Below the pieces are notes generated by a model, which was not told the origin of the DNA, did not search any database, and saw only the letters and a list, made by a program, of their open reading frames with translations. Shown piece by piece: positions 1 through 64,000 of a stretch of DNA of 64,000 nucleotides (position 1 is its first letter; every line of letters begins with the position of its first letter). The stretch comes from Candidatus Gastranaerophilales bacterium (GTDB lineage Bacteria > Cyanobacteriota > Vampirovibrionia > Gastranaerophilales > Gastranaerophilaceae). A program made the position numbers and the translations under genes. The stretch is from the NCBI GenBank assembly GCA_944323595.1, contig CALUTF010000001.1:62001-126000 (forward strand). Direction: 5' to 3'.

Positions 1-128
1 GCAGATATTCAGAAACTAAGATGCAAAAATTCCGTAAAATTGTAAAAATGACCGAAGAAATTATGCCAAAAGATAAATTAAACGAATGGAAATCAGTTGT
101 TAACAAAATAGAAAAAGGCAAAATATAA
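1..128 (+). CDS. 3' end of an unknown protein (partial)
   Basis: An open frame enters from the left edge and stops at TAA 126-128. Only about 41 residues are visible, rich in Lys, Glu and Ile, ending in a hydrophilic helical-looking tail. No domain can be recognised. The next gene starts 12 bp downstream on the same strand, so the two may be co-transcribed. Function unknown. Confidence 0.5.
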   Translation, partial: RYSETKMQKFRKIVKMTEEIMPKDKLNEWKSVVNKIEKGKI

Positions 129-140
129 TAAGGGGTTAAT

Positions 141-1172
141 ATGAAAATAACAGCAATATCTGCAAATAATAATTATAATAAACCTGTATTCAAAGGACAC
201 TCCATAACATATCATAAAGAGCGTGCTTCAATGTATACTACAGAAGAAAAATTCTATCTGCCTCCACGCTTGATAACTTTGATGCCTCCGGCATATTATG
301 CAAAAGACGCCACAGTTTATATCGCATCCCCGTTTGAAATAGTATCGGAAGAAAATCTCAACAATCATAATTATCTTCAGAGAAATGACCTCTTTCTAAA
401 CCAGATAAAAAAAGATTATCGTAACGGCTACTTCAATTTTGCAAGCAACGCAACAGAAGAAATAAACTTCCTTACAGTACTGCGTGATGACGCAAAAAAA
501 CGCTACGACAGAAACAAAGAATTAATTACCCGCTACGACGAACGCAAAGATACAGAAAATTTTGCCAATGACGAGGCTCGCGAAAAATATAATGAACGCA
601 AAACCAAAAATGAAGTTCTCGCAAAACAGGAAAAACAACAGATTGACAGTTTGAATAAACAAATTGAAACAGCAAAAGAACGTTATGAACTGCTTCTGCC
701 TTTAGACAAAATCGGAGGAGATAAAAACTATTTGATGCGGATGGAAAGTTATGTAAAAAATGACATATCTAATGAAAAATATTCTATAAAACGCCACAAA
801 GAAAACATCGCAGGTATAGTCGAAGAATTCAAAGAAACACGCAGACTTTATGACAAAAAAATAGACAGGATAAACAGAACTGCAAATCACGAACCTAATC
901 CGGACACAAAAAAATTACAGGAACGTGTAAAAATCCGCAGAGATGAACGTATTAAAATCCTGAACGAAGAATTCAAGGCAAAGAAAGCCGAACTTGCACG
1001 ACAAATTCAAATGGAAAAAGGTGCAATAAAAGAGTGTGAACGTAAAATAGACGGCTATAATGACCGTCTGCAAAGTATGTATAAAGAGTTTGCCGAACTC
1101 GACAGACAGCTTGATGCAGCTTATTCAAAAGTAGATGCATTTTACAGAAAAAATTATCCTGACTGGCTATAA
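141..1172 (+). CDS. Coiled-coil protein with N-terminal FKG motif, function unknown
   Basis: A 343-residue protein, not recognised as a known family. The first 20 residues are polar and low in complexity and end in P-V-F-K-G at about residues 15-19; the same kind of N-terminal tag occurs on other unrelated proteins in this window. Residues about 30-80 look globular (Tyr- and Pro-rich). From about residue 95 to 335 the chain is almost all charged heptad-like helix (Lys/Glu/Arg with spaced Leu/Ile), so a long coiled coil is expected. No signal peptide or membrane segment is seen. The start has a good SD (AAGGGG) 6 nt upstream. The coding frame continues cleanly to TAA and 70 bp separate it from the MurF-like gene, which has its own promoter. 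Confidence 0.85.
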   Translation: MKITAISANNNYNKPVFKGHSITYHKERASMYTTEEKFYLPPRLITLMPPAYYAKDATVYIASPFEIVSEENLNNHNYLQRNDLFLNQIKKDYRNGYFNFASNATEEINFLTVLRDDAKKRYDRNKELITRYDERKDTENFANDEAREKYNERKTKNEVLAKQEKQQIDSLNKQIETAKERYELLLPLDKIGGDKNYLMRMESYVKNDISNEKYSIKRHKENIAGIVEEFKETRRLYDKKIDRINRTANHEPNPDTKKLQERVKIRRDERIKILNEEFKAKKAELARQIQMEKGAIKECERKIDGYNDRLQSMYKEFAELDRQLDAAYSKVDAFYRKNYPDWL

Positions 1173-1230
1173 CAAATACGGATTTAATGGTGTAATCTCT
1201 TTGGTTGATTGTAATTTCCATAATTTATAA

Positions 1231-1245
1231 TATAATAATTGTATG
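1231..1245 (+). promoter_or_regulatory. -10 box directly ahead of the MurF-like start (leaderless candidate)
   Basis: TATAAT lies at 1231-1236, followed by six bases and ATG at 1243. There is no SD sequence. A transcript begun 7 nt after the -10 box would start on the A of the ATG. This copy lacks the upstream TG of the extended -10 seen at the other sites of this class. Confidence 0.55.
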
Positions 1246-2601
1246 GATTTTTGGAATTTAGAAAGAATCAAAGAAGCAGCAGGAGAGCTAAAGACGTACA
1301 ATTTTCCCGAAAATTGGACTGCAACGGGCTTGAGAATATGGCACGAAGCTTTTCGCGACCGTAATATGATAGTGATGCGGGAAGACGGAGAAGAACGCGG
1401 GGCTTTCAAAAAAAATATCGACCCCATTTTGCGGCAAATTTCGGCATTTGTAACCAGCAATGCTGAAAATTATCTTTCTTACGGTATTCCGATTATAGAA
1501 GTAAAAGATACAAATAAGTTTATTGTAGATTTAGGTAAATACATAAGAGAACATTTCAACGGTAAAATTATAGCAATCACGGGAAGTTCCGGCAAATCAA
1601 CCACTACAAGAATGCTCTATGATGCACTTTATGAATACGGAGCCTGCGCAAATCTTACTCAGGAAAATACCGTCCACGGCATATCATGGCACATGACAAA
1701 CTTTTCCACAGACGTAAAATACTGGGTTATAGAATCCTCCATCGGCAGAGGTGCGATGACCATTCCGGATATTGCAATAGTCACAAATGTTGCGCCGGTT
1801 CACCTTGCCAAAAATCAAACCATAGCCGACATTGCAAAAGCTAAAGCCAGAACATTTGATACAATGGCGGCAGGCAAAACCGCAATCTTATGCAAAGAAA
1901 CAGAATGTTTTGATATTTTTGAAAACGCTGCGAAAGCAAAAAATTTAAAAATCATAACCGTTGGCTTAACAGAAGATTGTGACGTCACAATATCAGGAAA
2001 TACCATTAAAATTTATGATAAAGAATATTCTCTCGGAGATGAATTTATACCGCAGCACCTGAAAATAGATATGGCACTGGCACTTGCAGCCGTGTATGAT
2101 TTGGGTGAAGATGTAGATGCAGCCGTTAATGTTTTAACAAAATTCCAATCACTATCCGGCCGCGGGGAAACTTTCACCGGCAAAATCCAGCCTAATAGAA
2201 CGATTACGCTCGTTGATGAGTCTTACAACGCAAACCCGCTTTCAATGAAAGCTACATTAGAAGCTTTTGGCGAAAAATATAAAGACAGAAATAAAGTTCT
2301 AATCCTCGGTGATATGGCAGAGGGCGGACAGAACACATTAAAACAACACCTTGAATTAATTCCTGTCATACGTCAGGTTAATCCCGAAAAAATTCTCCTC
2401 ACCGGCGAAACAATGAAAGAAGTCTGGGATATGATTAAGCCCGAATTTAAAGGAGAATATTTTTCAAATGTCGCGGATTTAAATAAAAGTCTGCTACAAT
2501 GGATAGCGGATGGAGATTGCGTATTTGTAAAATCATCGCACTCCGGCGGATTATACAAGACCGTTAATGTCATAAAAAACTTTATGAAAAATTTCACATA
2601 G
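1243..2601 (+). CDS. Mur ligase family protein, MurF-like
   Basis: A 452-residue ATP-dependent amide ligase of the Mur family. Order: N-terminal UDP-substrate-like domain (1-105), central ATPase with P-loop TGSSGKSTTT (about 112-121), and C-terminal domain with the MurF-type signature D-E-S-Y-N-A-N-P (about 329-336) and GDMAEGG. Canonical MurF adds D-Ala-D-Ala to the UDP-MurNAc-tripeptide in the cytoplasm. Here the P-loop reads GKST where MurF usually has GKTT, and the C-terminal K-S-S-H-S-G-G segment stands where MurF has KGS-R, so this could be a paralogue with another acceptor. The downstream gene follows after 15 bp and encodes a membrane-anchored toroid-like protein, suggesting a shared envelope function. 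No SD; a -10 box sits 6 nt upstream. Confidence 0.8.
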   Translation: MDFWNLERIKEAAGELKTYNFPENWTATGLRIWHEAFRDRNMIVMREDGEERGAFKKNIDPILRQISAFVTSNAENYLSYGIPIIEVKDTNKFIVDLGKYIREHFNGKIIAITGSSGKSTTTRMLYDALYEYGACANLTQENTVHGISWHMTNFSTDVKYWVIESSIGRGAMTIPDIAIVTNVAPVHLAKNQTIADIAKAKARTFDTMAAGKTAILCKETECFDIFENAAKAKNLKIITVGLTEDCDVTISGNTIKIYDKEYSLGDEFIPQHLKIDMALALAAVYDLGEDVDAAVNVLTKFQSLSGRGETFTGKIQPNRTITLVDESYNANPLSMKATLEAFGEKYKDRNKVLILGDMAEGGQNTLKQHLELIPVIRQVNPEKILLTGETMKEVWDMIKPEFKGEYFSNVADLNKSLLQWIADGDCVFVKSSHSGGLYKTVNVIKNFMKNFT

Positions 2602-2616
2602 GAAGCCGGTGACAAG

Positions 2617-3795
2617 ATGATTATAGCGATATTTATACTGCTGATAGTTATTTTCGCGATAGTAACCGCAATTGATGCAAGAAATTTTACCCACTCCAAA
2701 AATCACCAGCGAAAAGTTAACAACTCCATTGATTTCGGGATGGAATATCTGAGCACCTGTATTCTCTCAAGCGGGCGCGTAATTTGTTACAAGAATATCA
2801 AAAAAGGAATAAATTACGGCAGCCAGCTATACAGTCCGGGAGAACAGGGATGTATGATATATTCACTGCTTTTGCTTGAACAGCTTCTCGGGATAGATGA
2901 TTTGAAAGATAAAAGAATACTTGCGTCCAAATATTTAATAAAAGAGTACATAAAAAAATTTGAAAGAAGAAAATATGCCGTAATTTCCCGTTCTAATGAA
3001 GATGGAAACGGGAGCAGGCTGGCACGTGTCGGTGCAGCAGGAATGGCACTGGCAGGGTTGTCAGATTTATGCGGCAAAGAAATTTCTCTGGACAAACTGA
3101 CTAAAATAGCAGATTTTATTATATCAATGCAGCTGCCGGGAGGCTGGTTTAATCCTGTATATGACTTAAACTCAAAATCAGCCGTGCAGCAGACAGACGA
3201 TATAAATTATCAGGGCCAGGCCGCACTGGGGCTTTTAACATTATACGAAAAATACCCGCACCCAAAATACATAAAAGCGGCAAGAAAGGCTTTGTTATGT
3301 CTGGCTTATGCAAGGAAAGAGAAAGAAGAGGTTCCTTATGACTACTGGGCAATGATAGCGACAGAAAAATTATTCCATCACACAAAAGGACGGCTTACAG
3401 CTGATGAGATAGAATTACTTCAAAATCATATGCTAAGCATGACTCAATATGTAGTTAATAATCAAATCAAAAACCCTGATAATCCTTTATGCGGCGGCTT
3501 AAAAGAGGACACGCGTCCTGCGAGCATTGCGCCTATGATAGAGGGATTAATTTCTGCATTCAACTGTATAGAGATAGAAAATGTTGATGTAAGAATGCCA
3601 ATGATGAAAGCAATATATTTAGGCACAAACTTTTTACGCCATCAGCAGATGCAAACGGGCAGGATGAAAGGCGGATTACCATACGCAAGTGATTGGCGGC
3701 AGACAGGAGTACCTGATGAAGCGTCGATGATAAAAACTGAATCCGTATGCCACGCATTTAACGTCTGGGTAAAATTTCAGGCTCTGTTTAAATAA
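2617..3795 (+). CDS. Membrane-anchored alpha/alpha-toroid-like protein
   Basis: A 392-residue protein with a single N-terminal hydrophobic helix (about residues 2-18), probably an anchor leaving the rest outside the membrane, followed by an all-helical domain with repeated helix-pair spacing and motifs such as GGWFNP and GQAALGLLTLYEKYP. This pattern is typical of (alpha/alpha)6 toroids such as terpenoid-cyclase folds and some glycan-active enzymes, but no catalytic signature was recognised, so activity is not claimed. It follows the MurF-like gene by 15 bp with its own SD (GGTGA) and probably belongs to the same transcript. The conserved pairing with a Mur-type ligase would suggest cell-wall or exopolymer work; that is inference. 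Confidence 0.7.
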   Translation: MIIAIFILLIVIFAIVTAIDARNFTHSKNHQRKVNNSIDFGMEYLSTCILSSGRVICYKNIKKGINYGSQLYSPGEQGCMIYSLLLLEQLLGIDDLKDKRILASKYLIKEYIKKFERRKYAVISRSNEDGNGSRLARVGAAGMALAGLSDLCGKEISLDKLTKIADFIISMQLPGGWFNPVYDLNSKSAVQQTDDINYQGQAALGLLTLYEKYPHPKYIKAARKALLCLAYARKEKEEVPYDYWAMIATEKLFHHTKGRLTADEIELLQNHMLSMTQYVVNNQIKNPDNPLCGGLKEDTRPASIAPMIEGLISAFNCIEIENVDVRMPMMKAIYLGTNFLRHQQMQTGRMKGGLPYASDWRQTGVPDEASMIKTESVCHAFNVWVKFQALFK

Positions 3796-3819
3796 AAATC
3801 ATCATCAATTTTTTGTTTC

Positions 3820-4608
3820 TTACTCAAAAATCACAACGTTAATTTCAGGTTTACAGTTAAAACGTACAGGCAGAATACTGGTTCCCAAACCTTTTGTAAT
3901 TATCATCTTTTTGTCGTTTTCTTCAATGTAACCTGAAAGAAACTTTTGACCGTAAGCAGATGGCACAAGTATAGCCCCGATTACAGGAAACACTACCTGT
4001 CCGCCATGGGTATGGCCTGCAAGAATTATGTTGGCATCTCCCCATGCTTTCGGGAAAATATCAGGCTGATGACTCAATAATATCGTCGGATGTTTCACTC
4101 CATTAAATGCTTTACTCTGATCCGGAAAGCCCGTTGTTAAATCCTCTATTCCCGCTATATATATTTTTTTACCTTTAAATGTCACCTGAGCATTGGAATT
4201 TCTGAGGACCTTAATCCCGTTTTTATCCAGAACCTGCTGGATTTTATCTCCTCCGACCCACATGTCATGGTTCCCGAGTACCGTATAGACAGGATAATCA
4301 GACTTTATATGTGATAATTCATGAGCAATAATCTCTATCGGAAGCGTAGATTTCTCCTTGTGACCTTTTACAAAATCACCACCCAACAAAATCATATCGG
4401 CATTTTGTGCGTTAATTAAATCAACTATTCTTGCTAATCTTGTCGTATCCTTTTTGCCTACATGAAAATCCGCAGCATATACTATCTTCAACCCTGCAAG
4501 CTCTTTATCTTTTACTCTGTACTCTTTTACCGTAAGCATTGACGGCTCAATTTTGAATACCCAGATTAAAAGAAATATGGAAATTCCCAGAAGAATAATT
4601 TTCATCAT
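3820..4608 (-). CDS. Membrane-anchored metallophosphoesterase (YkuE/YaeI-like)
   Basis: A 262-residue calcineurin-like phosphoesterase. An N-terminal hydrophobic segment (residues 2-19) anchors it. All dimetal motifs are present: D-F-H (47-49), G-G-D (76-78), G-N-H-D (112-115), H180 and G-H-T-H (198-201). Family members of this size act on phospholipid head groups such as UDP-diacylglucosamine or on phosphodiesters; the substrate here is unknown. It converges with the toroid gene (24 bp apart, no clear terminator) and is transcribed apart from the helicase behind it. The start ATG has no SD but a perfect extended -10 (TGTTATAAT) ends 6 nt before it, suggesting a leaderless mRNA. Confidence 0.88.
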   Translation of the reverse strand: MMKIILLGISIFLLIWVFKIEPSMLTVKEYRVKDKELAGLKIVYAADFHVGKKDTTRLARIVDLINAQNADMILLGGDFVKGHKEKSTLPIEIIAHELSHIKSDYPVYTVLGNHDMWVGGDKIQQVLDKNGIKVLRNSNAQVTFKGKKIYIAGIEDLTTGFPDQSKAFNGVKHPTILLSHQPDIFPKAWGDANIILAGHTHGGQVVFPVIGAILVPSAYGQKFLSGYIEENDKKMIITKGLGTSILPVRFNCKPEINVVIFE

Positions 4609-4623
4609 AAAAATATTATAACA
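4609..4623 (-). promoter_or_regulatory. Extended -10 promoter, leaderless, for the phosphoesterase
   Basis: On the minus strand TGT-TATAAT (4623 to 4615) is followed by six bases (ATTTTT) and the ATG at 4608. There is no SD. The predicted +1 coincides with the start codon. Confidence 0.65.
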
Positions 4624-4636
4624 TTAAATTTTAACA

Positions 4637-6970
4637 TTAAATTTCAACCGGTGTCCGGCAAATCAAAGCAAGTGCATCCTCTATGTTATGTGAAAGCTTG
4701 TTATAATACTGGAAATCATTTTTATCATCAGAAAATTCCATGCCCGTTTTAGCAATTAATTTCATCTGCTTCAACAAATCCGCTGTCATGGTAATTTCTT
4801 TAAACACACTTCCCTCATTTTTGATTGTACTGCTTAAATCACCGTGGTAGAGAGTTTTCCAGTTTTCAACGGAATCTTTATTGCGTGAATTTAAATCTGC
4901 CCACTCGTAAATATGTTTTGTTGCTTTTGTATCAAGTTGAACCTGTTTATACTCAGAATCATACTGGATAATATCATAATTAAATTTTTTCAAACCCTTG
5001 TTAAAATCTTCCACAAAATCAACAATTACATCATCTTTATGGTCAAATGCCGCAATCTGTGCCTGTTCTTTTTTAGCAAAAGGACTTTCATATTTAGGCT
5101 GAATATTTGCCATTGTGCCGACTGCGGCAGCAAGTTCTACCGGCGTCATATTCGCTAATTTTTTATCATAAATTGCATCAATAATCGGTAATTGTTCATA
5201 GCCGTTTAACTTGGATAACAATTCACCTTTCGGAGTTAATTTATGATTAGATTTCATAAAGTCCATTTTACGCATAATTTGTCTGCGGGTTGAGAAAATT
5301 TTCATCATATCGGAACTTTTCTTTGCTCTTATCTGCGGATTATTATCATAGGCATAAAATGATTTATCAAAAAGTTCTTTTATCAATTCATCATCCTGAA
5401 CAGTTTCGTAATACCCTGCAACGAATGAAAAGTCAGGCTTGAATGCACTTTCCAAATCATTTGGTTCGGAATTTATAAGATCCTGAAATTTTTCTGATTG
5501 TTCCTTTGTAACTGCCATGGAAATACAGTATCCGATATCATCAATTCCGCGGCGTCCTGCACGTCCCGCCATCTGATGGAATTTATTCGGGGTAAGTTCT
5601 CCTGCAGGAGTTCTTGTTGATGAAATTACCGTAGTTCTTGCCGGCATATTTATGCCTGCAGATAAGGTTTCCGTTGCGATTACCGCTTTAATAAGTTTTT
5701 TGTTAAAAAGTTCTTCTATCAATTCTTTTTGAGCAGGTAAAAGTCCGGCATTATGTATGGCATAACCTTTTAATAATGCTTTTTCATCCAGAGATTCGCC
5801 GAGATATTTGCCGTTTTGTTTATATGTTTTTATAATATCCAGAATTTCTTTTTGCTCATCAGGAGTGTTAAGTTTTTCCCCGAATTTAGCCAGATGATTG
5901 AGAATTGCACCGCTTCCGCGTTTACTGAATACAAAAAAAATGGCAGGCAGTTTATCTTCATTTTTCAGTTTTGTTACCATACGCTGATAGCTCTGCAGAT
6001 TAGGAACCGGTTCGCGTTTTGAAGTAATTTGTTCATTCTCTGTTTTTTGTTTTGATTTTTTCTTATCTTTCTTTTCACTTCTGGCCTTTGACGGTGTTCC
6101 CTGTTCTCCCTGAACCTGCAGCACTTCAAATTTTAGCGGAACATGCCTGTTTTCGGACGGTACATCAATTAAAACCGTATGGACAGGAGCATTTTCTCTT
6201 GCACGATATGTGCTCATATCTCTGTCTTTAGAAGATACAATTTCCGCTTTTGAAAAATCTTTTGTTACAGCCATCCAGTTAGCAACATCCTTGTTATTAC
6301 CGATTGTCGCAGAAAGTGACAAAAGCTGAGTATCCGGAGAACTGAGAATAATTGATTGTTCCCATATTCCGCCCCTATCCGCGTCGCCAAGATAATGAAG
6401 TTCATCAAAAATAACCGTTTTAAGGTTATCAAGCATTGGATTATTATGGCTGAATCTGTCAGAGAGCACCATATTTCTATAAACTTCCGTAGTCATAATA
6501 ACAATCGGAGCTTCGGGATTAATCTTGTTATCTCCGGTCAAAAGCCCGACATTTTCTTCTCCGTATATTTTTTGAAAACTTCTGAATTTTTCATTGCTCA
6601 AAGCCTTTAAAGGAGTAGTATAAAAAGTTTTGCCTCCGTTTTCCATGTTATTAGTAATTGCATAGAGTGCAATAGCTGTTTTCCCTGTACCTGTCGGAGC
6701 CGTTACAATTACATCGTTGCCTTTAAGGATATTCATTGCGGAAGCTTTTTGAAATACATCGGGGGAAGCAGTTTCGGGAAGTTTAAAATAATTTTCCTCA
6801 AGGGTTTTGTAGTATTCCTTGCCGGTAAAATTAATCAGGCTGTAACCTGATGTATTAAATTGAGGCAATATATAAGAATCGTGTTTATTTTCTGCTGCAT
6901 CATTCTGTTTTACCCGTATAAGCTGAGGAATGCCTGTTTTAAACGAAATTCCCGAAATTTTATTAATCAT
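4637..6970 (-). CDS. Ski2-like DExH-box helicase with N-terminal FxG motifs
   Basis: A 777-residue superfamily 2 helicase. Motif I is APTGTGKT (91-98), motif II is D-E-L-H, motif III S-A-T, and the C-terminal RecA domain has GLLPAQKELIEELF, TETLSAGINMPA and motif VI Q-M-A-G-R-A-G-R-R-G. These features match the Ski2/Mtr4/Dob1-type RNA helicases. A lysine-rich insertion (about 295-320) sits between the two RecA domains. The 50 residues ahead of the helicase core are extra and polar, with ISFKTG (8-13) and INFTG (46-50), matching the tag shared by other proteins here. Such helicases unwind structured RNA for decay or processing; no exoribonuclease is adjacent. SD AAGGGG precedes the start. Confidence 0.9.
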   Translation of the reverse strand: MINKISGISFKTGIPQLIRVKQNDAAENKHDSYILPQFNTSGYSLINFTGKEYYKTLEENYFKLPETASPDVFQKASAMNILKGNDVIVTAPTGTGKTAIALYAITNNMENGGKTFYTTPLKALSNEKFRSFQKIYGEENVGLLTGDNKINPEAPIVIMTTEVYRNMVLSDRFSHNNPMLDNLKTVIFDELHYLGDADRGGIWEQSIILSSPDTQLLSLSATIGNNKDVANWMAVTKDFSKAEIVSSKDRDMSTYRARENAPVHTVLIDVPSENRHVPLKFEVLQVQGEQGTPSKARSEKKDKKKSKQKTENEQITSKREPVPNLQSYQRMVTKLKNEDKLPAIFFVFSKRGSGAILNHLAKFGEKLNTPDEQKEILDIIKTYKQNGKYLGESLDEKALLKGYAIHNAGLLPAQKELIEELFNKKLIKAVIATETLSAGINMPARTTVISSTRTPAGELTPNKFHQMAGRAGRRGIDDIGYCISMAVTKEQSEKFQDLINSEPNDLESAFKPDFSFVAGYYETVQDDELIKELFDKSFYAYDNNPQIRAKKSSDMMKIFSTRRQIMRKMDFMKSNHKLTPKGELLSKLNGYEQLPIIDAIYDKKLANMTPVELAAAVGTMANIQPKYESPFAKKEQAQIAAFDHKDDVIVDFVEDFNKGLKKFNYDIIQYDSEYKQVQLDTKATKHIYEWADLNSRNKDSVENWKTLYHGDLSSTIKNEGSVFKEITMTADLLKQMKLIAKTGMEFSDDKNDFQYYNKLSHNIEDALALICRTPVEI

Positions 6971-7088
6971 TAGTGCCCCTTTATATTTGAAATTTAATAG
7001 TCATACAAAACGCGGGAATAAAAATTTTTGCGGGTTTTAGAATGTATATGTTAAGTATTTTTTACAATTTGATTTACGACATGCGGCA

Positions 7089-7097
7089 TGCTAAACT
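7089..7097 (+). promoter_or_regulatory. Extended -10 promoter for the GGDEF gene
   Basis: TGC-TAAACT at 7089-7097 fits the TGn-TAnnnT pattern seen throughout the window. A small inverted repeat (CATGC-G-GCATG, 7082-7092) overlaps its upstream edge. The leader would be about 29 nt and contains an SD (AAGGA) before ATG 7133. Confidence 0.4.
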
Positions 7098-7132
7098 TCA
7101 AGTATAAAGGGTAGGATAAGGATTTTACTTAT

Positions 7133-8005
7133 ATGAAAAATATTATTGTTTACACCAATCAAAAAGTATCAACGCTTGCCGATGTCTTAGCCGGGATTGA
7201 TGAAACAAATGTAAGAATTGAAAATGCAGAAAATCTCAGAGATTATGAAACTCTGAACCCTGCATTGCTTGTAATAGAAGATGTACCTGATATAAAAGAT
7301 GTTTTAATGGTAACAAAATTTAAGGTACCTGTTTTATTTATCGGTGAGACATTCAAAGGCACAACCGTCCGTGCGGTAACTTATGATTTTATTAAGACAC
7401 CTGTTGATGAATTTGAATTGACAGTACGCGCCAATTCACTTTTAAAAGTAAAAGAATTGAGAGATAAATTAAAACTTGTTTCAACAACAGATGAATTAAC
7501 AGGTCTGCATAACAGAAAATATCTGCACGAACGTCTTGAACAGGAAATCTCCAGAGCAAAACGTTATGGCACACAATTATCATGCCTGTTGTTTGATTTG
7601 GACTTCTTTAAAGTAGTAAACGATATTTACGGATACGACTGGGGCGATGTGCTTTTGCGTTCAATAGCAGATAAGTTAAAACAGTTAATCCGTAAGGAAG
7701 ATATTTTGACACGTTACGGTGATGAAGAATTCCTGTTAATATTACCGAACACATCAGAAGACAATGCATTTTTGTTTGCAGAAAGATTCAGACGTGACAT
7801 TGAAAAAATGGAATTCATCCCTGCAGGAGAAGAAGAAAGACACCCTATCACAATCTCCGGCGGTATTTCAACTTACCCGTGTCTGGAAAATACGGAAGAA
7901 GATGTAAATACTATTATCCGTTACGCAGAACACGCTTTGTATAATGCGAAAAAACGCGGTAAGAACAAAATAGTACAATTCTCTCAAATCAATTTGGGAG
8001 AATAA
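7133..8005 (+). CDS. GGDEF-domain protein with degenerate receiver (probable diguanylate cyclase)
   Basis: A 290-residue protein. Residues 1-110 resemble a response-regulator receiver fold but lack clear phospho-acceptor and Lys signatures. A helical linker (112-125) leads to a GGDEF domain starting at TTDELTGLHNRKY. Metal-binding D-L-D-F-F is present and the inhibitory I-site R-x-x-D is intact (RKED, 187-190). The signature loop reads GDEEF (196-200) instead of GG(D/E)EF: the second Gly is Asp. GGDEF domains make cyclic-di-GMP from two GTP in the cytoplasm; whether this variant is active is uncertain. Monocistronic: its own promoter and a strong terminator follow. Confidence 0.88.
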   Translation: MKNIIVYTNQKVSTLADVLAGIDETNVRIENAENLRDYETLNPALLVIEDVPDIKDVLMVTKFKVPVLFIGETFKGTTVRAVTYDFIKTPVDEFELTVRANSLLKVKELRDKLKLVSTTDELTGLHNRKYLHERLEQEISRAKRYGTQLSCLLFDLDFFKVVNDIYGYDWGDVLLRSIADKLKQLIRKEDILTRYGDEEFLLILPNTSEDNAFLFAERFRRDIEKMEFIPAGEEERHPITISGGISTYPCLENTEEDVNTIIRYAEHALYNAKKRGKNKIVQFSQINLGE

Positions 8006-8057
8006 AAACAAAAATCCTTTCTGAACACTTAAAAATATAGTGTAAATCTGGTTAATT

Positions 8058-8080
8058 AGGCGGTATATTACCGCCTTTTT
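8058..8080 (+). terminator. Rho-independent terminator after the GGDEF gene
   Basis: AGGCGGTA-TAT-TACCGCCT forms a perfect 8-bp stem with a 3-nt loop, followed by a T run. It lies 53 bp after the stop of the GGDEF gene and before the uvrC promoter. Confidence 0.9.
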
Positions 8081-8122
8081 CATTAAATGAATTAGCCATT
8101 TACCGGTAAAATACCTAAAATA

Positions 8123-8138
8123 TGCTATAATAAAAATG
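8123..8138 (+). promoter_or_regulatory. Extended -10 promoter at the uvrC start (leaderless candidate)
   Basis: TGC-TATAAT (8123-8131) ends 4 nt before ATG 8136 and 7 nt before a second in-frame ATG at 8139. No SD is present. The predicted +1 falls on or next to the tandem ATGs, which may both be usable. Confidence 0.6.
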
Positions 8139-9797
8139 ATGAACGAGAAACTAAAACAAACGCTTAAACTATTACCGGAGCTTCCGGGGTGCTACATATA
8201 TTACAACAAAGATAATGAGATAATTTATGTCGGCAAAGCTAAAATTCTCAAACGCCGTGTAAAAAGTTATTTTAACAAAAAACATGACAGCGTAAAAGTT
8301 CAGGTGCTGGTGTCACAAATCGACCGACTTGAATATATAATAACAAACACTGAAGTCGAAGCTTTGATTTTAGAAAGCCATCTGATAAAAAAACATAAAC
8401 CCCGCTATAATATACTTTTAAAAGATGACAAAAAATATCCGTATTTTCTTGTAACAGATGAAGATTTTCCGCGGATATCCGTCGTCAGAAAAAAGAATAT
8501 GAATCCGGAGAAAGGACGGTATTACGGACCTTATACAGATGTCAGGGCAATGTATTCGACCCTTGATTTTCTTAAAAAAATTTTTCCGCTGAAACAATGC
8601 AAAACCCCTAAATTCAAAGACCGTCCGTGTCTGTACTACCAGATAGGACGCTGTATGGCACCCTGCCAGAACCTTGTAACAAGCGAAGAATACAAAAATA
8701 TTGTACATCAGGCAGAACTATTCCTTGCAGGTAAACAAACCGAGCTGATGAAACAGCTTATGGAACAAATTCAAAAATACTCTGATACCCTGCAGTTTGA
8801 AAAAGCCGCGCGCCTGAGAGACAGTTATCTTGATTTAAAAAAGACTCTGGAAAAACAAAAAGTCGTATACGAAAATACAAAATTGAACGAAGATATAATC
8901 TCGCTGATGGCAGATGACGGTATTTTTGCCATAGTTATACTCATGATACGCGAGGGACGACTTATAGACAAAAAAGATTTTGTATATGAAGTCGAAGAAG
9001 ATGACCGTACTGAATTTTTTGCAACCTTTTTCAAAGAATATTACAGCACGCTCTCACTTGAATTTCCTGATAAAGTTATCTCCAATGAACTGGAAGCCGT
9101 CGGCGAAAAAGCTCTATATGAAGAATGGCTTGAAATTCTTGCAGGTAAGAAAGTTAAAATAAGTTACGGAAAATCCACGCAGGGAAAAGAGCTTCAGGCG
9201 CTTGCAGACAAAAATGCAAAAGTCGTTCTCGATAACGCAAAAATTTCCAAAATGTCAAAAATCCGTGATGACTTTAACGAAATAGGTTCATACCTTGCAG
9301 AAAAACTCCGCCTGACAAATTTTCCGCACAGAATTGAATGCTATGATATTTCTCACATTCAAGGCACCAACACTGTTGCATCAATGGTTACATTTATCAA
9401 TGGACTAAGTAAAAAATCAGAATATAAAAAATTCAAAATTAAAACAACAGAGGGCAAACCAGATGACTTTCTTTCAATGAAAGAAGTCCTGACCCGCCGG
9501 CTGTCGCATCTTGGAGAAAAAAACTGGGACAAACCGGATTTAATAATCATAGACGGAGGAAAGGGACAATTATCAAGCGTTATGGAAATTATAAAAGAAC
9601 TCGGAGTCGAGGGCATTGATGTTGTATCACTGGCAAAACGCAATGAAGAAGTATTTCTACCCGAGCAATCCGAACCTGTAATTCTCCCGCGAAACTCAAG
9701 CGCTCTGTTTTTATTCCAGCGAATAAGAGATGAGGCCCACCGCTTTGCAATAACCTACCACAGAAATCTACGCTCTAAAGCACTGAAACACAATTAA
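8136..9797 (+). CDS. uvrC: Excinuclease ABC subunit C, lacking the C-terminal HhH domain
   Basis: A 553-residue UvrC, the nuclease that makes both incisions in UvrABC nucleotide excision repair. The N-terminal GIY-YIG domain is intact (PGCYIYY, IIYVGKAK, the KRRVKSYF arginine and the E in NTEVEALILES). A UVR domain (about 200-235) that contacts UvrB follows, then the RNase H-like nuclease with catalytic Asp residues in CYDISHIQG and LIIIDGGKGQ and the RDEAHRFA motif. Canonical UvrC continues for about 50 further residues with tandem helix-hairpin-helix motifs; this frame stops at RNLRSKALKHN, where HhH normally begins. No HhH coding is seen downstream before the next gene at 9867. The truncation looks genuine rather than a frameshift. 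Confidence 0.93.
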   Translation: MMNEKLKQTLKLLPELPGCYIYYNKDNEIIYVGKAKILKRRVKSYFNKKHDSVKVQVLVSQIDRLEYIITNTEVEALILESHLIKKHKPRYNILLKDDKKYPYFLVTDEDFPRISVVRKKNMNPEKGRYYGPYTDVRAMYSTLDFLKKIFPLKQCKTPKFKDRPCLYYQIGRCMAPCQNLVTSEEYKNIVHQAELFLAGKQTELMKQLMEQIQKYSDTLQFEKAARLRDSYLDLKKTLEKQKVVYENTKLNEDIISLMADDGIFAIVILMIREGRLIDKKDFVYEVEEDDRTEFFATFFKEYYSTLSLEFPDKVISNELEAVGEKALYEEWLEILAGKKVKISYGKSTQGKELQALADKNAKVVLDNAKISKMSKIRDDFNEIGSYLAEKLRLTNFPHRIECYDISHIQGTNTVASMVTFINGLSKKSEYKKFKIKTTEGKPDDFLSMKEVLTRRLSHLGEKNWDKPDLIIIDGGKGQLSSVMEIIKELGVEGIDVVSLAKRNEEVFLPEQSEPVILPRNSSALFLFQRIRDEAHRFAITYHRNLRSKALKHN

Positions 9798-9866
9798 TAC
9801 CGGACTAAAAATTAATAAAAGTTAATACTTTAGCAATAAAGTTTAAAAAATTACTTTTATAAATGT

Positions 9867-11327
9867 ATGATAAAACCAATTCAAATAGCGGACAGCATTA
9901 TCGGGATAGGTCAGAAAGCAGCAAAGGAAATAAACGGAACGGAAACGATATCCGAACCCTCTGCGCATCTTGCAGAAGCCAGCGGAGAACTGCTGCAGGC
10001 TTACCATGGAATCAGCACAAAAAAATTATTTGAAAGTTTTTCCGAATTTACAGAAAATTTCAAGAAAAAACTGGCTTCTTATAAAGGCTACGTGCCTGAG
10101 GAACTTTTAGTAAAACTGGAAAAACAAACCGATAACAACGATTTTTCTTTACAAAAAACAATTGCGGAACACTATTCCGGACTGAATGACTGCAAAACTC
10201 TTGACGACGTCAGAAAACTTTATCCTGAAATCAATCCTCCAAATCTTAATTTGGAAGAAGAAATTGAGACTAAAATAAAAAATATTGTATCAAAAGAAAT
10301 TTGCGAAGAAGTTGCAAAATTAAAAACAAAAGAAGAAAAACAACTGTTACTTGACGAATATTTCAAAGAAAATATCTCAAGACAGGTTGAAAGCTGGGAA
10401 ATATACCCTGAATTTAAAGCAATACAAGATAAAGTTGCCAATGAAATTATTGATGGGAAATATATAAGCACAAGTTCTCTTCAAGATGGCTACAGAGCAT
10501 TTAATCAAAAAATGCCTCTCCGTTACAGACTTATACACACAGAAAACAGAGAAGCCGCATTCATCGAAATGTTCAAAGAACATTTCATCAATGGAAAAGG
10601 TTATACCGCAATCAACATAAAAACAACAGACGGAAAAGAAATAAATGCCCAGAAGCTTAAATACAATTGGCCTTTTGGCGAACTCGACAAACATTTCAGA
10701 GCATTTATAAAATCAAGTGAACGCAACGCACAGGAATATAAAGCATTATCAACACTGGATACTCATGAGATAAATTCCGCAATCATGACCAGAACATGGC
10801 GAACCAGCGAGCTGCGAAGAGATTTGGGCAACGAAACAGCCTATAAAAAAGACTGGAGTCTTATAAAACCTGTATGGCAAAAAACAATGTTTCCGGAAAC
10901 AACATATTACCCTACAGAAAAACTTATCGACGCTTATCTAATCGGCTTGTTTAAGAACGGAAAAACCACAGGCAACAAACCCAATCCTATTGAAAAATAT
11001 TTGGAAACTCCGGAGATGAATAAAACAAAAATTATGCTCCTGAAACGGCTTTACAAAACATCAAAAGATTTGGATATGGATAAATCTCTTCTGCAAAGCG
11101 ATCGATTTAAAGAGTTCAAGGCACAGTTTAATATTGAAGAAATGAAGAAATCAATTGAAAGCATAGAAGAACATTATAAAAATGCATTCTTCAAACGTTT
11201 CTGGACAGATGAAAGAAAGATTCGTTTTACACAGGCGCTCCATCAAAACAGAGAACTTGCAAACCGGAATATAGAAGTATCGGATAAAATCCTTTCTGAT
11301 GCAATGGACAGCGTATTTATGGAATAA
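9867..11327 (+). CDS. Hypothetical protein, 486 aa
   Basis: Not recognised. The protein is soluble-looking, highly charged and mostly helical, without signal peptide, membrane segment or Cys-rich site. Residues 1-60 are milder in composition (Ala/Gly/Ser), 90-200 are Lys/Glu rich with coiled-coil character, and 210-400 contain many Tyr/Trp residues and look globular. It lies 69 bp after uvrC with no SD and no good -10, so co-transcription with uvrC is possible. Its 3' end overlaps the convergent gene by 11 bp. Confidence 0.8.
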   Translation: MIKPIQIADSIIGIGQKAAKEINGTETISEPSAHLAEASGELLQAYHGISTKKLFESFSEFTENFKKKLASYKGYVPEELLVKLEKQTDNNDFSLQKTIAEHYSGLNDCKTLDDVRKLYPEINPPNLNLEEEIETKIKNIVSKEICEEVAKLKTKEEKQLLLDEYFKENISRQVESWEIYPEFKAIQDKVANEIIDGKYISTSSLQDGYRAFNQKMPLRYRLIHTENREAAFIEMFKEHFINGKGYTAINIKTTDGKEINAQKLKYNWPFGELDKHFRAFIKSSERNAQEYKALSTLDTHEINSAIMTRTWRTSELRRDLGNETAYKKDWSLIKPVWQKTMFPETTYYPTEKLIDAYLIGLFKNGKTTGNKPNPIEKYLETPEMNKTKIMLLKRLYKTSKDLDMDKSLLQSDRFKEFKAQFNIEEMKKSIESIEEHYKNAFFKRFWTDERKIRFTQALHQNRELANRNIEVSDKILSDAMDSVFME

Positions 11328-11787
11328 ACTTTTTATCCGGATAGAAAAAAGCTCTTATTCTTTTCCATAAATTAGTATATTTTGATTTTTGAGAAACTAA
11401 AGTCGTTTGCATATTTTCGGTGTTCACTTCATGATGAGAAGTTAAGTCGATTTTATATTTCCAGTTTCTGATATTCGGAATATTATCAAGCATATATTCT
11501 TTTGCGTCTTCAAAATTCCGCCCTGCGTAGGCAATTTCATACTCATGCGTATCAACTCCGTTAACTTTATGCGGATGTTTGTACCTTGTAACAATTCTGA
11601 AAAATAAAGCCTGCCTTTCATTATAAAAATTAAGTGACAAAAAATGGTCTAAAGATTTATTGACCGTATGATGTTTTAATTGATGTATAATCTGCCTGCA
11701 TTGAGGAGCATATTGTCTTGCAGTCAGGTTTGAATAATACACCCTGCCTTTAAAATCCACAGATTGACTATCTGTATTTATCCGCAT
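11317..11787 (-). CDS. Small FKG-motif protein, function unknown
   Basis: A 156-residue basic protein. It begins with a polar stretch containing V-D-F-K-G at residues 10-14, again the N-terminal tag found on other proteins here. The body is rich in Tyr, His, Arg and Asn with no recognised domain, signal peptide or membrane helix. SD GAGGT lies 5 nt before the ATG. It is 17 bp downstream of the MFS exporter gene and so may be its operon partner. The 3' end overlaps the convergent 486-residue gene by 11 bp. Confidence 0.75.
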   Translation of the reverse strand: MRINTDSQSVDFKGRVYYSNLTARQYAPQCRQIIHQLKHHTVNKSLDHFLSLNFYNERQALFFRIVTRYKHPHKVNGVDTHEYEIAYAGRNFEDAKEYMLDNIPNIRNWKYKIDLTSHHEVNTENMQTTLVSQKSKYTNLWKRIRAFFYPDKKFIP

Positions 11788-11804
11788 ATATACCTCAATT
11801 GCTT

Positions 11805-13355
11805 TTAAGCCGGAGTCTTTTTAGACTTTTTGGCTTTCAATAAGAATAAAACAGGAATAATCAGCACACACATCAACGCAAGCAGTGCAAATGCATCATA
11901 AAAAGAAGCAAGTCTTGACTGCTGCAAAAGCTCTCTGTATAACATTCCGTTTGCCTTTCGCGCCGCTGTAAATTCCGAATAATGTATTAAAAATTTATGC
12001 TGCAAAGCTGTCAGTTTAACCATAAACATCGGATTGTGATGCGCAAGATTTCCTACAAGATATGTCTGATGCACCTGTGATACCCGTGCAATAAATGTCG
12101 CTGACATTGCTGTCGCAATTGCTGTAATAATATTCTTGAACAACGCATGCAAAGATGCCGCATCTGCGTTTTTTGTCGGATGCAATGTCATAAATGACAT
12201 TGCCGTTATAGGTACAAATGCTGTCGGAACACCAATACATAACAAAATGTTCGGCAAAATTACACTCTCTATTGATGAGGTTGTATTCAATTGAGTCAGC
12301 ATCAAAATAGAAGAACCCATAATCAATAAGCCGATTACAGCAAGAATTTTAGGTTTTATATATTTAGAAAGTTCACCGACAACCAGCAAGCCGATTAAAC
12401 AGATTACAGCCCTCGGAAACATTGCAAGCCCTGATTTAGACGGACTGTACCCCAGCAGACTCTGCACAAACATTGGAACTAACAAAAGCGTTGAATATAA
12501 CATTACATTAATAAATGAACTAGCAATTGTCCCGAACAAAAAGTTTCTGTCTTTAAATACTCTTATATCAATAACAGGATATTTATATTCCAATTCCCAT
12601 ACATAAAAGAATACAAATGAGAATATACATATTCCGGTTAACCAGCAAATCCACGATGTGTCAAACCAGTTGTACTGCTGCCCTCTGTCCAAAACTATCT
12701 GCATACATGCCATTGCTATTACTATAGACAAATATCCGACAATATCGAATTTTTTCTTATATTTTTGTTCTGCAGGTTTGTCAGAACGAACAAAAATTTT
12801 AACCATCAAAAACGCCAGCATACAAAGCGGGATATTAATAATGAAAACCCACTGCCATGAAAGGTTGTCAGTCAAATATCCCCCCATAAACGGACCTGCC
12901 AGCGGAGAAAACATCGCCGCAACCCCGAATAAACTCATAGCAACCCCACGCCGGTTCTCAGGAAACACATCCAACAATATTGCCTGACATAACGGTAATA
13001 TAGCACCGCTTCCTATTCCCTGTACAACCCTTGCAGCTATTAATGCCTGCAAATTTGGAGCAAGCAGACATAAAAGACAGCCAATACAAAATACCCAGAT
13101 ACTGTAAAACATTAAAAGTTTTTTACCTATAAGTCTTACCAGATAACCGGTTACAGGCAGCATAAGACCGCCGGATATAATATAACATGTGATAACAGTA
13201 TTTGCCTCATATTGCGTTGCTCCGTAAAATCCAGCGATGTGCGGCTGACTCACGTTTGTAGCAGAAGACGCTGCCAGTGCCAAAAATGCCGGTAATAATA
13301 CTGATAACGCAACAATATAGGGGTTGTATACCTTTTGCGTTTTTTCTTCTTCCAT
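11805..13355 (-). CDS. MFS drug exporter, DHA2 family (EmrB/QacA type)
   Basis: A 516-residue inner-membrane proton-coupled antiporter with about 14 predicted hydrophobic helices, the DHA2 number. Motif A-like G-Y-L-V-R-L-I-G-K-K (after TM2), VVQGIGSGAILP in TM4 and motif C-like G-P-F-M-G-G-Y-L in TM5 are visible. DHA2 pumps export lipophilic drugs and toxic compounds, in diderms often through a TolC partner; a TolC-family gene lies 1.1 kb away but belongs to another operon. No EmrA-type adaptor or regulator is adjacent. SD GAGGG precedes the ATG. It is divergent from the nuclease-like gene with an 87-bp shared promoter region. Confidence 0.92.
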   Translation of the reverse strand: MEEEKTQKVYNPYIVALSVLLPAFLALAASSATNVSQPHIAGFYGATQYEANTVITCYIISGGLMLPVTGYLVRLIGKKLLMFYSIWVFCIGCLLCLLAPNLQALIAARVVQGIGSGAILPLCQAILLDVFPENRRGVAMSLFGVAAMFSPLAGPFMGGYLTDNLSWQWVFIINIPLCMLAFLMVKIFVRSDKPAEQKYKKKFDIVGYLSIVIAMACMQIVLDRGQQYNWFDTSWICWLTGICIFSFVFFYVWELEYKYPVIDIRVFKDRNFLFGTIASSFINVMLYSTLLLVPMFVQSLLGYSPSKSGLAMFPRAVICLIGLLVVGELSKYIKPKILAVIGLLIMGSSILMLTQLNTTSSIESVILPNILLCIGVPTAFVPITAMSFMTLHPTKNADAASLHALFKNIITAIATAMSATFIARVSQVHQTYLVGNLAHHNPMFMVKLTALQHKFLIHYSEFTAARKANGMLYRELLQQSRLASFYDAFALLALMCVLIIPVLFLLKAKKSKKTPA

Positions 13356-13377
13356 TTTTTTCCCTCTAATTTAAAGA

Positions 13378-13442
13378 TATAATAAAAATTTTTATTTTCA
13401 AACTAGTTATGAGATAATTAAAAAAATACAGGAGGGGTTAAT
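13378..13442 (+). promoter_or_regulatory. Promoter and strong SD for the nuclease-like gene
   Basis: A TATAAT at 13378-13383 lies in the divergent intergenic region. An unusually strong SD (AGGAGGGG, 13430-13437) lies 5 nt before ATG 13443, supporting the start. The -35 is not recognisable. Confidence 0.45.
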
Positions 13443-14504
13443 ATGGATTTTACGGAAATTTTGGAAAAACTGTCAAAAAATCTTGTTTTCAGATTATCTT
13501 TAACAGGTCAGGAACTCTTTCACCAGAACTTCTGGGGCTGGCTGCTGGACAATTACTGGGATGAATTTGCCGATATATTTGACCCTGATTTTAAAAATAT
13601 ACAAAAACCAAAAATATTTTTAGGAAAAAATGATTTTAACCTTTCTCTGGAGTTTTCTGACGGCTTATACATAATTGATAATAAATATAATTCTTCCCTG
13701 AATAAAGAACAACTTGAAGCGCTCTGGATAGATACAGAAGAAAAACACCTTAATCCTAAAAAAATTCTCAGAGTGTCCTTTCCTGAGCCAGCTTTTATCA
13801 CAAAAAAATGGAAACGTGAAGACGATTATGATTACAGGAAAAGCTACAACATAAATACTGACAGCCTAACATACAGCGACATTTTAACAGGATTACAAAC
13901 CCAAAATACAGAAAATGCATACATCAAAGGTTATATAGAATGTCTGGAATTATTAAACCGGCTTAAATCCGCATACAACTGGGATGATAACAGCCGGTAT
14001 GAAGACTTTTTCAAATTTTATTCGCAATACAGTGAATATTTGGCAAACCTGAATTCCGATATTACATTTATAAACCTCTCCCTTTCAAACTTCGCCAAAA
14101 AAATTCTGTCAGGCTCATCCGTAAAAAATGATGTCAGAATTTCCATAGGTAATGACCCCGGAGAAAGATTTACGTTTGAATTCTGGAAGCAGGCTAATGA
14201 CAGAATAATTGAAGATATCGGGATTGCCGTACACGGTTATGAATACAGATACTGCGCTTTTATTTTCAAAGAAAACGATGAGGGAAAAACATCTGATATA
14301 AGAAAAAGATATTCCGAAAAATTACAGAAAGAAAGCCGTTTTAGCAGCTTTTTTAAAGGAAATAAAAAAGCTGACGGAACTTTTTATAATCAGGATTATC
14401 AACTGTATACAATGCTTTATTCCAAAGAAAATCTTCCGGAAAATATCACCGTAAAAGAACTTGTTGAAAAAATTCAAAATGATTTGAATTCACTTAAAGA
14501 ATAA
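13443..14504 (+). CDS. PD-(D/E)XK nuclease superfamily-like protein
   Basis: A 353-residue protein resembling the PD-(D/E)XK family found near defence loci. Features: N-terminal N-F-W-G-W-L-L helix, beta strand with acidic residue (LSLEFSDG, about 62-69), then I-I-D-N-K-Y (about 71-76) as the (D/E)xK element and a following QLEAL helix. Family members of this architecture are uncharacterised nucleases or nuclease-fold proteins. The C-terminal half (about 200-353) has a variable alpha/beta look with no motif. It stands alone between a drug pump and the efflux operon, so no system partner is visible. Start set by the strong SD. Confidence 0.7.
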   Translation: MDFTEILEKLSKNLVFRLSLTGQELFHQNFWGWLLDNYWDEFADIFDPDFKNIQKPKIFLGKNDFNLSLEFSDGLYIIDNKYNSSLNKEQLEALWIDTEEKHLNPKKILRVSFPEPAFITKKWKREDDYDYRKSYNINTDSLTYSDILTGLQTQNTENAYIKGYIECLELLNRLKSAYNWDDNSRYEDFFKFYSQYSEYLANLNSDITFINLSLSNFAKKILSGSSVKNDVRISIGNDPGERFTFEFWKQANDRIIEDIGIAVHGYEYRYCAFIFKENDEGKTSDIRKRYSEKLQKESRFSSFFKGNKKADGTFYNQDYQLYTMLYSKENLPENITVKELVEKIQNDLNSLKE

Positions 14505-14508
14505 AATC

Positions 14509-16035
14509 TTACAATTCAACTTCTGATTCTTTTATAGGTGCGCCTATTACCCGTTCAAGTTCTGCCGCGTTAACATTGTAGGTCAAAACATTTGAATAGT
14601 AATCAAGCTGCGCATTGAGATAAGAGTTCTCGGCATCTTTAAACTCAATAGCATCACCGAGTCCTACCTGATATCTTCTGAATGCCTGATACTGACGTTC
14701 TTTTGCCTGTTGCAATGCTAATTTAGCAACATCAAGACTGTCATGGGAATTCATCAGACTTATGTAAGCACTTTTTACTTCCAGATATACATTTTGTTTT
14801 TGTTGTTCATAATCTGCCACGTATTTTTTGTAAGTAGCTGTTGCTTCGTCAACCTGTTTTTTCAAAAGCATTACGTTGAACGCATTATAATTCAACTGTA
14901 CGCCGAATTGATAGCCGTAATCGCTGTCAATCTGGCGTCCGCCGTAATTATATGCACCGAAAGCACTTAAATCCGGCGTAAAGGCTCTTTTCGCACTTCT
15001 GACATTCAATTCAGCGGCATCCATCAGTTTTTTGGAAGCCAAAAGTGCCGGACGTGATGCCTCTGCTGTTTCAAGAAGTTTATCAAAATTTACATCATAA
15101 GCTTTTGTATTTAATTTATCTTTCAAAATAACGTTTTCCAATTCAGGTATACCAACGGCATTAGCAAGTTCTGCAGCTGCGAGTTCCTTTGTATTTTTAG
15201 CCTTAATAAGGTTAACTTTGGCATTCCCAAGGTTGTATTCAGCCGTAGTAACATCTATTTTGGCTTTCTTACCTATTTCATACTGGGCGCTTGCCTGTTT
15301 CAACTGGAGCTCAAAATCTTTGACCGTATCTTCATAAACTGTTTGTTGAATTTCTGCAAACACGAGGTTGTAATAAGCGACTTTCACGTTATAAATTACA
15401 TTTTCAATACTGGTTTCAGCGTCATACCTTGATGCTTCGTAACTTCTTTTTGCAGAATCAGCAACAGCCTTTGTTTTACCAAAATCAAAAAGAAGTAAAT
15501 TGGCAGATATTGTAGGAACATAAAACATATTGTATCGTTGTACCATCATTCTTGACATATTAGATGGCATATTAGACATTAACATATCATTTCTGGAATA
15601 ACTTACACCGGCGCTTAAAGTCGGGAAATAATTAGACCATGCCTGCCCTATACGGGATTTATAAATTTCAGCATTACTTATTGCCGACATAATTGCAGGG
15701 TGATGGGTAATCGCAAGTTTTATACAATCTACAAGAGTAACCTCGCCGTTCATATCAGTATATTCTATCTGGCTGTTAATTGTAGGGAATTTAGTTTCGT
15801 ACATACCCTCAGCTTCTTCTGAAGACTCTTTTTTAGTTTTGGCATTTTCAGCCTTTTTTTTACGCTCAAGTTTTATATTAATCTTTTTTTCTTTTTCCGG
15901 TTTTACAATATGAACTTCTTCAGGCTTTTTCGCTATGTTAACCGCTTGTTGTTCTGCATTATCCGCACCGCTTGCTGCAACGGATGAAAATGCCAGAACT
16001 GAACATATTACAAACAAATTTAAAACCTTTTTCAT
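14509..16035 (-). CDS. TolC-family outer-membrane efflux protein
   Basis: A 508-residue outer-membrane channel. An N-terminal signal peptide (about 1-23, ending V-A-A-S-G-A) is followed by a Lys/Glu-rich low-complexity linker (about 30-75), then two repeats of helical hairpins typical of the OEP family, with conserved N-V-K-V-A-Y-Y-N-L and L-N-A-Q-L-D-Y-Y-S segments. It forms the trans-periplasmic exit duct of the efflux pump. It is the last gene of a three-gene minus-strand operon; its ATG overlaps the stop of the RND gene by 4 bp (ATGA), implying translational coupling. The charged linker after the signal peptide is unusual for TolC. Confidence 0.93.
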
Positions 16036-19000
16036 TTTACAGTAATCTCCAAATCTTTATCTGTTATTTCTTTTTTAGGGAAGAGGTCAACAAATTCCTG
16101 AACTATTACATAGAAAGCAGGAGTCAACACAGCTCCGAGAGTACAAGCGGCTATCATACCGCCAAATACCGTAGAACCAACGGAAATTCTTGAATTTGCA
16201 CCGGCACCCTGTGCAAACAGCATCGGCATTACCCCGATAATAAATGCAAGTTCAGTCATCATAATTGCTCTAAATCTTAATTTAGCGGCTTTAACTGCTG
16301 CTTCTTTTACAGGAAGACCGTGCTTTTCATGTTCTTCTTTCGCAAATTCAACAATCAAAATAGATTGTTTTGCGGCAAGACCGATAAGAGTAATCATACC
16401 TACTTGAGAATAGATATCAAATGACTGGTTAATCATTAATTGGAATATCAATGCACCCAATGCGGCAATAGGTGAAATCAACAATACTGCAACAGGAATT
16501 GTATAACTTTCGTACAATGCAACAAGGAATAAATAAACAAATATCAATGCCATAGTTATAATCATTGCTGTTTGCCCTGAAGCTTCACGTTCCTGAGCGG
16601 AAGTACCTGACCAGTCAAATGACATATCATCAGGGAGAACTTTTTTAGCAAGAGCTTCCATAGCATTCATAGCATCACCGGAACTTTTTCCGGCACCCTG
16701 CTGCCCTTGAATTTGTACTGATTTGTACTGGTTGTATCTTGAAATTGCTGCAGTACCAACTGTTTGTTTCAGTTTAACCACGGATAATATCGGAACCATT
16801 ACGCCGTTTTTATTTTTAACGTAAATTCCGGAAAGATCCGTTGCCTTATTACGGAAATCACTTTCTGCCTGCATTTGTACTTTAAATACCCTGTCATACT
16901 TGTTAAAGTCATTAACGTAATATGTACCCAGCATTGATGAAAGTGTTGAATACAGTTCCTGCAAATCAATATTTTGTGCGAGAGCTTTTTCAAAATCTAT
17001 ATCAATAATATATTGCGGTACGTTTGCCTGAAATGAGGTATTAACGTTAGACAGAGCCGGATCCTGATTTGCAGCGGCAATGAGTGTATTTGCCCATTTT
17101 TCCATATCCTGAGAAGTGTATTCGCCCTGTGACAGCATCTGGAATTCAAATCCGCCCATCATACTCATACCGGTAATTGCCGGAGGTGAGAATGCCATTA
17201 TTGATGCTTCTTTTGTATTTGCGGCAATCGCTCTGACTTTATTCAGAACTGCTACATGGGATAAATCAGTTTCCTGACCTTTTATCTTTCTTGTAATCCA
17301 TTTTACCGGATTCATTTTTCTATCTTTATGTTCATACAACTGAATAATTACGGTTGATTGGTTAACCGCACCGTCACCGCCGAATACTGTTAACTTTTCT
17401 TGATTAATCCCCGGAATATCTTTAATCTGGTCTACAAATTTTCTGGAAACTTCTTCCGTTCTTTGCAGTGATGCACCGTCAGGAAGCGTTATTGTTGCAA
17501 GAAGTACCCCCTGATCTTCATCCGGAATAAATCCTGTTGAGATTGTTTTAAATGATATTAAAGTCAATGCAATTATAATTGCGTAAGTAATCGCTACAAG
17601 TTTTTTGTTATAAACAAATTTCACAACGTATTCCATATAGAAATCTTCTATTTTAGAGAAAATTTCATTAAAACGGACAACCATTGCAGCCGTTCTTTTA
17701 CCGATTTTTTCTTTAATATGGTCTAAAGTATTAATAAATGCAAACTTAGACGGTTCGTGTTTCTTCTTTTCCTGACCGAGGAAATGAGAACACATCGCAG
17801 GTGACAGCGTTAAAGCACAAACTGCAGAAAGCGCTATAGATACAGCAATACATACCGCAAATTGCTTATACATAACACCTGTCATTCCACCCATAAATGT
17901 AATCGGAACAAATACCGCCATCAAAACTAATGCCATTGCAACAAGCGCAAAACCAACCTCTTCCATTGTCAGCTGTGTTGCAATAATTGCAGATTTTCCC
18001 TCGTCAATGTGCCGTTTAACGTTTTCAATAACAACAATCGCATCGTCAACAACAACGGCAACCGCAAGTACAAGTGCAAACAATGATAAAAGATTTATTG
18101 ACATATCCAGAGCCTTGAGGACAAAGAATGTTCCTACAAGAGAAACAGGAATTGTCACGCACGGGACAAGCGTCGCCATACCATCCCCGAGGAACAGGAA
18201 GATTATTATAACAACAATTAAGGCTGTCAGAAGAATTGTAAACTCAACTTCAACCATTGATTCATGAATAAAATCCGCATCGTCTTTTACATATAAAATT
18301 TTAATCCCGTTGGTAAGTCTTGAATTTAATTCGTTAACTTTTGCCTTAATAGCTTTTGACATATTAATAACATTGGCATCCGGCAGCTGTGAAATAACAA
18401 CAACCGCAGATGGTTTACCGTTTACAAGACCGAGGTTGGAATAAGATTCCGCACCGAGTTCGACTCTTGCAATATCTTTTATTCTTACATTTGAGCCGTC
18501 GGAATTTGAGCGGATAATAATATTTTCAAATTCTTCAACATCAGAAAGACGCCCCGGAGTTTTAAGGGTTAACTGGAGCGCTCTTTTTTCATCTGTAGGA
18601 AGCTGCCCGAGGGCACCTGCCGCTACCTGTGTATTCTGGCTTGTAATGGCATTTTTAACTTCGCTTGTAGAAATATTAAGCCCCGCCATCTTCTGAGGAT
18701 CAAGCCATATTCTCATGGAATAATTGCCGCCGCCGAATACGTTTACATCAGCAACACCCTCAACACGTTTAAGTTCATCTTTAATATATATAGAACCGTA
18801 GTTTGTTAAATCTAACTGTGTCCAGTCACCGGATTCAGGGTAAAGTGTCAAAATAATTGCACCGGAACCTGAAGAACGGCTGATTGCAGTAACACCTGTT
18901 CTTTGAACATCTTCAGGCAATTGTGATTGAACACGCTGGATAAGGTTTTGAACGTTCATCAGGTTAATGTTCTTGTCTGTTCCAACCTTAAAATACAGAG

Positions 19001-19292
19001 TGAGTGTATAACTTCCGTCATAAGAAGTTGAAGTCATATAGGTCATATTTTCTACACCGTTGAGTTTATTTTCCAGAATAGTTGCAACGGAAGATTCTAT
19101 AACTTCTGCACTCGCCCCCTGATAAGAAGCGGATACCCGTACTTGAGGCGGTGTTACATCAGGATAACTCTCCTGCTTAAGGCTCAAAAGTGATATTAAA
19201 CCGAGAATTACTATACAGATTGAAATTACAAGAGCAAATCTCGGTTTTCTTATAAAGAAATACAGTTTTTCTCTGTCAAATATTTGTTTCAT
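16032..19292 (-). CDS. RND efflux transporter, HAE1/AcrB type
   Basis: A 1086-residue inner-membrane proton/drug antiporter. It has the RND plan: TM1 (about 17-36), a large periplasmic loop, TM2-6, a cytoplasmic linker, TM7, a second periplasmic loop and TM8-12. The essential TM4 Asp pair is present in [15 protein letters not shown], and the G-x-x-x-G-rich C-terminal helices are intact. The pump exports drugs, bile salts or other amphiphiles; the substrate cannot be read from sequence. It is somewhat longer than AcrB (about 1049), largely in the cytoplasmic linker (about 500-560). The gene lies 15 bp after the adaptor gene and overlaps the TolC gene. Confidence 0.96.
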
Positions 19293-19307
19293 ATTAAAAT
19301 TTCCTGC

Positions 19308-20456
19308 TTATTCTTCTTTATCGGATTTATTGATAATTTTAAGTTTTTGTCCTTCAGAATTGATGTTTTGAATACCAGAAACAACAACTACATCAGAAAG
19401 GTTCAACCCGCTGTCTACTACCCAGTTATTATTAATATCATCAGAAACTTTAATATTTTTTCTGACGGCTTTATTATCTTCAACAACCCATACGTAATAT
19501 CCGCTCATAGGATCACCCTTTGTACAGGCTTGAGGAACAGTCATATATTGAATAACTTTAGGGGCAGTCAATTTAACTTTCATATAAGTTCCGGGAACAA
19601 GCCAGCCTTTAGGATTTTCAAAAGTAGCCCGTGTAGTTATAGTGCCTGAATCTTTGTCGACTTTATTATCTACAAAATTAATTTGACCGTTATACGGATA
19701 CCAGTCCCCGTCATCAAACTGAACTTTAACTTCTACATCTTTGAGTTTATCACTGGAGCGGAGCAGGTTCACAAAATCGTTGTCTTTCAAGCTGAATGTT
19801 ACATAAACCGGATCAGTACTTGAAATATTTACAAGTGAACCTGATGTCGGAGTAACATAGTTGCCTTCTGTAATATTTACTTTACCTATTCTTCCGTCAA
19901 TCGGAGATTTTATTGAAGTATAGCTAAGGTTAACTCTTGCAAGTTCAAGTTGTTGTTTCGCGGCATCAAGCAGCGCTTTATTCTGGTTTCTGAGTGCTAA
20001 ACTTTGATCTACATCCGAACGGCTTATTAAATCTTCTTTTATGAGAGCATTAGCTCTATTGAGTTCCTGTTGTGCATTTTTAAGCAATGCACTATATTGA
20101 TTTACATTAGCTGCGGAGTTATTAACTTCAATCTGGTATTCTCTTGGATCAATTTGGAAAAGAAGTTGACCTTTTTTTACAAAATCACCTTCCTTAAAAT
20201 ATTTTTCTAAAAGAAATCCCGGAACCCTTGCAACAAGATCTACAGAATATTTTGCTTCAACTCTGCCTGTAGCTTCGGCTGAAACATTAACATTTTCAAG
20301 ATGTGGATTATCCACTTCAACTTCTTTCGGCAGTCTCATCATTTGTTGTTGAATCATACCGGAAATAAACCCTGATGTTTTGTTATAAACGATTGGAACA
20401 ATGATTACAAGTAAAATCAAAATTCCCCATTGTTTTCTTGATAAGCTGAACTTCAT
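19308..20456 (-). CDS. RND periplasmic adaptor (membrane-fusion protein)
   Basis: A 382-residue HlyD/AcrA-family adaptor. It starts with an N-terminal hydrophobic helix (about 10-28) rather than a lipobox, then the lipoyl half (V-D-L-V-A-R-V-P-G-F-L), an alpha-hairpin (about 105-170), the second lipoyl half (S-P-I-D-G-R-I-G) and a beta-barrel. It links the RND pump to the TolC channel. It is the first gene of the operon, with SD GGAG 9 nt before the ATG. No TetR- or MarR-type regulator gene is adjacent. Confidence 0.94.
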   Translation of the reverse strand: MKFSLSRKQWGILILLVIIVPIVYNKTSGFISGMIQQQMMRLPKEVEVDNPHLENVNVSAEATGRVEAKYSVDLVARVPGFLLEKYFKEGDFVKKGQLLFQIDPREYQIEVNNSAANVNQYSALLKNAQQELNRANALIKEDLISRSDVDQSLALRNQNKALLDAAKQQLELARVNLSYTSIKSPIDGRIGKVNITEGNYVTPTSGSLVNISSTDPVYVTFSLKDNDFVNLLRSSDKLKDVEVKVQFDDGDWYPYNGQINFVDNKVDKDSGTITTRATFENPKGWLVPGTYMKVKLTAPKVIQYMTVPQACTKGDPMSGYYVWVVEDNKAVRKNIKVSDDINNNWVVDSGLNLSDVVVVSGIQNINSEGQKLKIINKSDKEE

Positions 20457-20574
20457 ACTTCTTCTCCAATTTTATTAAACCGAGGTGTATACTTTTCTAC
20501 AGACATCGTAAAAAATTTATAATATATTGTCATCCAACATATAGATGACTCCTTTTTTTAAGAAATAATATTTA

Positions 20575-20583
20575 TGTTAAAAT
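20575..20583 (+). promoter_or_regulatory. Extended -10 promoter for the glycosyltransferase gene
   Basis: TGT-TAAAAT at 20575-20583 predicts a start near 20590, just ahead of the SD GAGGTG (20590-20595). The region 20457-20574 should also hold the divergent promoter of the efflux operon, but no clear -10 was found for it. Confidence 0.5.
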
Positions 20584-20602
20584 ATAGAAGAGGTGAGTGA
20601 AA

Positions 20603-21577
20603 ATGCCCGATATTTCAGTTATTATACCGGTTTATAATGTGGAAAAATATTTACGCCAGTGTCTTGACAGTGTTGTAAAACAGACTTTACACGATATTGA
20701 AATTATTATTATAAATAACGGGGCATCAGCTGCCGAAAATGAAATAATTACAGAGTACAAACAAGCAGATAACAGAATCAAAGTAATTAATTTTGAACAA
20801 AATCGGGGGTACGGCAAAGCTGTTAATACAGGTCTTAAAACCGCATCAGCTCCATATATCAGCATTGTTGAAAGTGATGATTACATTGATACTGATATGT
20901 ATGAAAACCTATATAATTTGATAAAAAAATATGATGCGGACATAATAAAATCTGCATATAAAGCATTTACAAAAAATGAAATCAAAATCCGCTTAAACAA
21001 TTTCAATATCCCGCAGGACAGTTGTTTTAAACTGACTGAATATCCTGTTTTTATTTCTGAACACCCGAGTATATGGTCGTGCTTGTATAAGAAAAAGTTT
21101 TTAACCGATAATAATATCTTTTTTATTGAACGAAAAGGGACATCGTGGGTCGACAATGCTTTCCAGCTGGAATCATTGTACAAAGCCGACAAAATTTTGT
21201 ACACAAACAAAGCATTTTACAACTACAGAGATTGCCGCGAAAACTCAAGTTCAATGCTCAACAAAGCATTAAAAGTTCCTTATCAGGCAGTAAAAGATAT
21301 GCAGGATGTTATTGACAGATATAACATTGCGGACAGCGGTATTTTATATAACCTTGCACTGAGAATAATGAGTTATATAAAAATAACCTTAGACAGAGCC
21401 GATTTTGCGGATATAAAAGAAATTACCCCGATGATTAATGAAATGTTTGAACAAATAGAAGAAGATTTACGGGAAAACGAACGTTATAAAAAACTGAAAA
21501 AAAGATTTTATAATAAACCGCTGGAACTTTATTTTATATTTAAAAAATTGAAATCAATTTTGAAATTTGCCGACTAA
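20603..21577 (+). CDS. Family 2 glycosyltransferase
   Basis: A 324-residue GT-A fold transferase. The N-terminus has ISVIIPVYNVEKYL (4-17), the nucleotide-binding strand, and the metal-binding D-D of V-E-S-D-D-Y-I-D lies near residue 93. The C-terminal third is helical and Lys-rich and may contact a membrane or acceptor. It is likely to transfer a sugar from an NDP-sugar to a surface glycan; donor and acceptor are unknown. The start was moved to ATG 20603 because the upstream GTG at 20597 overlaps the SD spacing (GAGGTG ends at 20595). It is a single gene, closed by a perfect palindromic terminator. Confidence 0.9.
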   Translation: MPDISVIIPVYNVEKYLRQCLDSVVKQTLHDIEIIIINNGASAAENEIITEYKQADNRIKVINFEQNRGYGKAVNTGLKTASAPYISIVESDDYIDTDMYENLYNLIKKYDADIIKSAYKAFTKNEIKIRLNNFNIPQDSCFKLTEYPVFISEHPSIWSCLYKKKFLTDNNIFFIERKGTSWVDNAFQLESLYKADKILYTNKAFYNYRDCRENSSSMLNKALKVPYQAVKDMQDVIDRYNIADSGILYNLALRIMSYIKITLDRADFADIKEITPMINEMFEQIEEDLRENERYKKLKKRFYNKPLELYFIFKKLKSILKFAD

Positions 21578-21614
21578 TACATACTTTTATGAAACCGGTC
21601 AAAAGCAGATAAAC

Positions 21615-21646
21615 AAAAGCTCCGGAAAATATTTTCCGGAGCTTTT
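21615..21646. terminator. Bidirectional terminator between glycosyltransferase and ppdK
   Basis: A perfect 32-bp palindrome: AAAAGCTCCGGAAAAT and its reverse complement. The A/T flanks give a U-tract on both strands, so it can end transcription of the plus-strand glycosyltransferase and the convergent ppdK. Confidence 0.9.
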
Positions 21647-21667
21647 GCTATATTTTGCTGTAAAATT

Positions 21668-24337
21668 CTATACAGTTGCCAATTCTCGAACCTTTTGGGC
21701 TTCAACTACTGCTTGTGCAGCAGCAAGTTTTGCCTGCGGGATTCTGAACGGAGAACAAGATACATAATCCAGTCCAATTCTGTGACTGAATTTTACAGAA
21801 TCAGGGTCGCCGCCGTGTTCACCGCAAACACCGCCAACAAGTGATGGATTAACTGATTTGCCTTTTTCCATTGACATTTCAATCAATTGACCTACACCTT
21901 TCTGGTCTAATGTTTCAAACGGATTAGCCGGCAGAATCTTTTGTTCTACGTAATTTGTAAGGAATTTGCCTTCCGCATCATCTCTTGAATAACCAAATGT
22001 CATCTGAGTCAGGTCGTTTGTACCAAATGAGAAGAATTCTGCGTATTCTGCAATTTCATCAGCAGTTAATGCTGCACGCGGAATTTCAATCATTGTACCG
22101 AATTTGTAGTCTACTTCAACACCCTTTTCAACCATAACTTCTTTTGCTACACGAATAAGAGTATCTCTTGCCACTTTCAATTCGTTTACGTGACCGATTA
22201 ATGGAACCATTACCCAAGGTTTAACGGCAACGCCTTCTTTTTTCAAATCACAGCAGGCTTCAAAGATTGCTCTTACCTGCATTTCATTGATTTCAGGATA
22301 TGTTAAACCAAGACGGCATCCGCGAAGACCCATCATCGGGTTAGATTCTGACAATGCTTCTACAACGCCCAACAGCTCTTCTTTTTCTTTTGCATCTTTG
22401 CCGAGAGCTTTCAATGTTGCAACTTCTGCAATCAAATCTTCTTTAGACGGCAGGAATTCGTGAAGAGGCGGATCAAGAAGTCTTACTGTAAGAGGTTTGT
22501 CGCCTAATGCTTTAAACATTGCATAGAAATCTGAATATTGCATTGGAAGAAGATGTTCAAGAGCTTCTTTTCTTGCTTCCGGAGTACCGGCAATAATCAT
22601 CTTTTGAACCCAAGGCAATCTGTCAGGATCCATAAACATGTGTTCTGTACGGCAAAGACCAACACCTTCAGCACCGAATTTTTTAGCGTTTTCAATATCT
22701 TTAGGTGTATCAGCGTTTGCTTCAACTTTCATTGTTTTGATTTCGTCAACCCAAGAGAAGAATTTATTCCAGTTATCGTCAATTTTAGCTTCTACAAGTT
22801 GAACAGCGCCTTCCATAACGATACCTTTACCACCGTCAAGTGAGATTATATCATCTTTGTGGTAAACAGTTCCGTCGCAGCCGGTTAATGTTTCATTAGC
22901 CAAATCAATTTTCATATCTTCGCATCCTGAAACGCAAGGTTTACCCATACCTTTGGCAACTACAGCAGCGTGAGAAGTTGCACCGCCTCTGAGTGTTAAT
23001 ACACCTTGAGATACGGCCATACCGTGGATATCATCCGGACAGGTTTCTACACGAACGAGGATAACTTTTTCACCAGCTTCACCGCGTTTTGCAGCTTCTT
23101 CAGTATCGAATACAATTTTACCTACAGCAGCACCAGGAGATGCGTTTACACCCTGAGCAATCTTGTGGGCTTTTGCCATTGCTTCTGTATCAAAGCAAGG
23201 CAACAAAATTTGATTTACTGTATAAGGGTCAACAAGCTGAATAGCTCTTTCTTTTGTAATAATACCTTCTTCATACATATCTACGGCAATTTTAACTGCA
23301 GCTGCGGCTGTTCTTTTACCATTTCTTGTTTGAAGAATATACAATTTACCTTTTTCAATAGTAAATTCCATATCCTGAACATCTTTGTAACCGAGTTCAA
23401 GCTTTTTAGCAATATCAACATATTGTCTGTACAAATCCGGCATTTCTGTTTCTAATTCAGCAATAGGTTTAGGAGTTCTGATACCTGCAACAACGTCTTC
23501 ACCTTGAGCGTTTGTTAAGTATTCACCATAGAATTTATTTTCACCTGTTGCAGGGTTACGTGTGAATGAAACACCTGTTGCACAATCGTCGCCCATATTA
23601 CCGAATACCATTGTTTGAACGTTAACAGCAGTACCGTAATTGTGGTCGATTTTGTTCATGTTTCTGTAAGCAACCGCACGCGGAATATTCCAAGAGCGGA
23701 ATACGGCTTCAATAGCTTCCTGCAATTGAACGTAAGGGTCTTGCGGGAATTCTTTACCCGTAACTTCTTTAATAACATTTTTGTATATAGGAATCAAAGA
23801 CTTCCAACCTTCTGCAGAAACTTCTGTATCAGATTTTACGCCTTCTCTTGCTTTAACTTTTTCTACTTCTGATTCAAAATATTTTTGTCTGTCCATTTCC
23901 CAGGCAACTGAACCGAACATTGTCAAAAATCTTCTGTAAGAATCGTAGCAAAAACGTGGATTGTTTGTTAATTTAACCATAGCTTCAACAGTTTCATCGT
24001 TCAAACCGAGGTTAAGAATAGTTTCCATCATACCAGGCATAGACACTCTAGCGCCTGAACGAACAGATACCAATAACGGATTTGAAGTGTCGCCGAATTT
24101 TTTTCCTGCTTGTTTTTCAACATCAGCCAGAGCTGTTTTAACTTCATCCATCAAACCTGCAGGCATTTGATTGCCATGATTAATGTAGTCCATACAAGTT
24201 TCTGTTGTAATAGTTAATCCCGGAGGAACCGGTAACCCCAAATTAGTCATTTCAGCAAGGTTGGCACCTTTGCCTCCAAGAAGGTTGCGCATGTCAGCAT
24301 TACCCTCTCTAAAAAGCCATACGCGTTTTTCTGCCAT
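21668..24337 (-). CDS. ppdK: Pyruvate, phosphate dikinase
   Basis: An 889-residue PPDK, which interconverts pyruvate + ATP + Pi and PEP + AMP + PPi in the cytoplasm, used by many anaerobes in glycolysis or gluconeogenesis. Domains in order: ATP-grasp nucleotide-binding domain, the phospho-His domain with G-G-A-T-S-H-A-A-V-V (about 450-460), and a PEP/pyruvate TIM barrel ending in G-G-V-C-G-E-H-G-G-D with the catalytic Cys. Length fits the family (about 875-890). The frame is open further upstream, but ATG 24337 has a strong SD (AAGGAG) and matches the family N-terminus, so the 35-residue extension is rejected. An extended -10 lies 57 bp upstream. Confidence 0.97.
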   Translation of the reverse strand: MAEKRVWLFREGNADMRNLLGGKGANLAEMTNLGLPVPPGLTITTETCMDYINHGNQMPAGLMDEVKTALADVEKQAGKKFGDTSNPLLVSVRSGARVSMPGMMETILNLGLNDETVEAMVKLTNNPRFCYDSYRRFLTMFGSVAWEMDRQKYFESEVEKVKAREGVKSDTEVSAEGWKSLIPIYKNVIKEVTGKEFPQDPYVQLQEAIEAVFRSWNIPRAVAYRNMNKIDHNYGTAVNVQTMVFGNMGDDCATGVSFTRNPATGENKFYGEYLTNAQGEDVVAGIRTPKPIAELETEMPDLYRQYVDIAKKLELGYKDVQDMEFTIEKGKLYILQTRNGKRTAAAAVKIAVDMYEEGIITKERAIQLVDPYTVNQILLPCFDTEAMAKAHKIAQGVNASPGAAVGKIVFDTEEAAKRGEAGEKVILVRVETCPDDIHGMAVSQGVLTLRGGATSHAAVVAKGMGKPCVSGCEDMKIDLANETLTGCDGTVYHKDDIISLDGGKGIVMEGAVQLVEAKIDDNWNKFFSWVDEIKTMKVEANADTPKDIENAKKFGAEGVGLCRTEHMFMDPDRLPWVQKMIIAGTPEARKEALEHLLPMQYSDFYAMFKALGDKPLTVRLLDPPLHEFLPSKEDLIAEVATLKALGKDAKEKEELLGVVEALSESNPMMGLRGCRLGLTYPEINEMQVRAIFEACCDLKKEGVAVKPWVMVPLIGHVNELKVARDTLIRVAKEVMVEKGVEVDYKFGTMIEIPRAALTADEIAEYAEFFSFGTNDLTQMTFGYSRDDAEGKFLTNYVEQKILPANPFETLDQKGVGQLIEMSMEKGKSVNPSLVGGVCGEHGGDPDSVKFSHRIGLDYVSCSPFRIPQAKLAAAQAVVEAQKVRELATV

Positions 24338-24393
24338 AATTTTTCTCCTTTTTTCATTAAAATGCATAAATATACATATTTTGCTTTGATTAA

Positions 24394-24402
24394 ATTGTAG
24401 CA
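24394..24402 (-). promoter_or_regulatory. Extended -10 promoter of ppdK
   Basis: On the minus strand TGC-TACAAT reads 24402 to 24394. It predicts a leader of about 50 nt carrying the SD AAGGAG before ATG 24337. Confidence 0.55.
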
Positions 24403-24473
24403 CAAAAAGATTATTTAGCACAGTAATTATATAAATTTCCAATATTGGATGGAGAAAAATTCTGCGGGGAAAA

Positions 24474-24704
24474 TTACTTTTTAAAGTAATCGCAGATTAA
24501 TGTTTTTTTACGGGGAAGCAGATTTTTAAAACTTTCAAAAATAGGATTTTTATCTAAATTTTCCAGCTCTTTTTTCAGGATTGCTTTTTCCAAAACGACT
24601 TTGTTGTATAACTCGGAGCACACCGAACTTTTATCGATATGTTCTTTGAGTTTTTTTAATTGCAGTTCTTTTTCTTTAATTGATTTAATCAGTTCTTTTC
24701 TCAC
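24474..24704 (-). CDS. Small coiled-coil protein, function unknown
   Basis: A 76-residue Lys/Glu/Leu-rich peptide, almost all helix, with heptad-like spacing through residues 5-50 and two Cys residues. GTG start at 24704 with a weak SD (AGAGG) that lies inside a hairpin arm. No family recognised. The frame is clean and there is no competing gene, but its small size and simple composition leave real doubt. It could serve as an accessory or antidote-like protein; nothing shows that. Confidence 0.45.
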   Translation of the reverse strand: MRKELIKSIKEKELQLKKLKEHIDKSSVCSELYNKVVLEKAILKKELENLDKNPIFESFKNLLPRKKTLICDYFKK

Positions 24705-24778
24705 GACTAAAAAACCTCTTGTATCTCACATACACAGAATAGTATACAAGAGTGTTTTTTAAATCAGCTTTTTAGTCG
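24704..24778. promoter_or_regulatory. Nested inverted repeats in a divergent intergenic region
   Basis: Two overlapping inverted repeats are visible. One pairs 24709-24724 (AAAAAACCTCTTGTAT) with 24744-24760, perfect except for one extra base. The other pairs CGACTAAAAA (24704-24713) with TTTTTAGTCG (24769-24778), perfect over 10 bp. They share the A-run, so they are nested or alternative structures. They cover the SD and a -10-like TATACT of the small minus-strand ORF. A terminator is not expected between divergent genes, so an operator or RNA switch is possible. Confidence 0.5.
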
Positions 24779-24849
24779 ATTTGCGCCAGTATTCGCAAAA
24801 ATCATACAATAAGTCTAGTTTTCTGCCGGTTTACCTTTAGTTAAATATG

Positions 24850-24864
24850 TGGTATCATTTATTT
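24850..24864 (+). promoter_or_regulatory. Extended -10 promoter at the HEPN gene start (leaderless candidate)
   Basis: TGG-TATCAT (24850-24858), six bases, then ATG 24865. No SD. This supports ATG 24865 over the ATG at 24847, which would lie upstream of the promoter box. Confidence 0.55.
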
Positions 24865-25275
24865 ATGGAAAATATAGTTATTGACAGTACTAATCTTGAA
24901 AATGCACTTGAATCACTAAAAAAAAGTGTACAAAAACTTAATGAAAACAGTGATAAAACTATACAGGATATAATTGAAGACTCCTGCGTCAAACGATTTG
25001 AATACACACTTGAGACTTCGTGGAAGCTGATGAAAAGAATTTTGAAAAAAATTTACGGGAAAAATGAGCAGGAGCTGACTATAAATAACATTTTCAGATT
25101 TATGAAAGGGTACGGTTTTATAACAAACTGGGAAAACTGGAAAAACTATTACGCCGGAAGAAATGATACCTCACATGAATACAATCTGGAAAAATCCCGT
25201 GAATTACTAAAAATCATCCCTGATTTTATAACAGACACCGAATTTTTTATTAATAAGCTGAAAAAGGATATATAA
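24865..25275 (+). CDS. HEPN-domain protein, HI0074 family (putative toxin of HEPN/MNT pair)
   Basis: A 136-residue four-helix HEPN protein of the 'nucleotidyltransferase substrate-binding' HI0074 type. The diagnostic R-x4-H motif is present as RNDTSH near the C-terminal third, after the conserved F-E-Y-T-L-E-T-S-W-K helix and the W-x-N-Y-Y-A-G-R segment. In type VII toxin-antitoxin systems the HEPN partner is an RNase toxin silenced by AMPylation by the MNT partner. The downstream MNT gene overlaps by one base (TAATG), the classic arrangement. Start set at 24865 from the promoter geometry. Confidence 0.88.
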   Translation: MENIVIDSTNLENALESLKKSVQKLNENSDKTIQDIIEDSCVKRFEYTLETSWKLMKRILKKIYGKNEQELTINNIFRFMKGYGFITNWENWKNYYAGRNDTSHEYNLEKSRELLKIIPDFITDTEFFINKLKKDI

Positions 25276-25565
25276 TGCTGAAAGGTGTCACCGAAAAAGA
25301 ACTTGAAATAATTAAAAATATTATTAAGATTTACCCGTATAGATTTTACGCATACGGTTCCAGAGTCCGCGGCGATTTTACAGCCCTTTCGGATCTGGAT
25401 TTAGGGGTTAGGGGTAATATTTCCGCTGATGAATTCCGTGAACTCAGGGAAAAATTTGATGAAAGTCTTTTGCCATTTGTCGTTAATATAACTCTTTTAG
25501 ACGAAATAGACAAAAATTTTTATAATCTTATTAAAGATGATTTAACGGAGCTGCCGAACAGCTGA
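25275..25565 (+). CDS. MNT-type minimal nucleotidyltransferase (putative antitoxin)
   Basis: A 96-residue polymerase-beta-fold nucleotidyltransferase. The G-S-x10-D-x-D motif is present (GSRVRG ... SDLDL, about 28-43). The third catalytic acidic residue, expected in the strand 'V-D-x-x-x-x-D', reads V-V-N-I-T-L-L-D, so Asp appears replaced by Asn; alignment by eye is not certain. Its expected role is to AMPylate and neutralise the upstream HEPN protein. The two genes overlap by one base, giving stop-start coupling. No terminator is visible after it. Confidence 0.85.
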   Translation: MLKGVTEKELEIIKNIIKIYPYRFYAYGSRVRGDFTALSDLDLGVRGNISADEFRELREKFDESLLPFVVNITLLDEIDKNFYNLIKDDLTELPNS

Positions 25566-25639
25566 TAATACAATACAGCGGAAAACAAAACATTTTATGC
25601 AAAAGATTTTATAAATATGAAAATAAGCCTGCTGCACAT

Positions 25640-25990
25640 TTATTTAAGTATTTTCAAGTTTTTATTCAAATCTACACAACAATTGTAAAGAAACTCAAGT
25701 TTATCATCAGGAGAAGTGTATATTAATTCAAGAAATTTATTCCTGACTTTATTTTCTGATGGAGAAATATTAATTCCAAATTCATTCAAATCAATATTCA
25801 ACACCTGAATTATTTTAAAAAAAGTTTCAAGTGATGGCATATACGTTGCATTTTCAATTTTACAGACATGTTTGTCGGTAATTCCAATGAGTTCACCGAG
25901 TTCAGCCTGAGTCATGCCTGCCAGTTTCCTGAAATGTTTTATTTTATTCCCTATAAAATTCTTATCTAAATCCCGCTCTAAAATAGTAAG
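25640..25990 (-). pseudogene. XRE-family HTH regulator lacking a standard start codon
   Basis: The only in-frame ATG (25915) begins M-T-Q-A-E-L-G-E-L-I-G, which drops helix 1 of the HTH. Reading the same frame upstream gives I-G-N-K-I-K-H-F-R-K-L-A-G directly before it, exactly the usual helix 1 of XRE/Cro repressors, and the frame is open to 25990. That extension holds no ATG, GTG or TTG. Either translation starts at ATT/ATA, or the start was lost and the gene is decaying. The HTH is followed by about 45 C-terminal residues of unknown fold. It converges with the HEPN/MNT pair 74 bp away. Confidence 0.6.
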
Positions 25991-26059
25991 TTAAGCAAAC
26001 AATTACCTGTTTTGTGTCTAAAAACTCAATGTTAATGCAAGCATTATGAGTGTCATTTA

Positions 26060-26605
26060 CTAGGCAGGGATTAACTGATATCCGTAACCAATTTGTAAAG
26101 CTTCAAGATTTTTCGGCAGCAGGTGTTTTCTGTGTGCCGGAAGAACATTATCAAGAGCATGACTCAGCGCATCAATCGAAATAAGTCCGCTGACTTTTGA
26201 CAAAAATCCCAGTGACATAATATTTGCCATTCTAATATCACCCAGATTGTCGGCAAGTTTTGAAATCGGAGCAAAAAGATAGTTAATATCAGCACGGCTT
26301 TTGATTTCTTTAACCAGAGTTGAATTAGCAATCATCCAGCCGCCTTTTTTAATTTTCGGCAAGAATTTATCAAAAGATAACTGGTTCAAAGCAATGACAA
26401 AATCCGTATCTTTTTTGCAAACCGCGCTAACCTCTTCGTCGCTCATAACAACTTCACAGTTAACGGTACCGCCTCGCATCTCTGCTCCATAGCTAGGATA
26501 CCATGTTACATATTTACCCATAAGCATAAAAGCATTTGCCAAAACTTCTCCTGCGAGCAATACGCCCTGTCCTCCAAATCCTGCGATGATAAAATTCTTT
26601 TCCAT
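26060..26605 (-). CDS. korC: 2-oxoacid:ferredoxin oxidoreductase, gamma subunit
   Basis: A 181-residue gamma subunit of the 2-oxoacid:acceptor oxidoreductase family. F-G-G-Q-G-V-L-L-A-G (about 9-18) and S-Y-G-A-E-M-R-G-G-T (about 38-47) are diagnostic. In complex with the alpha, beta and delta subunits it oxidatively decarboxylates a 2-oxoacid to acyl-CoA and reduces ferredoxin in the cytoplasm. Sequence alone does not separate 2-oxoglutarate (Kor) from branched-chain 2-oxoacid (Vor) specificity, so the symbol is provisional. Last gene of a four-gene operon, 14 bp after the beta gene, with SD AAGGGA. Confidence 0.9.
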   Translation of the reverse strand: MEKNFIIAGFGGQGVLLAGEVLANAFMLMGKYVTWYPSYGAEMRGGTVNCEVVMSDEEVSAVCKKDTDFVIALNQLSFDKFLPKIKKGGWMIANSTLVKEIKSRADINYLFAPISKLADNLGDIRMANIMSLGFLSKVSGLISIDALSHALDNVLPAHRKHLLPKNLEALQIGYGYQLIPA

Positions 26606-26619
26606 GTGTATATTTTCCC

Positions 26620-27372
26620 TTAATTAGTTTGTGTAATATCTTTGTATACTCCAGGTTTAAACACTTCCATCATTTGTGTTCTTACCCTTTCATGCGATTG
26701 TTCCGGTGTCATTTTCCAGTTTGTAGGACAAGTTGCCAGAATTTCAACAAATCCGAAACCCAAACCGTCAAGCTGCACCTGAAAAGCCTTTTTAATTGCC
26801 TGTTTAGCTTTTCTGATATTAGCGACAGTATCAAGAGAAACTCTTGCACTGTAAGCAGTTCCGTCACACAATGCAACGTGCTCGGCAATTTTTATAGGAT
26901 AACCGTAGTATGCTACATTTCTGCCGTCCACTGATGTTGTGGTTTTTTGTCCCAAAAGTGTTGTAGGGCCAAGCTGTCCGCCTGTCATCCCGTATGTTGT
27001 GTTGTTAATACATATAGTACTTATCTTTTCGCCTCTCAATGCCGCGTGTAGACTTTCGGCTAAACCGATTGAGGCAAAATCACCGTCACCCTGATATGTA
27101 AAAACAAACTTATCAGGTCTTGCACGTTTCACACCTGTAGCAGCAGCAAGAGCACGACCGTGAGGTGCTTCTATACAATCTATTTCCATAAAATCATACA
27201 AACATACGGAGCATCCGATGGAAGTTGCTGAAATAGTCTTTTCGCGCAATCCGAGTTCATCAAGAACCTCGCCTACAATTCTGATAGCTACGCCATGGTC
27301 ACATCCGGGGCAGAATGAGAGATTACAATCTTTTTTTATAGATTCAGGTATTTTAAAAACTTGAACAGCCAT
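26620..27372 (-). CDS. korB: 2-oxoacid:ferredoxin oxidoreductase, beta (TPP) subunit
   Basis: A 250-residue TPP-binding subunit. F-C-P-G-C-D-H-G (about 21-28) gives Cys residues typical of the family, and the TPP/Mg motif is G-D-G-D-F-A-S-I-G followed by N-N-T-T-Y-G-M-T-G-G-Q. It performs decarboxylation and passes electrons to the iron-sulfur delta subunit. It sits between the alpha and gamma genes with gaps of 2 and 14 bp, so one transcript is expected. Confidence 0.92.
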   Translation of the reverse strand: MAVQVFKIPESIKKDCNLSFCPGCDHGVAIRIVGEVLDELGLREKTISATSIGCSVCLYDFMEIDCIEAPHGRALAAATGVKRARPDKFVFTYQGDGDFASIGLAESLHAALRGEKISTICINNTTYGMTGGQLGPTTLLGQKTTTSVDGRNVAYYGYPIKIAEHVALCDGTAYSARVSLDTVANIRKAKQAIKKAFQVQLDGLGFGFVEILATCPTNWKMTPEQSHERVRTQMMEVFKPGVYKDITQTN

Positions 27373-27374
27373 TT

Positions 27375-28445
27375 TTACACCATTAACCTTTCTGCCTCAT
27401 TCATAACATCTTCCACATGAAGCATTGCGCCTACCGGTTTGCCCAGAAATTCAACAGGAACATTACCATTTACGGCGAGTTTGACATCCCTTACCATCTG
27501 TCCCATATTAATTTCAGTGACAAGGAATTTCTTAACCTTTTTAGAAAGTTCAGCAATCCTGTCTACAGGGAACGGATAAAGAGTAATAGGACGGAAAGCA
27601 CCAACTTTTAGACCTTTTTTACGGCACTCTTTTACTGCTGATTTTACAACTCTGGACATACTGCCGAAACTGACGATTATTAAGTCAGCATCGTCTGTCA
27701 TATATTCTTCGTATTGAACTTCATTCGCTTCAATCTTTTTATATTTTTCAAATAAATGTTCAATATGAACACATTGTCCCTCTTCAGTCGGACCGTAAGA
27801 GCGTATTCTTCTTGACGGTCTTCCTTTTGCTCCGGTCAATGCCCAGCCGGAATTGTCAACTTCCGGATAAGGATATTCGCCAAATTCAACCGGTTCCATC
27901 ATCTGTGCAAGCAAACCATCGGCAAGAAGAACCGTCGGATTTTTATATTTATGAGCGAGATAAAAAGCTTTGTAAGTTAAATCAACGCATTCCTGAACAG
28001 AGGCAGGAGCTAGCACAATAAGTTTATAGTCACCGTCGCCGCCGCCTATTGTTGCCTGATTATAATCCCCCTGTGACGGATAAATATTTCCGAGCCCAGG
28101 GCCGCCGCGCATAACACTTACAAGAACAATCGGAAGCTCATCGGATGCTGCATAAGATAACCCTTCCTGCATCAAAGCAACTGCACATGATGAAGATGAA
28201 GTCATGGCTTTTGCACCTGTGGAGCATGCTCCAAGTACCATATTAATAGCAGCGACTTCACTTTCAGCAGAAACATAGCCTCTGCCCAAATCCTGCATGT
28301 GTTTGCTCATATATTCACCGATTTCACTCTGCGGGGTAATAGGATACCCGAAATAACATTCACAACCTGCATTTATAGCAGCCTGTGCAATTGCATAATT
28401 TCCTTTTGTTAAAACTTTTTTGTTCTCAGCCAGACATTCTGCCAT
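27375..28445 (-). CDS. korA: 2-oxoacid:ferredoxin oxidoreductase, alpha subunit (KorA/VorB type)
   Basis: A 356-residue alpha subunit. Conserved G-Y-P-I-T-P-Q-S-E-I (about 34-43), the R-G-G-P-G-L-G stretch (about 112-118) and the Q-G-D-Y-N-Q-A motif are characteristic; the last two most resemble proteins annotated as branched-chain (Vor) subunits. It binds the 2-oxoacid and forms the pyrophosphate-domain partner of the beta subunit. It directly follows the ferredoxin-like delta gene (8 bp). Confidence 0.92.
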   Translation of the reverse strand: MAECLAENKKVLTKGNYAIAQAAINAGCECYFGYPITPQSEIGEYMSKHMQDLGRGYVSAESEVAAINMVLGACSTGAKAMTSSSSCAVALMQEGLSYAASDELPIVLVSVMRGGPGLGNIYPSQGDYNQATIGGGDGDYKLIVLAPASVQECVDLTYKAFYLAHKYKNPTVLLADGLLAQMMEPVEFGEYPYPEVDNSGWALTGAKGRPSRRIRSYGPTEEGQCVHIEHLFEKYKKIEANEVQYEEYMTDDADLIIVSFGSMSRVVKSAVKECRKKGLKVGAFRPITLYPFPVDRIAELSKKVKKFLVTEINMGQMVRDVKLAVNGNVPVEFLGKPVGAMLHVEDVMNEAERLMV

Positions 28446-28453
28446 ATTTTCAC

Positions 28454-28666
28454 CTACCCTTTGTAAACTTCGGTAATTGCCATATCAGGGCATCTTGTTG
28501 CACACATTGCGCATCCCAGACAAACATGCTCCGGATCATCAAATTCTACGACATGCGCACCGAGCTTATTAACCTTATCACTAACTTTAATAAGCTTTTT
28601 AGGGCATTCGTTTATGCATAAATAACAAGCCTTGCACTTGGTTTCATCTATTACAATATGACTCAT
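28454..28666 (-). CDS. korD: 2-oxoacid:ferredoxin oxidoreductase, delta (2x[4Fe-4S]) subunit
   Basis: A 70-residue ferredoxin-like subunit with two C-x2-C-x2-C-x3-C clusters (CKACYLCINEC and CLGCAMCATRC), each ligating one [4Fe-4S] centre. It relays electrons to external ferredoxin. First gene of the operon. The GTG at 28672 is part of the SD (GAGGTG), so ATG 28666 is taken as start. Confidence 0.92.
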   Translation of the reverse strand: MSHIVIDETKCKACYLCINECPKKLIKVSDKVNKLGAHVVEFDDPEHVCLGCAMCATRCPDMAITEVYKG

Positions 28667-28697
28667 TATCACCTCGTATTTAACTAGTCTGATATTA

Positions 28698-28706
28698 ATT
28701 ATACCA
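28698..28706 (-). promoter_or_regulatory. Extended -10 promoter of the oxidoreductase operon
   Basis: On the minus strand TGG-TATAAT reads 28706 to 28698, with a perfect -10 hexamer. It predicts a leader of about 25 nt that carries the GAGGTG SD. Confidence 0.65.
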
Positions 28707-28784
28707 CTTAAAACTAAAAAAGTTAAATGTATCTTTACAATTGTAATAATAGCACTAAAAATATTGCCCTTTTAGATATTATTC

Positions 28785-28793
28785 TGTTAAAAT
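28785..28793 (+). promoter_or_regulatory. Extended -10 promoter of the giant coiled-coil gene
   Basis: TGT-TAAAAT at 28785-28793, predicting a leader of about 37 nt before ATG 28837. The SD is weak (AAGTGGA). Confidence 0.45.
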
Positions 28794-28836
28794 ATTTATC
28801 AGGGATGTAATATTATTATAGAAAGTGGATATGTAA

Positions 28837-31800
28837 ATGGCACAGAGAGTAGAAGATATTAACGGTTTGGTGAAACTTATCAGTGATGAAAAGGCTGAAA
28901 TTATCAACAAAGTCAACGAGCTTAATCAAAATGCGGAAATTAACGAAATTTTAACTGTGTCTTTACCACAAATTGAAGAATTGATTAACAGCAGATTCAG
29001 TACAACTCTTGAACAATTTTCTGCATTAAGCGGCTCTTTGAATTCGGTGATATCTGCCCAGAATTCTCTTTCTAAAACATCCGAACTTGAAGAATTTTTC
29101 TCATCTTTAAAAACAGATGTAAATAATTTTTATAACGAATTATTAAACCAGCATAATTTTTTGGAATCTGTCCGTCAAAAACTTAATGATATAAATGAGG
29201 ACAAATCTGACAGAGATGAAGTTATCAACAGCGTTATGACGATAAAGTCGGATATGGAAAACTTCAACCGTTCTCTGGAATCCTATGTTATTGATATCAA
29301 TTCCAATCTGCAAAACATCCTCAGACATATCCTTACAATGGATACAACCGAACAAAATGACATAATAAAAAGAGAACTTGAAAATATATTCCTGTCCTCT
29401 AATGCAATACTTTCATCTCTTGAAATTTCAGATAAAAAAGATGATGAAATGTACAATGTAATTTCTTCGGTTGAAAATAAAATTGATGAACTCATAGACA
29501 GAGAACCGGTAAATGCCGTAAAAGCAATCAAAGAATTTCAATCCGCAGTAGATGCACAGTTTAATAAAACTTCATCCGAAATTAATAAGATTGATGACAA
29601 TTTTAAATCACTTTCTTCATCAAATTTAGAACGGATTTTATCTGATATTGAATCTTCATCAGCCAAAATAGATGAATTAAATTCCGTTATTCAGGAAGAT
29701 TTTGCACAGAATTTGTCTTCAATAAAAAGTCTTGTCGAAAATATTTCAATAGATACGCCGTCAATAATACCTGAAAATCCGGCATTATCAGGAAAATTAG
29801 ACGACATATTAAAAGCTATAAATAATATTGAAATCCCGAACATCCCTGAATATGATATTGAACAAAATATAAATATTCTGAAAAACTCTCTCGGCTCAAT
29901 ATCAGAAATTTTGAATTCAATAAAATTATCCGATAACGGAGAAGCGGCAGAAAAACTTACTTCTTTGGAAGTTGCCTTATCACAGGGTATCAGCCACTAC
30001 GATGACAACATAATTGCACTGAATAATAATTTTAGTGAATACATCTCATCAATACAAAAAATCAGTGAATTAACAGACGAAAAACTGGATAATTCCATCT
30101 CAGGAATTTCGGAAGTTAAACTGGAAATAAAAGGACTGATTGAATCTCTTGAACAATTTAATTCAAAAGCTGATTTACGTCTTGAAACATCTTTAGAATC
30201 TTTCAAAGAAGTCGATGCCACTATCCGTGAAAAATTAGATGAAATAACAAACGCAATCAGAATAAGCAGCGATTCTACAACAAATAAATTTGAAAATATA
30301 AATTCAACAATTTCAACAAATCTTGAAACAGTAAATGAAAAACTTGACAATATTTCATCCTCAATTGATACCCGTCTGAACGGAGTAAACGAACTCCTGA
30401 CAGGAAGCACCGCCGGTCTTAACGAAACAATCAGCGGTCAAATAAGCGATGCAGTAAACATCATTAATCAAAATAATACCGAAGTTGGTGACAGATTGAA
30501 TAATCTTTCTACAGTAATGGAAGAAAGATTAACTAATGTAAGCGAGTCACTTAACCAAACTTCAACCGGAATGAATACTGTTATCGAAAATACATCAACA
30601 GCAATTCAGGATAATATCAATTTGATTAACGAAAATATTTCTTCAAGAAATGACAAAGTTAATGAAAAACTTGATAATATCACTTCTGCTATTGATGAAA
30701 AAATCAATAATGTAAATGATTCTCTTATTCAAACAACTGACGGGCTTCATACAATAGTAGAATCCACCGGAATGGAACTTCAGGGAAAAATTAATCTGGT
30801 TAATGAATATATTTTATTAAAAAGTCAGGAAGTACACGAAAAACTGGATAATTTTTCTTCCGCAATTGATAATAAATTAGGCAGCACTAATGAATCAATT
30901 GTACAAACAACTGACGGCATTCACTCTTTATTAGAAACAACAGGCACATCCATACAGGAAAATATCAATTTAGTTAACGAAAATATTTCTTCAAGAAACG
31001 ACAAGGTTAATGAAAAACTTGATAACATTTCTACTATTATTGATGAAAAAGTAAGTAATGTTAACGAATCACTATTACAAACAACAAATGGTATTCATTC
31101 ACTTTTAGAAACAACCAGCACTAGTGTACAGGAAAATATCAATTTGATTAACGAAAATATTTCTTCAAGAAATGATATAGTTAATGAAAAACTTGATAAT
31201 CTTTCATCTGTTGTCAATGAAAGACTAACTAACGTCAGTGAAACTCTTAACCAAACATCTGCCGGATTAAATTCTATTATCGAAAATTCTAATACAGATG
31301 TTCAGGAAAAAATAAACATTGTCAACGAAAACCTGACAACAACAGGCACACAAATCAATGAAAAATTAGACAATGTCACTACAATTGTAAGCGAAAATCT
31401 GAATAATGTAAGCGGTTTTCTCACACAAACATCGGAAAACCTTAATACTTATATTGAAAGTACAAACAGCGGTATTCAGGAAAAAATTAATATAGTTAAT
31501 GAAACTATATCAACTAACAGTGAAAAATTTAACGAAAAATTTGATAACTTCAGTGCCGATATGGATGCGAAATTAAATAGCGTAAGCGGTACATTGAACA
31601 TGACATCAAATGCAATAAATTCTGCAATATCCACTACAGAATCCCACCTTATAGATTCATTAAATACCGTAAGCAATACCATTGCATCAAGCAGAAATGA
31701 TTTAAGCCTTGAAATTCAGAATATAAACACATCCATTGCTGAAAATGTCGGAAATCTGATAAATCAAACTCTGGATAATAATTCTCAAAATTTAGACGAA

Positions 31801-34800
31801 AAACTCAATGCAATCAACACATCGTTAAAAGACCAGTTGCTGTCAATAGACGAATCTTTAAGCGTGAATACGGCAAATATGAACACCGTATCAGAAAATG
31901 TTAACAGTTCTATTCAAAACGGAATTAATGTCCTGACAGATGAACTGAAAACAAATTCTATAACCATAAATGAAAAACTAGATGATGTCACTAATGCAAT
32001 AAATTCACAATTGTCATCAGTTAATGATGCCCTTAATATGACAACGGAAACTTTCGGTTCCAAAGTTGAAAGTCTGACAGGAGATTTGCTTGAACAACTT
32101 AAAAATGCAAATGAAAAAGCAGGTTTAAATTCAACAGATATCAATGCAACAATAGCAGACCTGAATATTTCTATGAAAGATTGCATTGACAATATAAGTT
32201 CAACACTTTCCGCAAACACCGCCAATTTAAATGAAAAAACAGAAAATATAGAAGGCACCCTGAAAGAACAGTTAGGTACCGTCAATGCTGCACTTGCAGA
32301 TAATATAGAGCATATCAATCAGCTTCTCGGTGATGTAAATTCGACAGTTGAAAGCAAACTTTGTGAAATTAATTCAAATGTTGACGTTAACGTAAGTTCA
32401 ATAAAAGAATGCTTTGACTCTGCACTAAGTGCACTTGATATGGTGAGAACCGATATCATCGACAATCTGGCAGATAATAACGACAGTCTGACAGAACTTG
32501 TAAACAATACCATAAAAGAAATTAAAGAAATTAATACCGACACAGATGATGATATGCAAGACAAATTCACAAACCTGCGTGAACAGATTCTTGCAGTAAT
32601 ACTTGAACTGCAGGCCCGTCAGGAAGAAATGCTGAGTATCACAAAAAGAAGTGATGAAAGAAACCTGCAGGCACTTGATGATATTTCTATAACTATAAAA
32701 ACTGTTGAAAATAATCTTCAAACAACTACAAATGAATATAAACAATTGTTTGAAGTTAAAATGGCAGAATTAAAAAATGATGTTGATATAATACAACAGA
32801 TGCTCTCCGGCAGTGATGGAGAATTTAATGAAAAAATCTTCAACAAATTATTTACAGTTGAAGCACTTATAAATGAAGTTTCAGACAAGTATGAAGAGAA
32901 ACTGACAACACTCAGCAGCAGCATAACAAACTATATCAATAATGTTCAAAAAAATAATGAAGATGCTGAAATTAAATTAGGTAACTCTGTTTCCGAAATT
33001 GCAGAAATAAGAAATGACCTGCAAAAAATAGCAGATGAACTTAATACAGTAGAAAATAATCAGGATGTAAAATTCTACGAACTGACTGAAAATTTAAATT
33101 CAAAAATAGAAGATATCATCTTAAATATTGCAGGCTTAAAAGATATTGTTCAGGTAGGTGCAAAAGATGAACTTAAACAAAATTTATCAGAACTTGATTT
33201 AAAATTTGAACAGTTGTTCGCAAGCCTGAATAAAGTAAAAGAATTCACACCTGAAAATATCGACCAGTCATTCATTGAACTGGAAGAAAAATTAGGCGCA
33301 GTAAAACAGGAAATTAATCTTGTAAATACAGATATAATTGATGCGATAGACACAAAAACCTCATCAATAATAGAAAATTTCGCACCGATAAGAGAAGCGG
33401 TAACACAAATTTTAGACTTTGATTTCAGTCAAATTATTACAGAAGTAAAAACTCAGGTAGAACTTTCTTATCTGAATTTGACATCTGACCTGAACAGCAG
33501 TCTTACAATGAGTCAGGAAGCCGTTTCAAAACTGGAAACTGTATTCAAAGATGTCGCTAAAAAGATTATTGCAATAGATAATCAGATGACGGATTTTTCA
33601 AGAAATAACCTTGAAATTCTAAATCTCACAATAGAAAACATAAATAAAGTTGTAGAAAAAAATCTTGATGAAACAACAACTCTTTCTATTCAGTGGAAAA
33701 GCGGAATTGAAGCTATTGAAGAAAAAATTGCAGCGGCCAATGAACAATACGAATTATCCCTGAAGAATTACATGGATAATCTCAAAGAAGAACTGCAAAA
33801 AAATATAGATACCAACTTTGAAAACATCAAATCATTTGTTTCTGTAGTTGCAAACGAAGAAGATGCATTACATTCTATTGATATTCTGAAAGAAGAACTC
33901 TCAAACAGAATGGAAGTTCTTACAAATTCTTTCAGGGAAGAAATAGCGAAAACAAACGGTCAAACTGCTGATATGCAAAAATTCTCAACAGATATGAAAT
34001 CCTATATGGATAAACTTCTGGTGAATTTTGCAAAACATATTGAAACGTCAGTTAATGGAAATTCTCTGTCATCAGAACAAATTAATGAAGTTCTCTCAAA
34101 CTGGGCATCAAATCTGAATTCAGATATTATCAAAGAATTTGATTCAATATCCGACAAACTTTCAGATATACAAACAACTATCAACCTCAATGACACATCC
34201 GATATTTCAAAAAATATTCAGGAAACACTTGAAGCTCTACATGAAAAAGTTGATGTGCTTGCGATGGCTGACGACTCAAGCGAAGATATAATCTACGAAA
34301 TAGAAGATATCAAAAATATTCTGACAAAAGTAAGCGGAAAAAGCGAAGAGTTTAATGATCTTCTAAAAGAAATTAATAAAATAGAAGAAAGCTCATCAAA
34401 AAATGCAAATGACATAAAAGAATCCGTAATGTCAGCAATAATTGCCGTATTCGATCAAATTTCTTTTGTTGAAGAGTCTGAAGATATCAAAGATTTTGTA
34501 GAAGAAAAAACAGACGAAATTAACCAGAACCTCATAGAGGTCCGCAATCAATTAAAACAAATCGGCGTTGGAGATTCACAAGATTATTCCTATACACTTC
34601 AGGACGTTGAATCCGATATAGCAAAACTCCGTATGGTTTTGAATGAAATGTCACAATCCTCCTCAAGTGATGATGTACTGGAAATTTTAGACAATATCCA
34701 TAAAATTTCAGGCTCCATAGACGGATTACAGGCAAGCCTGACAACCGACCAGATTTATGACCTGAAGAATGATGTTGAACGTCTGAACGAAGATATTGTA

Positions 34801-35352
34801 AGTATCAGCACCAGAACCAACAAATTGCTTCTAACCTCCGACGAATCTTATAAAGCATTAAACAACGGTCTGGATGAATTCAGTAAAGTAATCCTGAAAC
34901 TTGAAGAGCGTATTAATATTCTTGATAATACCAAAAACTCCGAAAGAATAGAAAAGAAACTGGATAACGTAAATTCCATGGTATCGGTAATCGCAAATTC
35001 AAGCAAGGTAATGAATCAGGTAATGATGTACCTCGGCGAATGGATAGATACAACAAGCGAAAACATCGGAGCAATTTCGGAAAAAACATCTGAAATTGAT
35101 GAAATAAAAGAAATAATAACGGATTTACGCGATACAATTCCGTCAAAATCCGCAATATTAGATGCATTAGAAAACCGTTTTGAAGAGCAGCAGCAAAGAT
35201 TAGACAGGCTTGAAATGAAGTTTGACAGAGTGCTTGCACTACTGGAAGACAGAGATGACGCAAGACTGAACAAAAAATTCGAAAGAATTGAAAAACAAAT
35301 GACAAAATTAAGTATAAATATCGAAAAGCTGGCTTCATATGTTGACGAATAA
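28837..35352 (+). CDS. Giant coiled-coil protein with tandem 58-residue repeats
   Basis: A 2171-residue protein, the largest gene in the window, matching no family I recognise. It has no signal peptide, no membrane segment and almost no Cys, Pro or Trp; nearly the whole chain is Asn/Ser/Glu/Leu/Ile-rich amphipathic helix. Residues 594-941 hold six in-register repeats of exactly 58 residues, each with a core N-E-K-L-D-N and a Q-T-(T/S)-x-G segment. Degenerate copies precede (540-593) and related units follow. The last 60 residues are a charged coiled coil ending E-K-L-A-S-Y-V-D-E. A cytoplasmic filament, scaffold or spacer is the natural reading, as for other long bacterial coiled-coil proteins; this is inference. 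Its end overlaps the glcD-like start by 14 bp. Confidence 0.85.
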   Translation: MAQRVEDINGLVKLISDEKAEIINKVNELNQNAEINEILTVSLPQIEELINSRFSTTLEQFSALSGSLNSVISAQNSLSKTSELEEFFSSLKTDVNNFYNELLNQHNFLESVRQKLNDINEDKSDRDEVINSVMTIKSDMENFNRSLESYVIDINSNLQNILRHILTMDTTEQNDIIKRELENIFLSSNAILSSLEISDKKDDEMYNVISSVENKIDELIDREPVNAVKAIKEFQSAVDAQFNKTSSEINKIDDNFKSLSSSNLERILSDIESSSAKIDELNSVIQEDFAQNLSSIKSLVENISIDTPSIIPENPALSGKLDDILKAINNIEIPNIPEYDIEQNINILKNSLGSISEILNSIKLSDNGEAAEKLTSLEVALSQGISHYDDNIIALNNNFSEYISSIQKISELTDEKLDNSISGISEVKLEIKGLIESLEQFNSKADLRLETSLESFKEVDATIREKLDEITNAIRISSDSTTNKFENINSTISTNLETVNEKLDNISSSIDTRLNGVNELLTGSTAGLNETISGQISDAVNIINQNNTEVGDRLNNLSTVMEERLTNVSESLNQTSTGMNTVIENTSTAIQDNINLINENISSRNDKVNEKLDNITSAIDEKINNVNDSLIQTTDGLHTIVESTGMELQGKINLVNEYILLKSQEVHEKLDNFSSAIDNKLGSTNESIVQTTDGIHSLLETTGTSIQENINLVNENISSRNDKVNEKLDNISTIIDEKVSNVNESLLQTTNGIHSLLETTSTSVQENINLINENISSRNDIVNEKLDNLSSVVNERLTNVSETLNQTSAGLNSIIENSNTDVQEKINIVNENLTTTGTQINEKLDNVTTIVSENLNNVSGFLTQTSENLNTYIESTNSGIQEKINIVNETISTNSEKFNEKFDNFSADMDAKLNSVSGTLNMTSNAINSAISTTESHLIDSLNTVSNTIASSRNDLSLEIQNINTSIAENVGNLINQTLDNNSQNLDEKLNAINTSLKDQLLSIDESLSVNTANMNTVSENVNSSIQNGINVLTDELKTNSITINEKLDDVTNAINSQLSSVNDALNMTTETFGSKVESLTGDLLEQLKNANEKAGLNSTDINATIADLNISMKDCIDNISSTLSANTANLNEKTENIEGTLKEQLGTVNAALADNIEHINQLLGDVNSTVESKLCEINSNVDVNVSSIKECFDSALSALDMVRTDIIDNLADNNDSLTELVNNTIKEIKEINTDTDDDMQDKFTNLREQILAVILELQARQEEMLSITKRSDERNLQALDDISITIKTVENNLQTTTNEYKQLFEVKMAELKNDVDIIQQMLSGSDGEFNEKIFNKLFTVEALINEVSDKYEEKLTTLSSSITNYINNVQKNNEDAEIKLGNSVSEIAEIRNDLQKIADELNTVENNQDVKFYELTENLNSKIEDIILNIAGLKDIVQVGAKDELKQNLSELDLKFEQLFASLNKVKEFTPENIDQSFIELEEKLGAVKQEINLVNTDIIDAIDTKTSSIIENFAPIREAVTQILDFDFSQIITEVKTQVELSYLNLTSDLNSSLTMSQEAVSKLETVFKDVAKKIIAIDNQMTDFSRNNLEILNLTIENINKVVEKNLDETTTLSIQWKSGIEAIEEKIAAANEQYELSLKNYMDNLKEELQKNIDTNFENIKSFVSVVANEEDALHSIDILKEELSNRMEVLTNSFREEIAKTNGQTADMQKFSTDMKSYMDKLLVNFAKHIETSVNGNSLSSEQINEVLSNWASNLNSDIIKEFDSISDKLSDIQTTINLNDTSDISKNIQETLEALHEKVDVLAMADDSSEDIIYEIEDIKNILTKVSGKSEEFNDLLKEINKIEESSSKNANDIKESVMSAIIAVFDQISFVEESEDIKDFVEEKTDEINQNLIEVRNQLKQIGVGDSQDYSYTLQDVESDIAKLRMVLNEMSQSSSSDDVLEILDNIHKISGSIDGLQASLTTDQIYDLKNDVERLNEDIVSISTRTNKLLLTSDESYKALNNGLDEFSKVILKLEERINILDNTKNSERIEKKLDNVNSMVSVIANSSKVMNQVMMYLGEWIDTTSENIGAISEKTSEIDEIKEIITDLRDTIPSKSAILDALENRFEEQQQRLDRLEMKFDRVLALLEDRDDARLNKKFERIEKQMTKLSINIEKLASYVDE
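30616..31659 (+). repeat. Six tandem 174-bp (58-codon) repeats inside the coiled-coil gene
   Basis: Unit starts at 30616, 30790, 30964, 31138, 31312 and 31486, each 174 bp. Units 1, 3 and 4 share long identical DNA blocks (for example AATATTTCTTCAAGAAATGA), while units 5 and 6 have drifted, so the array shows recent as well as old duplication. Confidence 0.85.
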
Positions 35353-36724
35353 CAAACTGATTAAAGAACTAAAAAAAAATTTGACCCCTGATAATGTCCT
35401 TGCCACACCGGAGGAACGATATGTTTATGCGCAGGATGCCTCAAATATACGTGATATCAACAGGCTTCCGGATGCAGTAGTGTTTGTTAATAACATAGAG
35501 GATATCCAAAAAGTTCTCCTGACAGCCAATAAACATAAAATCCCCGTAATCTGCCGCGGAGCAGGAACAAACGTTGTCGGAGCATGCCGGACAGACCACG
35601 GCGGCATTGTATTGAATTTTTCCAGAATGAACAAAATTCTTGAAATTAATCAGGAAAACATGACAGCCCGTGTTGAACCCGGAGTTATTGTCGGCGATTT
35701 ACAAAAAGAAGCGGATAAACTGGGATTGTATTATCCGCCTGATCCGTCAAACCTTGCCGTATCTACAATAGGCGGGAGTATTGCCCAGTCCTCCGGAGGC
35801 GCCAGAACTTTTAAATATGGTTCTACAAAAGATTACGTTCTGGATTTACTTGTTGTTATGGCAAACGGAGAAGTATTAAGAACCGGCTCCAATACCATTA
35901 AAAATGCAACAGGCTACAATCTTGGCAGCCTTTTCATCGGCTCCGAAGGTACACTTGGTATAGTTGCAGAAGCAACTCTTAAACTAATCCCGAAACCGGA
36001 ATGCAGAAAAGTAATTATGGCATACTTTGACACTATAGACGACGCAATCAAAGCGGTAAACGGGATTATTGAACAGAGAATTTATCCGACAACTCTGGAT
36101 TTTATGGATAAAAATGCAATTCAAACCGTAGAAAAATTTTATCCGTCAGGACTTTTATGTGACAAAGACGCCGCACTGGTAATAGAAGTAGACGGCTTTG
36201 CCTGTGCAATTGACTACCAGAGAGATATTGTCGTATCTATTTTAAATAAATGTGGAGCAAGCGCAATACAATATTCAAATAATGAAGAAGAATACGAAAG
36301 AATATGGACAGCAAGACGTTCATCAATGGGCGCCTGCGCAAAATTAAAACCCAATGTGACAACTGATGATATGATAGTTCCGCGGTCAAAATTATCCGAA
36401 CTTGTCCGTGGTACAAGAGCAATCTGTGAAAAATATAATTTGACAGTATGCATGGTAGGTCATGTCGGCGATGGAAGTATTCATCCGCAAATACCTGTAG
36501 ATTACAGAGATGAAGATGAATACAACCGCTTAAAAAAAGCAAAATCAGAAATGTATGAATTAACCGCGAGATTAGGCGGGATATTATCAGGAGAGCACGG
36601 AATAGGTTCCGAAAAACGTCCTTACATTTCAAAAGTTGTAAATTCAACCGCGCTTGATTATATGCGTAAAATCAAAAAGACCTTTGATCCTAATAATATA
36701 TTGAACCCGTACAAAATTTTCTAA
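35339..36724 (+). CDS. FAD-linked oxidase, GlcD-like
   Basis: A 461-residue flavoprotein of the VAO/PCMH family. The FAD site is visible in I-C-R-G-A-G-T-N-V-V-G-A (about 70-81) and in P-P-D-P-S-N-L-A-V-S-T-I-G-G-S (about 137-151). The C-terminal FAD-oxidase domain ends in G-G-I-L-S-G-E-H-G-I-G. Relatives oxidise glycolate or D-lactate in the cytoplasm and pass electrons to an Fe-S partner; no GlcE/GlcF gene is adjacent, so a single-subunit D-2-hydroxyacid dehydrogenase role is also possible. Start overlaps the preceding gene by 14 bp in another frame. The next gene follows by 9 bp. Confidence 0.92.
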   Translation: MLTNNKLIKELKKNLTPDNVLATPEERYVYAQDASNIRDINRLPDAVVFVNNIEDIQKVLLTANKHKIPVICRGAGTNVVGACRTDHGGIVLNFSRMNKILEINQENMTARVEPGVIVGDLQKEADKLGLYYPPDPSNLAVSTIGGSIAQSSGGARTFKYGSTKDYVLDLLVVMANGEVLRTGSNTIKNATGYNLGSLFIGSEGTLGIVAEATLKLIPKPECRKVIMAYFDTIDDAIKAVNGIIEQRIYPTTLDFMDKNAIQTVEKFYPSGLLCDKDAALVIEVDGFACAIDYQRDIVVSILNKCGASAIQYSNNEEEYERIWTARRSSMGACAKLKPNVTTDDMIVPRSKLSELVRGTRAICEKYNLTVCMVGHVGDGSIHPQIPVDYRDEDEYNRLKKAKSEMYELTARLGGILSGEHGIGSEKRPYISKVVNSTALDYMRKIKKTFDPNNILNPYKIF

Positions 36725-36733
36725 AGGGAGTAA

Positions 36734-37528
36734 ATGGAAGAAAAAGCACTTGTAAAATATTTCAGAACACTCGGTCTAACCGTAAACCGCTCCACAAAAG
36801 CCCGCGGACATCAGGGGTTTTATTTGCAAAACAGGATTGATGTATCAAAAAATACACCGCCGCACAGGGTAGTACCGACACTTCTGCATGAATTTGCACA
36901 CTACATTCATTCCCGGATAGAACCTGATATGCCCAGAACCGGAGGAACATTTACGGCTTTATTCGGGGAAGAAAATCCCATATTCATTGAAGAACTTCTA
37001 AAAGTCACCAACTTTGTTGACGAAAATTCAATGTTTCTTAAACTCTATGAACACAAAGACAGATTAAAGAATAAAATCAAAGATTTAGAACAAAGAATAA
37101 AAGCAGATTATCCCAAATTTATGCGTTCAAAAAAGTTCAAAGACTTTGACAAATACATCAAAAAAACAAATGCCCGTTATCTTTTAAAATACGACAGAGT
37201 AAAACTGATTGAAAAAGGATTTTTCAAAAAAACAACAACTATATACACAATAGAGAATATTGAGCGGGATTTTCCGGAAATGCCGGCGGCATTTGCAGCA
37301 TACATAAGGCTTCGCTCTGCGCAAAGACGGCAGGCAAGGGTGAGTGCAAAAATTTCACGTTACAAAAAATATTACGAAAAACCCTCTGAGCTTTTTGCAA
37401 GACTGGTCGAGGGGCTTTACATTGACAGAGAATGGACAGAAGCTCTGGCGCCATACACATGCGAATGTTTCTACAAACATTTGCAAAACGGCTACTATAA
37501 AGAATTATCCACGGTTTTGCCCGTATAG
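36734..37528 (+). CDS. Putative zinc metallopeptidase-like protein (HExxH)
   Basis: A 264-residue protein with a clear zinc-binding helix L-L-H-E-F-A-H-Y-I-H (about 52-61) preceded by an N-terminal domain with an R-x-H-R-V-V-P-T strand, as in SprT/IrrE-type gluzincins. A later E-K-P-S-E-L-F-A-R helix could supply the third ligand. The middle (about 100-190) is Lys-rich and helical. No signal peptide, so it should be cytoplasmic. Substrate and pathway are unknown. SD AAGGGAG precedes the ATG, and it follows the glcD-like gene by 9 bp in an apparent operon. Confidence 0.7.
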   Translation: MEEKALVKYFRTLGLTVNRSTKARGHQGFYLQNRIDVSKNTPPHRVVPTLLHEFAHYIHSRIEPDMPRTGGTFTALFGEENPIFIEELLKVTNFVDENSMFLKLYEHKDRLKNKIKDLEQRIKADYPKFMRSKKFKDFDKYIKKTNARYLLKYDRVKLIEKGFFKKTTTIYTIENIERDFPEMPAAFAAYIRLRSAQRRQARVSAKISRYKKYYEKPSELFARLVEGLYIDREWTEALAPYTCECFYKHLQNGYYKELSTVLPV

Positions 37529-37537
37529 TATAATATG

Positions 37538-39040
37538 TTAATAAGTTTTATGGTTATCAAAAGCATATTCTGCAATTTCTACAAGCTCTTTATCATAATG
37601 TCTTGATAAAAATTTTATGAATTTATCCTTATAAGCAGGCTCCCTATAACGCCCGTAATTTTCCGCCCACGGTAAAAGCAAAAGATTAAATAAATCCCGG
37701 AGTTCGGCTTTTGACGGCTTAGAGATTAATACGGCACCGGTGTTAAATGTATCTCTGCAGTTATATTTTTTTAACATTCCAATCGCAGGTATAATTTTCT
37801 TCCCTTTTAAAACACTGAAAATAAAGGAATTTGCATCACACTGTGACTGGTATTCATCATTTGTATTCATATGCAAAATAACATCATACAGCATAATAAC
37901 CGCATTATCTTTTAAATAAGGCAAAAGAATAAGCAAATCAAACACTTCACCGGGCATTTTATGTGTTGTATCAATAAAACAAAAATCTATACCGCTGCCT
38001 ATATCATCAATATAATCAAGCAGAGTTCCGTTCTTATACAGATGATATTTATCAAGAAACTGCGGACATTTATCATTAACAATAAATCCGATATCCATTC
38101 TGTCAGAATTGTAATAATTATGACTACGCGATTTAATCTCCTCAACCTTTTTGACATTTAATTCAGGCATCAGTTCAACCGAATATAAATTTGAATCAGG
38201 ATTTTGTGACATTGCATTCATCATTACACAAGAAGTTGCGCCTGCCAGAACTCCTACTTCACACAATTTTTCAGGTTTATACCTGAGGATTAAAGAATTT
38301 AAAAAACTCAGACCGGAAACCTCCAGATGAGTGCAATCAAATATTATTGAATCAAGTTTATTTAAATGCGCTTTGTCTTTACCACTTATCTTCAAAACAG
38401 TAAAACTATTATCAGCAGCTCTGAAATGTTTAAATAATAAATTTAAACATTTTAAACCGGAAGAGCACAAAAAGAAAAATGGAGGTTTTGAATAAACATG
38501 AAAAGAATATGCAAATAATCGATAACAGGCAAATGTATAATATTTAATAAGAATTAAATAGCAAAAGAAAAATTCAGCAAGGGACATTTTTCGCTGCCAT
38601 TTGTGACTAAACATATAAAATACGGATAAATCCACTTCCCTGAAATTATCCGGCAAAACAACACCACAGATATTATTGCGGTAAGAATCATTAATAAAAA
38701 GTTTCTCACCGCGGAATATATTAAAAAAGACATTCAACAAAATATTTTGTCTGCCGCAATCAAAAAACTGTGCGGTTGAAACAATCACCGCACCTTTTTT
38801 CAAATACGGTGCAACTGCAATATATGCAAGAATTGTATCAGGCACTGCATCTTTAAAATTAAATATACATAAATCGATACCGCTGTATTTTTTCCGGTTT
38901 ATACCTGCATCCCAAGGTTTATCTATATGTATAACCTCTTTATCACGTAAATCTAATTCCGATAAATCATAATCATTACCGGCAATCAGTATCTTTAACG
39001 GTCTAAATTTATTTATAAAATCATTAATATCCAATATCAT
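37538..39040 (-). CDS. Two-domain protein with C-terminal class I methyltransferase (Methyltransf_24-like)
   Basis: A 500-residue protein. The C-terminal part (about 245-420) has a SAM-binding start C-E-V-G-V-L-A-G-A-T-S (motif I), S-V-E-L (acidic motif II) and I-D-F-C-F-I-D-T-T-H (motif IV-like), as in Methyltransf_24 enzymes associated with glycan biosynthesis. The N-terminal 110 residues look like a second Rossmann domain, linked by a Phe/Tyr-rich stretch (about 150-215) that may touch the membrane. The acceptor is unknown. It is the last gene of the minus-strand cluster with manC, 8 bp downstream of it, without an SD. Confidence 0.7.
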   Translation of the reverse strand: MILDINDFINKFRPLKILIAGNDYDLSELDLRDKEVIHIDKPWDAGINRKKYSGIDLCIFNFKDAVPDTILAYIAVAPYLKKGAVIVSTAQFFDCGRQNILLNVFFNIFRGEKLFINDSYRNNICGVVLPDNFREVDLSVFYMFSHKWQRKMSLAEFFFCYLILIKYYTFACYRLFAYSFHVYSKPPFFFLCSSGLKCLNLLFKHFRAADNSFTVLKISGKDKAHLNKLDSIIFDCTHLEVSGLSFLNSLILRYKPEKLCEVGVLAGATSCVMMNAMSQNPDSNLYSVELMPELNVKKVEEIKSRSHNYYNSDRMDIGFIVNDKCPQFLDKYHLYKNGTLLDYIDDIGSGIDFCFIDTTHKMPGEVFDLLILLPYLKDNAVIMLYDVILHMNTNDEYQSQCDANSFIFSVLKGKKIIPAIGMLKKYNCRDTFNTGAVLISKPSKAELRDLFNLLLLPWAENYGRYREPAYKDKFIKFLSRHYDKELVEIAEYAFDNHKTY

Positions 39041-39048
39041 AAGTTAGC

Positions 39049-40437
39049 TTAAACTCTGCCATAGATATCTTCATATCTGATAATATCATCTTCATCGAGG
39101 ACATCACCTTTTTGGACTTCGATAATTTCCAAATCTTCCTTGAACGGATTTTGAAGAGAGTGAATAGCTTTGACAGGAATATCAACACTATGCCCCGGAG
39201 AAAGAATCAAATCGCTCCCTTCCAGAACAACTTTTGCCATGCCTGTGAGTACAACCCAGTGTTCACTTCTGTAGTTATGCGACTGAACAGATAATTTCTG
39301 CCCCGGATTAACATGGATAATTTTAGTCTGGAAACCTTTTCCCTGAGCAATAACCGTATAAAATCCCCACGGACGGTAAACCGTTTTATGAACAAGGAAA
39401 GTATTATCATTTTGTTTTTTCAAAGTTTCAAAAATATGTTTAACGTCCTGAGTTTTATCTTTTCTGCAGGCAAGAATAGCATCTTCCGTTTCCACTATAA
39501 CAGTATCCTCAAGCCCGATAGATGCAACAAGTTTGGATGATGAATATACAAACGAATTCTTTGACCCCTTATCCAGAACATGACCGATAAAAACATTTCC
39601 GTCCTCATCTTTAGGACTAATATCATAGATAGACTGCCAGGAGCCTAAATCATTCCAATCGCTTTCAAGTTTCACAAGTGCAATTTTGTCTGACTTTTCC
39701 ATGACTGCATAATCTATAGAAATGCTCGGCATTTTATCAAACTCTGTAAACGGAATATTATCAGTTTCCGTAAAATCAACATTTTCTGCAATACGGGCAA
39801 TTTCAGGCTGAAGTCTTTTTATTTCATCGAGCATGACAGAAGCCTTAAACATAAAAATCCCGCTATTCCAGTAATAAGACCCATCGGCAACATATTTTTT
39901 AGCAGTTTCATAATCAGGTTTTTCTACAAATTTGTTTACAAGATAACCAATATCCAGTGCCTCAGAAACATTTATATAACCGTAACCGGTTTCAGGGTAA
40001 GACGGTTCAATTCCGAAAGTTACAATATAACCCTGTTTTGCAAGTTCTTCACCTTTTTTGACAGTATCAAGGAATTTGGAATTATTTTCAATAAGATGAT
40101 CTGACGGAACAACAATAATAATTTCATCTTCACCGTGTCTTTGGGCAATATATTTTACGGCAAGAGCAATTGCAGGTGCAGTATTTTTAGAAACAGGTTC
40201 CGAAAGTACAACAGGCTTGTCAGAAAAATTTGTCAGCTGCATTCTTACATTAGAAACATGCTTTGTGTTGGTAATACTGATGATATTATTTTTATCCATA
40301 CAGCATTCCAAACGGGCAAAAGTAGCTTGCAAAAGACTTTTGTCTGAATTCAAATTAAGTAATTGTTTCGGATAAAGTTCTCTTGAAAGCGGCCATAACC
40401 TGCTGCCTGAACCTCCTGCCAGTATAATCCCGAACAT
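39049..40437 (-). CDS. manC: Mannose-1-phosphate guanylyltransferase / mannose-6-phosphate isomerase (bifunctional)
   Basis: A 462-residue bifunctional enzyme that isomerises Fru-6-P to Man-6-P and makes GDP-mannose from Man-1-P. The N-terminal nucleotidyltransferase begins with G-G-S-G-S-R-L-W-P-L-S-R (about 8-19), and F-V-E-K-P-D marks the active site. The C-terminal cupin (type II PMI) carries R-P-W-G-F-Y, Q-S-H-N-Y-R-S-E-H-W and G-H-S-V-D-I-P. GDP-mannose feeds surface polysaccharide, in keeping with the methyltransferase neighbours. Strong SD AAGGAG before ATG. A 68-bp gap to the upstream methyltransferase gene suggests its own promoter. Confidence 0.95.
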   Translation of the reverse strand: MFGIILAGGSGSRLWPLSRELYPKQLLNLNSDKSLLQATFARLECCMDKNNIISITNTKHVSNVRMQLTNFSDKPVVLSEPVSKNTAPAIALAVKYIAQRHGEDEIIIVVPSDHLIENNSKFLDTVKKGEELAKQGYIVTFGIEPSYPETGYGYINVSEALDIGYLVNKFVEKPDYETAKKYVADGSYYWNSGIFMFKASVMLDEIKRLQPEIARIAENVDFTETDNIPFTEFDKMPSISIDYAVMEKSDKIALVKLESDWNDLGSWQSIYDISPKDEDGNVFIGHVLDKGSKNSFVYSSSKLVASIGLEDTVIVETEDAILACRKDKTQDVKHIFETLKKQNDNTFLVHKTVYRPWGFYTVIAQGKGFQTKIIHVNPGQKLSVQSHNYRSEHWVVLTGMAKVVLEGSDLILSPGHSVDIPVKAIHSLQNPFKEDLEIIEVQKGDVLDEDDIIRYEDIYGRV

Positions 40438-40505
40438 ATCTTCTCCTTCTTCCTAACTGTGACTTAAATACATTATATAATAAACTTAAATTTAAGGCTG
40501 GATTT

Positions 40506-41309
40506 TTAAGATTTTTTTAGATTAATAATATACTCCATATCAGATGCAATACGGCTCTGGTATTCAACGGCATTTTGAAGATATATGTGTGCTGAATTTT
40601 TAATTACCTCTTCAAATGCTTGTTGTTCTATGTCTTTGCCGGTAAACAAATGGTACTCGCCGCCGGATAGATGTCTTTTACCAAAAACATCAGCAATAAA
40701 ATCAAGAGTTTTGTTAGTATAAAAACTTATATGCTGTCCGCCGGAGGGTGCATAGTACCACCAGTTTCTTTTAACAGGCAGCGGCAGAATATTCTGTGTA
40801 AAGAGGATATCCGATGAAATATCAAACATCTTTTTTAACTCTTCCACAGGATTTTCCAGATGTTCCAGAACTTCAAACGCGGTAATAAGGTCTATTTTAT
40901 CATCTTGCTTGTATTCAAATCCTCTGGCAAAAAGATTTTGCGAGAACTTATCCGCCCACACGAAATCAAATCCGACATCCCTCATCAATCTTACAAAAAC
41001 CCCATACCCGCCGGCATAATCCAGAAACTTTTTATCTATATCATAAAAACATGATAAAACTGATGCCGCAGCTACCCTGTTATTCAAATTCCGCTGCAAT
41101 ATACCTGTGTCTTCCGGCGCAATAGCGTCTTTATATGCTTCCTCCAGCCAGAACGGCTTTTCTGTTTGAAGATGCTCACAATTCGGGCAAAAATAATATT
41201 TTACCTTGTATTTTCCGAGGATAAGCCCCTCAAACTTTTCCTCGCATTCTTTTTTACAAACTCTGCACTCCATAATATTAATTAAAGCATATTTTCTGAA
41301 ATATGTCAT
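40506..41309 (-). CDS. Class I SAM methyltransferase with N-terminal zinc motif
   Basis: A 267-residue enzyme. An N-terminal treble of Cys pairs (CRVC ... CPNC) forms a small zinc site of the kind found ahead of many sugar C- or N-methyltransferases. The Rossmann core has F-L-D-Y-A-G-G-Y-G-V-F (motif I), W-A-D-K and A-F-E-V-L-E-H-L-E-N-P. Substrate unknown; the cluster suggests a nucleotide sugar or glycan. The start codon overlaps the NDK stop by one base (TAATG), supporting 41309, though ATG 41273 just before the zinc motif also fits the family. Confidence 0.82.
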   Translation of the reverse strand: MTYFRKYALINIMECRVCKKECEEKFEGLILGKYKVKYYFCPNCEHLQTEKPFWLEEAYKDAIAPEDTGILQRNLNNRVAAASVLSCFYDIDKKFLDYAGGYGVFVRLMRDVGFDFVWADKFSQNLFARGFEYKQDDKIDLITAFEVLEHLENPVEELKKMFDISSDILFTQNILPLPVKRNWWYYAPSGGQHISFYTNKTLDFIADVFGKRHLSGGEYHLFTGKDIEQQAFEEVIKNSAHIYLQNAVEYQSRIASDMEYIINLKKS

Positions 41310-41758
41310 TAAATTTCAGTATCAAAAAAATTCATACATTCTCTTTTTGCACTTTCAACATCATCAGAAGAATGCATAAGATTAAACCTTTTCTGTCCTG
41401 GAGCTAATTCTTCCCTTACCTGTTTTTTCAGAGCACTTACCGCGGAAACGGCATCTTCACCCCCGATAATCATCGCCTTGATTTTACCGGAAGAAAGGAA
41501 ATCTATCCATTTTGTAAAAAACGGTTTGTCCTTATACTGACTGTAATTTCCCTCCAGTTTTTTTCTTGGCGCGATGCCCTCCCATTCGTTCAAAACTTTC
41601 AGACCTTTTGAATTGATTTTTTTCATAATAATGCCGTCGACATTTCGTTGAAAAGAATCAGGCTTCAGCATCACAAAAGTTTTTTCATACGCGGTAAATG
41701 TTTGTGGATAATTTTTAGTATAAAGCGGGGTAAATTGTATATTAGTCTTATTTATCAT
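41309..41758 (-). CDS. Divergent nucleoside-diphosphate kinase with N-terminal tag
   Basis: A 149-residue NDK-fold protein. The start M-I-N-K-T-N-I-Q-F-T and T-F-T-A (20-23) form a 25-residue extension like the F-x-G tags elsewhere in the window. The kinase core starts K-T-F-V-M-L-K-P-D-S (26-35) and holds the active-site N-L-M-H-S-S-D (126-132, H129), the phospho-His. Between A-P-G (119-121) and H129 there are only about 8 residues where ordinary NDKs have about 19, so the loop with the nucleotide-contacting R/D-F segment is shortened. NDKs balance NTP pools by phosphotransfer; activity here is probable but the site is reshaped. Confidence 0.8.
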   Translation of the reverse strand: MINKTNIQFTPLYTKNYPQTFTAYEKTFVMLKPDSFQRNVDGIIMKKINSKGLKVLNEWEGIAPRKKLEGNYSQYKDKPFFTKWIDFLSSGKIKAMIIGGEDAVSAVSALKKQVREELAPGQKRFNLMHSSDDVESAKRECMNFFDTEI

Positions 41759-41820
41759 AATTAATTTTCTGTGGGGTTATATCATAACTCAAAAAAAATT
41801 TGCAGTCAAGATGTTAAATA

Positions 41821-41835
41821 TGATAAAATTAATTT
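41821..41835 (+). promoter_or_regulatory. Extended -10 promoter at the thioesterase start (leaderless candidate)
   Basis: TGA-TAAAAT (41821-41829), six bases (TAATTT), then ATG 41836. No SD. A partial -35 (TTGCAG, 41800-41805) lies 18 bp upstream. Confidence 0.6.
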
Positions 41836-42582
41836 ATGATAAAAAAAGGTTATACAAAAAACATCCAGCTAAAATACTCGGAAATGGACTGCAGGCTTGT
41901 ATTAAAACCCTCAGCACTTTTGAACTTTCTGCAGGATATGGCAAGCGATAATGCAGAAATGCTGGGATTCGGCTATTCATATATTACAAAAAAGAATTTA
42001 ATGTGGTTTCTGTTAAAATACCGTATGGAATTTACCGACTATCCCGCCGCTATAGAGGAGCTGGAGCTTAAAACAGAACCCCGCGGATATGCAAAGTTGT
42101 TTGCATATCGTGATTTTGAGCTTTACAGCAAAGAAAAATGCCTTGGACGTGTTTCCAGCCTCTGGTCGCTTGTAGATATGAACACCAAGTCGCTGGCACC
42201 GATAGCAACCGTTCTGAATAATCCAAACATGCCGCTGCATGAAAAACGGGAAGATGATTTAAATTTTGAAAAAATTCCTGCAATCGAAAAAATTGATGCA
42301 GAAAAAACTTTTGAAATCAGATATGAAGATATAGATGTAAACCGGCACGTCAACAACGGGAATTACATTATCTGGGCTCTTGAACCTCTGGAGTTTGAAT
42401 TCAGACAAAAACATAAGATAAAAATTCTCGATATGGTGTTTAAAAAAGAAATCCAGTACGGACATAAAATTCTTTCTGAAGTCGAATACAAATCTCCGAC
42501 AAAAACCGTTCATGCAGTGAAAAACGCAGAAACAGGAGAAGAACTCTGCCTTGTCGGAATAGAATGGATTAAGGACATATAA
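41836..42582 (+). CDS. Acyl-ACP thioesterase (FatA/hotdog)
   Basis: A 248-residue double-hotdog thioesterase that releases free fatty acids from acyl-ACP in the cytoplasm. The N-terminal hotdog has Y-S-E-M-D-C and the L-Q-D-M-A-S-D-N-A-E helix; the C-terminal hotdog has the catalytic D-V-N-R-H-V-N-N-G-N-Y (about 171-181). Length matches bacterial FatA-like enzymes (about 245). It stands alone, divergent from the ndk cluster. A weak hairpin follows (42601-42627). Confidence 0.9.
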   Translation: MIKKGYTKNIQLKYSEMDCRLVLKPSALLNFLQDMASDNAEMLGFGYSYITKKNLMWFLLKYRMEFTDYPAAIEELELKTEPRGYAKLFAYRDFELYSKEKCLGRVSSLWSLVDMNTKSLAPIATVLNNPNMPLHEKREDDLNFEKIPAIEKIDAEKTFEIRYEDIDVNRHVNNGNYIIWALEPLEFEFRQKHKIKILDMVFKKEIQYGHKILSEVEYKSPTKTVHAVKNAETGEELCLVGIEWIKDI

Positions 42583-42600
42583 ACAAAACCGTTCCGGTGC

Positions 42601-42627
42601 ATTGTACGCCCGACACACCTGTACAAT
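42601..42627. terminator. Weak hairpin between convergent thioesterase and TPR genes
   Basis: ATTGTAC (42601-42607) pairs with GTACAAT (42621-42627) across a 13-nt loop. There is no clear U tract, so it is only a possible terminator. Confidence 0.25.
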
Positions 42628-42658
42628 TTATCCGGTAATGATTTATGCAGGAATCAAT

Positions 42659-43231
42659 TTACAATGATTCTTCATTCATCTTTTTAACTAAATCTTTTAC
42701 ATGCTGGCTCACAGCCGGCGTAATCATAAGATCAGGTTCGAGCATTACAAATTCATCCAGAGTTGTTATCGCTCGGCTGACTTCATTGTTTTCAGCGTAC
42801 AAAAGACCGACCATTATTTGATTTAGAGGATTTTCTGTATCAGCTTTGTATTCCTGAATTTTTAGAGGAACAATACCGCGCGCCTGATAACATTTTGCAA
42901 GATTAACATAGTATTTAAAATTCAAAGGATACTGCTGAATTGCACGCTCAAAACAGTCCTGTGCATAATCAGGATAACCTATTATCATATACGCTTCGCC
43001 GAGGTTGTTATAAAAAACCGAAGTTGCCTGTACGTTAGGGCTAAGGCTTATCGCGATTTTATATTCCTGAATTGCCGCGTAATAGCATTTTTCTTCCATA
43101 TAATTCAGGGCTTTATTGTTATGAATGTAAGCATTCGGAACAGCATCTATCGTATATGTAGCAGACCTTTTGTAACCTGATACAAATAAAGTTAGTGAAG
43201 CAAGTAATATAATTAATGCTGCCTTTTTCAT
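42659..43231 (-). CDS. Secreted TPR protein
   Basis: A 190-residue protein with an N-terminal signal peptide (about 1-19, no lipobox Cys) and at least three TPR units (about 38-125; N-N-L-G-E-A-Y and Y-V-N-L-A-K-C-Y are typical). Such proteins scaffold protein-protein contacts, here probably in the periplasm. It is the last gene of a four-gene operon. SD AAGG lies 9 nt before ATG. Confidence 0.8.
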   Translation of the reverse strand: MKKAALIILLASLTLFVSGYKRSATYTIDAVPNAYIHNNKALNYMEEKCYYAAIQEYKIAISLSPNVQATSVFYNNLGEAYMIIGYPDYAQDCFERAIQQYPLNFKYYVNLAKCYQARGIVPLKIQEYKADTENPLNQIMVGLLYAENNEVSRAITTLDEFVMLEPDLMITPAVSQHVKDLVKKMNEESL

Positions 43232-43252
43232 CTTATACTACCTTTTAATTAT

Positions 43253-44188
43253 TTATTCCATAAGGTCAAGTTCAAGCCCTTCATAAGCAAGAATGACTTT
43301 ATCACCGAGCGGCTTGTACTGTTCTTTTATGCTGTTTAATTTAGCATCATCATAACCGGGATCAAAGTGGAAAAATACAAGTTTCTTTGCATCAGTCTGA
43401 TTTTGGCATTCAATAGCCATATCATAAGTTGAGTGACCGTAGCCCTGTTTTGATACAAACGAATTCAGATAATCTTCTGTCGTATACTGGGCATCGTGAA
43501 TAAGCACATCACAATTTCTTGCAAAATTGGCAAGTTTTTTATCGCCACCCAGATAACTTTCTTTGTCTGTTGCATACACAAGAACTTTATCGCGGTATGT
43601 AATTTTGTAGATAAATACGCCTTCCTGCGGATGGGCATAAGATTTATAGCAGGTGATTAAAACATCGTCTTCTTCAATTCTGGTATCTTCCGGTCTTTCA
43701 ATTCTTTTGATAATCGGCGGATAACCGTGACGGAGAATTATACCCTCATTCTCATTTAAATCGTGGATATTAAGATTTCCTGCAATATCGCCCAAATCAA
43801 GCGGGAATGATTTGCCAAAAAGAAGTTCCGCAAGTTCATCGGACAAACTTTCGTTATAATTTACATTGCCGTATACATTCAAAATGCTGGACGGTATGTG
43901 CAGCGGACGGAAAAATGTAAAGCCTTGAATATGATCCTGATGAATATGGGAAATTAAAATAGTTGCTTTAATAGGTTCTCTTTCATGCGGATTAATATTT
44001 GAAGCTATATATTTTTCCATCAGGTCGTTACCAAGATTAATCAATCCTGTACCGGCGTCAAGAATAATTAAGTGTCCGTTAACCTGAACTTCAACACAGG
44101 ACGTATTCCCGCCGTATTCCAGATAATTTTTGTCTGCTATAGGATAGCTTCCTCTGACACCTCTAAATTTTATTTTAAATTCATTCAT
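43253..44188 (-). CDS. Metallo-beta-lactamase-fold hydrolase
   Basis: A 311-residue protein. The zinc motif is S-H-I-H-Q-D-H (about 83-89), and further His/Asp ligands lie in L-I-H-D-A-Q-Y-T and F-F-H-F-D-P-G-Y. The opening F-R-G-V-R-G-S-Y-P resembles the PhnP/RNase Z-like 'F-x-G-x-R-G-S' class found in signalling hydrolases. Natural substrate unknown (a phosphodiester is likely). The frame is open from a TTG at 44203, but that TTG lies in the SD (TTGAGG), so ATG 44188 is used. It sits between the phosphoesterase and the TPR gene. Confidence 0.88.
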   Translation of the reverse strand: MNEFKIKFRGVRGSYPIADKNYLEYGGNTSCVEVQVNGHLIILDAGTGLINLGNDLMEKYIASNINPHEREPIKATILISHIHQDHIQGFTFFRPLHIPSSILNVYGNVNYNESLSDELAELLFGKSFPLDLGDIAGNLNIHDLNENEGIILRHGYPPIIKRIERPEDTRIEEDDVLITCYKSYAHPQEGVFIYKITYRDKVLVYATDKESYLGGDKKLANFARNCDVLIHDAQYTTEDYLNSFVSKQGYGHSTYDMAIECQNQTDAKKLVFFHFDPGYDDAKLNSIKEQYKPLGDKVILAYEGLELDLME

Positions 44189-44203
44189 ATCTGATAACCT
44201 CAA

Positions 44204-45178
44204 CTATTTTTTGATTGTGTAAGTATAAGTTTGGTCTTTTTCTTCACCTGTGTATATTGATGACGAAAAGACCAGAAGTTTTGCCAGTTTTTGAATATTT
44301 TTCTCGTTAGTTTCTTTCATTTGAATATCAAAAACGACTTTATTTCTGTGATTTGTTATGTTAATTATCCTGAAAGCATTCGGATAAGACACAAGCGCCG
44401 GTGTGCTTACGTAGAGAATATTATCCTGCTGTGTAATTTTAGCGGCATGGTAATGTCCTTGAAATAAGGCTATAGGATTTTTGTATTTTTCAAGAACTTT
44501 TTGTACTTCATCAGCATTCAAAAGTTTATGCCCCGGACTCGGAAACGGTTCTATAACAGGCACATGCATAAAAATAAGTACAACGTCTTTTTTGGAATTT
44601 GCAAGTTCTTTATCCAGCCAGTCAAGCTGTGTTTTATCAATATAACCGTTAGAAGTAAGCCTGTCGCGGATTATAGTATCCAGAACAATTACTTTGTAAC
44701 CTTTTTGCGGGACAAAAGAGTAGTACGGTTTTTCAAACTTGAAATTCGGGTTGGCTTCTCTCACCATTTGAAGATACACTTCCGGTGTCAAATAGCCGCC
44801 CTGACATGTATCGTGATTTCCGAAAACCGTATACCACGGAGCAGTAATCTTTTGTGCATGAGGTAAAAATGCTCTAAGCTCTTTCTCAAAATGTTTGTCT
44901 ATCTGGTCTCCCGTGAACATTACAAATGAAATATTCGGGGTTTCATTGATTTGTTTAACCGCATCATCAAGAAGCTTATCTGATTCGGCAATCATTTTAA
45001 AAGATGTGTTATTCTCACCTGTGTAAAAATGCACATCACTTACCTGCGCAAATTTCAGACTTGAAGCACTGTAAACCTGCAGTCCGCAAAACATTACCGC
45101 AGTGAGTATTAATGTAAAAATAGTATTTACAATAGTGGATACAAATTTATTCTTCTTGTTGTGGTGTTTCTTCTTCAT
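44204..45178 (-). CDS. Exported metallophosphoesterase
   Basis: A 324-residue calcineurin-like phosphoesterase with a Lys/His-rich start and one N-terminal membrane helix or uncleaved signal (about 14-35), placing the enzyme outside the cytoplasmic membrane. Motifs: D-V-H (48-50), F-T-G-D-Q-I-D, G-N-H-D-T, M-H-V-P and G-H-Y-H. Substrate unknown. Its start overlaps the upstream TPR gene's end by 32 bp. Close packing in the operon TPR-phosphoesterase-MBL-TPR argues for a common periplasmic task. Confidence 0.88.
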   Translation of the reverse strand: MKKKHHNKKNKFVSTIVNTIFTLILTAVMFCGLQVYSASSLKFAQVSDVHFYTGENNTSFKMIAESDKLLDDAVKQINETPNISFVMFTGDQIDKHFEKELRAFLPHAQKITAPWYTVFGNHDTCQGGYLTPEVYLQMVREANPNFKFEKPYYSFVPQKGYKVIVLDTIIRDRLTSNGYIDKTQLDWLDKELANSKKDVVLIFMHVPVIEPFPSPGHKLLNADEVQKVLEKYKNPIALFQGHYHAAKITQQDNILYVSTPALVSYPNAFRIINITNHRNKVVFDIQMKETNEKNIQKLAKLLVFSSSIYTGEEKDQTYTYTIKK

Positions 45179-46091
45179 TTTCTCTTCCGGTTAAGCTGCT
45201 GTTTTGAAGCATAGCTTTTATCTCATTATACTTATTTTTTAATTCAATGTCGTCATCAGACAATATGATTGCTTTATCCAAATTCAAAAGCGCGTTATTA
45301 TAATCCCCGAGTCCATAATCACAAAGTCCTATGTATTTGTAAATTTCGGAAGTCTTAATTTCGCCTGATAGTTCATCGAGAATTTTTTTAGATTCACGGT
45401 AGTTGTTACGTTCATACAAAATCTTGCCGTAAAGATATTTGTATGTAATATCATCATTCAAAGCCGCTGCGGTTATGATATCATTTTCCGCATCGCTTGC
45501 AAGCCCCTGTTTCAAATTAATTTTTGCCCTGAGAGCATAGGCATAATCATCTTCATTGTTGATTATGAGATATTGATTTAAAAAATCAATCGCATCAGCA
45601 TACCTGTCCATTGCGGCAAAACATTCCGCTATTTTAAGGCAGCACTGGATAAAGTTAGCGTTCTGCTTAAAAGCCTTGTTATAATACGAAACAGCCATAG
45701 ATGGATTGTTATTTGACAGGTAATATTCTCCAAGAAAATAACTTGCCCAGTGGCTGCCTTTGTCGGATTCAGCTTTCAGTGTATTCAATTCACCCTGCAG
45801 ATTGCCTGCCAGTTTGTAATCCGCAGCCTGCATAAGAGGTTTGTCAGCAGCTGTTATGTATGAATTTCTGTTTTTGCCGGATATAACGGTTTCAAGCCCG
45901 TGTTTGAGAGTTTGTGCCTGTTTATTTGACGGCTCAACCTGCAATATTTTATCAAGGTAAATTATAGCATTTTTATAATGCCCCAGTGCGCAATAGTTTT
46001 TGGCAATATCCATATAATCATCTGTTATTTCACTTGCTATAACAGATGAACCAAGCATTATCAAAAATATTAGAATTGATACTTTGCGCAT
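45147..46091 (-). CDS. Secreted TPR repeat protein
   Basis: A 314-residue protein with a signal peptide (about 1-19) and seven or so TPR/Sel1-like helix pairs spanning residues 25-300 (for example A-I-I-Y-L-D-K-I-L and Y-I-G-L-C-D-Y-G-L-G-D-Y). The C-terminal tail is Glu-rich. First gene of the operon. No SD; a perfect extended -10 ends 6 nt before the ATG, so the mRNA is probably leaderless. Confidence 0.82.
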   Translation of the reverse strand: MRKVSILIFLIMLGSSVIASEITDDYMDIAKNYCALGHYKNAIIYLDKILQVEPSNKQAQTLKHGLETVISGKNRNSYITAADKPLMQAADYKLAGNLQGELNTLKAESDKGSHWASYFLGEYYLSNNNPSMAVSYYNKAFKQNANFIQCCLKIAECFAAMDRYADAIDFLNQYLIINNEDDYAYALRAKINLKQGLASDAENDIITAAALNDDITYKYLYGKILYERNNYRESKKILDELSGEIKTSEIYKYIGLCDYGLGDYNNALLNLDKAIILSDDDIELKNKYNEIKAMLQNSSLTGRENEEETPQQEE

Positions 46092-46106
46092 AATGTCATT
46101 ATATCA
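46092..46106 (-). promoter_or_regulatory. Extended -10 promoter, leaderless, for the TPR operon
   Basis: On the minus strand TGA-TATAAT (46106 to 46098) is followed by six bases (GACATT) and ATG 46091. A -35-like TTGTCC lies 16 bp upstream of the -10. Confidence 0.7.
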
Positions 46107-46131
46107 CAAACGACTTTGAGGACAAAAGCCG

Positions 46132-47007
46132 TTATTTAACCTTTTGGAAGAGCATAACATATTCATGTTTAAATATGAAAAATCCTCCGGCAAGAGCTCT
46201 GTATCTCCACAGATTTGCGGTTTTACCTTTTGCTCTTTCGTTGCCCTGAATATCTTTTACAATAATGCCTTTAAGTCTGAAACCGAGTTTCATCATTCTT
46301 GCCATACATTCAAACCCGAGCGGCTGCACTTCGGAATTTTTGTAGCTGTCGCCAATGATTAATGCGGCAAAACGACCTTTTTCCAACAAATCATAGCCAT
46401 TTTGGGCAACTTTTTCAAACAGGTCATAAAACTGTTCTGTTGATTCACAGTTAGATAAGTCTTCTTTTTTATCGGAGAATTTTATTATGTCATCATAAGG
46501 CGGGTGTAGGATAAGCATTTGCGCCTGTTCTTCCCCCATAATTTCCAATCTTGCCTGAACTTTTTCTCTGGCAAGTTCTGATGCGGAATCCGCACATATA
46601 ATATTCACATCTGTTACCAGCTGTTTGGGTGTAAATTTTTCAGATACTTTTTCGGCAAGGTCTTCTTTTAATTCCACACCTATACAGCGTCTGCCCATAT
46701 TAATCGCTTCAATCCCCGAAGTTCCTGAACCGAAAAACAAATCGAGAACAATGTCATTTTTCTTTGTAAATCTTTCATACAATTGCTGAGCAATTTGAGG
46801 GATGTAATTCCCGTGGTATTCGTTGGAATGTCCGCCGTCTTTTAAGCGGCTCGGAAATTCCCAGAGGGTATCCGTTTTAATATGAGGGTAATTTTTCCAG
46901 TTATTAAGGTCTATATCGCTGTATTTTGTAGTTTTTACAGGTTTTACCACCTGCAGGTCAGCTTTTTTAGACGGTTGTAATTTTGTATTTGTTTTTAACT
47001 TAGCCAA
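46132..47007 (-). CDS. DNA methyltransferase (orphan, HPPY motif)
   Basis: A 291-residue amino-methyltransferase (N4-cytosine or N6-adenine type) of the site-specific DNA methylase superfamily. SAM motif I is D-L-F-F-G-S-G-T-S-G-I-E-A (about 85-97). Catalytic motif IV reads L-H-P-P-Y-D-D rather than (D/S/N)-P-P-Y, with His in the first position. The C-terminal part carries L-I-I-G-D-S-Y and a G-F-E-C-M-A-R helix. No restriction endonuclease or specificity subunit is adjacent, so it looks like an orphan regulatory methylase, or one acting on another nucleic acid. Start is TTG 47007 with SD GGGAG. Confidence 0.78.
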   Translation of the reverse strand: MAKLKTNTKLQPSKKADLQVVKPVKTTKYSDIDLNNWKNYPHIKTDTLWEFPSRLKDGGHSNEYHGNYIPQIAQQLYERFTKKNDIVLDLFFGSGTSGIEAINMGRRCIGVELKEDLAEKVSEKFTPKQLVTDVNIICADSASELAREKVQARLEIMGEEQAQMLILHPPYDDIIKFSDKKEDLSNCESTEQFYDLFEKVAQNGYDLLEKGRFAALIIGDSYKNSEVQPLGFECMARMMKLGFRLKGIIVKDIQGNERAKGKTANLWRYRALAGGFFIFKHEYVMLFQKVK

Positions 47008-47128
47008 AGTACTCTCTCCCCCTGATATTCCCTTTTACAGATTTATCTTATAGAAATGTTTCAAATTTGTAATCAAACATTTAGATGAAATTGTTTTTGG
47101 AGTAAATTAATGTTGAACGGAGGAATTA

Positions 47129-48133
47129 ATGTTCTCACAGCCCTTTACGTTAAGTACATTCTATATGATAGCAGGTTTCCTGATTTCTATGTATTCCTGC
47201 GTATCAAATGATGTAATTCAGACTCTGGGCACATATTTAAGTTCAAGTAAAAAATTTCCGACGTGGGTTATCTGGTCTTTTACAAGTGCTGTTCTAATCC
47301 TTACAATTACACTTGGCTGGATGATTAATGACGGTGATATGTCTTTCGGTCGGTTAGAAAGAATTCCGTTTCCGGATCATTTTACACTTGTACATGTACT
47401 ACCGCCTATAATCTTGTTATTCCTTACCAGATACGGCATTCCGGTTTCTACCACATTTTTGATTTTGAGTATATTTTCCGCAAGCAATGTAGAAGTTATC
47501 GGAATGATACTTACAAAGTCAATTCTGGGGTATATAATTGCAATAATATCCGCAATAATTATCTATTCAATCATCGCAAGACCTGTTGAAAGATATTTTT
47601 ATTACACCCAGAAAGAAAAAATTTCCAAGTGGTGGATAGCTGCAAAATGGCTTTCAACCGCTTTTTTGTGGTCACAATGGCTTATGCAGGATGCGGCTAA
47701 TTTATTCGTATATCTGCCAAGAAAAGCCTCTTTGGGAGAATTAGTTTTTGTACTGACAGCATTCTGCGCATTCCTCTGGGTTGTAGCTTATAAACGGGGC
47801 GGAGAAATTCAAAAAATTGTTAAAATGAAAACAAATGTTCAAGACCCGCGCTCAGCAACTATTATTGACTTAATCTATGCACTTATACTTTTGTACTTCA
47901 TACAATTGAATAATGTACCTATGTCAACAACATGGGTATTTGTAGGACTGCTTGCAGGACGTGAAATTGCATTGTACCACAGATTGAGATTTGAATCCCC
48001 GAAAAAAATGTACAAACACATATTTAAGGATTTAACAAAAGTTACATTCGGGCTTGTAGTTTCTATAGTGGTAGTAGTTTTACTGACACAGTTTGAAACG
48101 GTTAAGAGTTTCTTTATGTCACATTTTATGTAA
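47129..48133 (+). CDS. PiT-like membrane permease
   Basis: A 334-residue inner-membrane protein with about 9-10 hydrophobic segments. Two inverted repeats of PiT phosphate-transporter signatures are visible: S-N-D-V-I-Q-T-L-G-T (about 27-36) with G-I-P-V-S-T-T (about 108-114), and N-N-V-P-M-S-T-T-W-V-F-V-G (about 255-268). PiT proteins co-transport phosphate or sulfate with H+ or Na+; this one is shorter and diverged, so the substrate is uncertain. SD GGAGG precedes the ATG. It is followed by mutL after 18 bp. Confidence 0.75.
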   Translation: MFSQPFTLSTFYMIAGFLISMYSCVSNDVIQTLGTYLSSSKKFPTWVIWSFTSAVLILTITLGWMINDGDMSFGRLERIPFPDHFTLVHVLPPIILLFLTRYGIPVSTTFLILSIFSASNVEVIGMILTKSILGYIIAIISAIIIYSIIARPVERYFYYTQKEKISKWWIAAKWLSTAFLWSQWLMQDAANLFVYLPRKASLGELVFVLTAFCAFLWVVAYKRGGEIQKIVKMKTNVQDPRSATIIDLIYALILLYFIQLNNVPMSTTWVFVGLLAGREIALYHRLRFESPKKMYKHIFKDLTKVTFGLVVSIVVVVLLTQFETVKSFFMSHFM

Positions 48134-48151
48134 AATAAATTAAGGAAAGTT

Positions 48152-49921
48152 ATGAAAAGAATAAAACAGTTATCAGCACATTTAATAAACCAGATAGCGG
48201 CAGGAGAAGTAATAGAACGCCCTGCTTCCGTGGTAAAAGAATTAACGGAAAATTCAATTGATGCAGGGGCTTCTAAAATAAGCATAGAAATTACAAATGA
48301 GTGCCGCGATATAAGAATTGCTGATAATGGTTCCGGAATACATCCTGATGATATTATGCTGGCTTTCTCCAAACATGCAACAAGCAAAATCGCAAGCGAC
48401 GAAGATTTGTTTGCAATAAACACTCTCGGATTCCGCGGAGAAGCGCTTTCCAGCATAATTTCCATAGCAAAACTTACCTGCACAACAAGAACAAAAGATT
48501 TTGAACACGGGACAAAAGTTAAGTGTGAAAATTCAGAGGTCACAAAAACTGAAACAGGCTGTGCCGTAGGTACTATTATGGATGTTAAAGACTTATTTTA
48601 TAACATCCCTGTTCGCTTAAAATTTTTGAAAAATCCCAACACAGAATTTTCCTACATTCAGGAACTCGTACAAAATCTTGCAATATCACATCCTGAAATC
48701 TCTTTTGAATTAAAAAGAAACGGCAAAACTGTACTAAAAACAACAGGACAGGGAAATCTCCAACAATGTATAAAAGAAGTTTACTCGCAGGAAGTCGTTG
48801 ATAATCTAAAAGAAGTCTTGAAAACAGACGAACTTGCAGGATTAAAAATCAGCGGCTATGTAAGCAAACCGGATTATACACGCTCCAGCAAAAAAAGTTA
48901 TCACCTGTACATAAACAACCGTGTTGTTAAATGCGGAGTGTTCCAAAAAGCAATTGATATGGCTTACAAAAATCTTATTGCAAGCGGTAAATACCCTTTT
49001 ATTGTATTGAATTTGCAAATACCAGCAGGGGACGTTGATGTAAATGTTCACCCTACCAAAAAAGAAGTCCGTTATAAAAATACAAATCAGATTTTTAACT
49101 TTATTCACACAGCGATACTGGCAGGACTTTCAAATTACGTAGAACAGGAAAAACACACGCCGGAAAGTGAAGCTCCAACCCCGCCGGTATTTAATGTAAC
49201 TCCTGACATTATACCTTTTCCGCAAACATCTTTTGCAAAACAAGATTTATTTGTAGATAAGGCTGATGATACTATTTATGTCAGTAAAGAAAAACAAAAT
49301 TTTACACAGGAAATAAATGTTGAACAAAAACCGATGTTCATTGCGCAGGAAACAAAAGCACCGGAATTGGAAGAAAACATCATCGGACAGTACAAAAATA
49401 CATATATTCTGGTTGAAAAAGAAGACGGCTTAGAAATTATCGACCAGCATATTGCAGAAGAAAGATATATTTACGAAAAACTTAAATCTGATAAAAATAT
49501 CGTCTCCCAGCTGCTTTTTGTATCTGATGTACTGGAAGTCTCATCAAGCGAAGCCGAACTTATAAAAGAAAATATCGAAAAGTTTGAAAAATTCGGTTAC
49601 GGCATAGAATTTTTAAAAGAAAACGAACTTATTTTTAAGAAAGTTCCGCAGCTTCTGGCAAAAGTTAACCCGAAAGAAATCCTCTCTGATATTCTGGAAA
49701 ATATCGACGGCAACATCGACGGATTGGAGGAAAAAATATTAATAACAACCTCCTGCAAAGCTGCAGTAAAAGCAGGACAAAAACTATCAACCTGGCAGAT
49801 GTCAGAAATTGTAAAAAAATGGCGTACCTGCGAGATGCCTTACACTTGCCCGCATGGTCGCCCGATTTGCAAGTTTTTCCCGCATAAAGAAATTGCAAGC
49901 TTTTTCCAACGTCAGCAATAA
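48152..49921 (+). CDS. mutL: DNA mismatch repair protein MutL
   Basis: A 589-residue MutL. The N-terminal GHKL ATPase has N-Q-I-A-A-G-E-V-I-E-R-P, D-N-G-S-G-I and G-F-R-G-E-A-L-S-S-I. A Pro/Thr/Glu-rich linker (about 330-420) leads to the C-terminal dimerisation domain, which keeps the endonuclease metal site D-Q-H-x-A-E-E-R-Y-I-Y-E, the S-C-K-A motif and C-P-H-G-R-P near the end. It is thus a nicking MutL of the kind used where MutH is absent. SD AAGGA before ATG. It follows the PiT-like gene and precedes the acyltransferase; mutS is not in the window. Confidence 0.96.
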   Translation: MKRIKQLSAHLINQIAAGEVIERPASVVKELTENSIDAGASKISIEITNECRDIRIADNGSGIHPDDIMLAFSKHATSKIASDEDLFAINTLGFRGEALSSIISIAKLTCTTRTKDFEHGTKVKCENSEVTKTETGCAVGTIMDVKDLFYNIPVRLKFLKNPNTEFSYIQELVQNLAISHPEISFELKRNGKTVLKTTGQGNLQQCIKEVYSQEVVDNLKEVLKTDELAGLKISGYVSKPDYTRSSKKSYHLYINNRVVKCGVFQKAIDMAYKNLIASGKYPFIVLNLQIPAGDVDVNVHPTKKEVRYKNTNQIFNFIHTAILAGLSNYVEQEKHTPESEAPTPPVFNVTPDIIPFPQTSFAKQDLFVDKADDTIYVSKEKQNFTQEINVEQKPMFIAQETKAPELEENIIGQYKNTYILVEKEDGLEIIDQHIAEERYIYEKLKSDKNIVSQLLFVSDVLEVSSSEAELIKENIEKFEKFGYGIEFLKENELIFKKVPQLLAKVNPKEILSDILENIDGNIDGLEEKILITTSCKAAVKAGQKLSTWQMSEIVKKWRTCEMPYTCPHGRPICKFFPHKEIASFFQRQQ

Positions 49922-50003
49922 TAAGAAAAACGTTTATATTTCTTAAAAATTCTTCTGTAAGGTGTTCACAAAACAACTGTACTGGAGTACAATAAATAAC
50001 ATC

Positions 50004-50825
50004 ATGAGTGTTGATGAAAAACTATATTCTGACATCCCTCCTACAAAGTTGAGGAATAAAGAGGAGAAATTTAAACCGGCAAAGACAAACAAATTTTGGC
50101 TTATGGTAGCAAGTTTGTTCTTTTTTAACATGCTTCAGAACCGTTTTTTCGCATTCCGGTATGCAGGCGATGAAAATTTCTTTGAACGGGATACTACCGC
50201 TCCGACAATTTTGTTTGCTCCGCATTGTAACTGGTGGGATGGAATAGTTCTTTACAACATTTCACACAGGATTTGCCGTAAAGAAATACGTCTGATGGTA
50301 GAAGAATTAAACAGATTTCCATTATTAAGACGCGGCGGTGCGTATTCTGTATGTAAAAAATCAGCACAATCTTCAATGAAAGCATTAAAGTATTCCGTTG
50401 ATGTTATAGGGAATTTAAATAATTTGCTTTTCATATTCCCGCAAGGAATAATCCGTCCTCCTCATTACAGACCTATAGAATTTCAAACAGGTCTGGCATA
50501 TATTGCGCAGAATGCAGTTAAAAAATACGGAAAAGTCAATCTTATTCCTGTAGGTATAGATTATACGTTTTTCCGTGATAACCGTCCTGAGGTTATGGTT
50601 AAATTCGGTGAAACAATTAAACTTACAGATGCAACTGTTAATAGAAAAGAATATACAGATTTTCTTGCACACAGCCTGGAAAATGTCTGTGACAGCCTTG
50701 CAGATGACATTTCTCACGGACACATTGACGATTATAAGATACTTTTCAAACAACACTTGAAATGGTACAGACGAATAGAACAACGGCTTAAACGTATTGA
50801 CCTGCCGCCTGTATCAGGAGTTTAA
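50004..50825 (+). CDS. PlsC-like 1-acyl-glycerol-3-phosphate acyltransferase
   Basis: A 273-residue LPLAT-family acyltransferase. The H-x4-D motif is A-P-H-C-N-W-W-D (about 66-73), followed by an F-P-Q-G element standing in for F-P-E-G. One hydrophobic stretch near the start (about 30-48) would tether it to the inner membrane. It probably acylates lysophosphatidate or a related lipid. The frame is open from GTG 49962, but that codon has no SD; ATG 50004 fits the family better. A weak TACAAT (49988-49993) lies 10 nt before it. A bidirectional terminator follows. Confidence 0.8.
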   Translation: MSVDEKLYSDIPPTKLRNKEEKFKPAKTNKFWLMVASLFFFNMLQNRFFAFRYAGDENFFERDTTAPTILFAPHCNWWDGIVLYNISHRICRKEIRLMVEELNRFPLLRRGGAYSVCKKSAQSSMKALKYSVDVIGNLNNLLFIFPQGIIRPPHYRPIEFQTGLAYIAQNAVKKYGKVNLIPVGIDYTFFRDNRPEVMVKFGETIKLTDATVNRKEYTDFLAHSLENVCDSLADDISHGHIDDYKILFKQHLKWYRRIEQRLKRIDLPPVSGV

Positions 50826-50839
50826 TAAAATTTCCACAA

Positions 50840-50866
50840 CAAAAAACGCCTTAAAAGGCGTTTTTG
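50840..50866. terminator. Bidirectional terminator
   Basis: A stem of about 11 bp (AAAAACGCCTT / AAGGCGTTTTT) with a 2-nt loop and A and T flanks. It lies between the convergent acyltransferase and GLAASQ-protein genes. Confidence 0.88.
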
Positions 50867-50868
50867 TT

Positions 50869-52578
50869 TTATGCTTGATATCGTTTAAATGATTTTTCAA
50901 TGTTTTTAGAGATAACCGATTTAACCGTATCGTATTCTGTCGTGAGTGAAGAAATTTCAGTATCAAGGTTTTTCATCTTCATATCAATAGTTTCTTCTTT
51001 AGAATTAATTTTTTGTTTTTCGGTTTGATACTTAGCTTCCGCAAGAGCAATTGCGTCTTCATCCGGAATTTCTTTGACATAAGAATTCGTACTGTAATTG
51101 CCCTGATAATAATACCCGTCATCGTCCAGAGTCGTCATATACATCATACCGTTAGCAAGCATTTCCTGAATATATTCATTGTCATGAACAAGTGATTCAC
51201 CGTTTTTATCAACGCCGCTTTCAACCCATCCTCTCTGACATAACTGGTTGAATAATGCATCATAGAATTGTGATGCTGCAAGGTTTGCTGATGAATATTC
51301 TGAACCTACTTTGAAAGTATAGAGATAATCATCATCCGATGTAACAAGGTTTGAATTAGCTTTACTGTTTGCACCTGTTAATACATTATAATCACTTTCA
51401 AGATTTGCTAAGCTATCAGCAAAGAATGTTAAGTATACATCAACAACGTTATTCAAATTTATACCAACGCATGGATCGCCTTGTCCCCATAAACCGTGCC
51501 AAGCACCACCGTGTTGTCTTGAAATTACAAAGCCTAAATCTGTATCGTTGTTTGTAAAATAATTTAAGACTTTATCTCTGTTATCCTCGTGGTCTTTATC
51601 TTTACCAATTACGTGTGAATTGGTATATTGCAAGTTGCCATTATTATCAACAATTGATTCACCAAAGTAAAGCATTGTCTCTGTTAATGCATAATCTAAT
51701 GCTGCAGCCTGATCTGCGTCACCAATATCTAAAACTGTTAGTAATTGTTCATTTAACCAGGGAACTAATACTTCTTCTAAATATTGTGCAAATTGTTTAG
51801 CAGCTGTTTCAGCCTGGTCGTAATTATCAGGGTTATCGCCATAACCCCACCATATATAATCAGTATCACCTAATAAATCATTAATAGTTATATCTAATTC
51901 TTGGACAGTTTCAGCCCCACGAGTTCCATTACCATTTTCATCTCTGGTTACAGTCGAAATTTGTGACCCTTTACCATCACCTTGTGCTTCACCCATTGTC
52001 CCTGGATCGAAGTTAGGTATAGAAAGTGTTGATGTACTTACTTCTGCCAATCTGTCTTTCAATGCATCTAAGTTACCTTGTTCTGTTATTATTCTTTCAC
52101 TAGGTGAAGTACCAACACCAACAGTCGGATCGTAAGTGATATTTTTTAAACTTTCTGCCAGAGTCTTAGAAATAATACCCTGATCGCCTAACGCATCAAG
52201 AAATGCATTACGTATAGCCTCAGATGGGAATCCGTTGATACCTTCCTGAGGAATACCTGCAGCTCTTGCTGCTGCTGCATATTTTGCGTCCAGCACAACT
52301 CTGCCTTCTGCGTTTGTAAGCATTATCGGTACATTGTTATTCAAAATAGACGGTGTCATCATTAAGCTGTATGACAAAGGTGTTGATGTATCACCTGTTC
52401 CGTAAAAATCATAAACTAATTTTGTCTTTGTCAGAGAATTTTGATATTCGTTGGAAAGAGTGGTCATATCACGTGACAACGCAATTTTCTGATGCGACAA
52501 TCTCATTGATTGATATTCGCAATCAGCCTTTCTCGTTGTTATGGTTAATAATCTAGCTTGTGATGCCGCTAATCCCAT
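50869..52578 (-). CDS. Uncharacterised 'GLAASQARLL' protein, filament-subunit-like layout
   Basis: A 569-residue protein. The N-terminus G-L-A-A-S-Q-A-R-L-L-T-I-T, with a following helix to about residue 50, and the C-terminal 85 residues (ending S-F-K-R-Y-Q-A) are amphipathic helix, while the 400-residue middle is Gly/Asn/Asp/Thr-rich and globular. From memory this N-terminus recurs on many proteins of Gastranaerophilales and related phyla, without assigned function. Conserved helical ends around a variable centre is the plan of flagellin, hook-associated and needle-type subunits; no homology to these was seen. No signal peptide. SD AAAGGA before ATG. Isolated gene. Confidence 0.75.
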   Translation of the reverse strand: MGLAASQARLLTITTRKADCEYQSMRLSHQKIALSRDMTTLSNEYQNSLTKTKLVYDFYGTGDTSTPLSYSLMMTPSILNNNVPIMLTNAEGRVVLDAKYAAAARAAGIPQEGINGFPSEAIRNAFLDALGDQGIISKTLAESLKNITYDPTVGVGTSPSERIITEQGNLDALKDRLAEVSTSTLSIPNFDPGTMGEAQGDGKGSQISTVTRDENGNGTRGAETVQELDITINDLLGDTDYIWWGYGDNPDNYDQAETAAKQFAQYLEEVLVPWLNEQLLTVLDIGDADQAAALDYALTETMLYFGESIVDNNGNLQYTNSHVIGKDKDHEDNRDKVLNYFTNNDTDLGFVISRQHGGAWHGLWGQGDPCVGINLNNVVDVYLTFFADSLANLESDYNVLTGANSKANSNLVTSDDDYLYTFKVGSEYSSANLAASQFYDALFNQLCQRGWVESGVDKNGESLVHDNEYIQEMLANGMMYMTTLDDDGYYYQGNYSTNSYVKEIPDEDAIALAEAKYQTEKQKINSKEETIDMKMKNLDTEISSLTTEYDTVKSVISKNIEKSFKRYQA

Positions 52579-52876
52579 TTTTGTACGAATTTCCTTTCGA
52601 AACTTAGTAACATTTCCTGAGTGTACACATGGTATTACGGCTATTTTTCCTAAAAACTTTAGTACATGCAGGTATTTTTGTTACATTTATTAACATTATT
52701 AAAACAACCCAAATGTTAATTTTTGTAAAATTACTACGTTTGTAATAAAAAAATATGGTAATATTCACTTAAAAAGTGTTATAATAATAATAGGAGAGAT
52801 AAACATTGAAAATTAAATAGCCAACAATTTATTTTGTCATATATAGAAAATAGCAAAATGAAAGGCAAAAAGATAA
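52579..52876. promoter_or_regulatory. Divergent promoter region with mini-ORF ahead of the R3H ATPase
   Basis: The 298-bp gap between divergent genes holds an extended -10 (TGT-TATAAT, 52777-52785) for the plus-strand gene. A strong SD (AGGAG, 52792-52796) is followed after 9 nt by TTG AAA ATT AAA TAG (52806-52820), a possible 4-codon leader peptide in a different frame. The real gene starts 57 nt later with a weak SD. Minus-strand promoter elements for the GLAASQ gene were not identified. Confidence 0.4.
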
Positions 52877-54511
52877 ATGAGTAACTTACAATTTCAAAAT
52901 GACTTAGACAAGCTGATAGACATTTTACCCGACAAAATCAGACGACAGGTTACGTATGAGAAAATGGAAGATGTCATAGAGATAGTACTTGATATCGGCA
53001 GACTTCCTGAAATACGGCACTCTTCAGGTAAAATAGAATATTTTGATTGTGACGCGGTTACTTATGAAGACATAGAATATATAACAAATAATATACAAGA
53101 ATTTACCTCCGATAATCGTTCAGGCATCCCGGGAACTCTCCACAGAATAAGCGCAATAAGAAACAGACAGGGCAAAATTGTAGGTCTGACCTGCAGAATA
53201 GGCAGGGTTGTAACAGGTACTATCGCCTGTATAAAAGATTTTTGTATGCAGAATAAAAGTATACTGTTTTTAGGACGTCCGGGGGTTGGTAAAACTACTA
53301 AATTAAGAGAAATCTCAAGGCTTGTTGCAGATGAATTAGGAAAACGTGTAGTTGTCGTGGATACGTCAAATGAAATTGCAGGCGATGGAGATACCCCGCA
53401 TCCGGCAATAGGTCATGCCCGCCGTATGCAGGTAAGACAACCGGAATTTCAAAAAGACATCATGATAGAAGCAGTAGAAAACCATACTCCGGAAGTTATT
53501 GTAGTTGATGAAATCGGGACTGAAGCGGAAGCACAGGCTGCAAGAACCATTGCAGAACGCGGGGTTATGCTTATTGCAACTGCCCACGGCAACAGCCTTG
53601 AAAGCTTAATCAAAAACCCGACACTTTCGGATTTGGTCGGCGGTATTCAATCTGTAACTCTGGGGGATGACGAAGCAAAACGCAGAGCATCTCAAAAAAC
53701 TGTTCTGGAACGTGAAAAACAACCGACATTTGATATTGTAATAGAAATTCTGGACAGAAATACTCTTGCTGTATACAAAGATACAGCAGAAGCCGTTGAC
53801 TATATTCTACGCGGCTGGCCTATAAGACCGGAAATAAGAAAAGTTGACAAAACATACGATACACAACAGGCAGCAGCAGAATCATCAACAAAAAATGAAA
53901 CACAGGCTACGCAGGAACACCCTATTGTTGAGAAAATTAATGAACTTGAACAAAAAATCAGTCCTGCTGACAGTTTAAAATTCAGTTTTTCAAGACAGCA
54001 ATACGTTGATAATGTGAAAAAATTCAAAAAAATATACCTGTATGCAGTTTCCCGCAGTATTGTGGAAAAAGTTATAGAACGTCTTGACTTAAATGCAGAA
54101 ATTACGCGTAATATTGATGATGCCGATATAGTACTTGCACACAAGAATTTTGCTAAAGGCGGTGCTAAAATATTGAGTACAGCTAACGATTACAGACTGC
54201 AAATATTTTTTATAAAAACAAATTCAATGGCTCAAATACAAAAAGTTTTGAAAGAAGCACTCGATATTGTAGAATCTTCTGAAACACTATGCGGGTATTA
54301 TGACGATGCAGAACGTGCGCTGGATGAAGCAAAAGCAGCTATCAATAAAATCCTTGCAGGCGCGGAACACGTAGAATTACAGCCGCAAAACCAGCATATA
54401 AGAAAATTACAGCACGAACTGGTTGAGCAGCACAATCTTGAAAGTAAATCCGTTGGTGAAGGTGACCAGCGTCATCTGCGTATTGTCGGCGGCAAAGACT
54501 TTAAAAAATAA
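52877..54511 (+). CDS. Ycf45/SpoIIIAA-like AAA ATPase with R3H domain
   Basis: A 544-residue protein. N-terminal domain (1-125), then an ATPase core with Walker A G-R-P-G-V-G-K-T-T (about 133-141), V-V-D-T-S-N-E-I-A-G, and Walker B V-I-V-V-D-E-I-G-T (about 206-214), as in SpoIIIAA and chloroplast Ycf45. The insert about 330-420 is variable. The C-terminus has an R3H-type nucleic-acid binding motif, R-K-L-Q-H-E-L-V-E-Q-H-N-L near 507 with R-H-L-R-I. This layout is a cyanobacterial and plastid hallmark and the main taxonomic clue here. Function unproven; RNA or DNA binding is likely. Promoter at 52777. Confidence 0.88.
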   Translation: MSNLQFQNDLDKLIDILPDKIRRQVTYEKMEDVIEIVLDIGRLPEIRHSSGKIEYFDCDAVTYEDIEYITNNIQEFTSDNRSGIPGTLHRISAIRNRQGKIVGLTCRIGRVVTGTIACIKDFCMQNKSILFLGRPGVGKTTKLREISRLVADELGKRVVVVDTSNEIAGDGDTPHPAIGHARRMQVRQPEFQKDIMIEAVENHTPEVIVVDEIGTEAEAQAARTIAERGVMLIATAHGNSLESLIKNPTLSDLVGGIQSVTLGDDEAKRRASQKTVLEREKQPTFDIVIEILDRNTLAVYKDTAEAVDYILRGWPIRPEIRKVDKTYDTQQAAAESSTKNETQATQEHPIVEKINELEQKISPADSLKFSFSRQQYVDNVKKFKKIYLYAVSRSIVEKVIERLDLNAEITRNIDDADIVLAHKNFAKGGAKILSTANDYRLQIFFIKTNSMAQIQKVLKEALDIVESSETLCGYYDDAERALDEAKAAINKILAGAEHVELQPQNQHIRKLQHELVEQHNLESKSVGEGDQRHLRIVGGKDFKK

Positions 54512-54558
54512 ATAATAAAATTATAGCAAAATTTTATTTTACGGGGTTTAATGCTATT

Positions 54559-55314
54559 ATGAATATCACATTATCCCCTACATTATCCTATACACAAAAT
54601 TCTCAAAAAACGACTGCTTTCACATCAAATTTTCGCCTAAACGGGACAGGACAGCGACCGAATTTTACCTATTTTTACAGAGGAGACTTAAAGTGGCGAA
54701 GTTTTGCAAAATATCTTCACAGACATTTTGCAGATGCAGACAAGGTTAATGTTTATAATGCAGCCTGTTCTGACGGAACAGAACCGTTCACACTGGTAAT
54801 GAGCCTTATTAGTAAGTTAGGACAGAAAAAAGCGCAAAAATTTTTTCCTATTGAGGCATTTGACCTGAATAAATACCTTGTAAATGAGGCGAAGACTGGA
54901 CAAATTCCTTTACTGCCGGAACCTTATACCATTGTTGACATATTAAGATTAAAACTTAAAAATATGTTTCTGGAACATAAATTTTTAGAATACAAAAAAA
55001 TCCGCAAGATAGGCGATGTTGTTCAGATTAATGACAAAACAAGAAAACACGTTAAGTTTGATGTTGGCAATGTGCTTACAAAAGTTGATGAAATGAAAGG
55101 CGAAAATGCCGTTGTAATGTCAAGAAATATGTGGATGTATCTTAATGAGTATGAACAGGAGATTCTTGCTTTCAAATTAGGCAAAAAGCTGAAAAAAGAT
55201 TCCGTTGTCGTACTCGGTAAATATGATATACAAAGTTCAAAAGCAGTAGAATTGCTTCATAAAAACGGATTTGAAGAAACCTATATTGATAATGTCTTTG
55301 AAAAGATGAAATAG
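54559..55314 (+). CDS. CheR-like SAM methyltransferase with N-terminal tag
   Basis: A 251-residue protein. The first 45 residues are polar, with T-A-F-T-S-N and R-P-N-F-T, of the tag type found on unrelated genes in this window. The core resembles the CheR fold: N-A-A-C-S-D-G-T-E-P-F-T-L-V-M (motif I-like, G-C-S-x-G-E-E-P in CheR), a D-L-N strand, and V-V-M-S-R-N-M-W-M-Y-L standing for C-R-N-V-L-I-Y-F. No chemotaxis receptor, CheB or flagellar gene is present in the window, so glutamate methylation of a receptor is doubtful. Start supported weakly by TTTAAT 6 nt upstream. Confidence 0.72.
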   Translation: MNITLSPTLSYTQNSQKTTAFTSNFRLNGTGQRPNFTYFYRGDLKWRSFAKYLHRHFADADKVNVYNAACSDGTEPFTLVMSLISKLGQKKAQKFFPIEAFDLNKYLVNEAKTGQIPLLPEPYTIVDILRLKLKNMFLEHKFLEYKKIRKIGDVVQINDKTRKHVKFDVGNVLTKVDEMKGENAVVMSRNMWMYLNEYEQEILAFKLGKKLKKDSVVVLGKYDIQSSKAVELLHKNGFEETYIDNVFEKMK

Positions 55315-55346
55315 AAAATATAACGTTTCTATTAACAGGAGTAAAC

Positions 55347-55384
55347 ACATCAGCCCGACAAATAACTATTTATCGGGCTGATGT
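55347..55384. terminator. Long hairpin between the methyltransferase and gyrA
   Basis: ACATCAGCCCGA (55347-55358) pairs perfectly with TCGGGCTGATGT (55373-55384), and the inner bases continue with one mismatch (AAATA/TATTT) to a short loop. No strong U tract follows on either strand. It probably terminates transcripts from the convergent genes. Confidence 0.55.
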
Positions 55385-55429
55385 TCAACTTGTTTTTAAC
55401 ACATAGTTAGAACTTATTAATTTTTATAC

Positions 55430-57991
55430 TTATGCATCCTCCTGATTGTTATCAAGCAGACTTGTTTGTTCAACAGCCGGAATTTCTTGAGCTGCACAGG
55501 TTTGTGATTTATTAACCGCATCATCATCTTCTTCCGGATTCAGAATTTTATTTACTGAAACCACAGAATCATTTTCCATCAAGTTTTGAGCTCTCACGCC
55601 TGTTGCAGGACGTCCCTGACAGCTTATAGAACCTGCATTAAGTCTTGTTACGACACCGTTTGCAGTAACCATCATAATATCATCCGAATCTTTTACAATA
55701 GTCAGAGCAACAAGTCTTGAGGACGGTGATTTAAATTTTGTTGCAATAAGTCCGATACCGCCTCTGTTTTGGCTTCTGAATTCGGAAAGTTTTGTACGTT
55801 TGCCAAAGCCGTCAGATGTTACAACGAGTAAATCCGCGTCATAATCCCTCGGTACAATATCACATCCGACAATTGTATCACCGGTACGCAATTTCATTGA
55901 AGTAACACCGCGTGCGCTTCTACCTAGCGGTCTTAAATCTTCAATCGGGAATCTTATTGCCATACCGCAGGATGTACCGATAATAATTTCATCTCTTGCT
56001 GTAGCAAGTTTTACCCAGTTAAGCTCATCTCCCTCTTCCAAACCGATAGCTATAATACCGTTTCTTCTTATATTTGAGAAGTTATCAAGTTCAATACGTT
56101 TGATGTAACCTTTCTTGGTAAGCATAATCAAATTCAAATCATGAGAGAAAGTACTTACAGGAACAACAGCCGTAATTTGTTCACCCTGTTCAATAGGCAG
56201 TACGTTTACAATAGGTAAGCCTTTAGATTGGCGTCCGCCTTCAGGGAAGTCGTATACATTCAAACTATATACAGTACCTTTAGAAGAGAAGAACAGCACT
56301 TTATCATGCATCATAGCAGTGAAGAAATGTTGAATATCATCATCTTCTTTTGTTTTAATACCTGATTTACCGCGTGTTGCACGGTTTTGACGTTCAAATG
56401 TATCAAGCGAAATACGTTTCAGATATCCTTGATGAGTGATAAATACTGCCATAGGCGTATTAGGAGTCAAATCTTCTATAGTAACTTCACCCTGTTCAGG
56501 AAGAATTTGAGTTTTTCTTTCATCTCCGTATTTTTCTTTATCTTCAAGAAGTTCTGTTTTGATTATATTAAGAACTTTTTGACGGCTAGCGAGGATATCT
56601 TCGTATTCTGCGATTTTCTTCAAGAGTTCATCGTATTCTGCTTTAACTTTGTCCTGTTCCAATCCTGTCAATCTTCTTAATTGCATTTCAAGAATAGCAT
56701 TAGCCTGATCGGTATCAAGTCCGAACCTTGACATCAAGCCTTCTCTTGCCTCGTCAGTGGTTTTGGAATTTTTGATAAGTTCAATAACTTCGTCGATTGA
56801 ACCCAGTGCAATAATCAAGCCGGCCAAAATATGGGCTCTGATTTTAGCTTTTTTCAGGAAGAAAATAGTTCTTCTTGTAACGATTTCAACTCTGTGTTCA
56901 ACGAATTCGTTAAGAACTTCATAGAGATTCATCAAACGGGGCTGCTTGCCGCAGAGCGCGAGCATATTAACCCCGAAAGTTGTTGCCAGCTGCGTAAATT
57001 TAAACAAATTATTCTTAACAACATCAGGTTTGGCGTCACGTTTAAGCTCAATAACAATTCTCATACCCTCACGGTCAGATTCATCACGCAGGTCTGAAAT
57101 ACCGTTAATTTTGCCGTCTTTAACAAGTTCTGCAATTTTTTCAATAAGCATCGCTTTGTTAACCTGATAAGGAATTTCCGTAACAACAATAGCCGTACGA
57201 GCTTGACGACCGCCGCCGCCTGCAATTTCTTCAATAGTAGCAACGGCTTGCATTTTAATAGAGCCTCTGCCGGTTTCATAAGCCTGTTTAATATCGTTTA
57301 ACCCTACGATTGTTGCAGCAGTCGGGAAGTCAGGACCTTTAATATATTCCATAAGTTCTGCAACAGTAATATTAGGGTTATCAATTAACGCAATCGTACC
57401 GTCAACGATTTCACAAAGGTTATGAGGCGGAATATTTGTAGCCATACCAACAGCGATACCTGAACAGCCGTTCAAAAGAAGCATAGGAAGCCTTACAGGA
57501 AGCACAGACGGTTCCTGCAATGAGCCGTCGAAGTTTGGTTCAAATTCAACTGTTTCGCAGTCAATATCGGCAAGCATTGATTGGGTAATTTTGTGCATAC
57601 GTGCTTCTGTATAACGCATAGCAGCAGCGCTGTCACCATCAACTGAACCGAAGTTCCCATGCCCGTCTACAACGAGATATCTTGTATTAAAATCCTGAGC
57701 AAGACGTACAAGAGCTTCGTATACAGAACTGTCACCGTGCGGGTGGTATTTACCAAGAACTTCACCAACGATACGGGCGCATTTCTTAAACGGTTTATCA
57801 GGAGTCATCCCGAGCTCGTTCATTGCGTATAAAATACGTCTGTGAACAGGTTTCAAACCATCACGGACATCAGGAAGTGCACGACCTACAATTACACTCA
57901 TTGCATAATCAATGTATGAACGCTTCATCTCTTCTCTTATATTAACGGGAACGATTTTACCGTCATGAAACATGCTTTGCTGGTTACTCAA
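55430..57991 (-). CDS. gyrA: DNA gyrase subunit A
   Basis: An 853-residue GyrA, the breakage-reunion subunit that with GyrB adds negative supercoils. The catalytic Tyr is in A-M-R-Y-T-E-A-R-M (about 118-126), and the winged-helix and tower motifs ([14 protein letters not shown]) are intact. The C-terminal six-bladed beta-pinwheel starts near 510. The GyrA box position reads [10 protein letters not shown] rather than Q-R-R-G-G-K-G. Start is TTG 57991 with a very strong SD (GGAGG) 8 nt away; ATG at residue 8 has none. The C-terminal tail is acidic. Confidence 0.96.
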
Positions 57992-58032
57992 TCTTTTATC
58001 CTCCGGTGTCTGTATTTAATTTCTATACTTGT

Positions 58033-58041
58033 ATTATAGCA
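58033..58041 (-). promoter_or_regulatory. Extended -10 promoter of gyrA
   Basis: On the minus strand TGC-TATAAT reads 58041 to 58033. Predicted leader of about 35 nt with the GGAGG SD. Confidence 0.7.
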
Positions 58042-58201
58042 TAAAAACACAGTTTCGGGCATTAATCTTTACAAAAGCAAACATATACAAAGTGAATAAG
58101 TTACTAAATTAATAAGTAAATGAGTTCTTTTATGAAATCAGGCTCTACGGAAATTTTAACTATGGCTAATTTATAAAAGAAATTATTCGCTTATTGAATA
58201 T

Positions 58202-58439
58202 TTCCCCTCCCCTCGAGGGAGGGGAAGTTTTTGCCGAAAACTTGTTTTCGTGCAAAATCCGGGGAGGGGCATACGCCCGCTACGTCTCTATTTTCTGTCG
58301 GATTAGTAAATCCGACCTACATTGCTTTCCACGCATCATACCTCACCCTGCCCCCTCCCTTAATCCCTCCCCTCAAGGGGGAGGGAAACACAATTTTCTG
58401 CAAAAGCCGGCGATTCAAGGATGTTTAAAATTCCTTGAA
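58202..58439. repeat. GC-rich hairpin-containing intergenic element
   Basis: The 576-bp gap between gyrA and alkD holds a GC-rich block unlike its AT-rich surroundings. Visible stems: TTCCCCTCCC/GGGAGGGGAA (58202-58226), TTTTGC..GCAAAA (58229-58257), GTCGGATT/AATCCGAC (58297-58316), TCCCTCCCC/GGGGAGGGA (about 58363-58386) and TTCAAGGA/TCCTTGAA (58414-58439). The 'CCCTCCC...GGGAGGG' ends are typical of dispersed non-coding repeats in several phyla; a MITE-like origin is possible. G-runs on both strands could form quadruplexes. The open frame through it is judged not a gene. Confidence 0.6.
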
Positions 58440-58484
58440 CACCTAATACAGGCAACATTTCCAATATTGAAGAGTCGTGTTGAT

Positions 58485-58524
58485 GCAAACGTGACGTTTG
58501 CTGTTTGCTGTTTGCCTGTTTGCA
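58485..58524. repeat. Short hairpin and TGTTTGC repeats
   Basis: GCAAACG-TGA-CGTTTGC (58485-58501) is a perfect 7-bp hairpin, continuing into about four near-copies of TGTTTGC through 58524, immediately ahead of the alkD promoter region. Confidence 0.5.
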
Positions 58525-58567
58525 TATTTAGACAAATTATATTATTCTCTTTTATGTCGGAGGATTT

Positions 58568-59251
58568 ATGGATTCTATAAAACAACGTTTATTGAGCTGT
58601 GCAGACAAAAATTATCAAAATTTTTCTGCGGGAATTATCCCGAATGTAGACAACATACTCGGAATAAGACTTCCTGTATTGAGAAAAATCGCTAAAGAAA
58701 TTTATAAACAGGGCGGCTGGGAAGAATTTATTAATTCCAATGCTCAGGAATTTATGGAAGAAACAATGCTGCAGGGAATGCTTATAGGGCTAATCAAAGA
58801 CTCACCTGAAAAAATCCTTGAATATATTAAAAATTTCGTTCCTAAAATAAACAACTGGGCTGTATGTGATACATTTTGCACAGGTTTGAAATTTACTAAT
58901 AACAATAAAAAACTCGTGTGGGATTTTATTCAGCCATACCTCCAGTCAGATAAAGAATATGACATTCGTTTCGGCGTTGTAATGATTTTGTCGTATTTTA
59001 TCGAAGAAGATTACCTTGACGAAATTCTTAAATTATTAGAAAATATCAGACATGACGGGTATTATGTAAAAATGGGTGTAGCGTGGGCGGTTTCCATCTG
59101 TTACATAAAATTTCCCGAAAAAACGCATAATTTTCTGACCGGCTGTAAACTGCCCGATTGGACTTACAACAAGTCTATCCAGAAAATTATTGAATCATAC
59201 AGGGTCGATAAACAAACAAAAGAAGTTTTGAAAAAAATGAAACGCAGGTAA
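58568..59251 (+). CDS. DNA alkylation repair protein, AlkD family
   Basis: A 227-residue HEAT-repeat glycosylase fold. The AlkD signature residues are visible: W-x-x-x-D in N-N-W-A-V-C-D (about 97-103), an Arg in D-I-R-F-G (about 137-141) and a Trp in G-V-A-W-A-V. AlkD removes 3- and 7-alkylpurines from DNA without base flipping. SD GGAGG lies 5 nt before ATG. Its stop is shared with the next gene (TAATG), so the two are coupled. Confidence 0.9.
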   Translation: MDSIKQRLLSCADKNYQNFSAGIIPNVDNILGIRLPVLRKIAKEIYKQGGWEEFINSNAQEFMEETMLQGMLIGLIKDSPEKILEYIKNFVPKINNWAVCDTFCTGLKFTNNNKKLVWDFIQPYLQSDKEYDIRFGVVMILSYFIEEDYLDEILKLLENIRHDGYYVKMGVAWAVSICYIKFPEKTHNFLTGCKLPDWTYNKSIQKIIESYRVDKQTKEVLKKMKRR

Positions 59252-60171
59252 TGATGAATATTGAAACAGAAAAAAAATTTGCAGCAGGACTCTCAATCGT
59301 TTCAAATACAACTATAATTATCCTGAAACTTATTGCAGGGTTTATTTCCGGCAGTATAAGCGTAATTTCTGAGGCAATTCATTCCATGAGTGATTTACTG
59401 GCTTCCTGCTTAACATTTTTTTCCGTAATAAAGTCCGCACAGCCTGCCGACAGCGACCACCCTTACGGGCACGGCAAATATGAAGATATGTCTGGCTTTT
59501 TGGAAGGGATTTTGATTGTACTTGCGGCTATTTATATTATTTATGAAGCTGCCCAAAAATTATATTTTAATAAATCCGCAGAAATTGAAACACTGCCGGG
59601 GATTATTGTAATGCTGGCGGCTGTAATAGCAAATTTTTTAGTAAGCAAATATTTATTTTATGTTGCTAAAAAATCTGAGTCACTCTCTCTTCTTGCAGAT
59701 GCAGAACATCTTCATACAGATATTTTATCCTCTATAGGTGTGCTTGCAGGATTGGTTTTAATTAAATTTACCGGTCTGCATTTTCTGGACTCAATCATTG
59801 CAATTCTTGTTGCCGCATTCATTATGAGGGCGGGATTTTTTATTACAAAAAAAGCTTTGAACAATCTTCTGGACGGCTCGTTGCCGCAAGAAAATATTGA
59901 TACTATAGAAGCCGTTATTGATGAATTCGTAAAATTAAAAAAAATAGCCGGCTATAAAAATTTAAAGTCCCGCAGGGCAGGACCTAAAAAAAATATAGAA
60001 TTAACATTGTTTTTCCACAACAATATGACAATTCATGACTGCCACAAAATTTGTGATGAAATAGAAGACGCAATCGCTTCAAAACTCGGCGGAAATACTA
60101 CAGTATTTATCCATGCAGAACCGGAAGCTTACTGCCACCGCTGCTCTAAGAAGTCTCATCGGGTAATTTAA
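59251..60171 (+). CDS. Cation diffusion facilitator (Zn/Fe/Mn efflux)
   Basis: A 306-residue CDF antiporter with six hydrophobic helices (between about 12 and 205) and a cytoplasmic C-terminal domain. The metal site shows H-S-M-S-D in TM2, H-P-Y-G-H-G-K-Y-E between TM2 and TM3, and D-A-E-H-L-H-T-D in TM5. The end carries a Cys/His-rich C-H-R-C tail. It exports Zn2+ or other divalent metals using protons. It starts within the alkD stop (TAATG). Its last 26 bp overlap the convergent gene. Confidence 0.9.
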   Translation: MMNIETEKKFAAGLSIVSNTTIIILKLIAGFISGSISVISEAIHSMSDLLASCLTFFSVIKSAQPADSDHPYGHGKYEDMSGFLEGILIVLAAIYIIYEAAQKLYFNKSAEIETLPGIIVMLAAVIANFLVSKYLFYVAKKSESLSLLADAEHLHTDILSSIGVLAGLVLIKFTGLHFLDSIIAILVAAFIMRAGFFITKKALNNLLDGSLPQENIDTIEAVIDEFVKLKKIAGYKNLKSRRAGPKKNIELTLFFHNNMTIHDCHKICDEIEDAIASKLGGNTTVFIHAEPEAYCHRCSKKSHRVI

Positions 60172-60910
60172 TACCCCACTCGTCTACTTTTTCATCAAGA
60201 AATTTTTTCAATTCTGCAGTTGTTATTTTGCCGTCCTTGTTATCGTCAAAATATCTGTTTGCACGATAAAATCTCGCGGTTTTTGCACTATTTTTTGATG
60301 CAAGAACAGGCTTGTTTGCATTACCGGGGGTAAAGAACAGAGCGTACAACTCTCCAGGTTCAATTTTTTCATTTGCACCAATACCTGCAAGATTTTTTGC
60401 GTTCATTATATATGCCTCAATATAAGGAAGCTGCTTTTCTCGTGACAATCGCTCAAAACGATTGATTGTCATTTTTGTATTAACTTCTATATCAAGATTT
60501 TTCCTTTTGACATGCTGCAAACTGTCGGCAAGTGTTACATGCGACATTTGTCCGATACCGCGGAATGAACCATTCTTAGCCCGTGGATTAAATTTTGATT
60601 CCTGATACAAAACTATTGATAAGTATACAGGATCGCAATTTACTCTTTTAGCAATTTCGACAATTTCTTTATAAAATTCGTCGGAAACACCTTTTGCCAC
60701 AGAAGACCACATATCTTTTAACTTTTTAACATCTGCAGCTGTAGAATCGTGCTTTTCAACACCTAATCCTTTCATAACCCCTGAGTCTTCCGGCGTGCCT
60801 TTGAGAAAATCCGGCAGTTTAAATGTTTCATCATAGTTCAACATTGGTATTTCAGTTTTTTTTGACTCACCGAGTTTAAAAGGAACTTTGTCTGAATCAT
60901 CTATTCTCAT
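60146..60910 (-). CDS. Lytic transglycosylase-like protein with C-terminal EF-hand
   Basis: A 254-residue protein. Residues about 90-150 resemble an SLT/lysozyme-like domain (L-Y-Q-E-S-K-F-N-P with the catalytic-type Glu, G-I-G-Q-M-S). A canonical EF-hand loop D-D-N-K-D-G-K-I-T-T-A-E lies near 226-237, so Ca2+ binding is likely. No signal peptide: the protein starts M-R-I-D-D-S-D-K-V-P-F-K-L-G, close to the F-x-G tags of other proteins here. Start placed at 60910 by the SD AAAGGG; the GTG 60928 lies within it. Role unknown; possibly peptidoglycan cleavage if exported. Confidence 0.7.
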   Translation of the reverse strand: MRIDDSDKVPFKLGESKKTEIPMLNYDETFKLPDFLKGTPEDSGVMKGLGVEKHDSTAADVKKLKDMWSSVAKGVSDEFYKEIVEIAKRVNCDPVYLSIVLYQESKFNPRAKNGSFRGIGQMSHVTLADSLQHVKRKNLDIEVNTKMTINRFERLSREKQLPYIEAYIMNAKNLAGIGANEKIEPGELYALFFTPGNANKPVLASKNSAKTARFYRANRYFDDNKDGKITTAELKKFLDEKVDEWGIKLPDETS

Positions 60911-60970
60911 ATACATAAACCCTTTCACACTTAGATTTACGGTATAAATACATGAAAACTTTAGAATTTA

Positions 60971-61774
60971 TTAAGAAATATTACAGGCAGGATACACTTT
61001 TCTTATATCACGTCCTGCAAGCAGAGAAATATCAGCGTAAATTGCAGTTTCTTCCTCTTTTGCATCGGCAAGAATTCTGCCCCAAGGATCAGAAATCATG
61101 GAGTTGCCTATTGAATATAAATACGGATAACTTTTACCGAAGAGGTTTGATGTAACAAAATAGACAAGATTTTCGGTTGCTCTTGTGACATTAAGTGCAC
61201 GCCATGTGTTGACAAAAGCAGCTTTATCTTCATCACTAAGGCTTGCCGGATAACTGAACGCGGACGGAGATACAATAATTTCAGCACCTGCCTGCGCAAG
61301 TTTTCGGTGATGGAGAGGGTAACGAATATCAAAACAAATACTCAAACCGATACGCGCAAAGTCCAAATCCAAAACAACTTCCTCATTTCCTGCCGTAAGA
61401 GCTTTATCTTCTGTTCCGCCCATATATGCAAACAAATGGATTTTTCTGTATTTTCCGACAACCTTTCCGTTTCTGTCGAGCACAAACATTGTATTATAAA
61501 GTTTGTCCCCGTCTTTTTCTATAACCGTACCTGAGATAATATTGGTTTTATATTGTTTGGCAAGTTCTGCTATAGCGGCTACTGTTTCTCCGCCGTCAGA
61601 CGGTTCAGGAGTTGTGTACATTTCATCACAAATACCGGTAGAAAAGAATTCCGGCAGAATTACCAGATCCGGAGTTTTATCAGTGTTTTCCTTTAGCATT
61701 TGCGAAACTTTTAAAATATTTGCCTTTTTATTCCCCGGAGTTTGTTTGTATTGTAAACTTAAAATTCCTGCCAT
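60971..61774 (-). CDS. Carbon-nitrogen hydrolase (nitrilase superfamily)
   Basis: A 267-residue amidase of the nitrilase superfamily, cytoplasmic. The Glu-Lys-Cys triad is clear: P-E-F-F (about 42), K-Y-R-K-I-H-L (about 112) and S-I-C-F-D-I-R-Y-P (Cys about 147). Length fits omega-amidase/deaminated-glutathione amidase types; the substrate is not certain. SD AGGAGG precedes ATG 61774. It is divergent from the aldolase gene. Confidence 0.93.
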   Translation of the reverse strand: MAGILSLQYKQTPGNKKANILKVSQMLKENTDKTPDLVILPEFFSTGICDEMYTTPEPSDGGETVAAIAELAKQYKTNIISGTVIEKDGDKLYNTMFVLDRNGKVVGKYRKIHLFAYMGGTEDKALTAGNEEVVLDLDFARIGLSICFDIRYPLHHRKLAQAGAEIIVSPSAFSYPASLSDEDKAAFVNTWRALNVTRATENLVYFVTSNLFGKSYPYLYSIGNSMISDPWGRILADAKEEETAIYADISLLAGRDIRKVYPACNIS

Positions 61775-61800
61775 GTTTTCTTTCCTCCTGCCTTATGAAA

Positions 61801-61841
61801 ATTATAACATGAAACACACGTTTTCATGTTATATTCTTGCT
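61801..61841. promoter_or_regulatory. Symmetric divergent promoter with 11-bp inverted repeat
   Basis: A perfect inverted repeat ATAACATGAAA-N7-TTTCATGTTAT (61804-61832) generates an extended -10 on each strand: TGT-TATATT (61827-61835, plus) for the aldolase, six bases from its ATG, and TGT-TATAAT (61809 to 61801, minus) for the hydrolase, whose transcript would have a 20-nt leader with an SD. The symmetry suggests either a shared operator or a natural bidirectional promoter. Confidence 0.65.
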
Positions 61842-62864
61842 ATGGGAAATAAGTCAATAAAAATACTTGATTGCACTCTGCGTGACGGCGGATATGTTAA
61901 CAATTGGAATTTCGGTCGGGATAACATCAAAAATATTATCCACGGACTTGACGCGGCAGGAATTGACTTTATAGAATGCGGATTTATGCGTGACGGACAG
62001 TATAATCCTGACAAAAGCCTGTATGAATTTTTGAGTAATCTGATATCAGCCGCACCTGAGAATGTACACTATGAAAAACTTGTTGCTATGATTGATTACG
62101 GAGAATTTAATATTGACAAACTTCCTGAAAAAAGTGATAATTCAATCTTTGGATTCCGAATTATTTTCAAAAAAAATCATTTAACAGAAGCGCTAGATAC
62201 TGCTCAAAAAATTCAGGATAAAGGATACAATATTTTTATCAACCCTACTTTTATTAACCGGTATACAAAAGAGGAATTTACAGATGTAATCAAAATGGTA
62301 AACAGGATAAATCCGTTTGCTTTTTCAATTGTTGATTCAATGGGTGTTATGAATGAAAACGATGCCCGTGAGATGTTTAAGCTGGCTGACGGGATTTTGG
62401 ATAAAAATATAACTCTTTGTTTTCATTCACATAATAATTTACAGCTATCTTTTCCTAATGCTATGGAATTGATTAAACTCAAAAGCGACCGGAATATTAT
62501 TATTGACTCCAGTATTTTCGGAATGGGACGGGGCGCAGGAAATATCAAAACAGAATTTTTAATAAATTATCTGAATGAACACATCAAAAGCAGATATAAA
62601 ATTCTTCCTGTACTTGCATTAATTCACAATATTATCAATAAAATTTTTGAACAAAAACCATGGGGATACAGCGTTCCGTATTATCTTGCCGCCAGAAGTT
62701 TCTGCCATCCTAACTATGCATCTTTTTTAATAGAAAAGAACATACCTTTTGATATTATTGACAAAATCCTGAAACAGATTCCGGAAAACAGCAAAACATG
62801 TTTTGATAAAAAACTTATAGAAAAATTGTTTAATGAAACCGTTCAAGGAGCATTAACATGCTAA
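61842..62864 (+). CDS. HMGL-like aldolase-family protein
   Basis: A 340-residue TIM-barrel protein of the HMGL-like (LeuA/DmpG/HMG-CoA lyase) family. I-L-D-C-T-L-R-D-G-G-Y (about 8-18) is the signature with metal-site Asp and Arg; H-S-H-N-N-L and G-M-G-R-G-A-G-N complete the metal and substrate site. Relatives catalyse Claisen or aldol reactions on 2-oxoacids, and this subgroup often sits in surface-sugar clusters. The frame opens further upstream through the divergent gene's territory; ATG 61842 is supported by the extended -10 geometry and by family length. Overlaps the next gene by 7 bp. Confidence 0.9.
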   Translation: MGNKSIKILDCTLRDGGYVNNWNFGRDNIKNIIHGLDAAGIDFIECGFMRDGQYNPDKSLYEFLSNLISAAPENVHYEKLVAMIDYGEFNIDKLPEKSDNSIFGFRIIFKKNHLTEALDTAQKIQDKGYNIFINPTFINRYTKEEFTDVIKMVNRINPFAFSIVDSMGVMNENDAREMFKLADGILDKNITLCFHSHNNLQLSFPNAMELIKLKSDRNIIIDSSIFGMGRGAGNIKTEFLINYLNEHIKSRYKILPVLALIHNIINKIFEQKPWGYSVPYYLAARSFCHPNYASFLIEKNIPFDIIDKILKQIPENSKTCFDKKLIEKLFNETVQGALTC

Positions 62865-63439
62865 AACTATACGAAAAATATCTTGAAGTTATAGACGAAT
62901 ATTTAAAAAAATGTTTTGAAGACCAAAAGCCTTTCATACACTGTAAAAAAGGCTGCACAGACTGCTGTGACAGGGGTGAATACCCCTTTTCGAGACTGGA
63001 GATGGAATATCTGATGGCTGGTTTTGTAAAACTTCCTGTAGATGTACAGAAAAAAATCAGGCAGAACATTGCCGATTTATTAGTACAAAAACCTGCAGGT
63101 GAAAAATTCTTGCACAGATGTCCTTTTCTTCTGGCGGGCAAATGTGCGCTTTATGAACGACGCGGGATAATATGCAGGACATTTGGACTGGCAGCATTTG
63201 ATGAAGTTGACGGGAAAAAAGTTGTCAAACTCCCTGAATGCTGCAAAATAGGACTTAATTATTCAGAAATTTATGATTCAAAACACGGGTTTGTTGATAT
63301 GGAGAAATTTCAATCATTCGGCACAGGCAATCTGCTCTCCCATCCTCCGGATTTGAATTATATGACAAAAGAACTGACAAAAGGAATAAATGGTCTTGAA
63401 TTCGGCGAAATACGACCGATTTTAGACTGGTTTAAGTAA
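62858..63439 (+). CDS. YkgJ-family cysteine-cluster protein
   Basis: A 193-residue protein with the zinc/iron-chelating Cys cluster of the YkgJ/CxxCxxCC family: C-K-K-G-C-T-D-C-C (about 29-37), then R-C-P-F-L-L-A-G-K-C-A-L-Y-E-R-R and C-R-T-F-G (about 87-110), and C-C in P-E-C-C. Function in the family is poorly defined; an Fe-S or zinc site is likely. It overlaps the aldolase stop by 7 bp, so both are probably translated from one mRNA. Confidence 0.88.
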   Translation: MLKLYEKYLEVIDEYLKKCFEDQKPFIHCKKGCTDCCDRGEYPFSRLEMEYLMAGFVKLPVDVQKKIRQNIADLLVQKPAGEKFLHRCPFLLAGKCALYERRGIICRTFGLAAFDEVDGKKVVKLPECCKIGLNYSEIYDSKHGFVDMEKFQSFGTGNLLSHPPDLNYMTKELTKGINGLEFGEIRPILDWFK

Positions 63440-63456
63440 CATAAACAATTTAATAA

Positions 63457-64000
63457 TTACTTAATTATCATTTTTTTAATTTTTACCAGCCCGTTAAGCA
63501 GCCAAGGGACTTTTTTTCTCAATATTTCTTTAAATGCATACAGAACAAAAGGTCGGTGTTGGAGTTCATTTACATAATACATAAAATAATCAGGCATATA
63601 TATTTCAAACTTTTTCTGTATAGAAAATTCTTTAACTCTTTTATAATATCGTGCCGCAGTTATTATATTATTGAGAATAAGGTAGTTATAAGAGTCTATA
63701 AATGAACTGCATAAACGATTTACTACTGCTCTGTATATTTCTTCATCATATCCAGCAACAAGTTTATCCACCAAATTATACCATTCAAAATACGCATCAA
63801 AATATTTAAAACGCAAATTAATTAATGATTTGGGTCTATTGATTCTGTAATAATAAAAAATATCCTGAATAGCATAAAGTTTGTCTGCTTTTAAGAGACA
63901 TTCAATATAAAACGGAGTATCTTCATGAATTGGAACATCCGTAAAAATAATATTATTTTCATTTAAAAATTTTCTGCTGTATAAACATTTCCACACAGCT
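63457..64000 (-). CDS. Family 2 glycosyltransferase, C-terminal part (partial)
   Basis: The frame runs off the right edge; 181 C-terminal residues are visible. The A-V-W-K-C-L-Y-S-R-K-F-L segment, H-E-D-T-P-F and the Y-Y-Y-R-I-N-R motif match the second half of GT2 enzymes, as in the complete GT2 gene at 20603. Donor and acceptor unknown. The N-terminal nucleotide-binding half lies outside the window. Confidence 0.85.
   Translation of the reverse strand, partial: AVWKCLYSRKFLNENNIIFTDVPIHEDTPFYIECLLKADKLYAIQDIFYYYRINRPKSLINLRFKYFDAYFEWYNLVDKLVAGYDEEIYRAVVNRLCSSFIDSYNYLILNNIITAARYYKRVKEFSIQKKFEIYMPDYFMYYVNELQHRPFVLYAFKEILRKKVPWLLNGLVKIKKMIIK

What the first reader, a model, noticed from the sequence alone, without database searches (positions are those of the whole stretch)
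50869..52578. 'GLAASQARLL' protein with conserved helical ends and variable middle
N-terminal and C-terminal amphipathic helices bracket a 400-residue Gly/Asn-rich centre. This resembles the logic of self-assembling secreted subunits. I recall the N-terminal motif on many unassigned proteins of this lineage; that is memory, not a search. If so, it marks a family that may build an undescribed surface or internal structure.
Basis: inference. Interest (0 to 1): 0.6.

Follow-up and report, generated by a model that had tools for sequence, protein, structure and literature searches.

The report
Shaft-like proteins of hidden secretion machine
This gene belongs to a large family, found only in one order of gut bacteria (Gastranaerophilales), whose constant helical ends and ever-changing middle resemble flagellum building blocks and whose genes sit beside a second, non-flagellar export machine that earlier papers took for leftover flagella, so it probably builds an undescribed appendage on the cell.

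Summary
In detail: a 569-aa ORF (50869-52578, minus strand) with near-invariant ends (68% and 65% identity to 51 relatives) and a hypervariable centre (14%). About 12-14 paralogues lie in this genome. N- and C-terminal profiles each hit 146/146 genomes sampled from the order; the N-terminal one hit no other genome in a phylum sample. The ends co-occur in complete ORFs. No Pfam, NCBIfam or PDB sequence relatives. What it belongs to is new: non-flagellated genomes of the order, this one included, keep a second FlhA, FliP, FliI and two rod-type proteins (FliE, FliF, FliH confirmed here), but no flagellin. Family genes sit in or beside those clusters; orthologues of the window gene itself lie ~200 bp from FliN-FliO-FliP-FliQ-FliR in six relatives. 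A 108-111-aa operon protein equals the two ends without the middle. Predicted structures pair the end helices into a hairpin; a short member's structural matches are mostly flagellar axial proteins. Most likely: axial (shaft, filament or tip) substrates of an order-wide, flagellum-derived, non-flagellar type III system. Secretion and assembly are inferred, not shown. Main rival: translocated effectors sharing a targeting hairpin. New variant of a known kind; interest 0.78.

The parts
50869..52578 (-). GLAASQAR-family protein, 569 aa, proposed type III-exported axial (shaft/filament/tip) subunit
52432..52575 (-). N-terminal helix (residues 2-49), invariant MG[LM]AASQAR..T.R....E motif; proposed export signal plus assembly helix
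51484..52008 (-). Hypervariable centre (residues 191-365), proposed surface-exposed insert
   Evidence: 14.4% identity, 17.6% gaps
50875..51060 (-). C-terminal helix (residues 507-568), motif LTTEYDTVK..I.KN.EK.F; pairs with the N-terminal helix in the model
49962..50825 (+). plsC-type acyltransferase; synteny marker kept next to the orthologues that flank the FliOPQR cluster; not proposed as part of the machine
52877..54511 (+). R3H / SpoIIIAA-like ATPase; lies beside the orthologue in L084 and L087 too; in other relatives this place is taken by FliN-FliO-FliP-FliQ-FliR

Best explanation
The protein is one of about a dozen paralogous substrates of an order-wide, flagellum-derived but non-flagellar type III secretion system in Gastranaerophilales. 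The N-terminal helix carries the export signal. After passing through the FlhA/FliPQR gate the N- and C-terminal helices pair into one hairpin that packs into a hollow axial structure (shaft, filament or tip), as the D0/D1 helices of flagellin, FlgL and FliD do. The inserted middle domain is displayed outside and diversifies. The 108-111-aa operon protein, which is the same hairpin with no insert, would be the core shaft subunit. SHOWN: the family, co-occurrence of the ends, restriction to the order in the samples searched, gene linkage, absence of flagellin in this genome, homology of the small protein to both ends, helix pairing in the models. INFERRED: export signal, secretion, assembly, surface display, contact with host or neighbours.
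For: (1) A second export apparatus exists and is not the flagellum: FlhA of ~720-735 bits in almost all order genomes, the ~870-bit flagellar one only in some; flagellin in 54/146 and in none of this genome's genus; one FliP (~230 bits) in non-flagellated genomes, two in flagellated; same for FliI; 2-3 Flg_bbr_C rod-type proteins against about 7. In this genome FliF, FliE, FliH and FlhA are confirmed by Pfam. (2) Linkage at several separate places: a family member and the small hairpin in the FliE-FlhA operon, the hairpin 7-14 kb upstream of FlhA on the same strand in 37 of 38 testable genomes; orthologues of the window gene divergent from FliN/FliO/FliP/FliQ/FliR in L083, L088, L089, L090, L093, L094 (and an N-terminal piece at a contig end in L132), and near FliE-FliF-FliH-FlhA in L085; about 1.8 kb from FliP in five further genomes and about 2 kb from FliI in four. 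(3) The small hairpin matches both end profiles (hhalign E 3.4e-6 and 2.1e-8; three copies hit both by hmmsearch) and is in 146/146 genomes. (4) Structure: VIA-align pairs residues 1..559 of the window model with flagellin helices (9n8h Z 9.4, rmsd 1.9, 106 aligned); for a short member about half of the 50 rows shown are FliD, flagellin, FlgL, FlgK, hook or rod proteins (3k8v Z 8.8, rmsd 2.0, 126 aligned). (5) No transmembrane-like segment, as expected for a type III substrate.
Against: No experiment. Structural scores are tied with seryl-tRNA synthetase coiled coils for the window protein and lie in the range that common helix hairpins reach; Foldseek finds nothing at E <= 0.001. In the window itself the neighbours are not export genes. 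A sister order with a similar-scoring FlhA shows no recognisable family member. The outer-membrane exit (secretin or ring) was not identified. The helices are not measurably more amphipathic than shuffles. Related genomes are not independent events for the linkage counts.
Confidence: 0.72

Rival explanations
1. They are effectors: the conserved ends form a targeting and chaperone-binding hairpin and the variable middles are cargo delivered by the same type III system into host, protist or bacterial cells.
For: Same gene linkage; usually 2-15 copies per genome with unrelated middles; much of the middle is predicted as a folded domain.
Against: A conserved C-terminal helix that pairs with the N-terminal one is not needed for an effector signal but is typical of polymerising axial proteins (established knowledge); the middle-less hairpin in the operon; no enzyme or toxin family match in the middles. 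No effector library was searched.
Confidence: 0.13
2. They are tip or translocator proteins: one kind at a time caps a shaft made of the small hairpin, so that the repertoire sets target specificity. This is close to a sub-case of the best explanation.
For: Many alternative members per genome against a conserved small hairpin gene in the operon; weak structural rows to needle-tip proteins (IpaD Z 5.6, SipD Z 4.3) and, for the short member, to a flagellar cap-filament complex (9gnz Z 10.0).
Against: Z values are in the generic range; nothing fixes stoichiometry.
Confidence: 0.1
3. A cytoplasmic or periplasmic coiled-coil protein unrelated to secretion that happens to lie near export genes.
For: In the window itself and at most of the scattered copies the neighbours are housekeeping genes.
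Against: Linkage recurs with separate export loci and the operon hairpin is a relative of both ends.
Confidence: 0.05

Closest known systems
Flagellar axial proteins (flagellin FliC, hook-associated FlgK/FlgL, cap FliD, hook FlgE, rod FlgB/C/F/G)
   Same: Architecture of conserved terminal helices bracketing a variable or inserted middle; model helices pair and superpose on theirs; genes beside a flagellum-type export gate
   Different: No Flagellin_N or other Flg Pfam match; the N-terminal motif MG[LM]AASQAR has no sequence match to them; this genome has no flagellin
Non-flagellar type III secretion systems (injectisomes) with needle SctF, tip proteins and filament proteins such as EspA
   Same: Export gate, ATPase and ring genes without flagellin; a small (~110 aa) helix-hairpin protein plus larger members with the same ends
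   Different: FlhA and FliF score nearer to the flagellar than to the SctV/SctJ models but below both sets of equivalog cut-offs; FlgB/FlgC/FlgF-type rod proteins kept beside the system in a relative; no SctF match; secretin not identified
'Partial flagella' described for gut Melainabacteria (Di Rienzi et al. 2013, PMC3787301; summarised in PMC5877343)
   Same: Probably the same genes: two flhA in ACD20 and a set flgG-flgG-flgC-fliF-fliH-flhA-fliI shared by the four genomes studied
   Different: Interpreted there as flagellar; the GLAASQAR family and a separate, order-wide second system are not described in the papers found

Membership tests
Flagellin | Flagellin_N / Flagellin_C Pfam match | tested here: not met
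   No match for the window protein or its 51 relatives; PF00669 finds nothing in this genome
Flagellin | Paired N- and C-terminal helices with an inserted middle domain | tested here: inconclusive
   Models show it; superposition Z 8-9.4, but tied with unrelated hairpins
Non-flagellar type III secretion system (the machine) | Own export gate and ATPase (FlhA, FliP, FliI families) in a genome without flagellin | tested here: met
Non-flagellar type III secretion system (the machine) | Ring and stator genes SctJ/FliF, SctL/FliH, SctQ/FliN | tested here: met
   YscJ_FliF 2.2e-35 and FliH 2.2e-28 in this genome; FliMN_C 1.6e-20 in the relative L093
Injectisome | Outer-membrane secretin SctC | not tested
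   Only a weak secretin-type N-domain match (PF13629, below cut-off) in a 128-aa protein of the fliOPQR cluster of L093
Injectisome needle SctF / inner rod SctI | Sequence match of the small hairpin to needle or inner-rod families | tested here: not met
   P0002 and its alignment A4 have no such match
Type III-exported axial protein (functional class) | Export through the gate and polymerisation | not testable with these tools
   Needs secretion assays and microscopy
GLAASQAR family (this family) | Both conserved ends in the same ORF | tested here: met
   124 distinct ORFs with both; one complete exception, L097

The most novel reading that the evidence does not exclude
Gastranaerophilales carry a universal, previously unrecognised type III nanomachine, separate from their patchy flagella, that assembles a shaft from a minimal helical hairpin and dresses it with a large, recombining repertoire of hairpin proteins bearing different displayed domains, giving gut-dwelling relatives of Cyanobacteria a variable contact or delivery appendage.
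Probability: 0.4. Interest if true: 0.9.

Novelty: new variant of a known kind. Interest (0 to 1): 0.78.

Why it matters
Members of this order live in the guts of people and animals and have been called flagellated on the strength of complete or 'partial' flagellar gene sets. If part of those genes is instead a dedicated non-flagellar export machine with its own expanded family of axial proteins, the order has an unstudied cell-surface device, perhaps used on host, protist or bacterial neighbours. A middle-less hairpin beside hairpins with inserted domains would also be a clean natural example of how flagellin-like proteins can arise from a minimal subunit. It makes motility claims and type III secretion in this group directly testable.

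Tried and rejected
Pfam, NCBIfam and PDB sequence searches of the window protein, its relatives and the end profiles gave only chance-level matches. Foldseek gave no match at E <= 0.001 for either model; no known fold could be assigned to the middle domain, which was not folded alone. Enzyme reading: no family match, and the centre is the most variable part, so not favoured. Membrane or Sec-type surface protein: no hydrophobic segment (maximum Kyte-Doolittle 19-mer 1.09). Amphipathicity of the helices was tested and is not above shuffles. The literature search found no report of a type III secretion system in Melainabacteria, Gastranaerophilales or Vampirovibrionia in the held library; most subscription papers and preprints are not held, so this absence is weak. 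A similar-scoring FlhA in a sister order was checked for nearby family members: none recognised.

Full report
What is there. The ORF 50869-52578 (minus) encodes 569 aa beginning MGLAASQARLLTITTRKADCEY and ending in a long charged helix. It lies between a plsC-type acyltransferase and an R3H/SpoIIIAA-like ATPase. Relatives in named records are MAGs, many labelled Candidatus Gastranaerophilales, Melainabacteria or Cyanobacteria, from gut and rumen samples where the title tells, so the window is from that order.

The observation. The two ends are strongly conserved and the centre is not (68% and 65% against 14% identity; paralogues 48%, 45% and 23.5%). The ends are helical in the model. The centre is mildly Gly/Asn-enriched. 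The helices are not more amphipathic than shuffled sequence, so that word is not supported.

The family. This genome has 10 N-terminal and 11 C-terminal profile hits, seven of them complete ORFs; the others are cut by contig ends. Profiles of the two ends were built separately (A2, 65 positions; A1, 71 positions). Each hits 146 of 146 genomes sampled from the order with similar copy numbers. In a phylum sample of 292 genomes all 131 with an N-terminal match belong to the order. In the loci fetched by then, 124 distinct ORFs (a few are truncated duplicates of one gene, three are the small hairpin below) carry both ends; 16 of 17 N-only and all long C-only ORFs are cut by a contig or locus end; L097 is the one exception. 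No sequence relatives are known.

The machine. FlhA-type matches are present in all 146 genomes by tally, in two score classes of full-length protein: ~870 bits in some genera and ~720-735 bits in nearly all, including this genome (G045 and G122 have only a weak match). Flagellin is present in 54 of 146 and absent here. FliP shows the same split, one copy of ~230 bits in non-flagellated genomes and a second of ~260-277 bits in flagellated ones, and so does FliI (G000:C14, 545 bits, above the family cut-off). Non-flagellated genomes keep two or three Flg_bbr_C proteins against about seven. In this genome FliF, FliE, FliH and FlhA are identified by Pfam, the FlhA and FliF below both flagellar and injectisome NCBIfam equivalog cut-offs. 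In a relative of another family (G012) two FlgF/G-type proteins, FlgB, FlgC and a lytic transglycosylase precede FliE-FliF-FliH-FlhA, divergent from a flagellar fliPQR-flhB-flhA cluster. So the order has a second, flagellum-derived export system; in this genome it is the only one found. FliJ, FlhB and an outer-membrane pore were not searched for.

The link. In G018, G025, G040, G062, G064, G001 and (across two contigs) this genome the operon order is GLAASQAR member - 272 aa - 90 aa - small hairpin (108-111 aa) - FliE - FliF - 340-365-aa FliG-like protein - FliH - FlhA, with a few unrelated genes between hairpin and FliE. The name 'FliG-like' is positional: Pfam gives only a weak MgtE_N match. 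Among the non-flagellated genomes whose positions were listed, the hairpin and FlhA share a contig in 38, and in 37 of these the hairpin lies 7-14 kb upstream on the same strand. The window gene's own orthologues (same acyltransferase on their 3' side) lie about 200 bp from, and divergent to, FliN-like - FliO - FliP - FliQ - 129 aa - FliR in L083, L088, L089, L090, L093 and L094; L132 shows the same cluster beside an N-terminal piece at a contig end. In L085 the orthologue lies 3.6 kb from FliE-FliF-FliG-like-FliH-FlhA. In L084 and L087 the R3H ATPase takes that place, as in the window. Members lie about 1.8 kb from FliP in five more genomes and about 2 kb from FliI in four. These are at least three separate contexts, though relatives are not independent events.

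The minimal hairpin. The 108-111-aa operon protein (in G001: MGLIASQIRLLYLNQQRLDLEYK ... KMIEAEYQSCQGVLDKNIQKSFAY) aligns with the N-terminal profile over its first 56 residues (hhalign E 3.4e-6, probability 88) and with the C-terminal profile over residues 60-106 (E 2.1e-8, probability 95). It is found in 146/146 genomes. So the long proteins look like this hairpin with a domain inserted between the helices.

Structure. The window model (52 sequences) has pLDDT 84.5, pTM 0.52. VIA-align matches its paired ends to flagellin filaments (9n8h Z 9.4, rmsd 1.9, 106 aligned) and equally to seryl-tRNA synthetase coiled coils (6x94 Z 9.4, rmsd 1.5, 82 aligned), so the hairpin is present in the model but not diagnostic. 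A short member (L084:15607-16671, 4 sequences, pLDDT 81.8, pTM 0.44) has helix - beta-rich middle - helix; its rows are dominated by FliD, flagellin, FlgL, FlgK, hook and rod proteins (9gnz Z 10.0, rmsd 3.7, 117 aligned; 3k8v Z 8.8, rmsd 2.0, 126 aligned; 5yti Z 8.2, rmsd 2.4, 119 aligned), and Foldseek's first row is a flagellar filament at E 5.8e-3. These Z values are within the range that helix hairpins reach by shared arrangement.

Mechanism. Gene linkage plus the hairpin-with-insert anatomy make an exported axial subunit the best reading: helix pair for packing around a channel, insert displayed outside. Whether the long members form the shaft, decorate it, or cap it one at a time is open. 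Effectors sharing a targeting hairpin are the main rival. The number of paralogues and the unrelated middles suggest that the displayed domain is under diversifying pressure; this is inference.

Known or new. Di Rienzi et al. 2013 (PMC3787301) reported flagellar genes in all four genomes studied, with two flhA in ACD20 and only MEL.A1 lacking a full flagellum; later work speaks of partial flagellar sets (PMC5877343). No paper found in the held library names a type III secretion system or this family in the group. It works like flagellar or injectisome axial proteins, but it is not filed as a flagellin or a needle protein because those sequence tests are not met.

Noticed in passing
L163:2677-6538 and L164:2200-6195: Head-to-head pairs of family members whose N-terminal coding ends (216-417 nt, 90-97%) and C-terminal coding ends (241-511 nt, 88-94%) form inverted repeats around different middles; a possible substrate for inversion or gene conversion that would vary the repertoire.
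   Followed up: partly
G148:C80, G157:C37 and C62; weak FlhA matches in G045 and G122: FlhA-family matches covering only the C-terminal half in 400-440-aa ORFs, which suggests a separate protein with an FlhA-like cytoplasmic domain in this phylum.
   Followed up: no
L167:13398-15488, L168:14087-16078, L169:2833-4923: A sister order of the class has a full-length FlhA of about 740 bits in a different gene context, with no recognisable GLAASQAR protein or small hairpin nearby.
   Followed up: partly
window 28837-35352 (+): A 2171-aa ORF of coiled-coil-like repeats (Apolipoprotein model E 3e-40, weak LXG match); size and make-up recall a tape-measure or surface protein.
   Followed up: no
L163:6599-7168, L164:1582-2151, L015:825-1517: A lytic-transglycosylase-like gene (by sequence resemblance, not searched) next to several family members, as in many type III systems that must cut through peptidoglycan.
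   Followed up: no
L093:1915-2298 and counterparts in L083, L088-L090, L094, L132: A 122-130-aa protein with a weak secretin-type N-terminal domain match (PF13629, below cut-off) lies between FliQ and FliR in the second export cluster; it may couple to an outer-membrane pore.
   Followed up: no
L097:1765-3876: A 704-aa ORF with the N-terminal end but no C-terminal end, the only complete exception to co-occurrence; frameshift or real variant was not decided.
   Followed up: no
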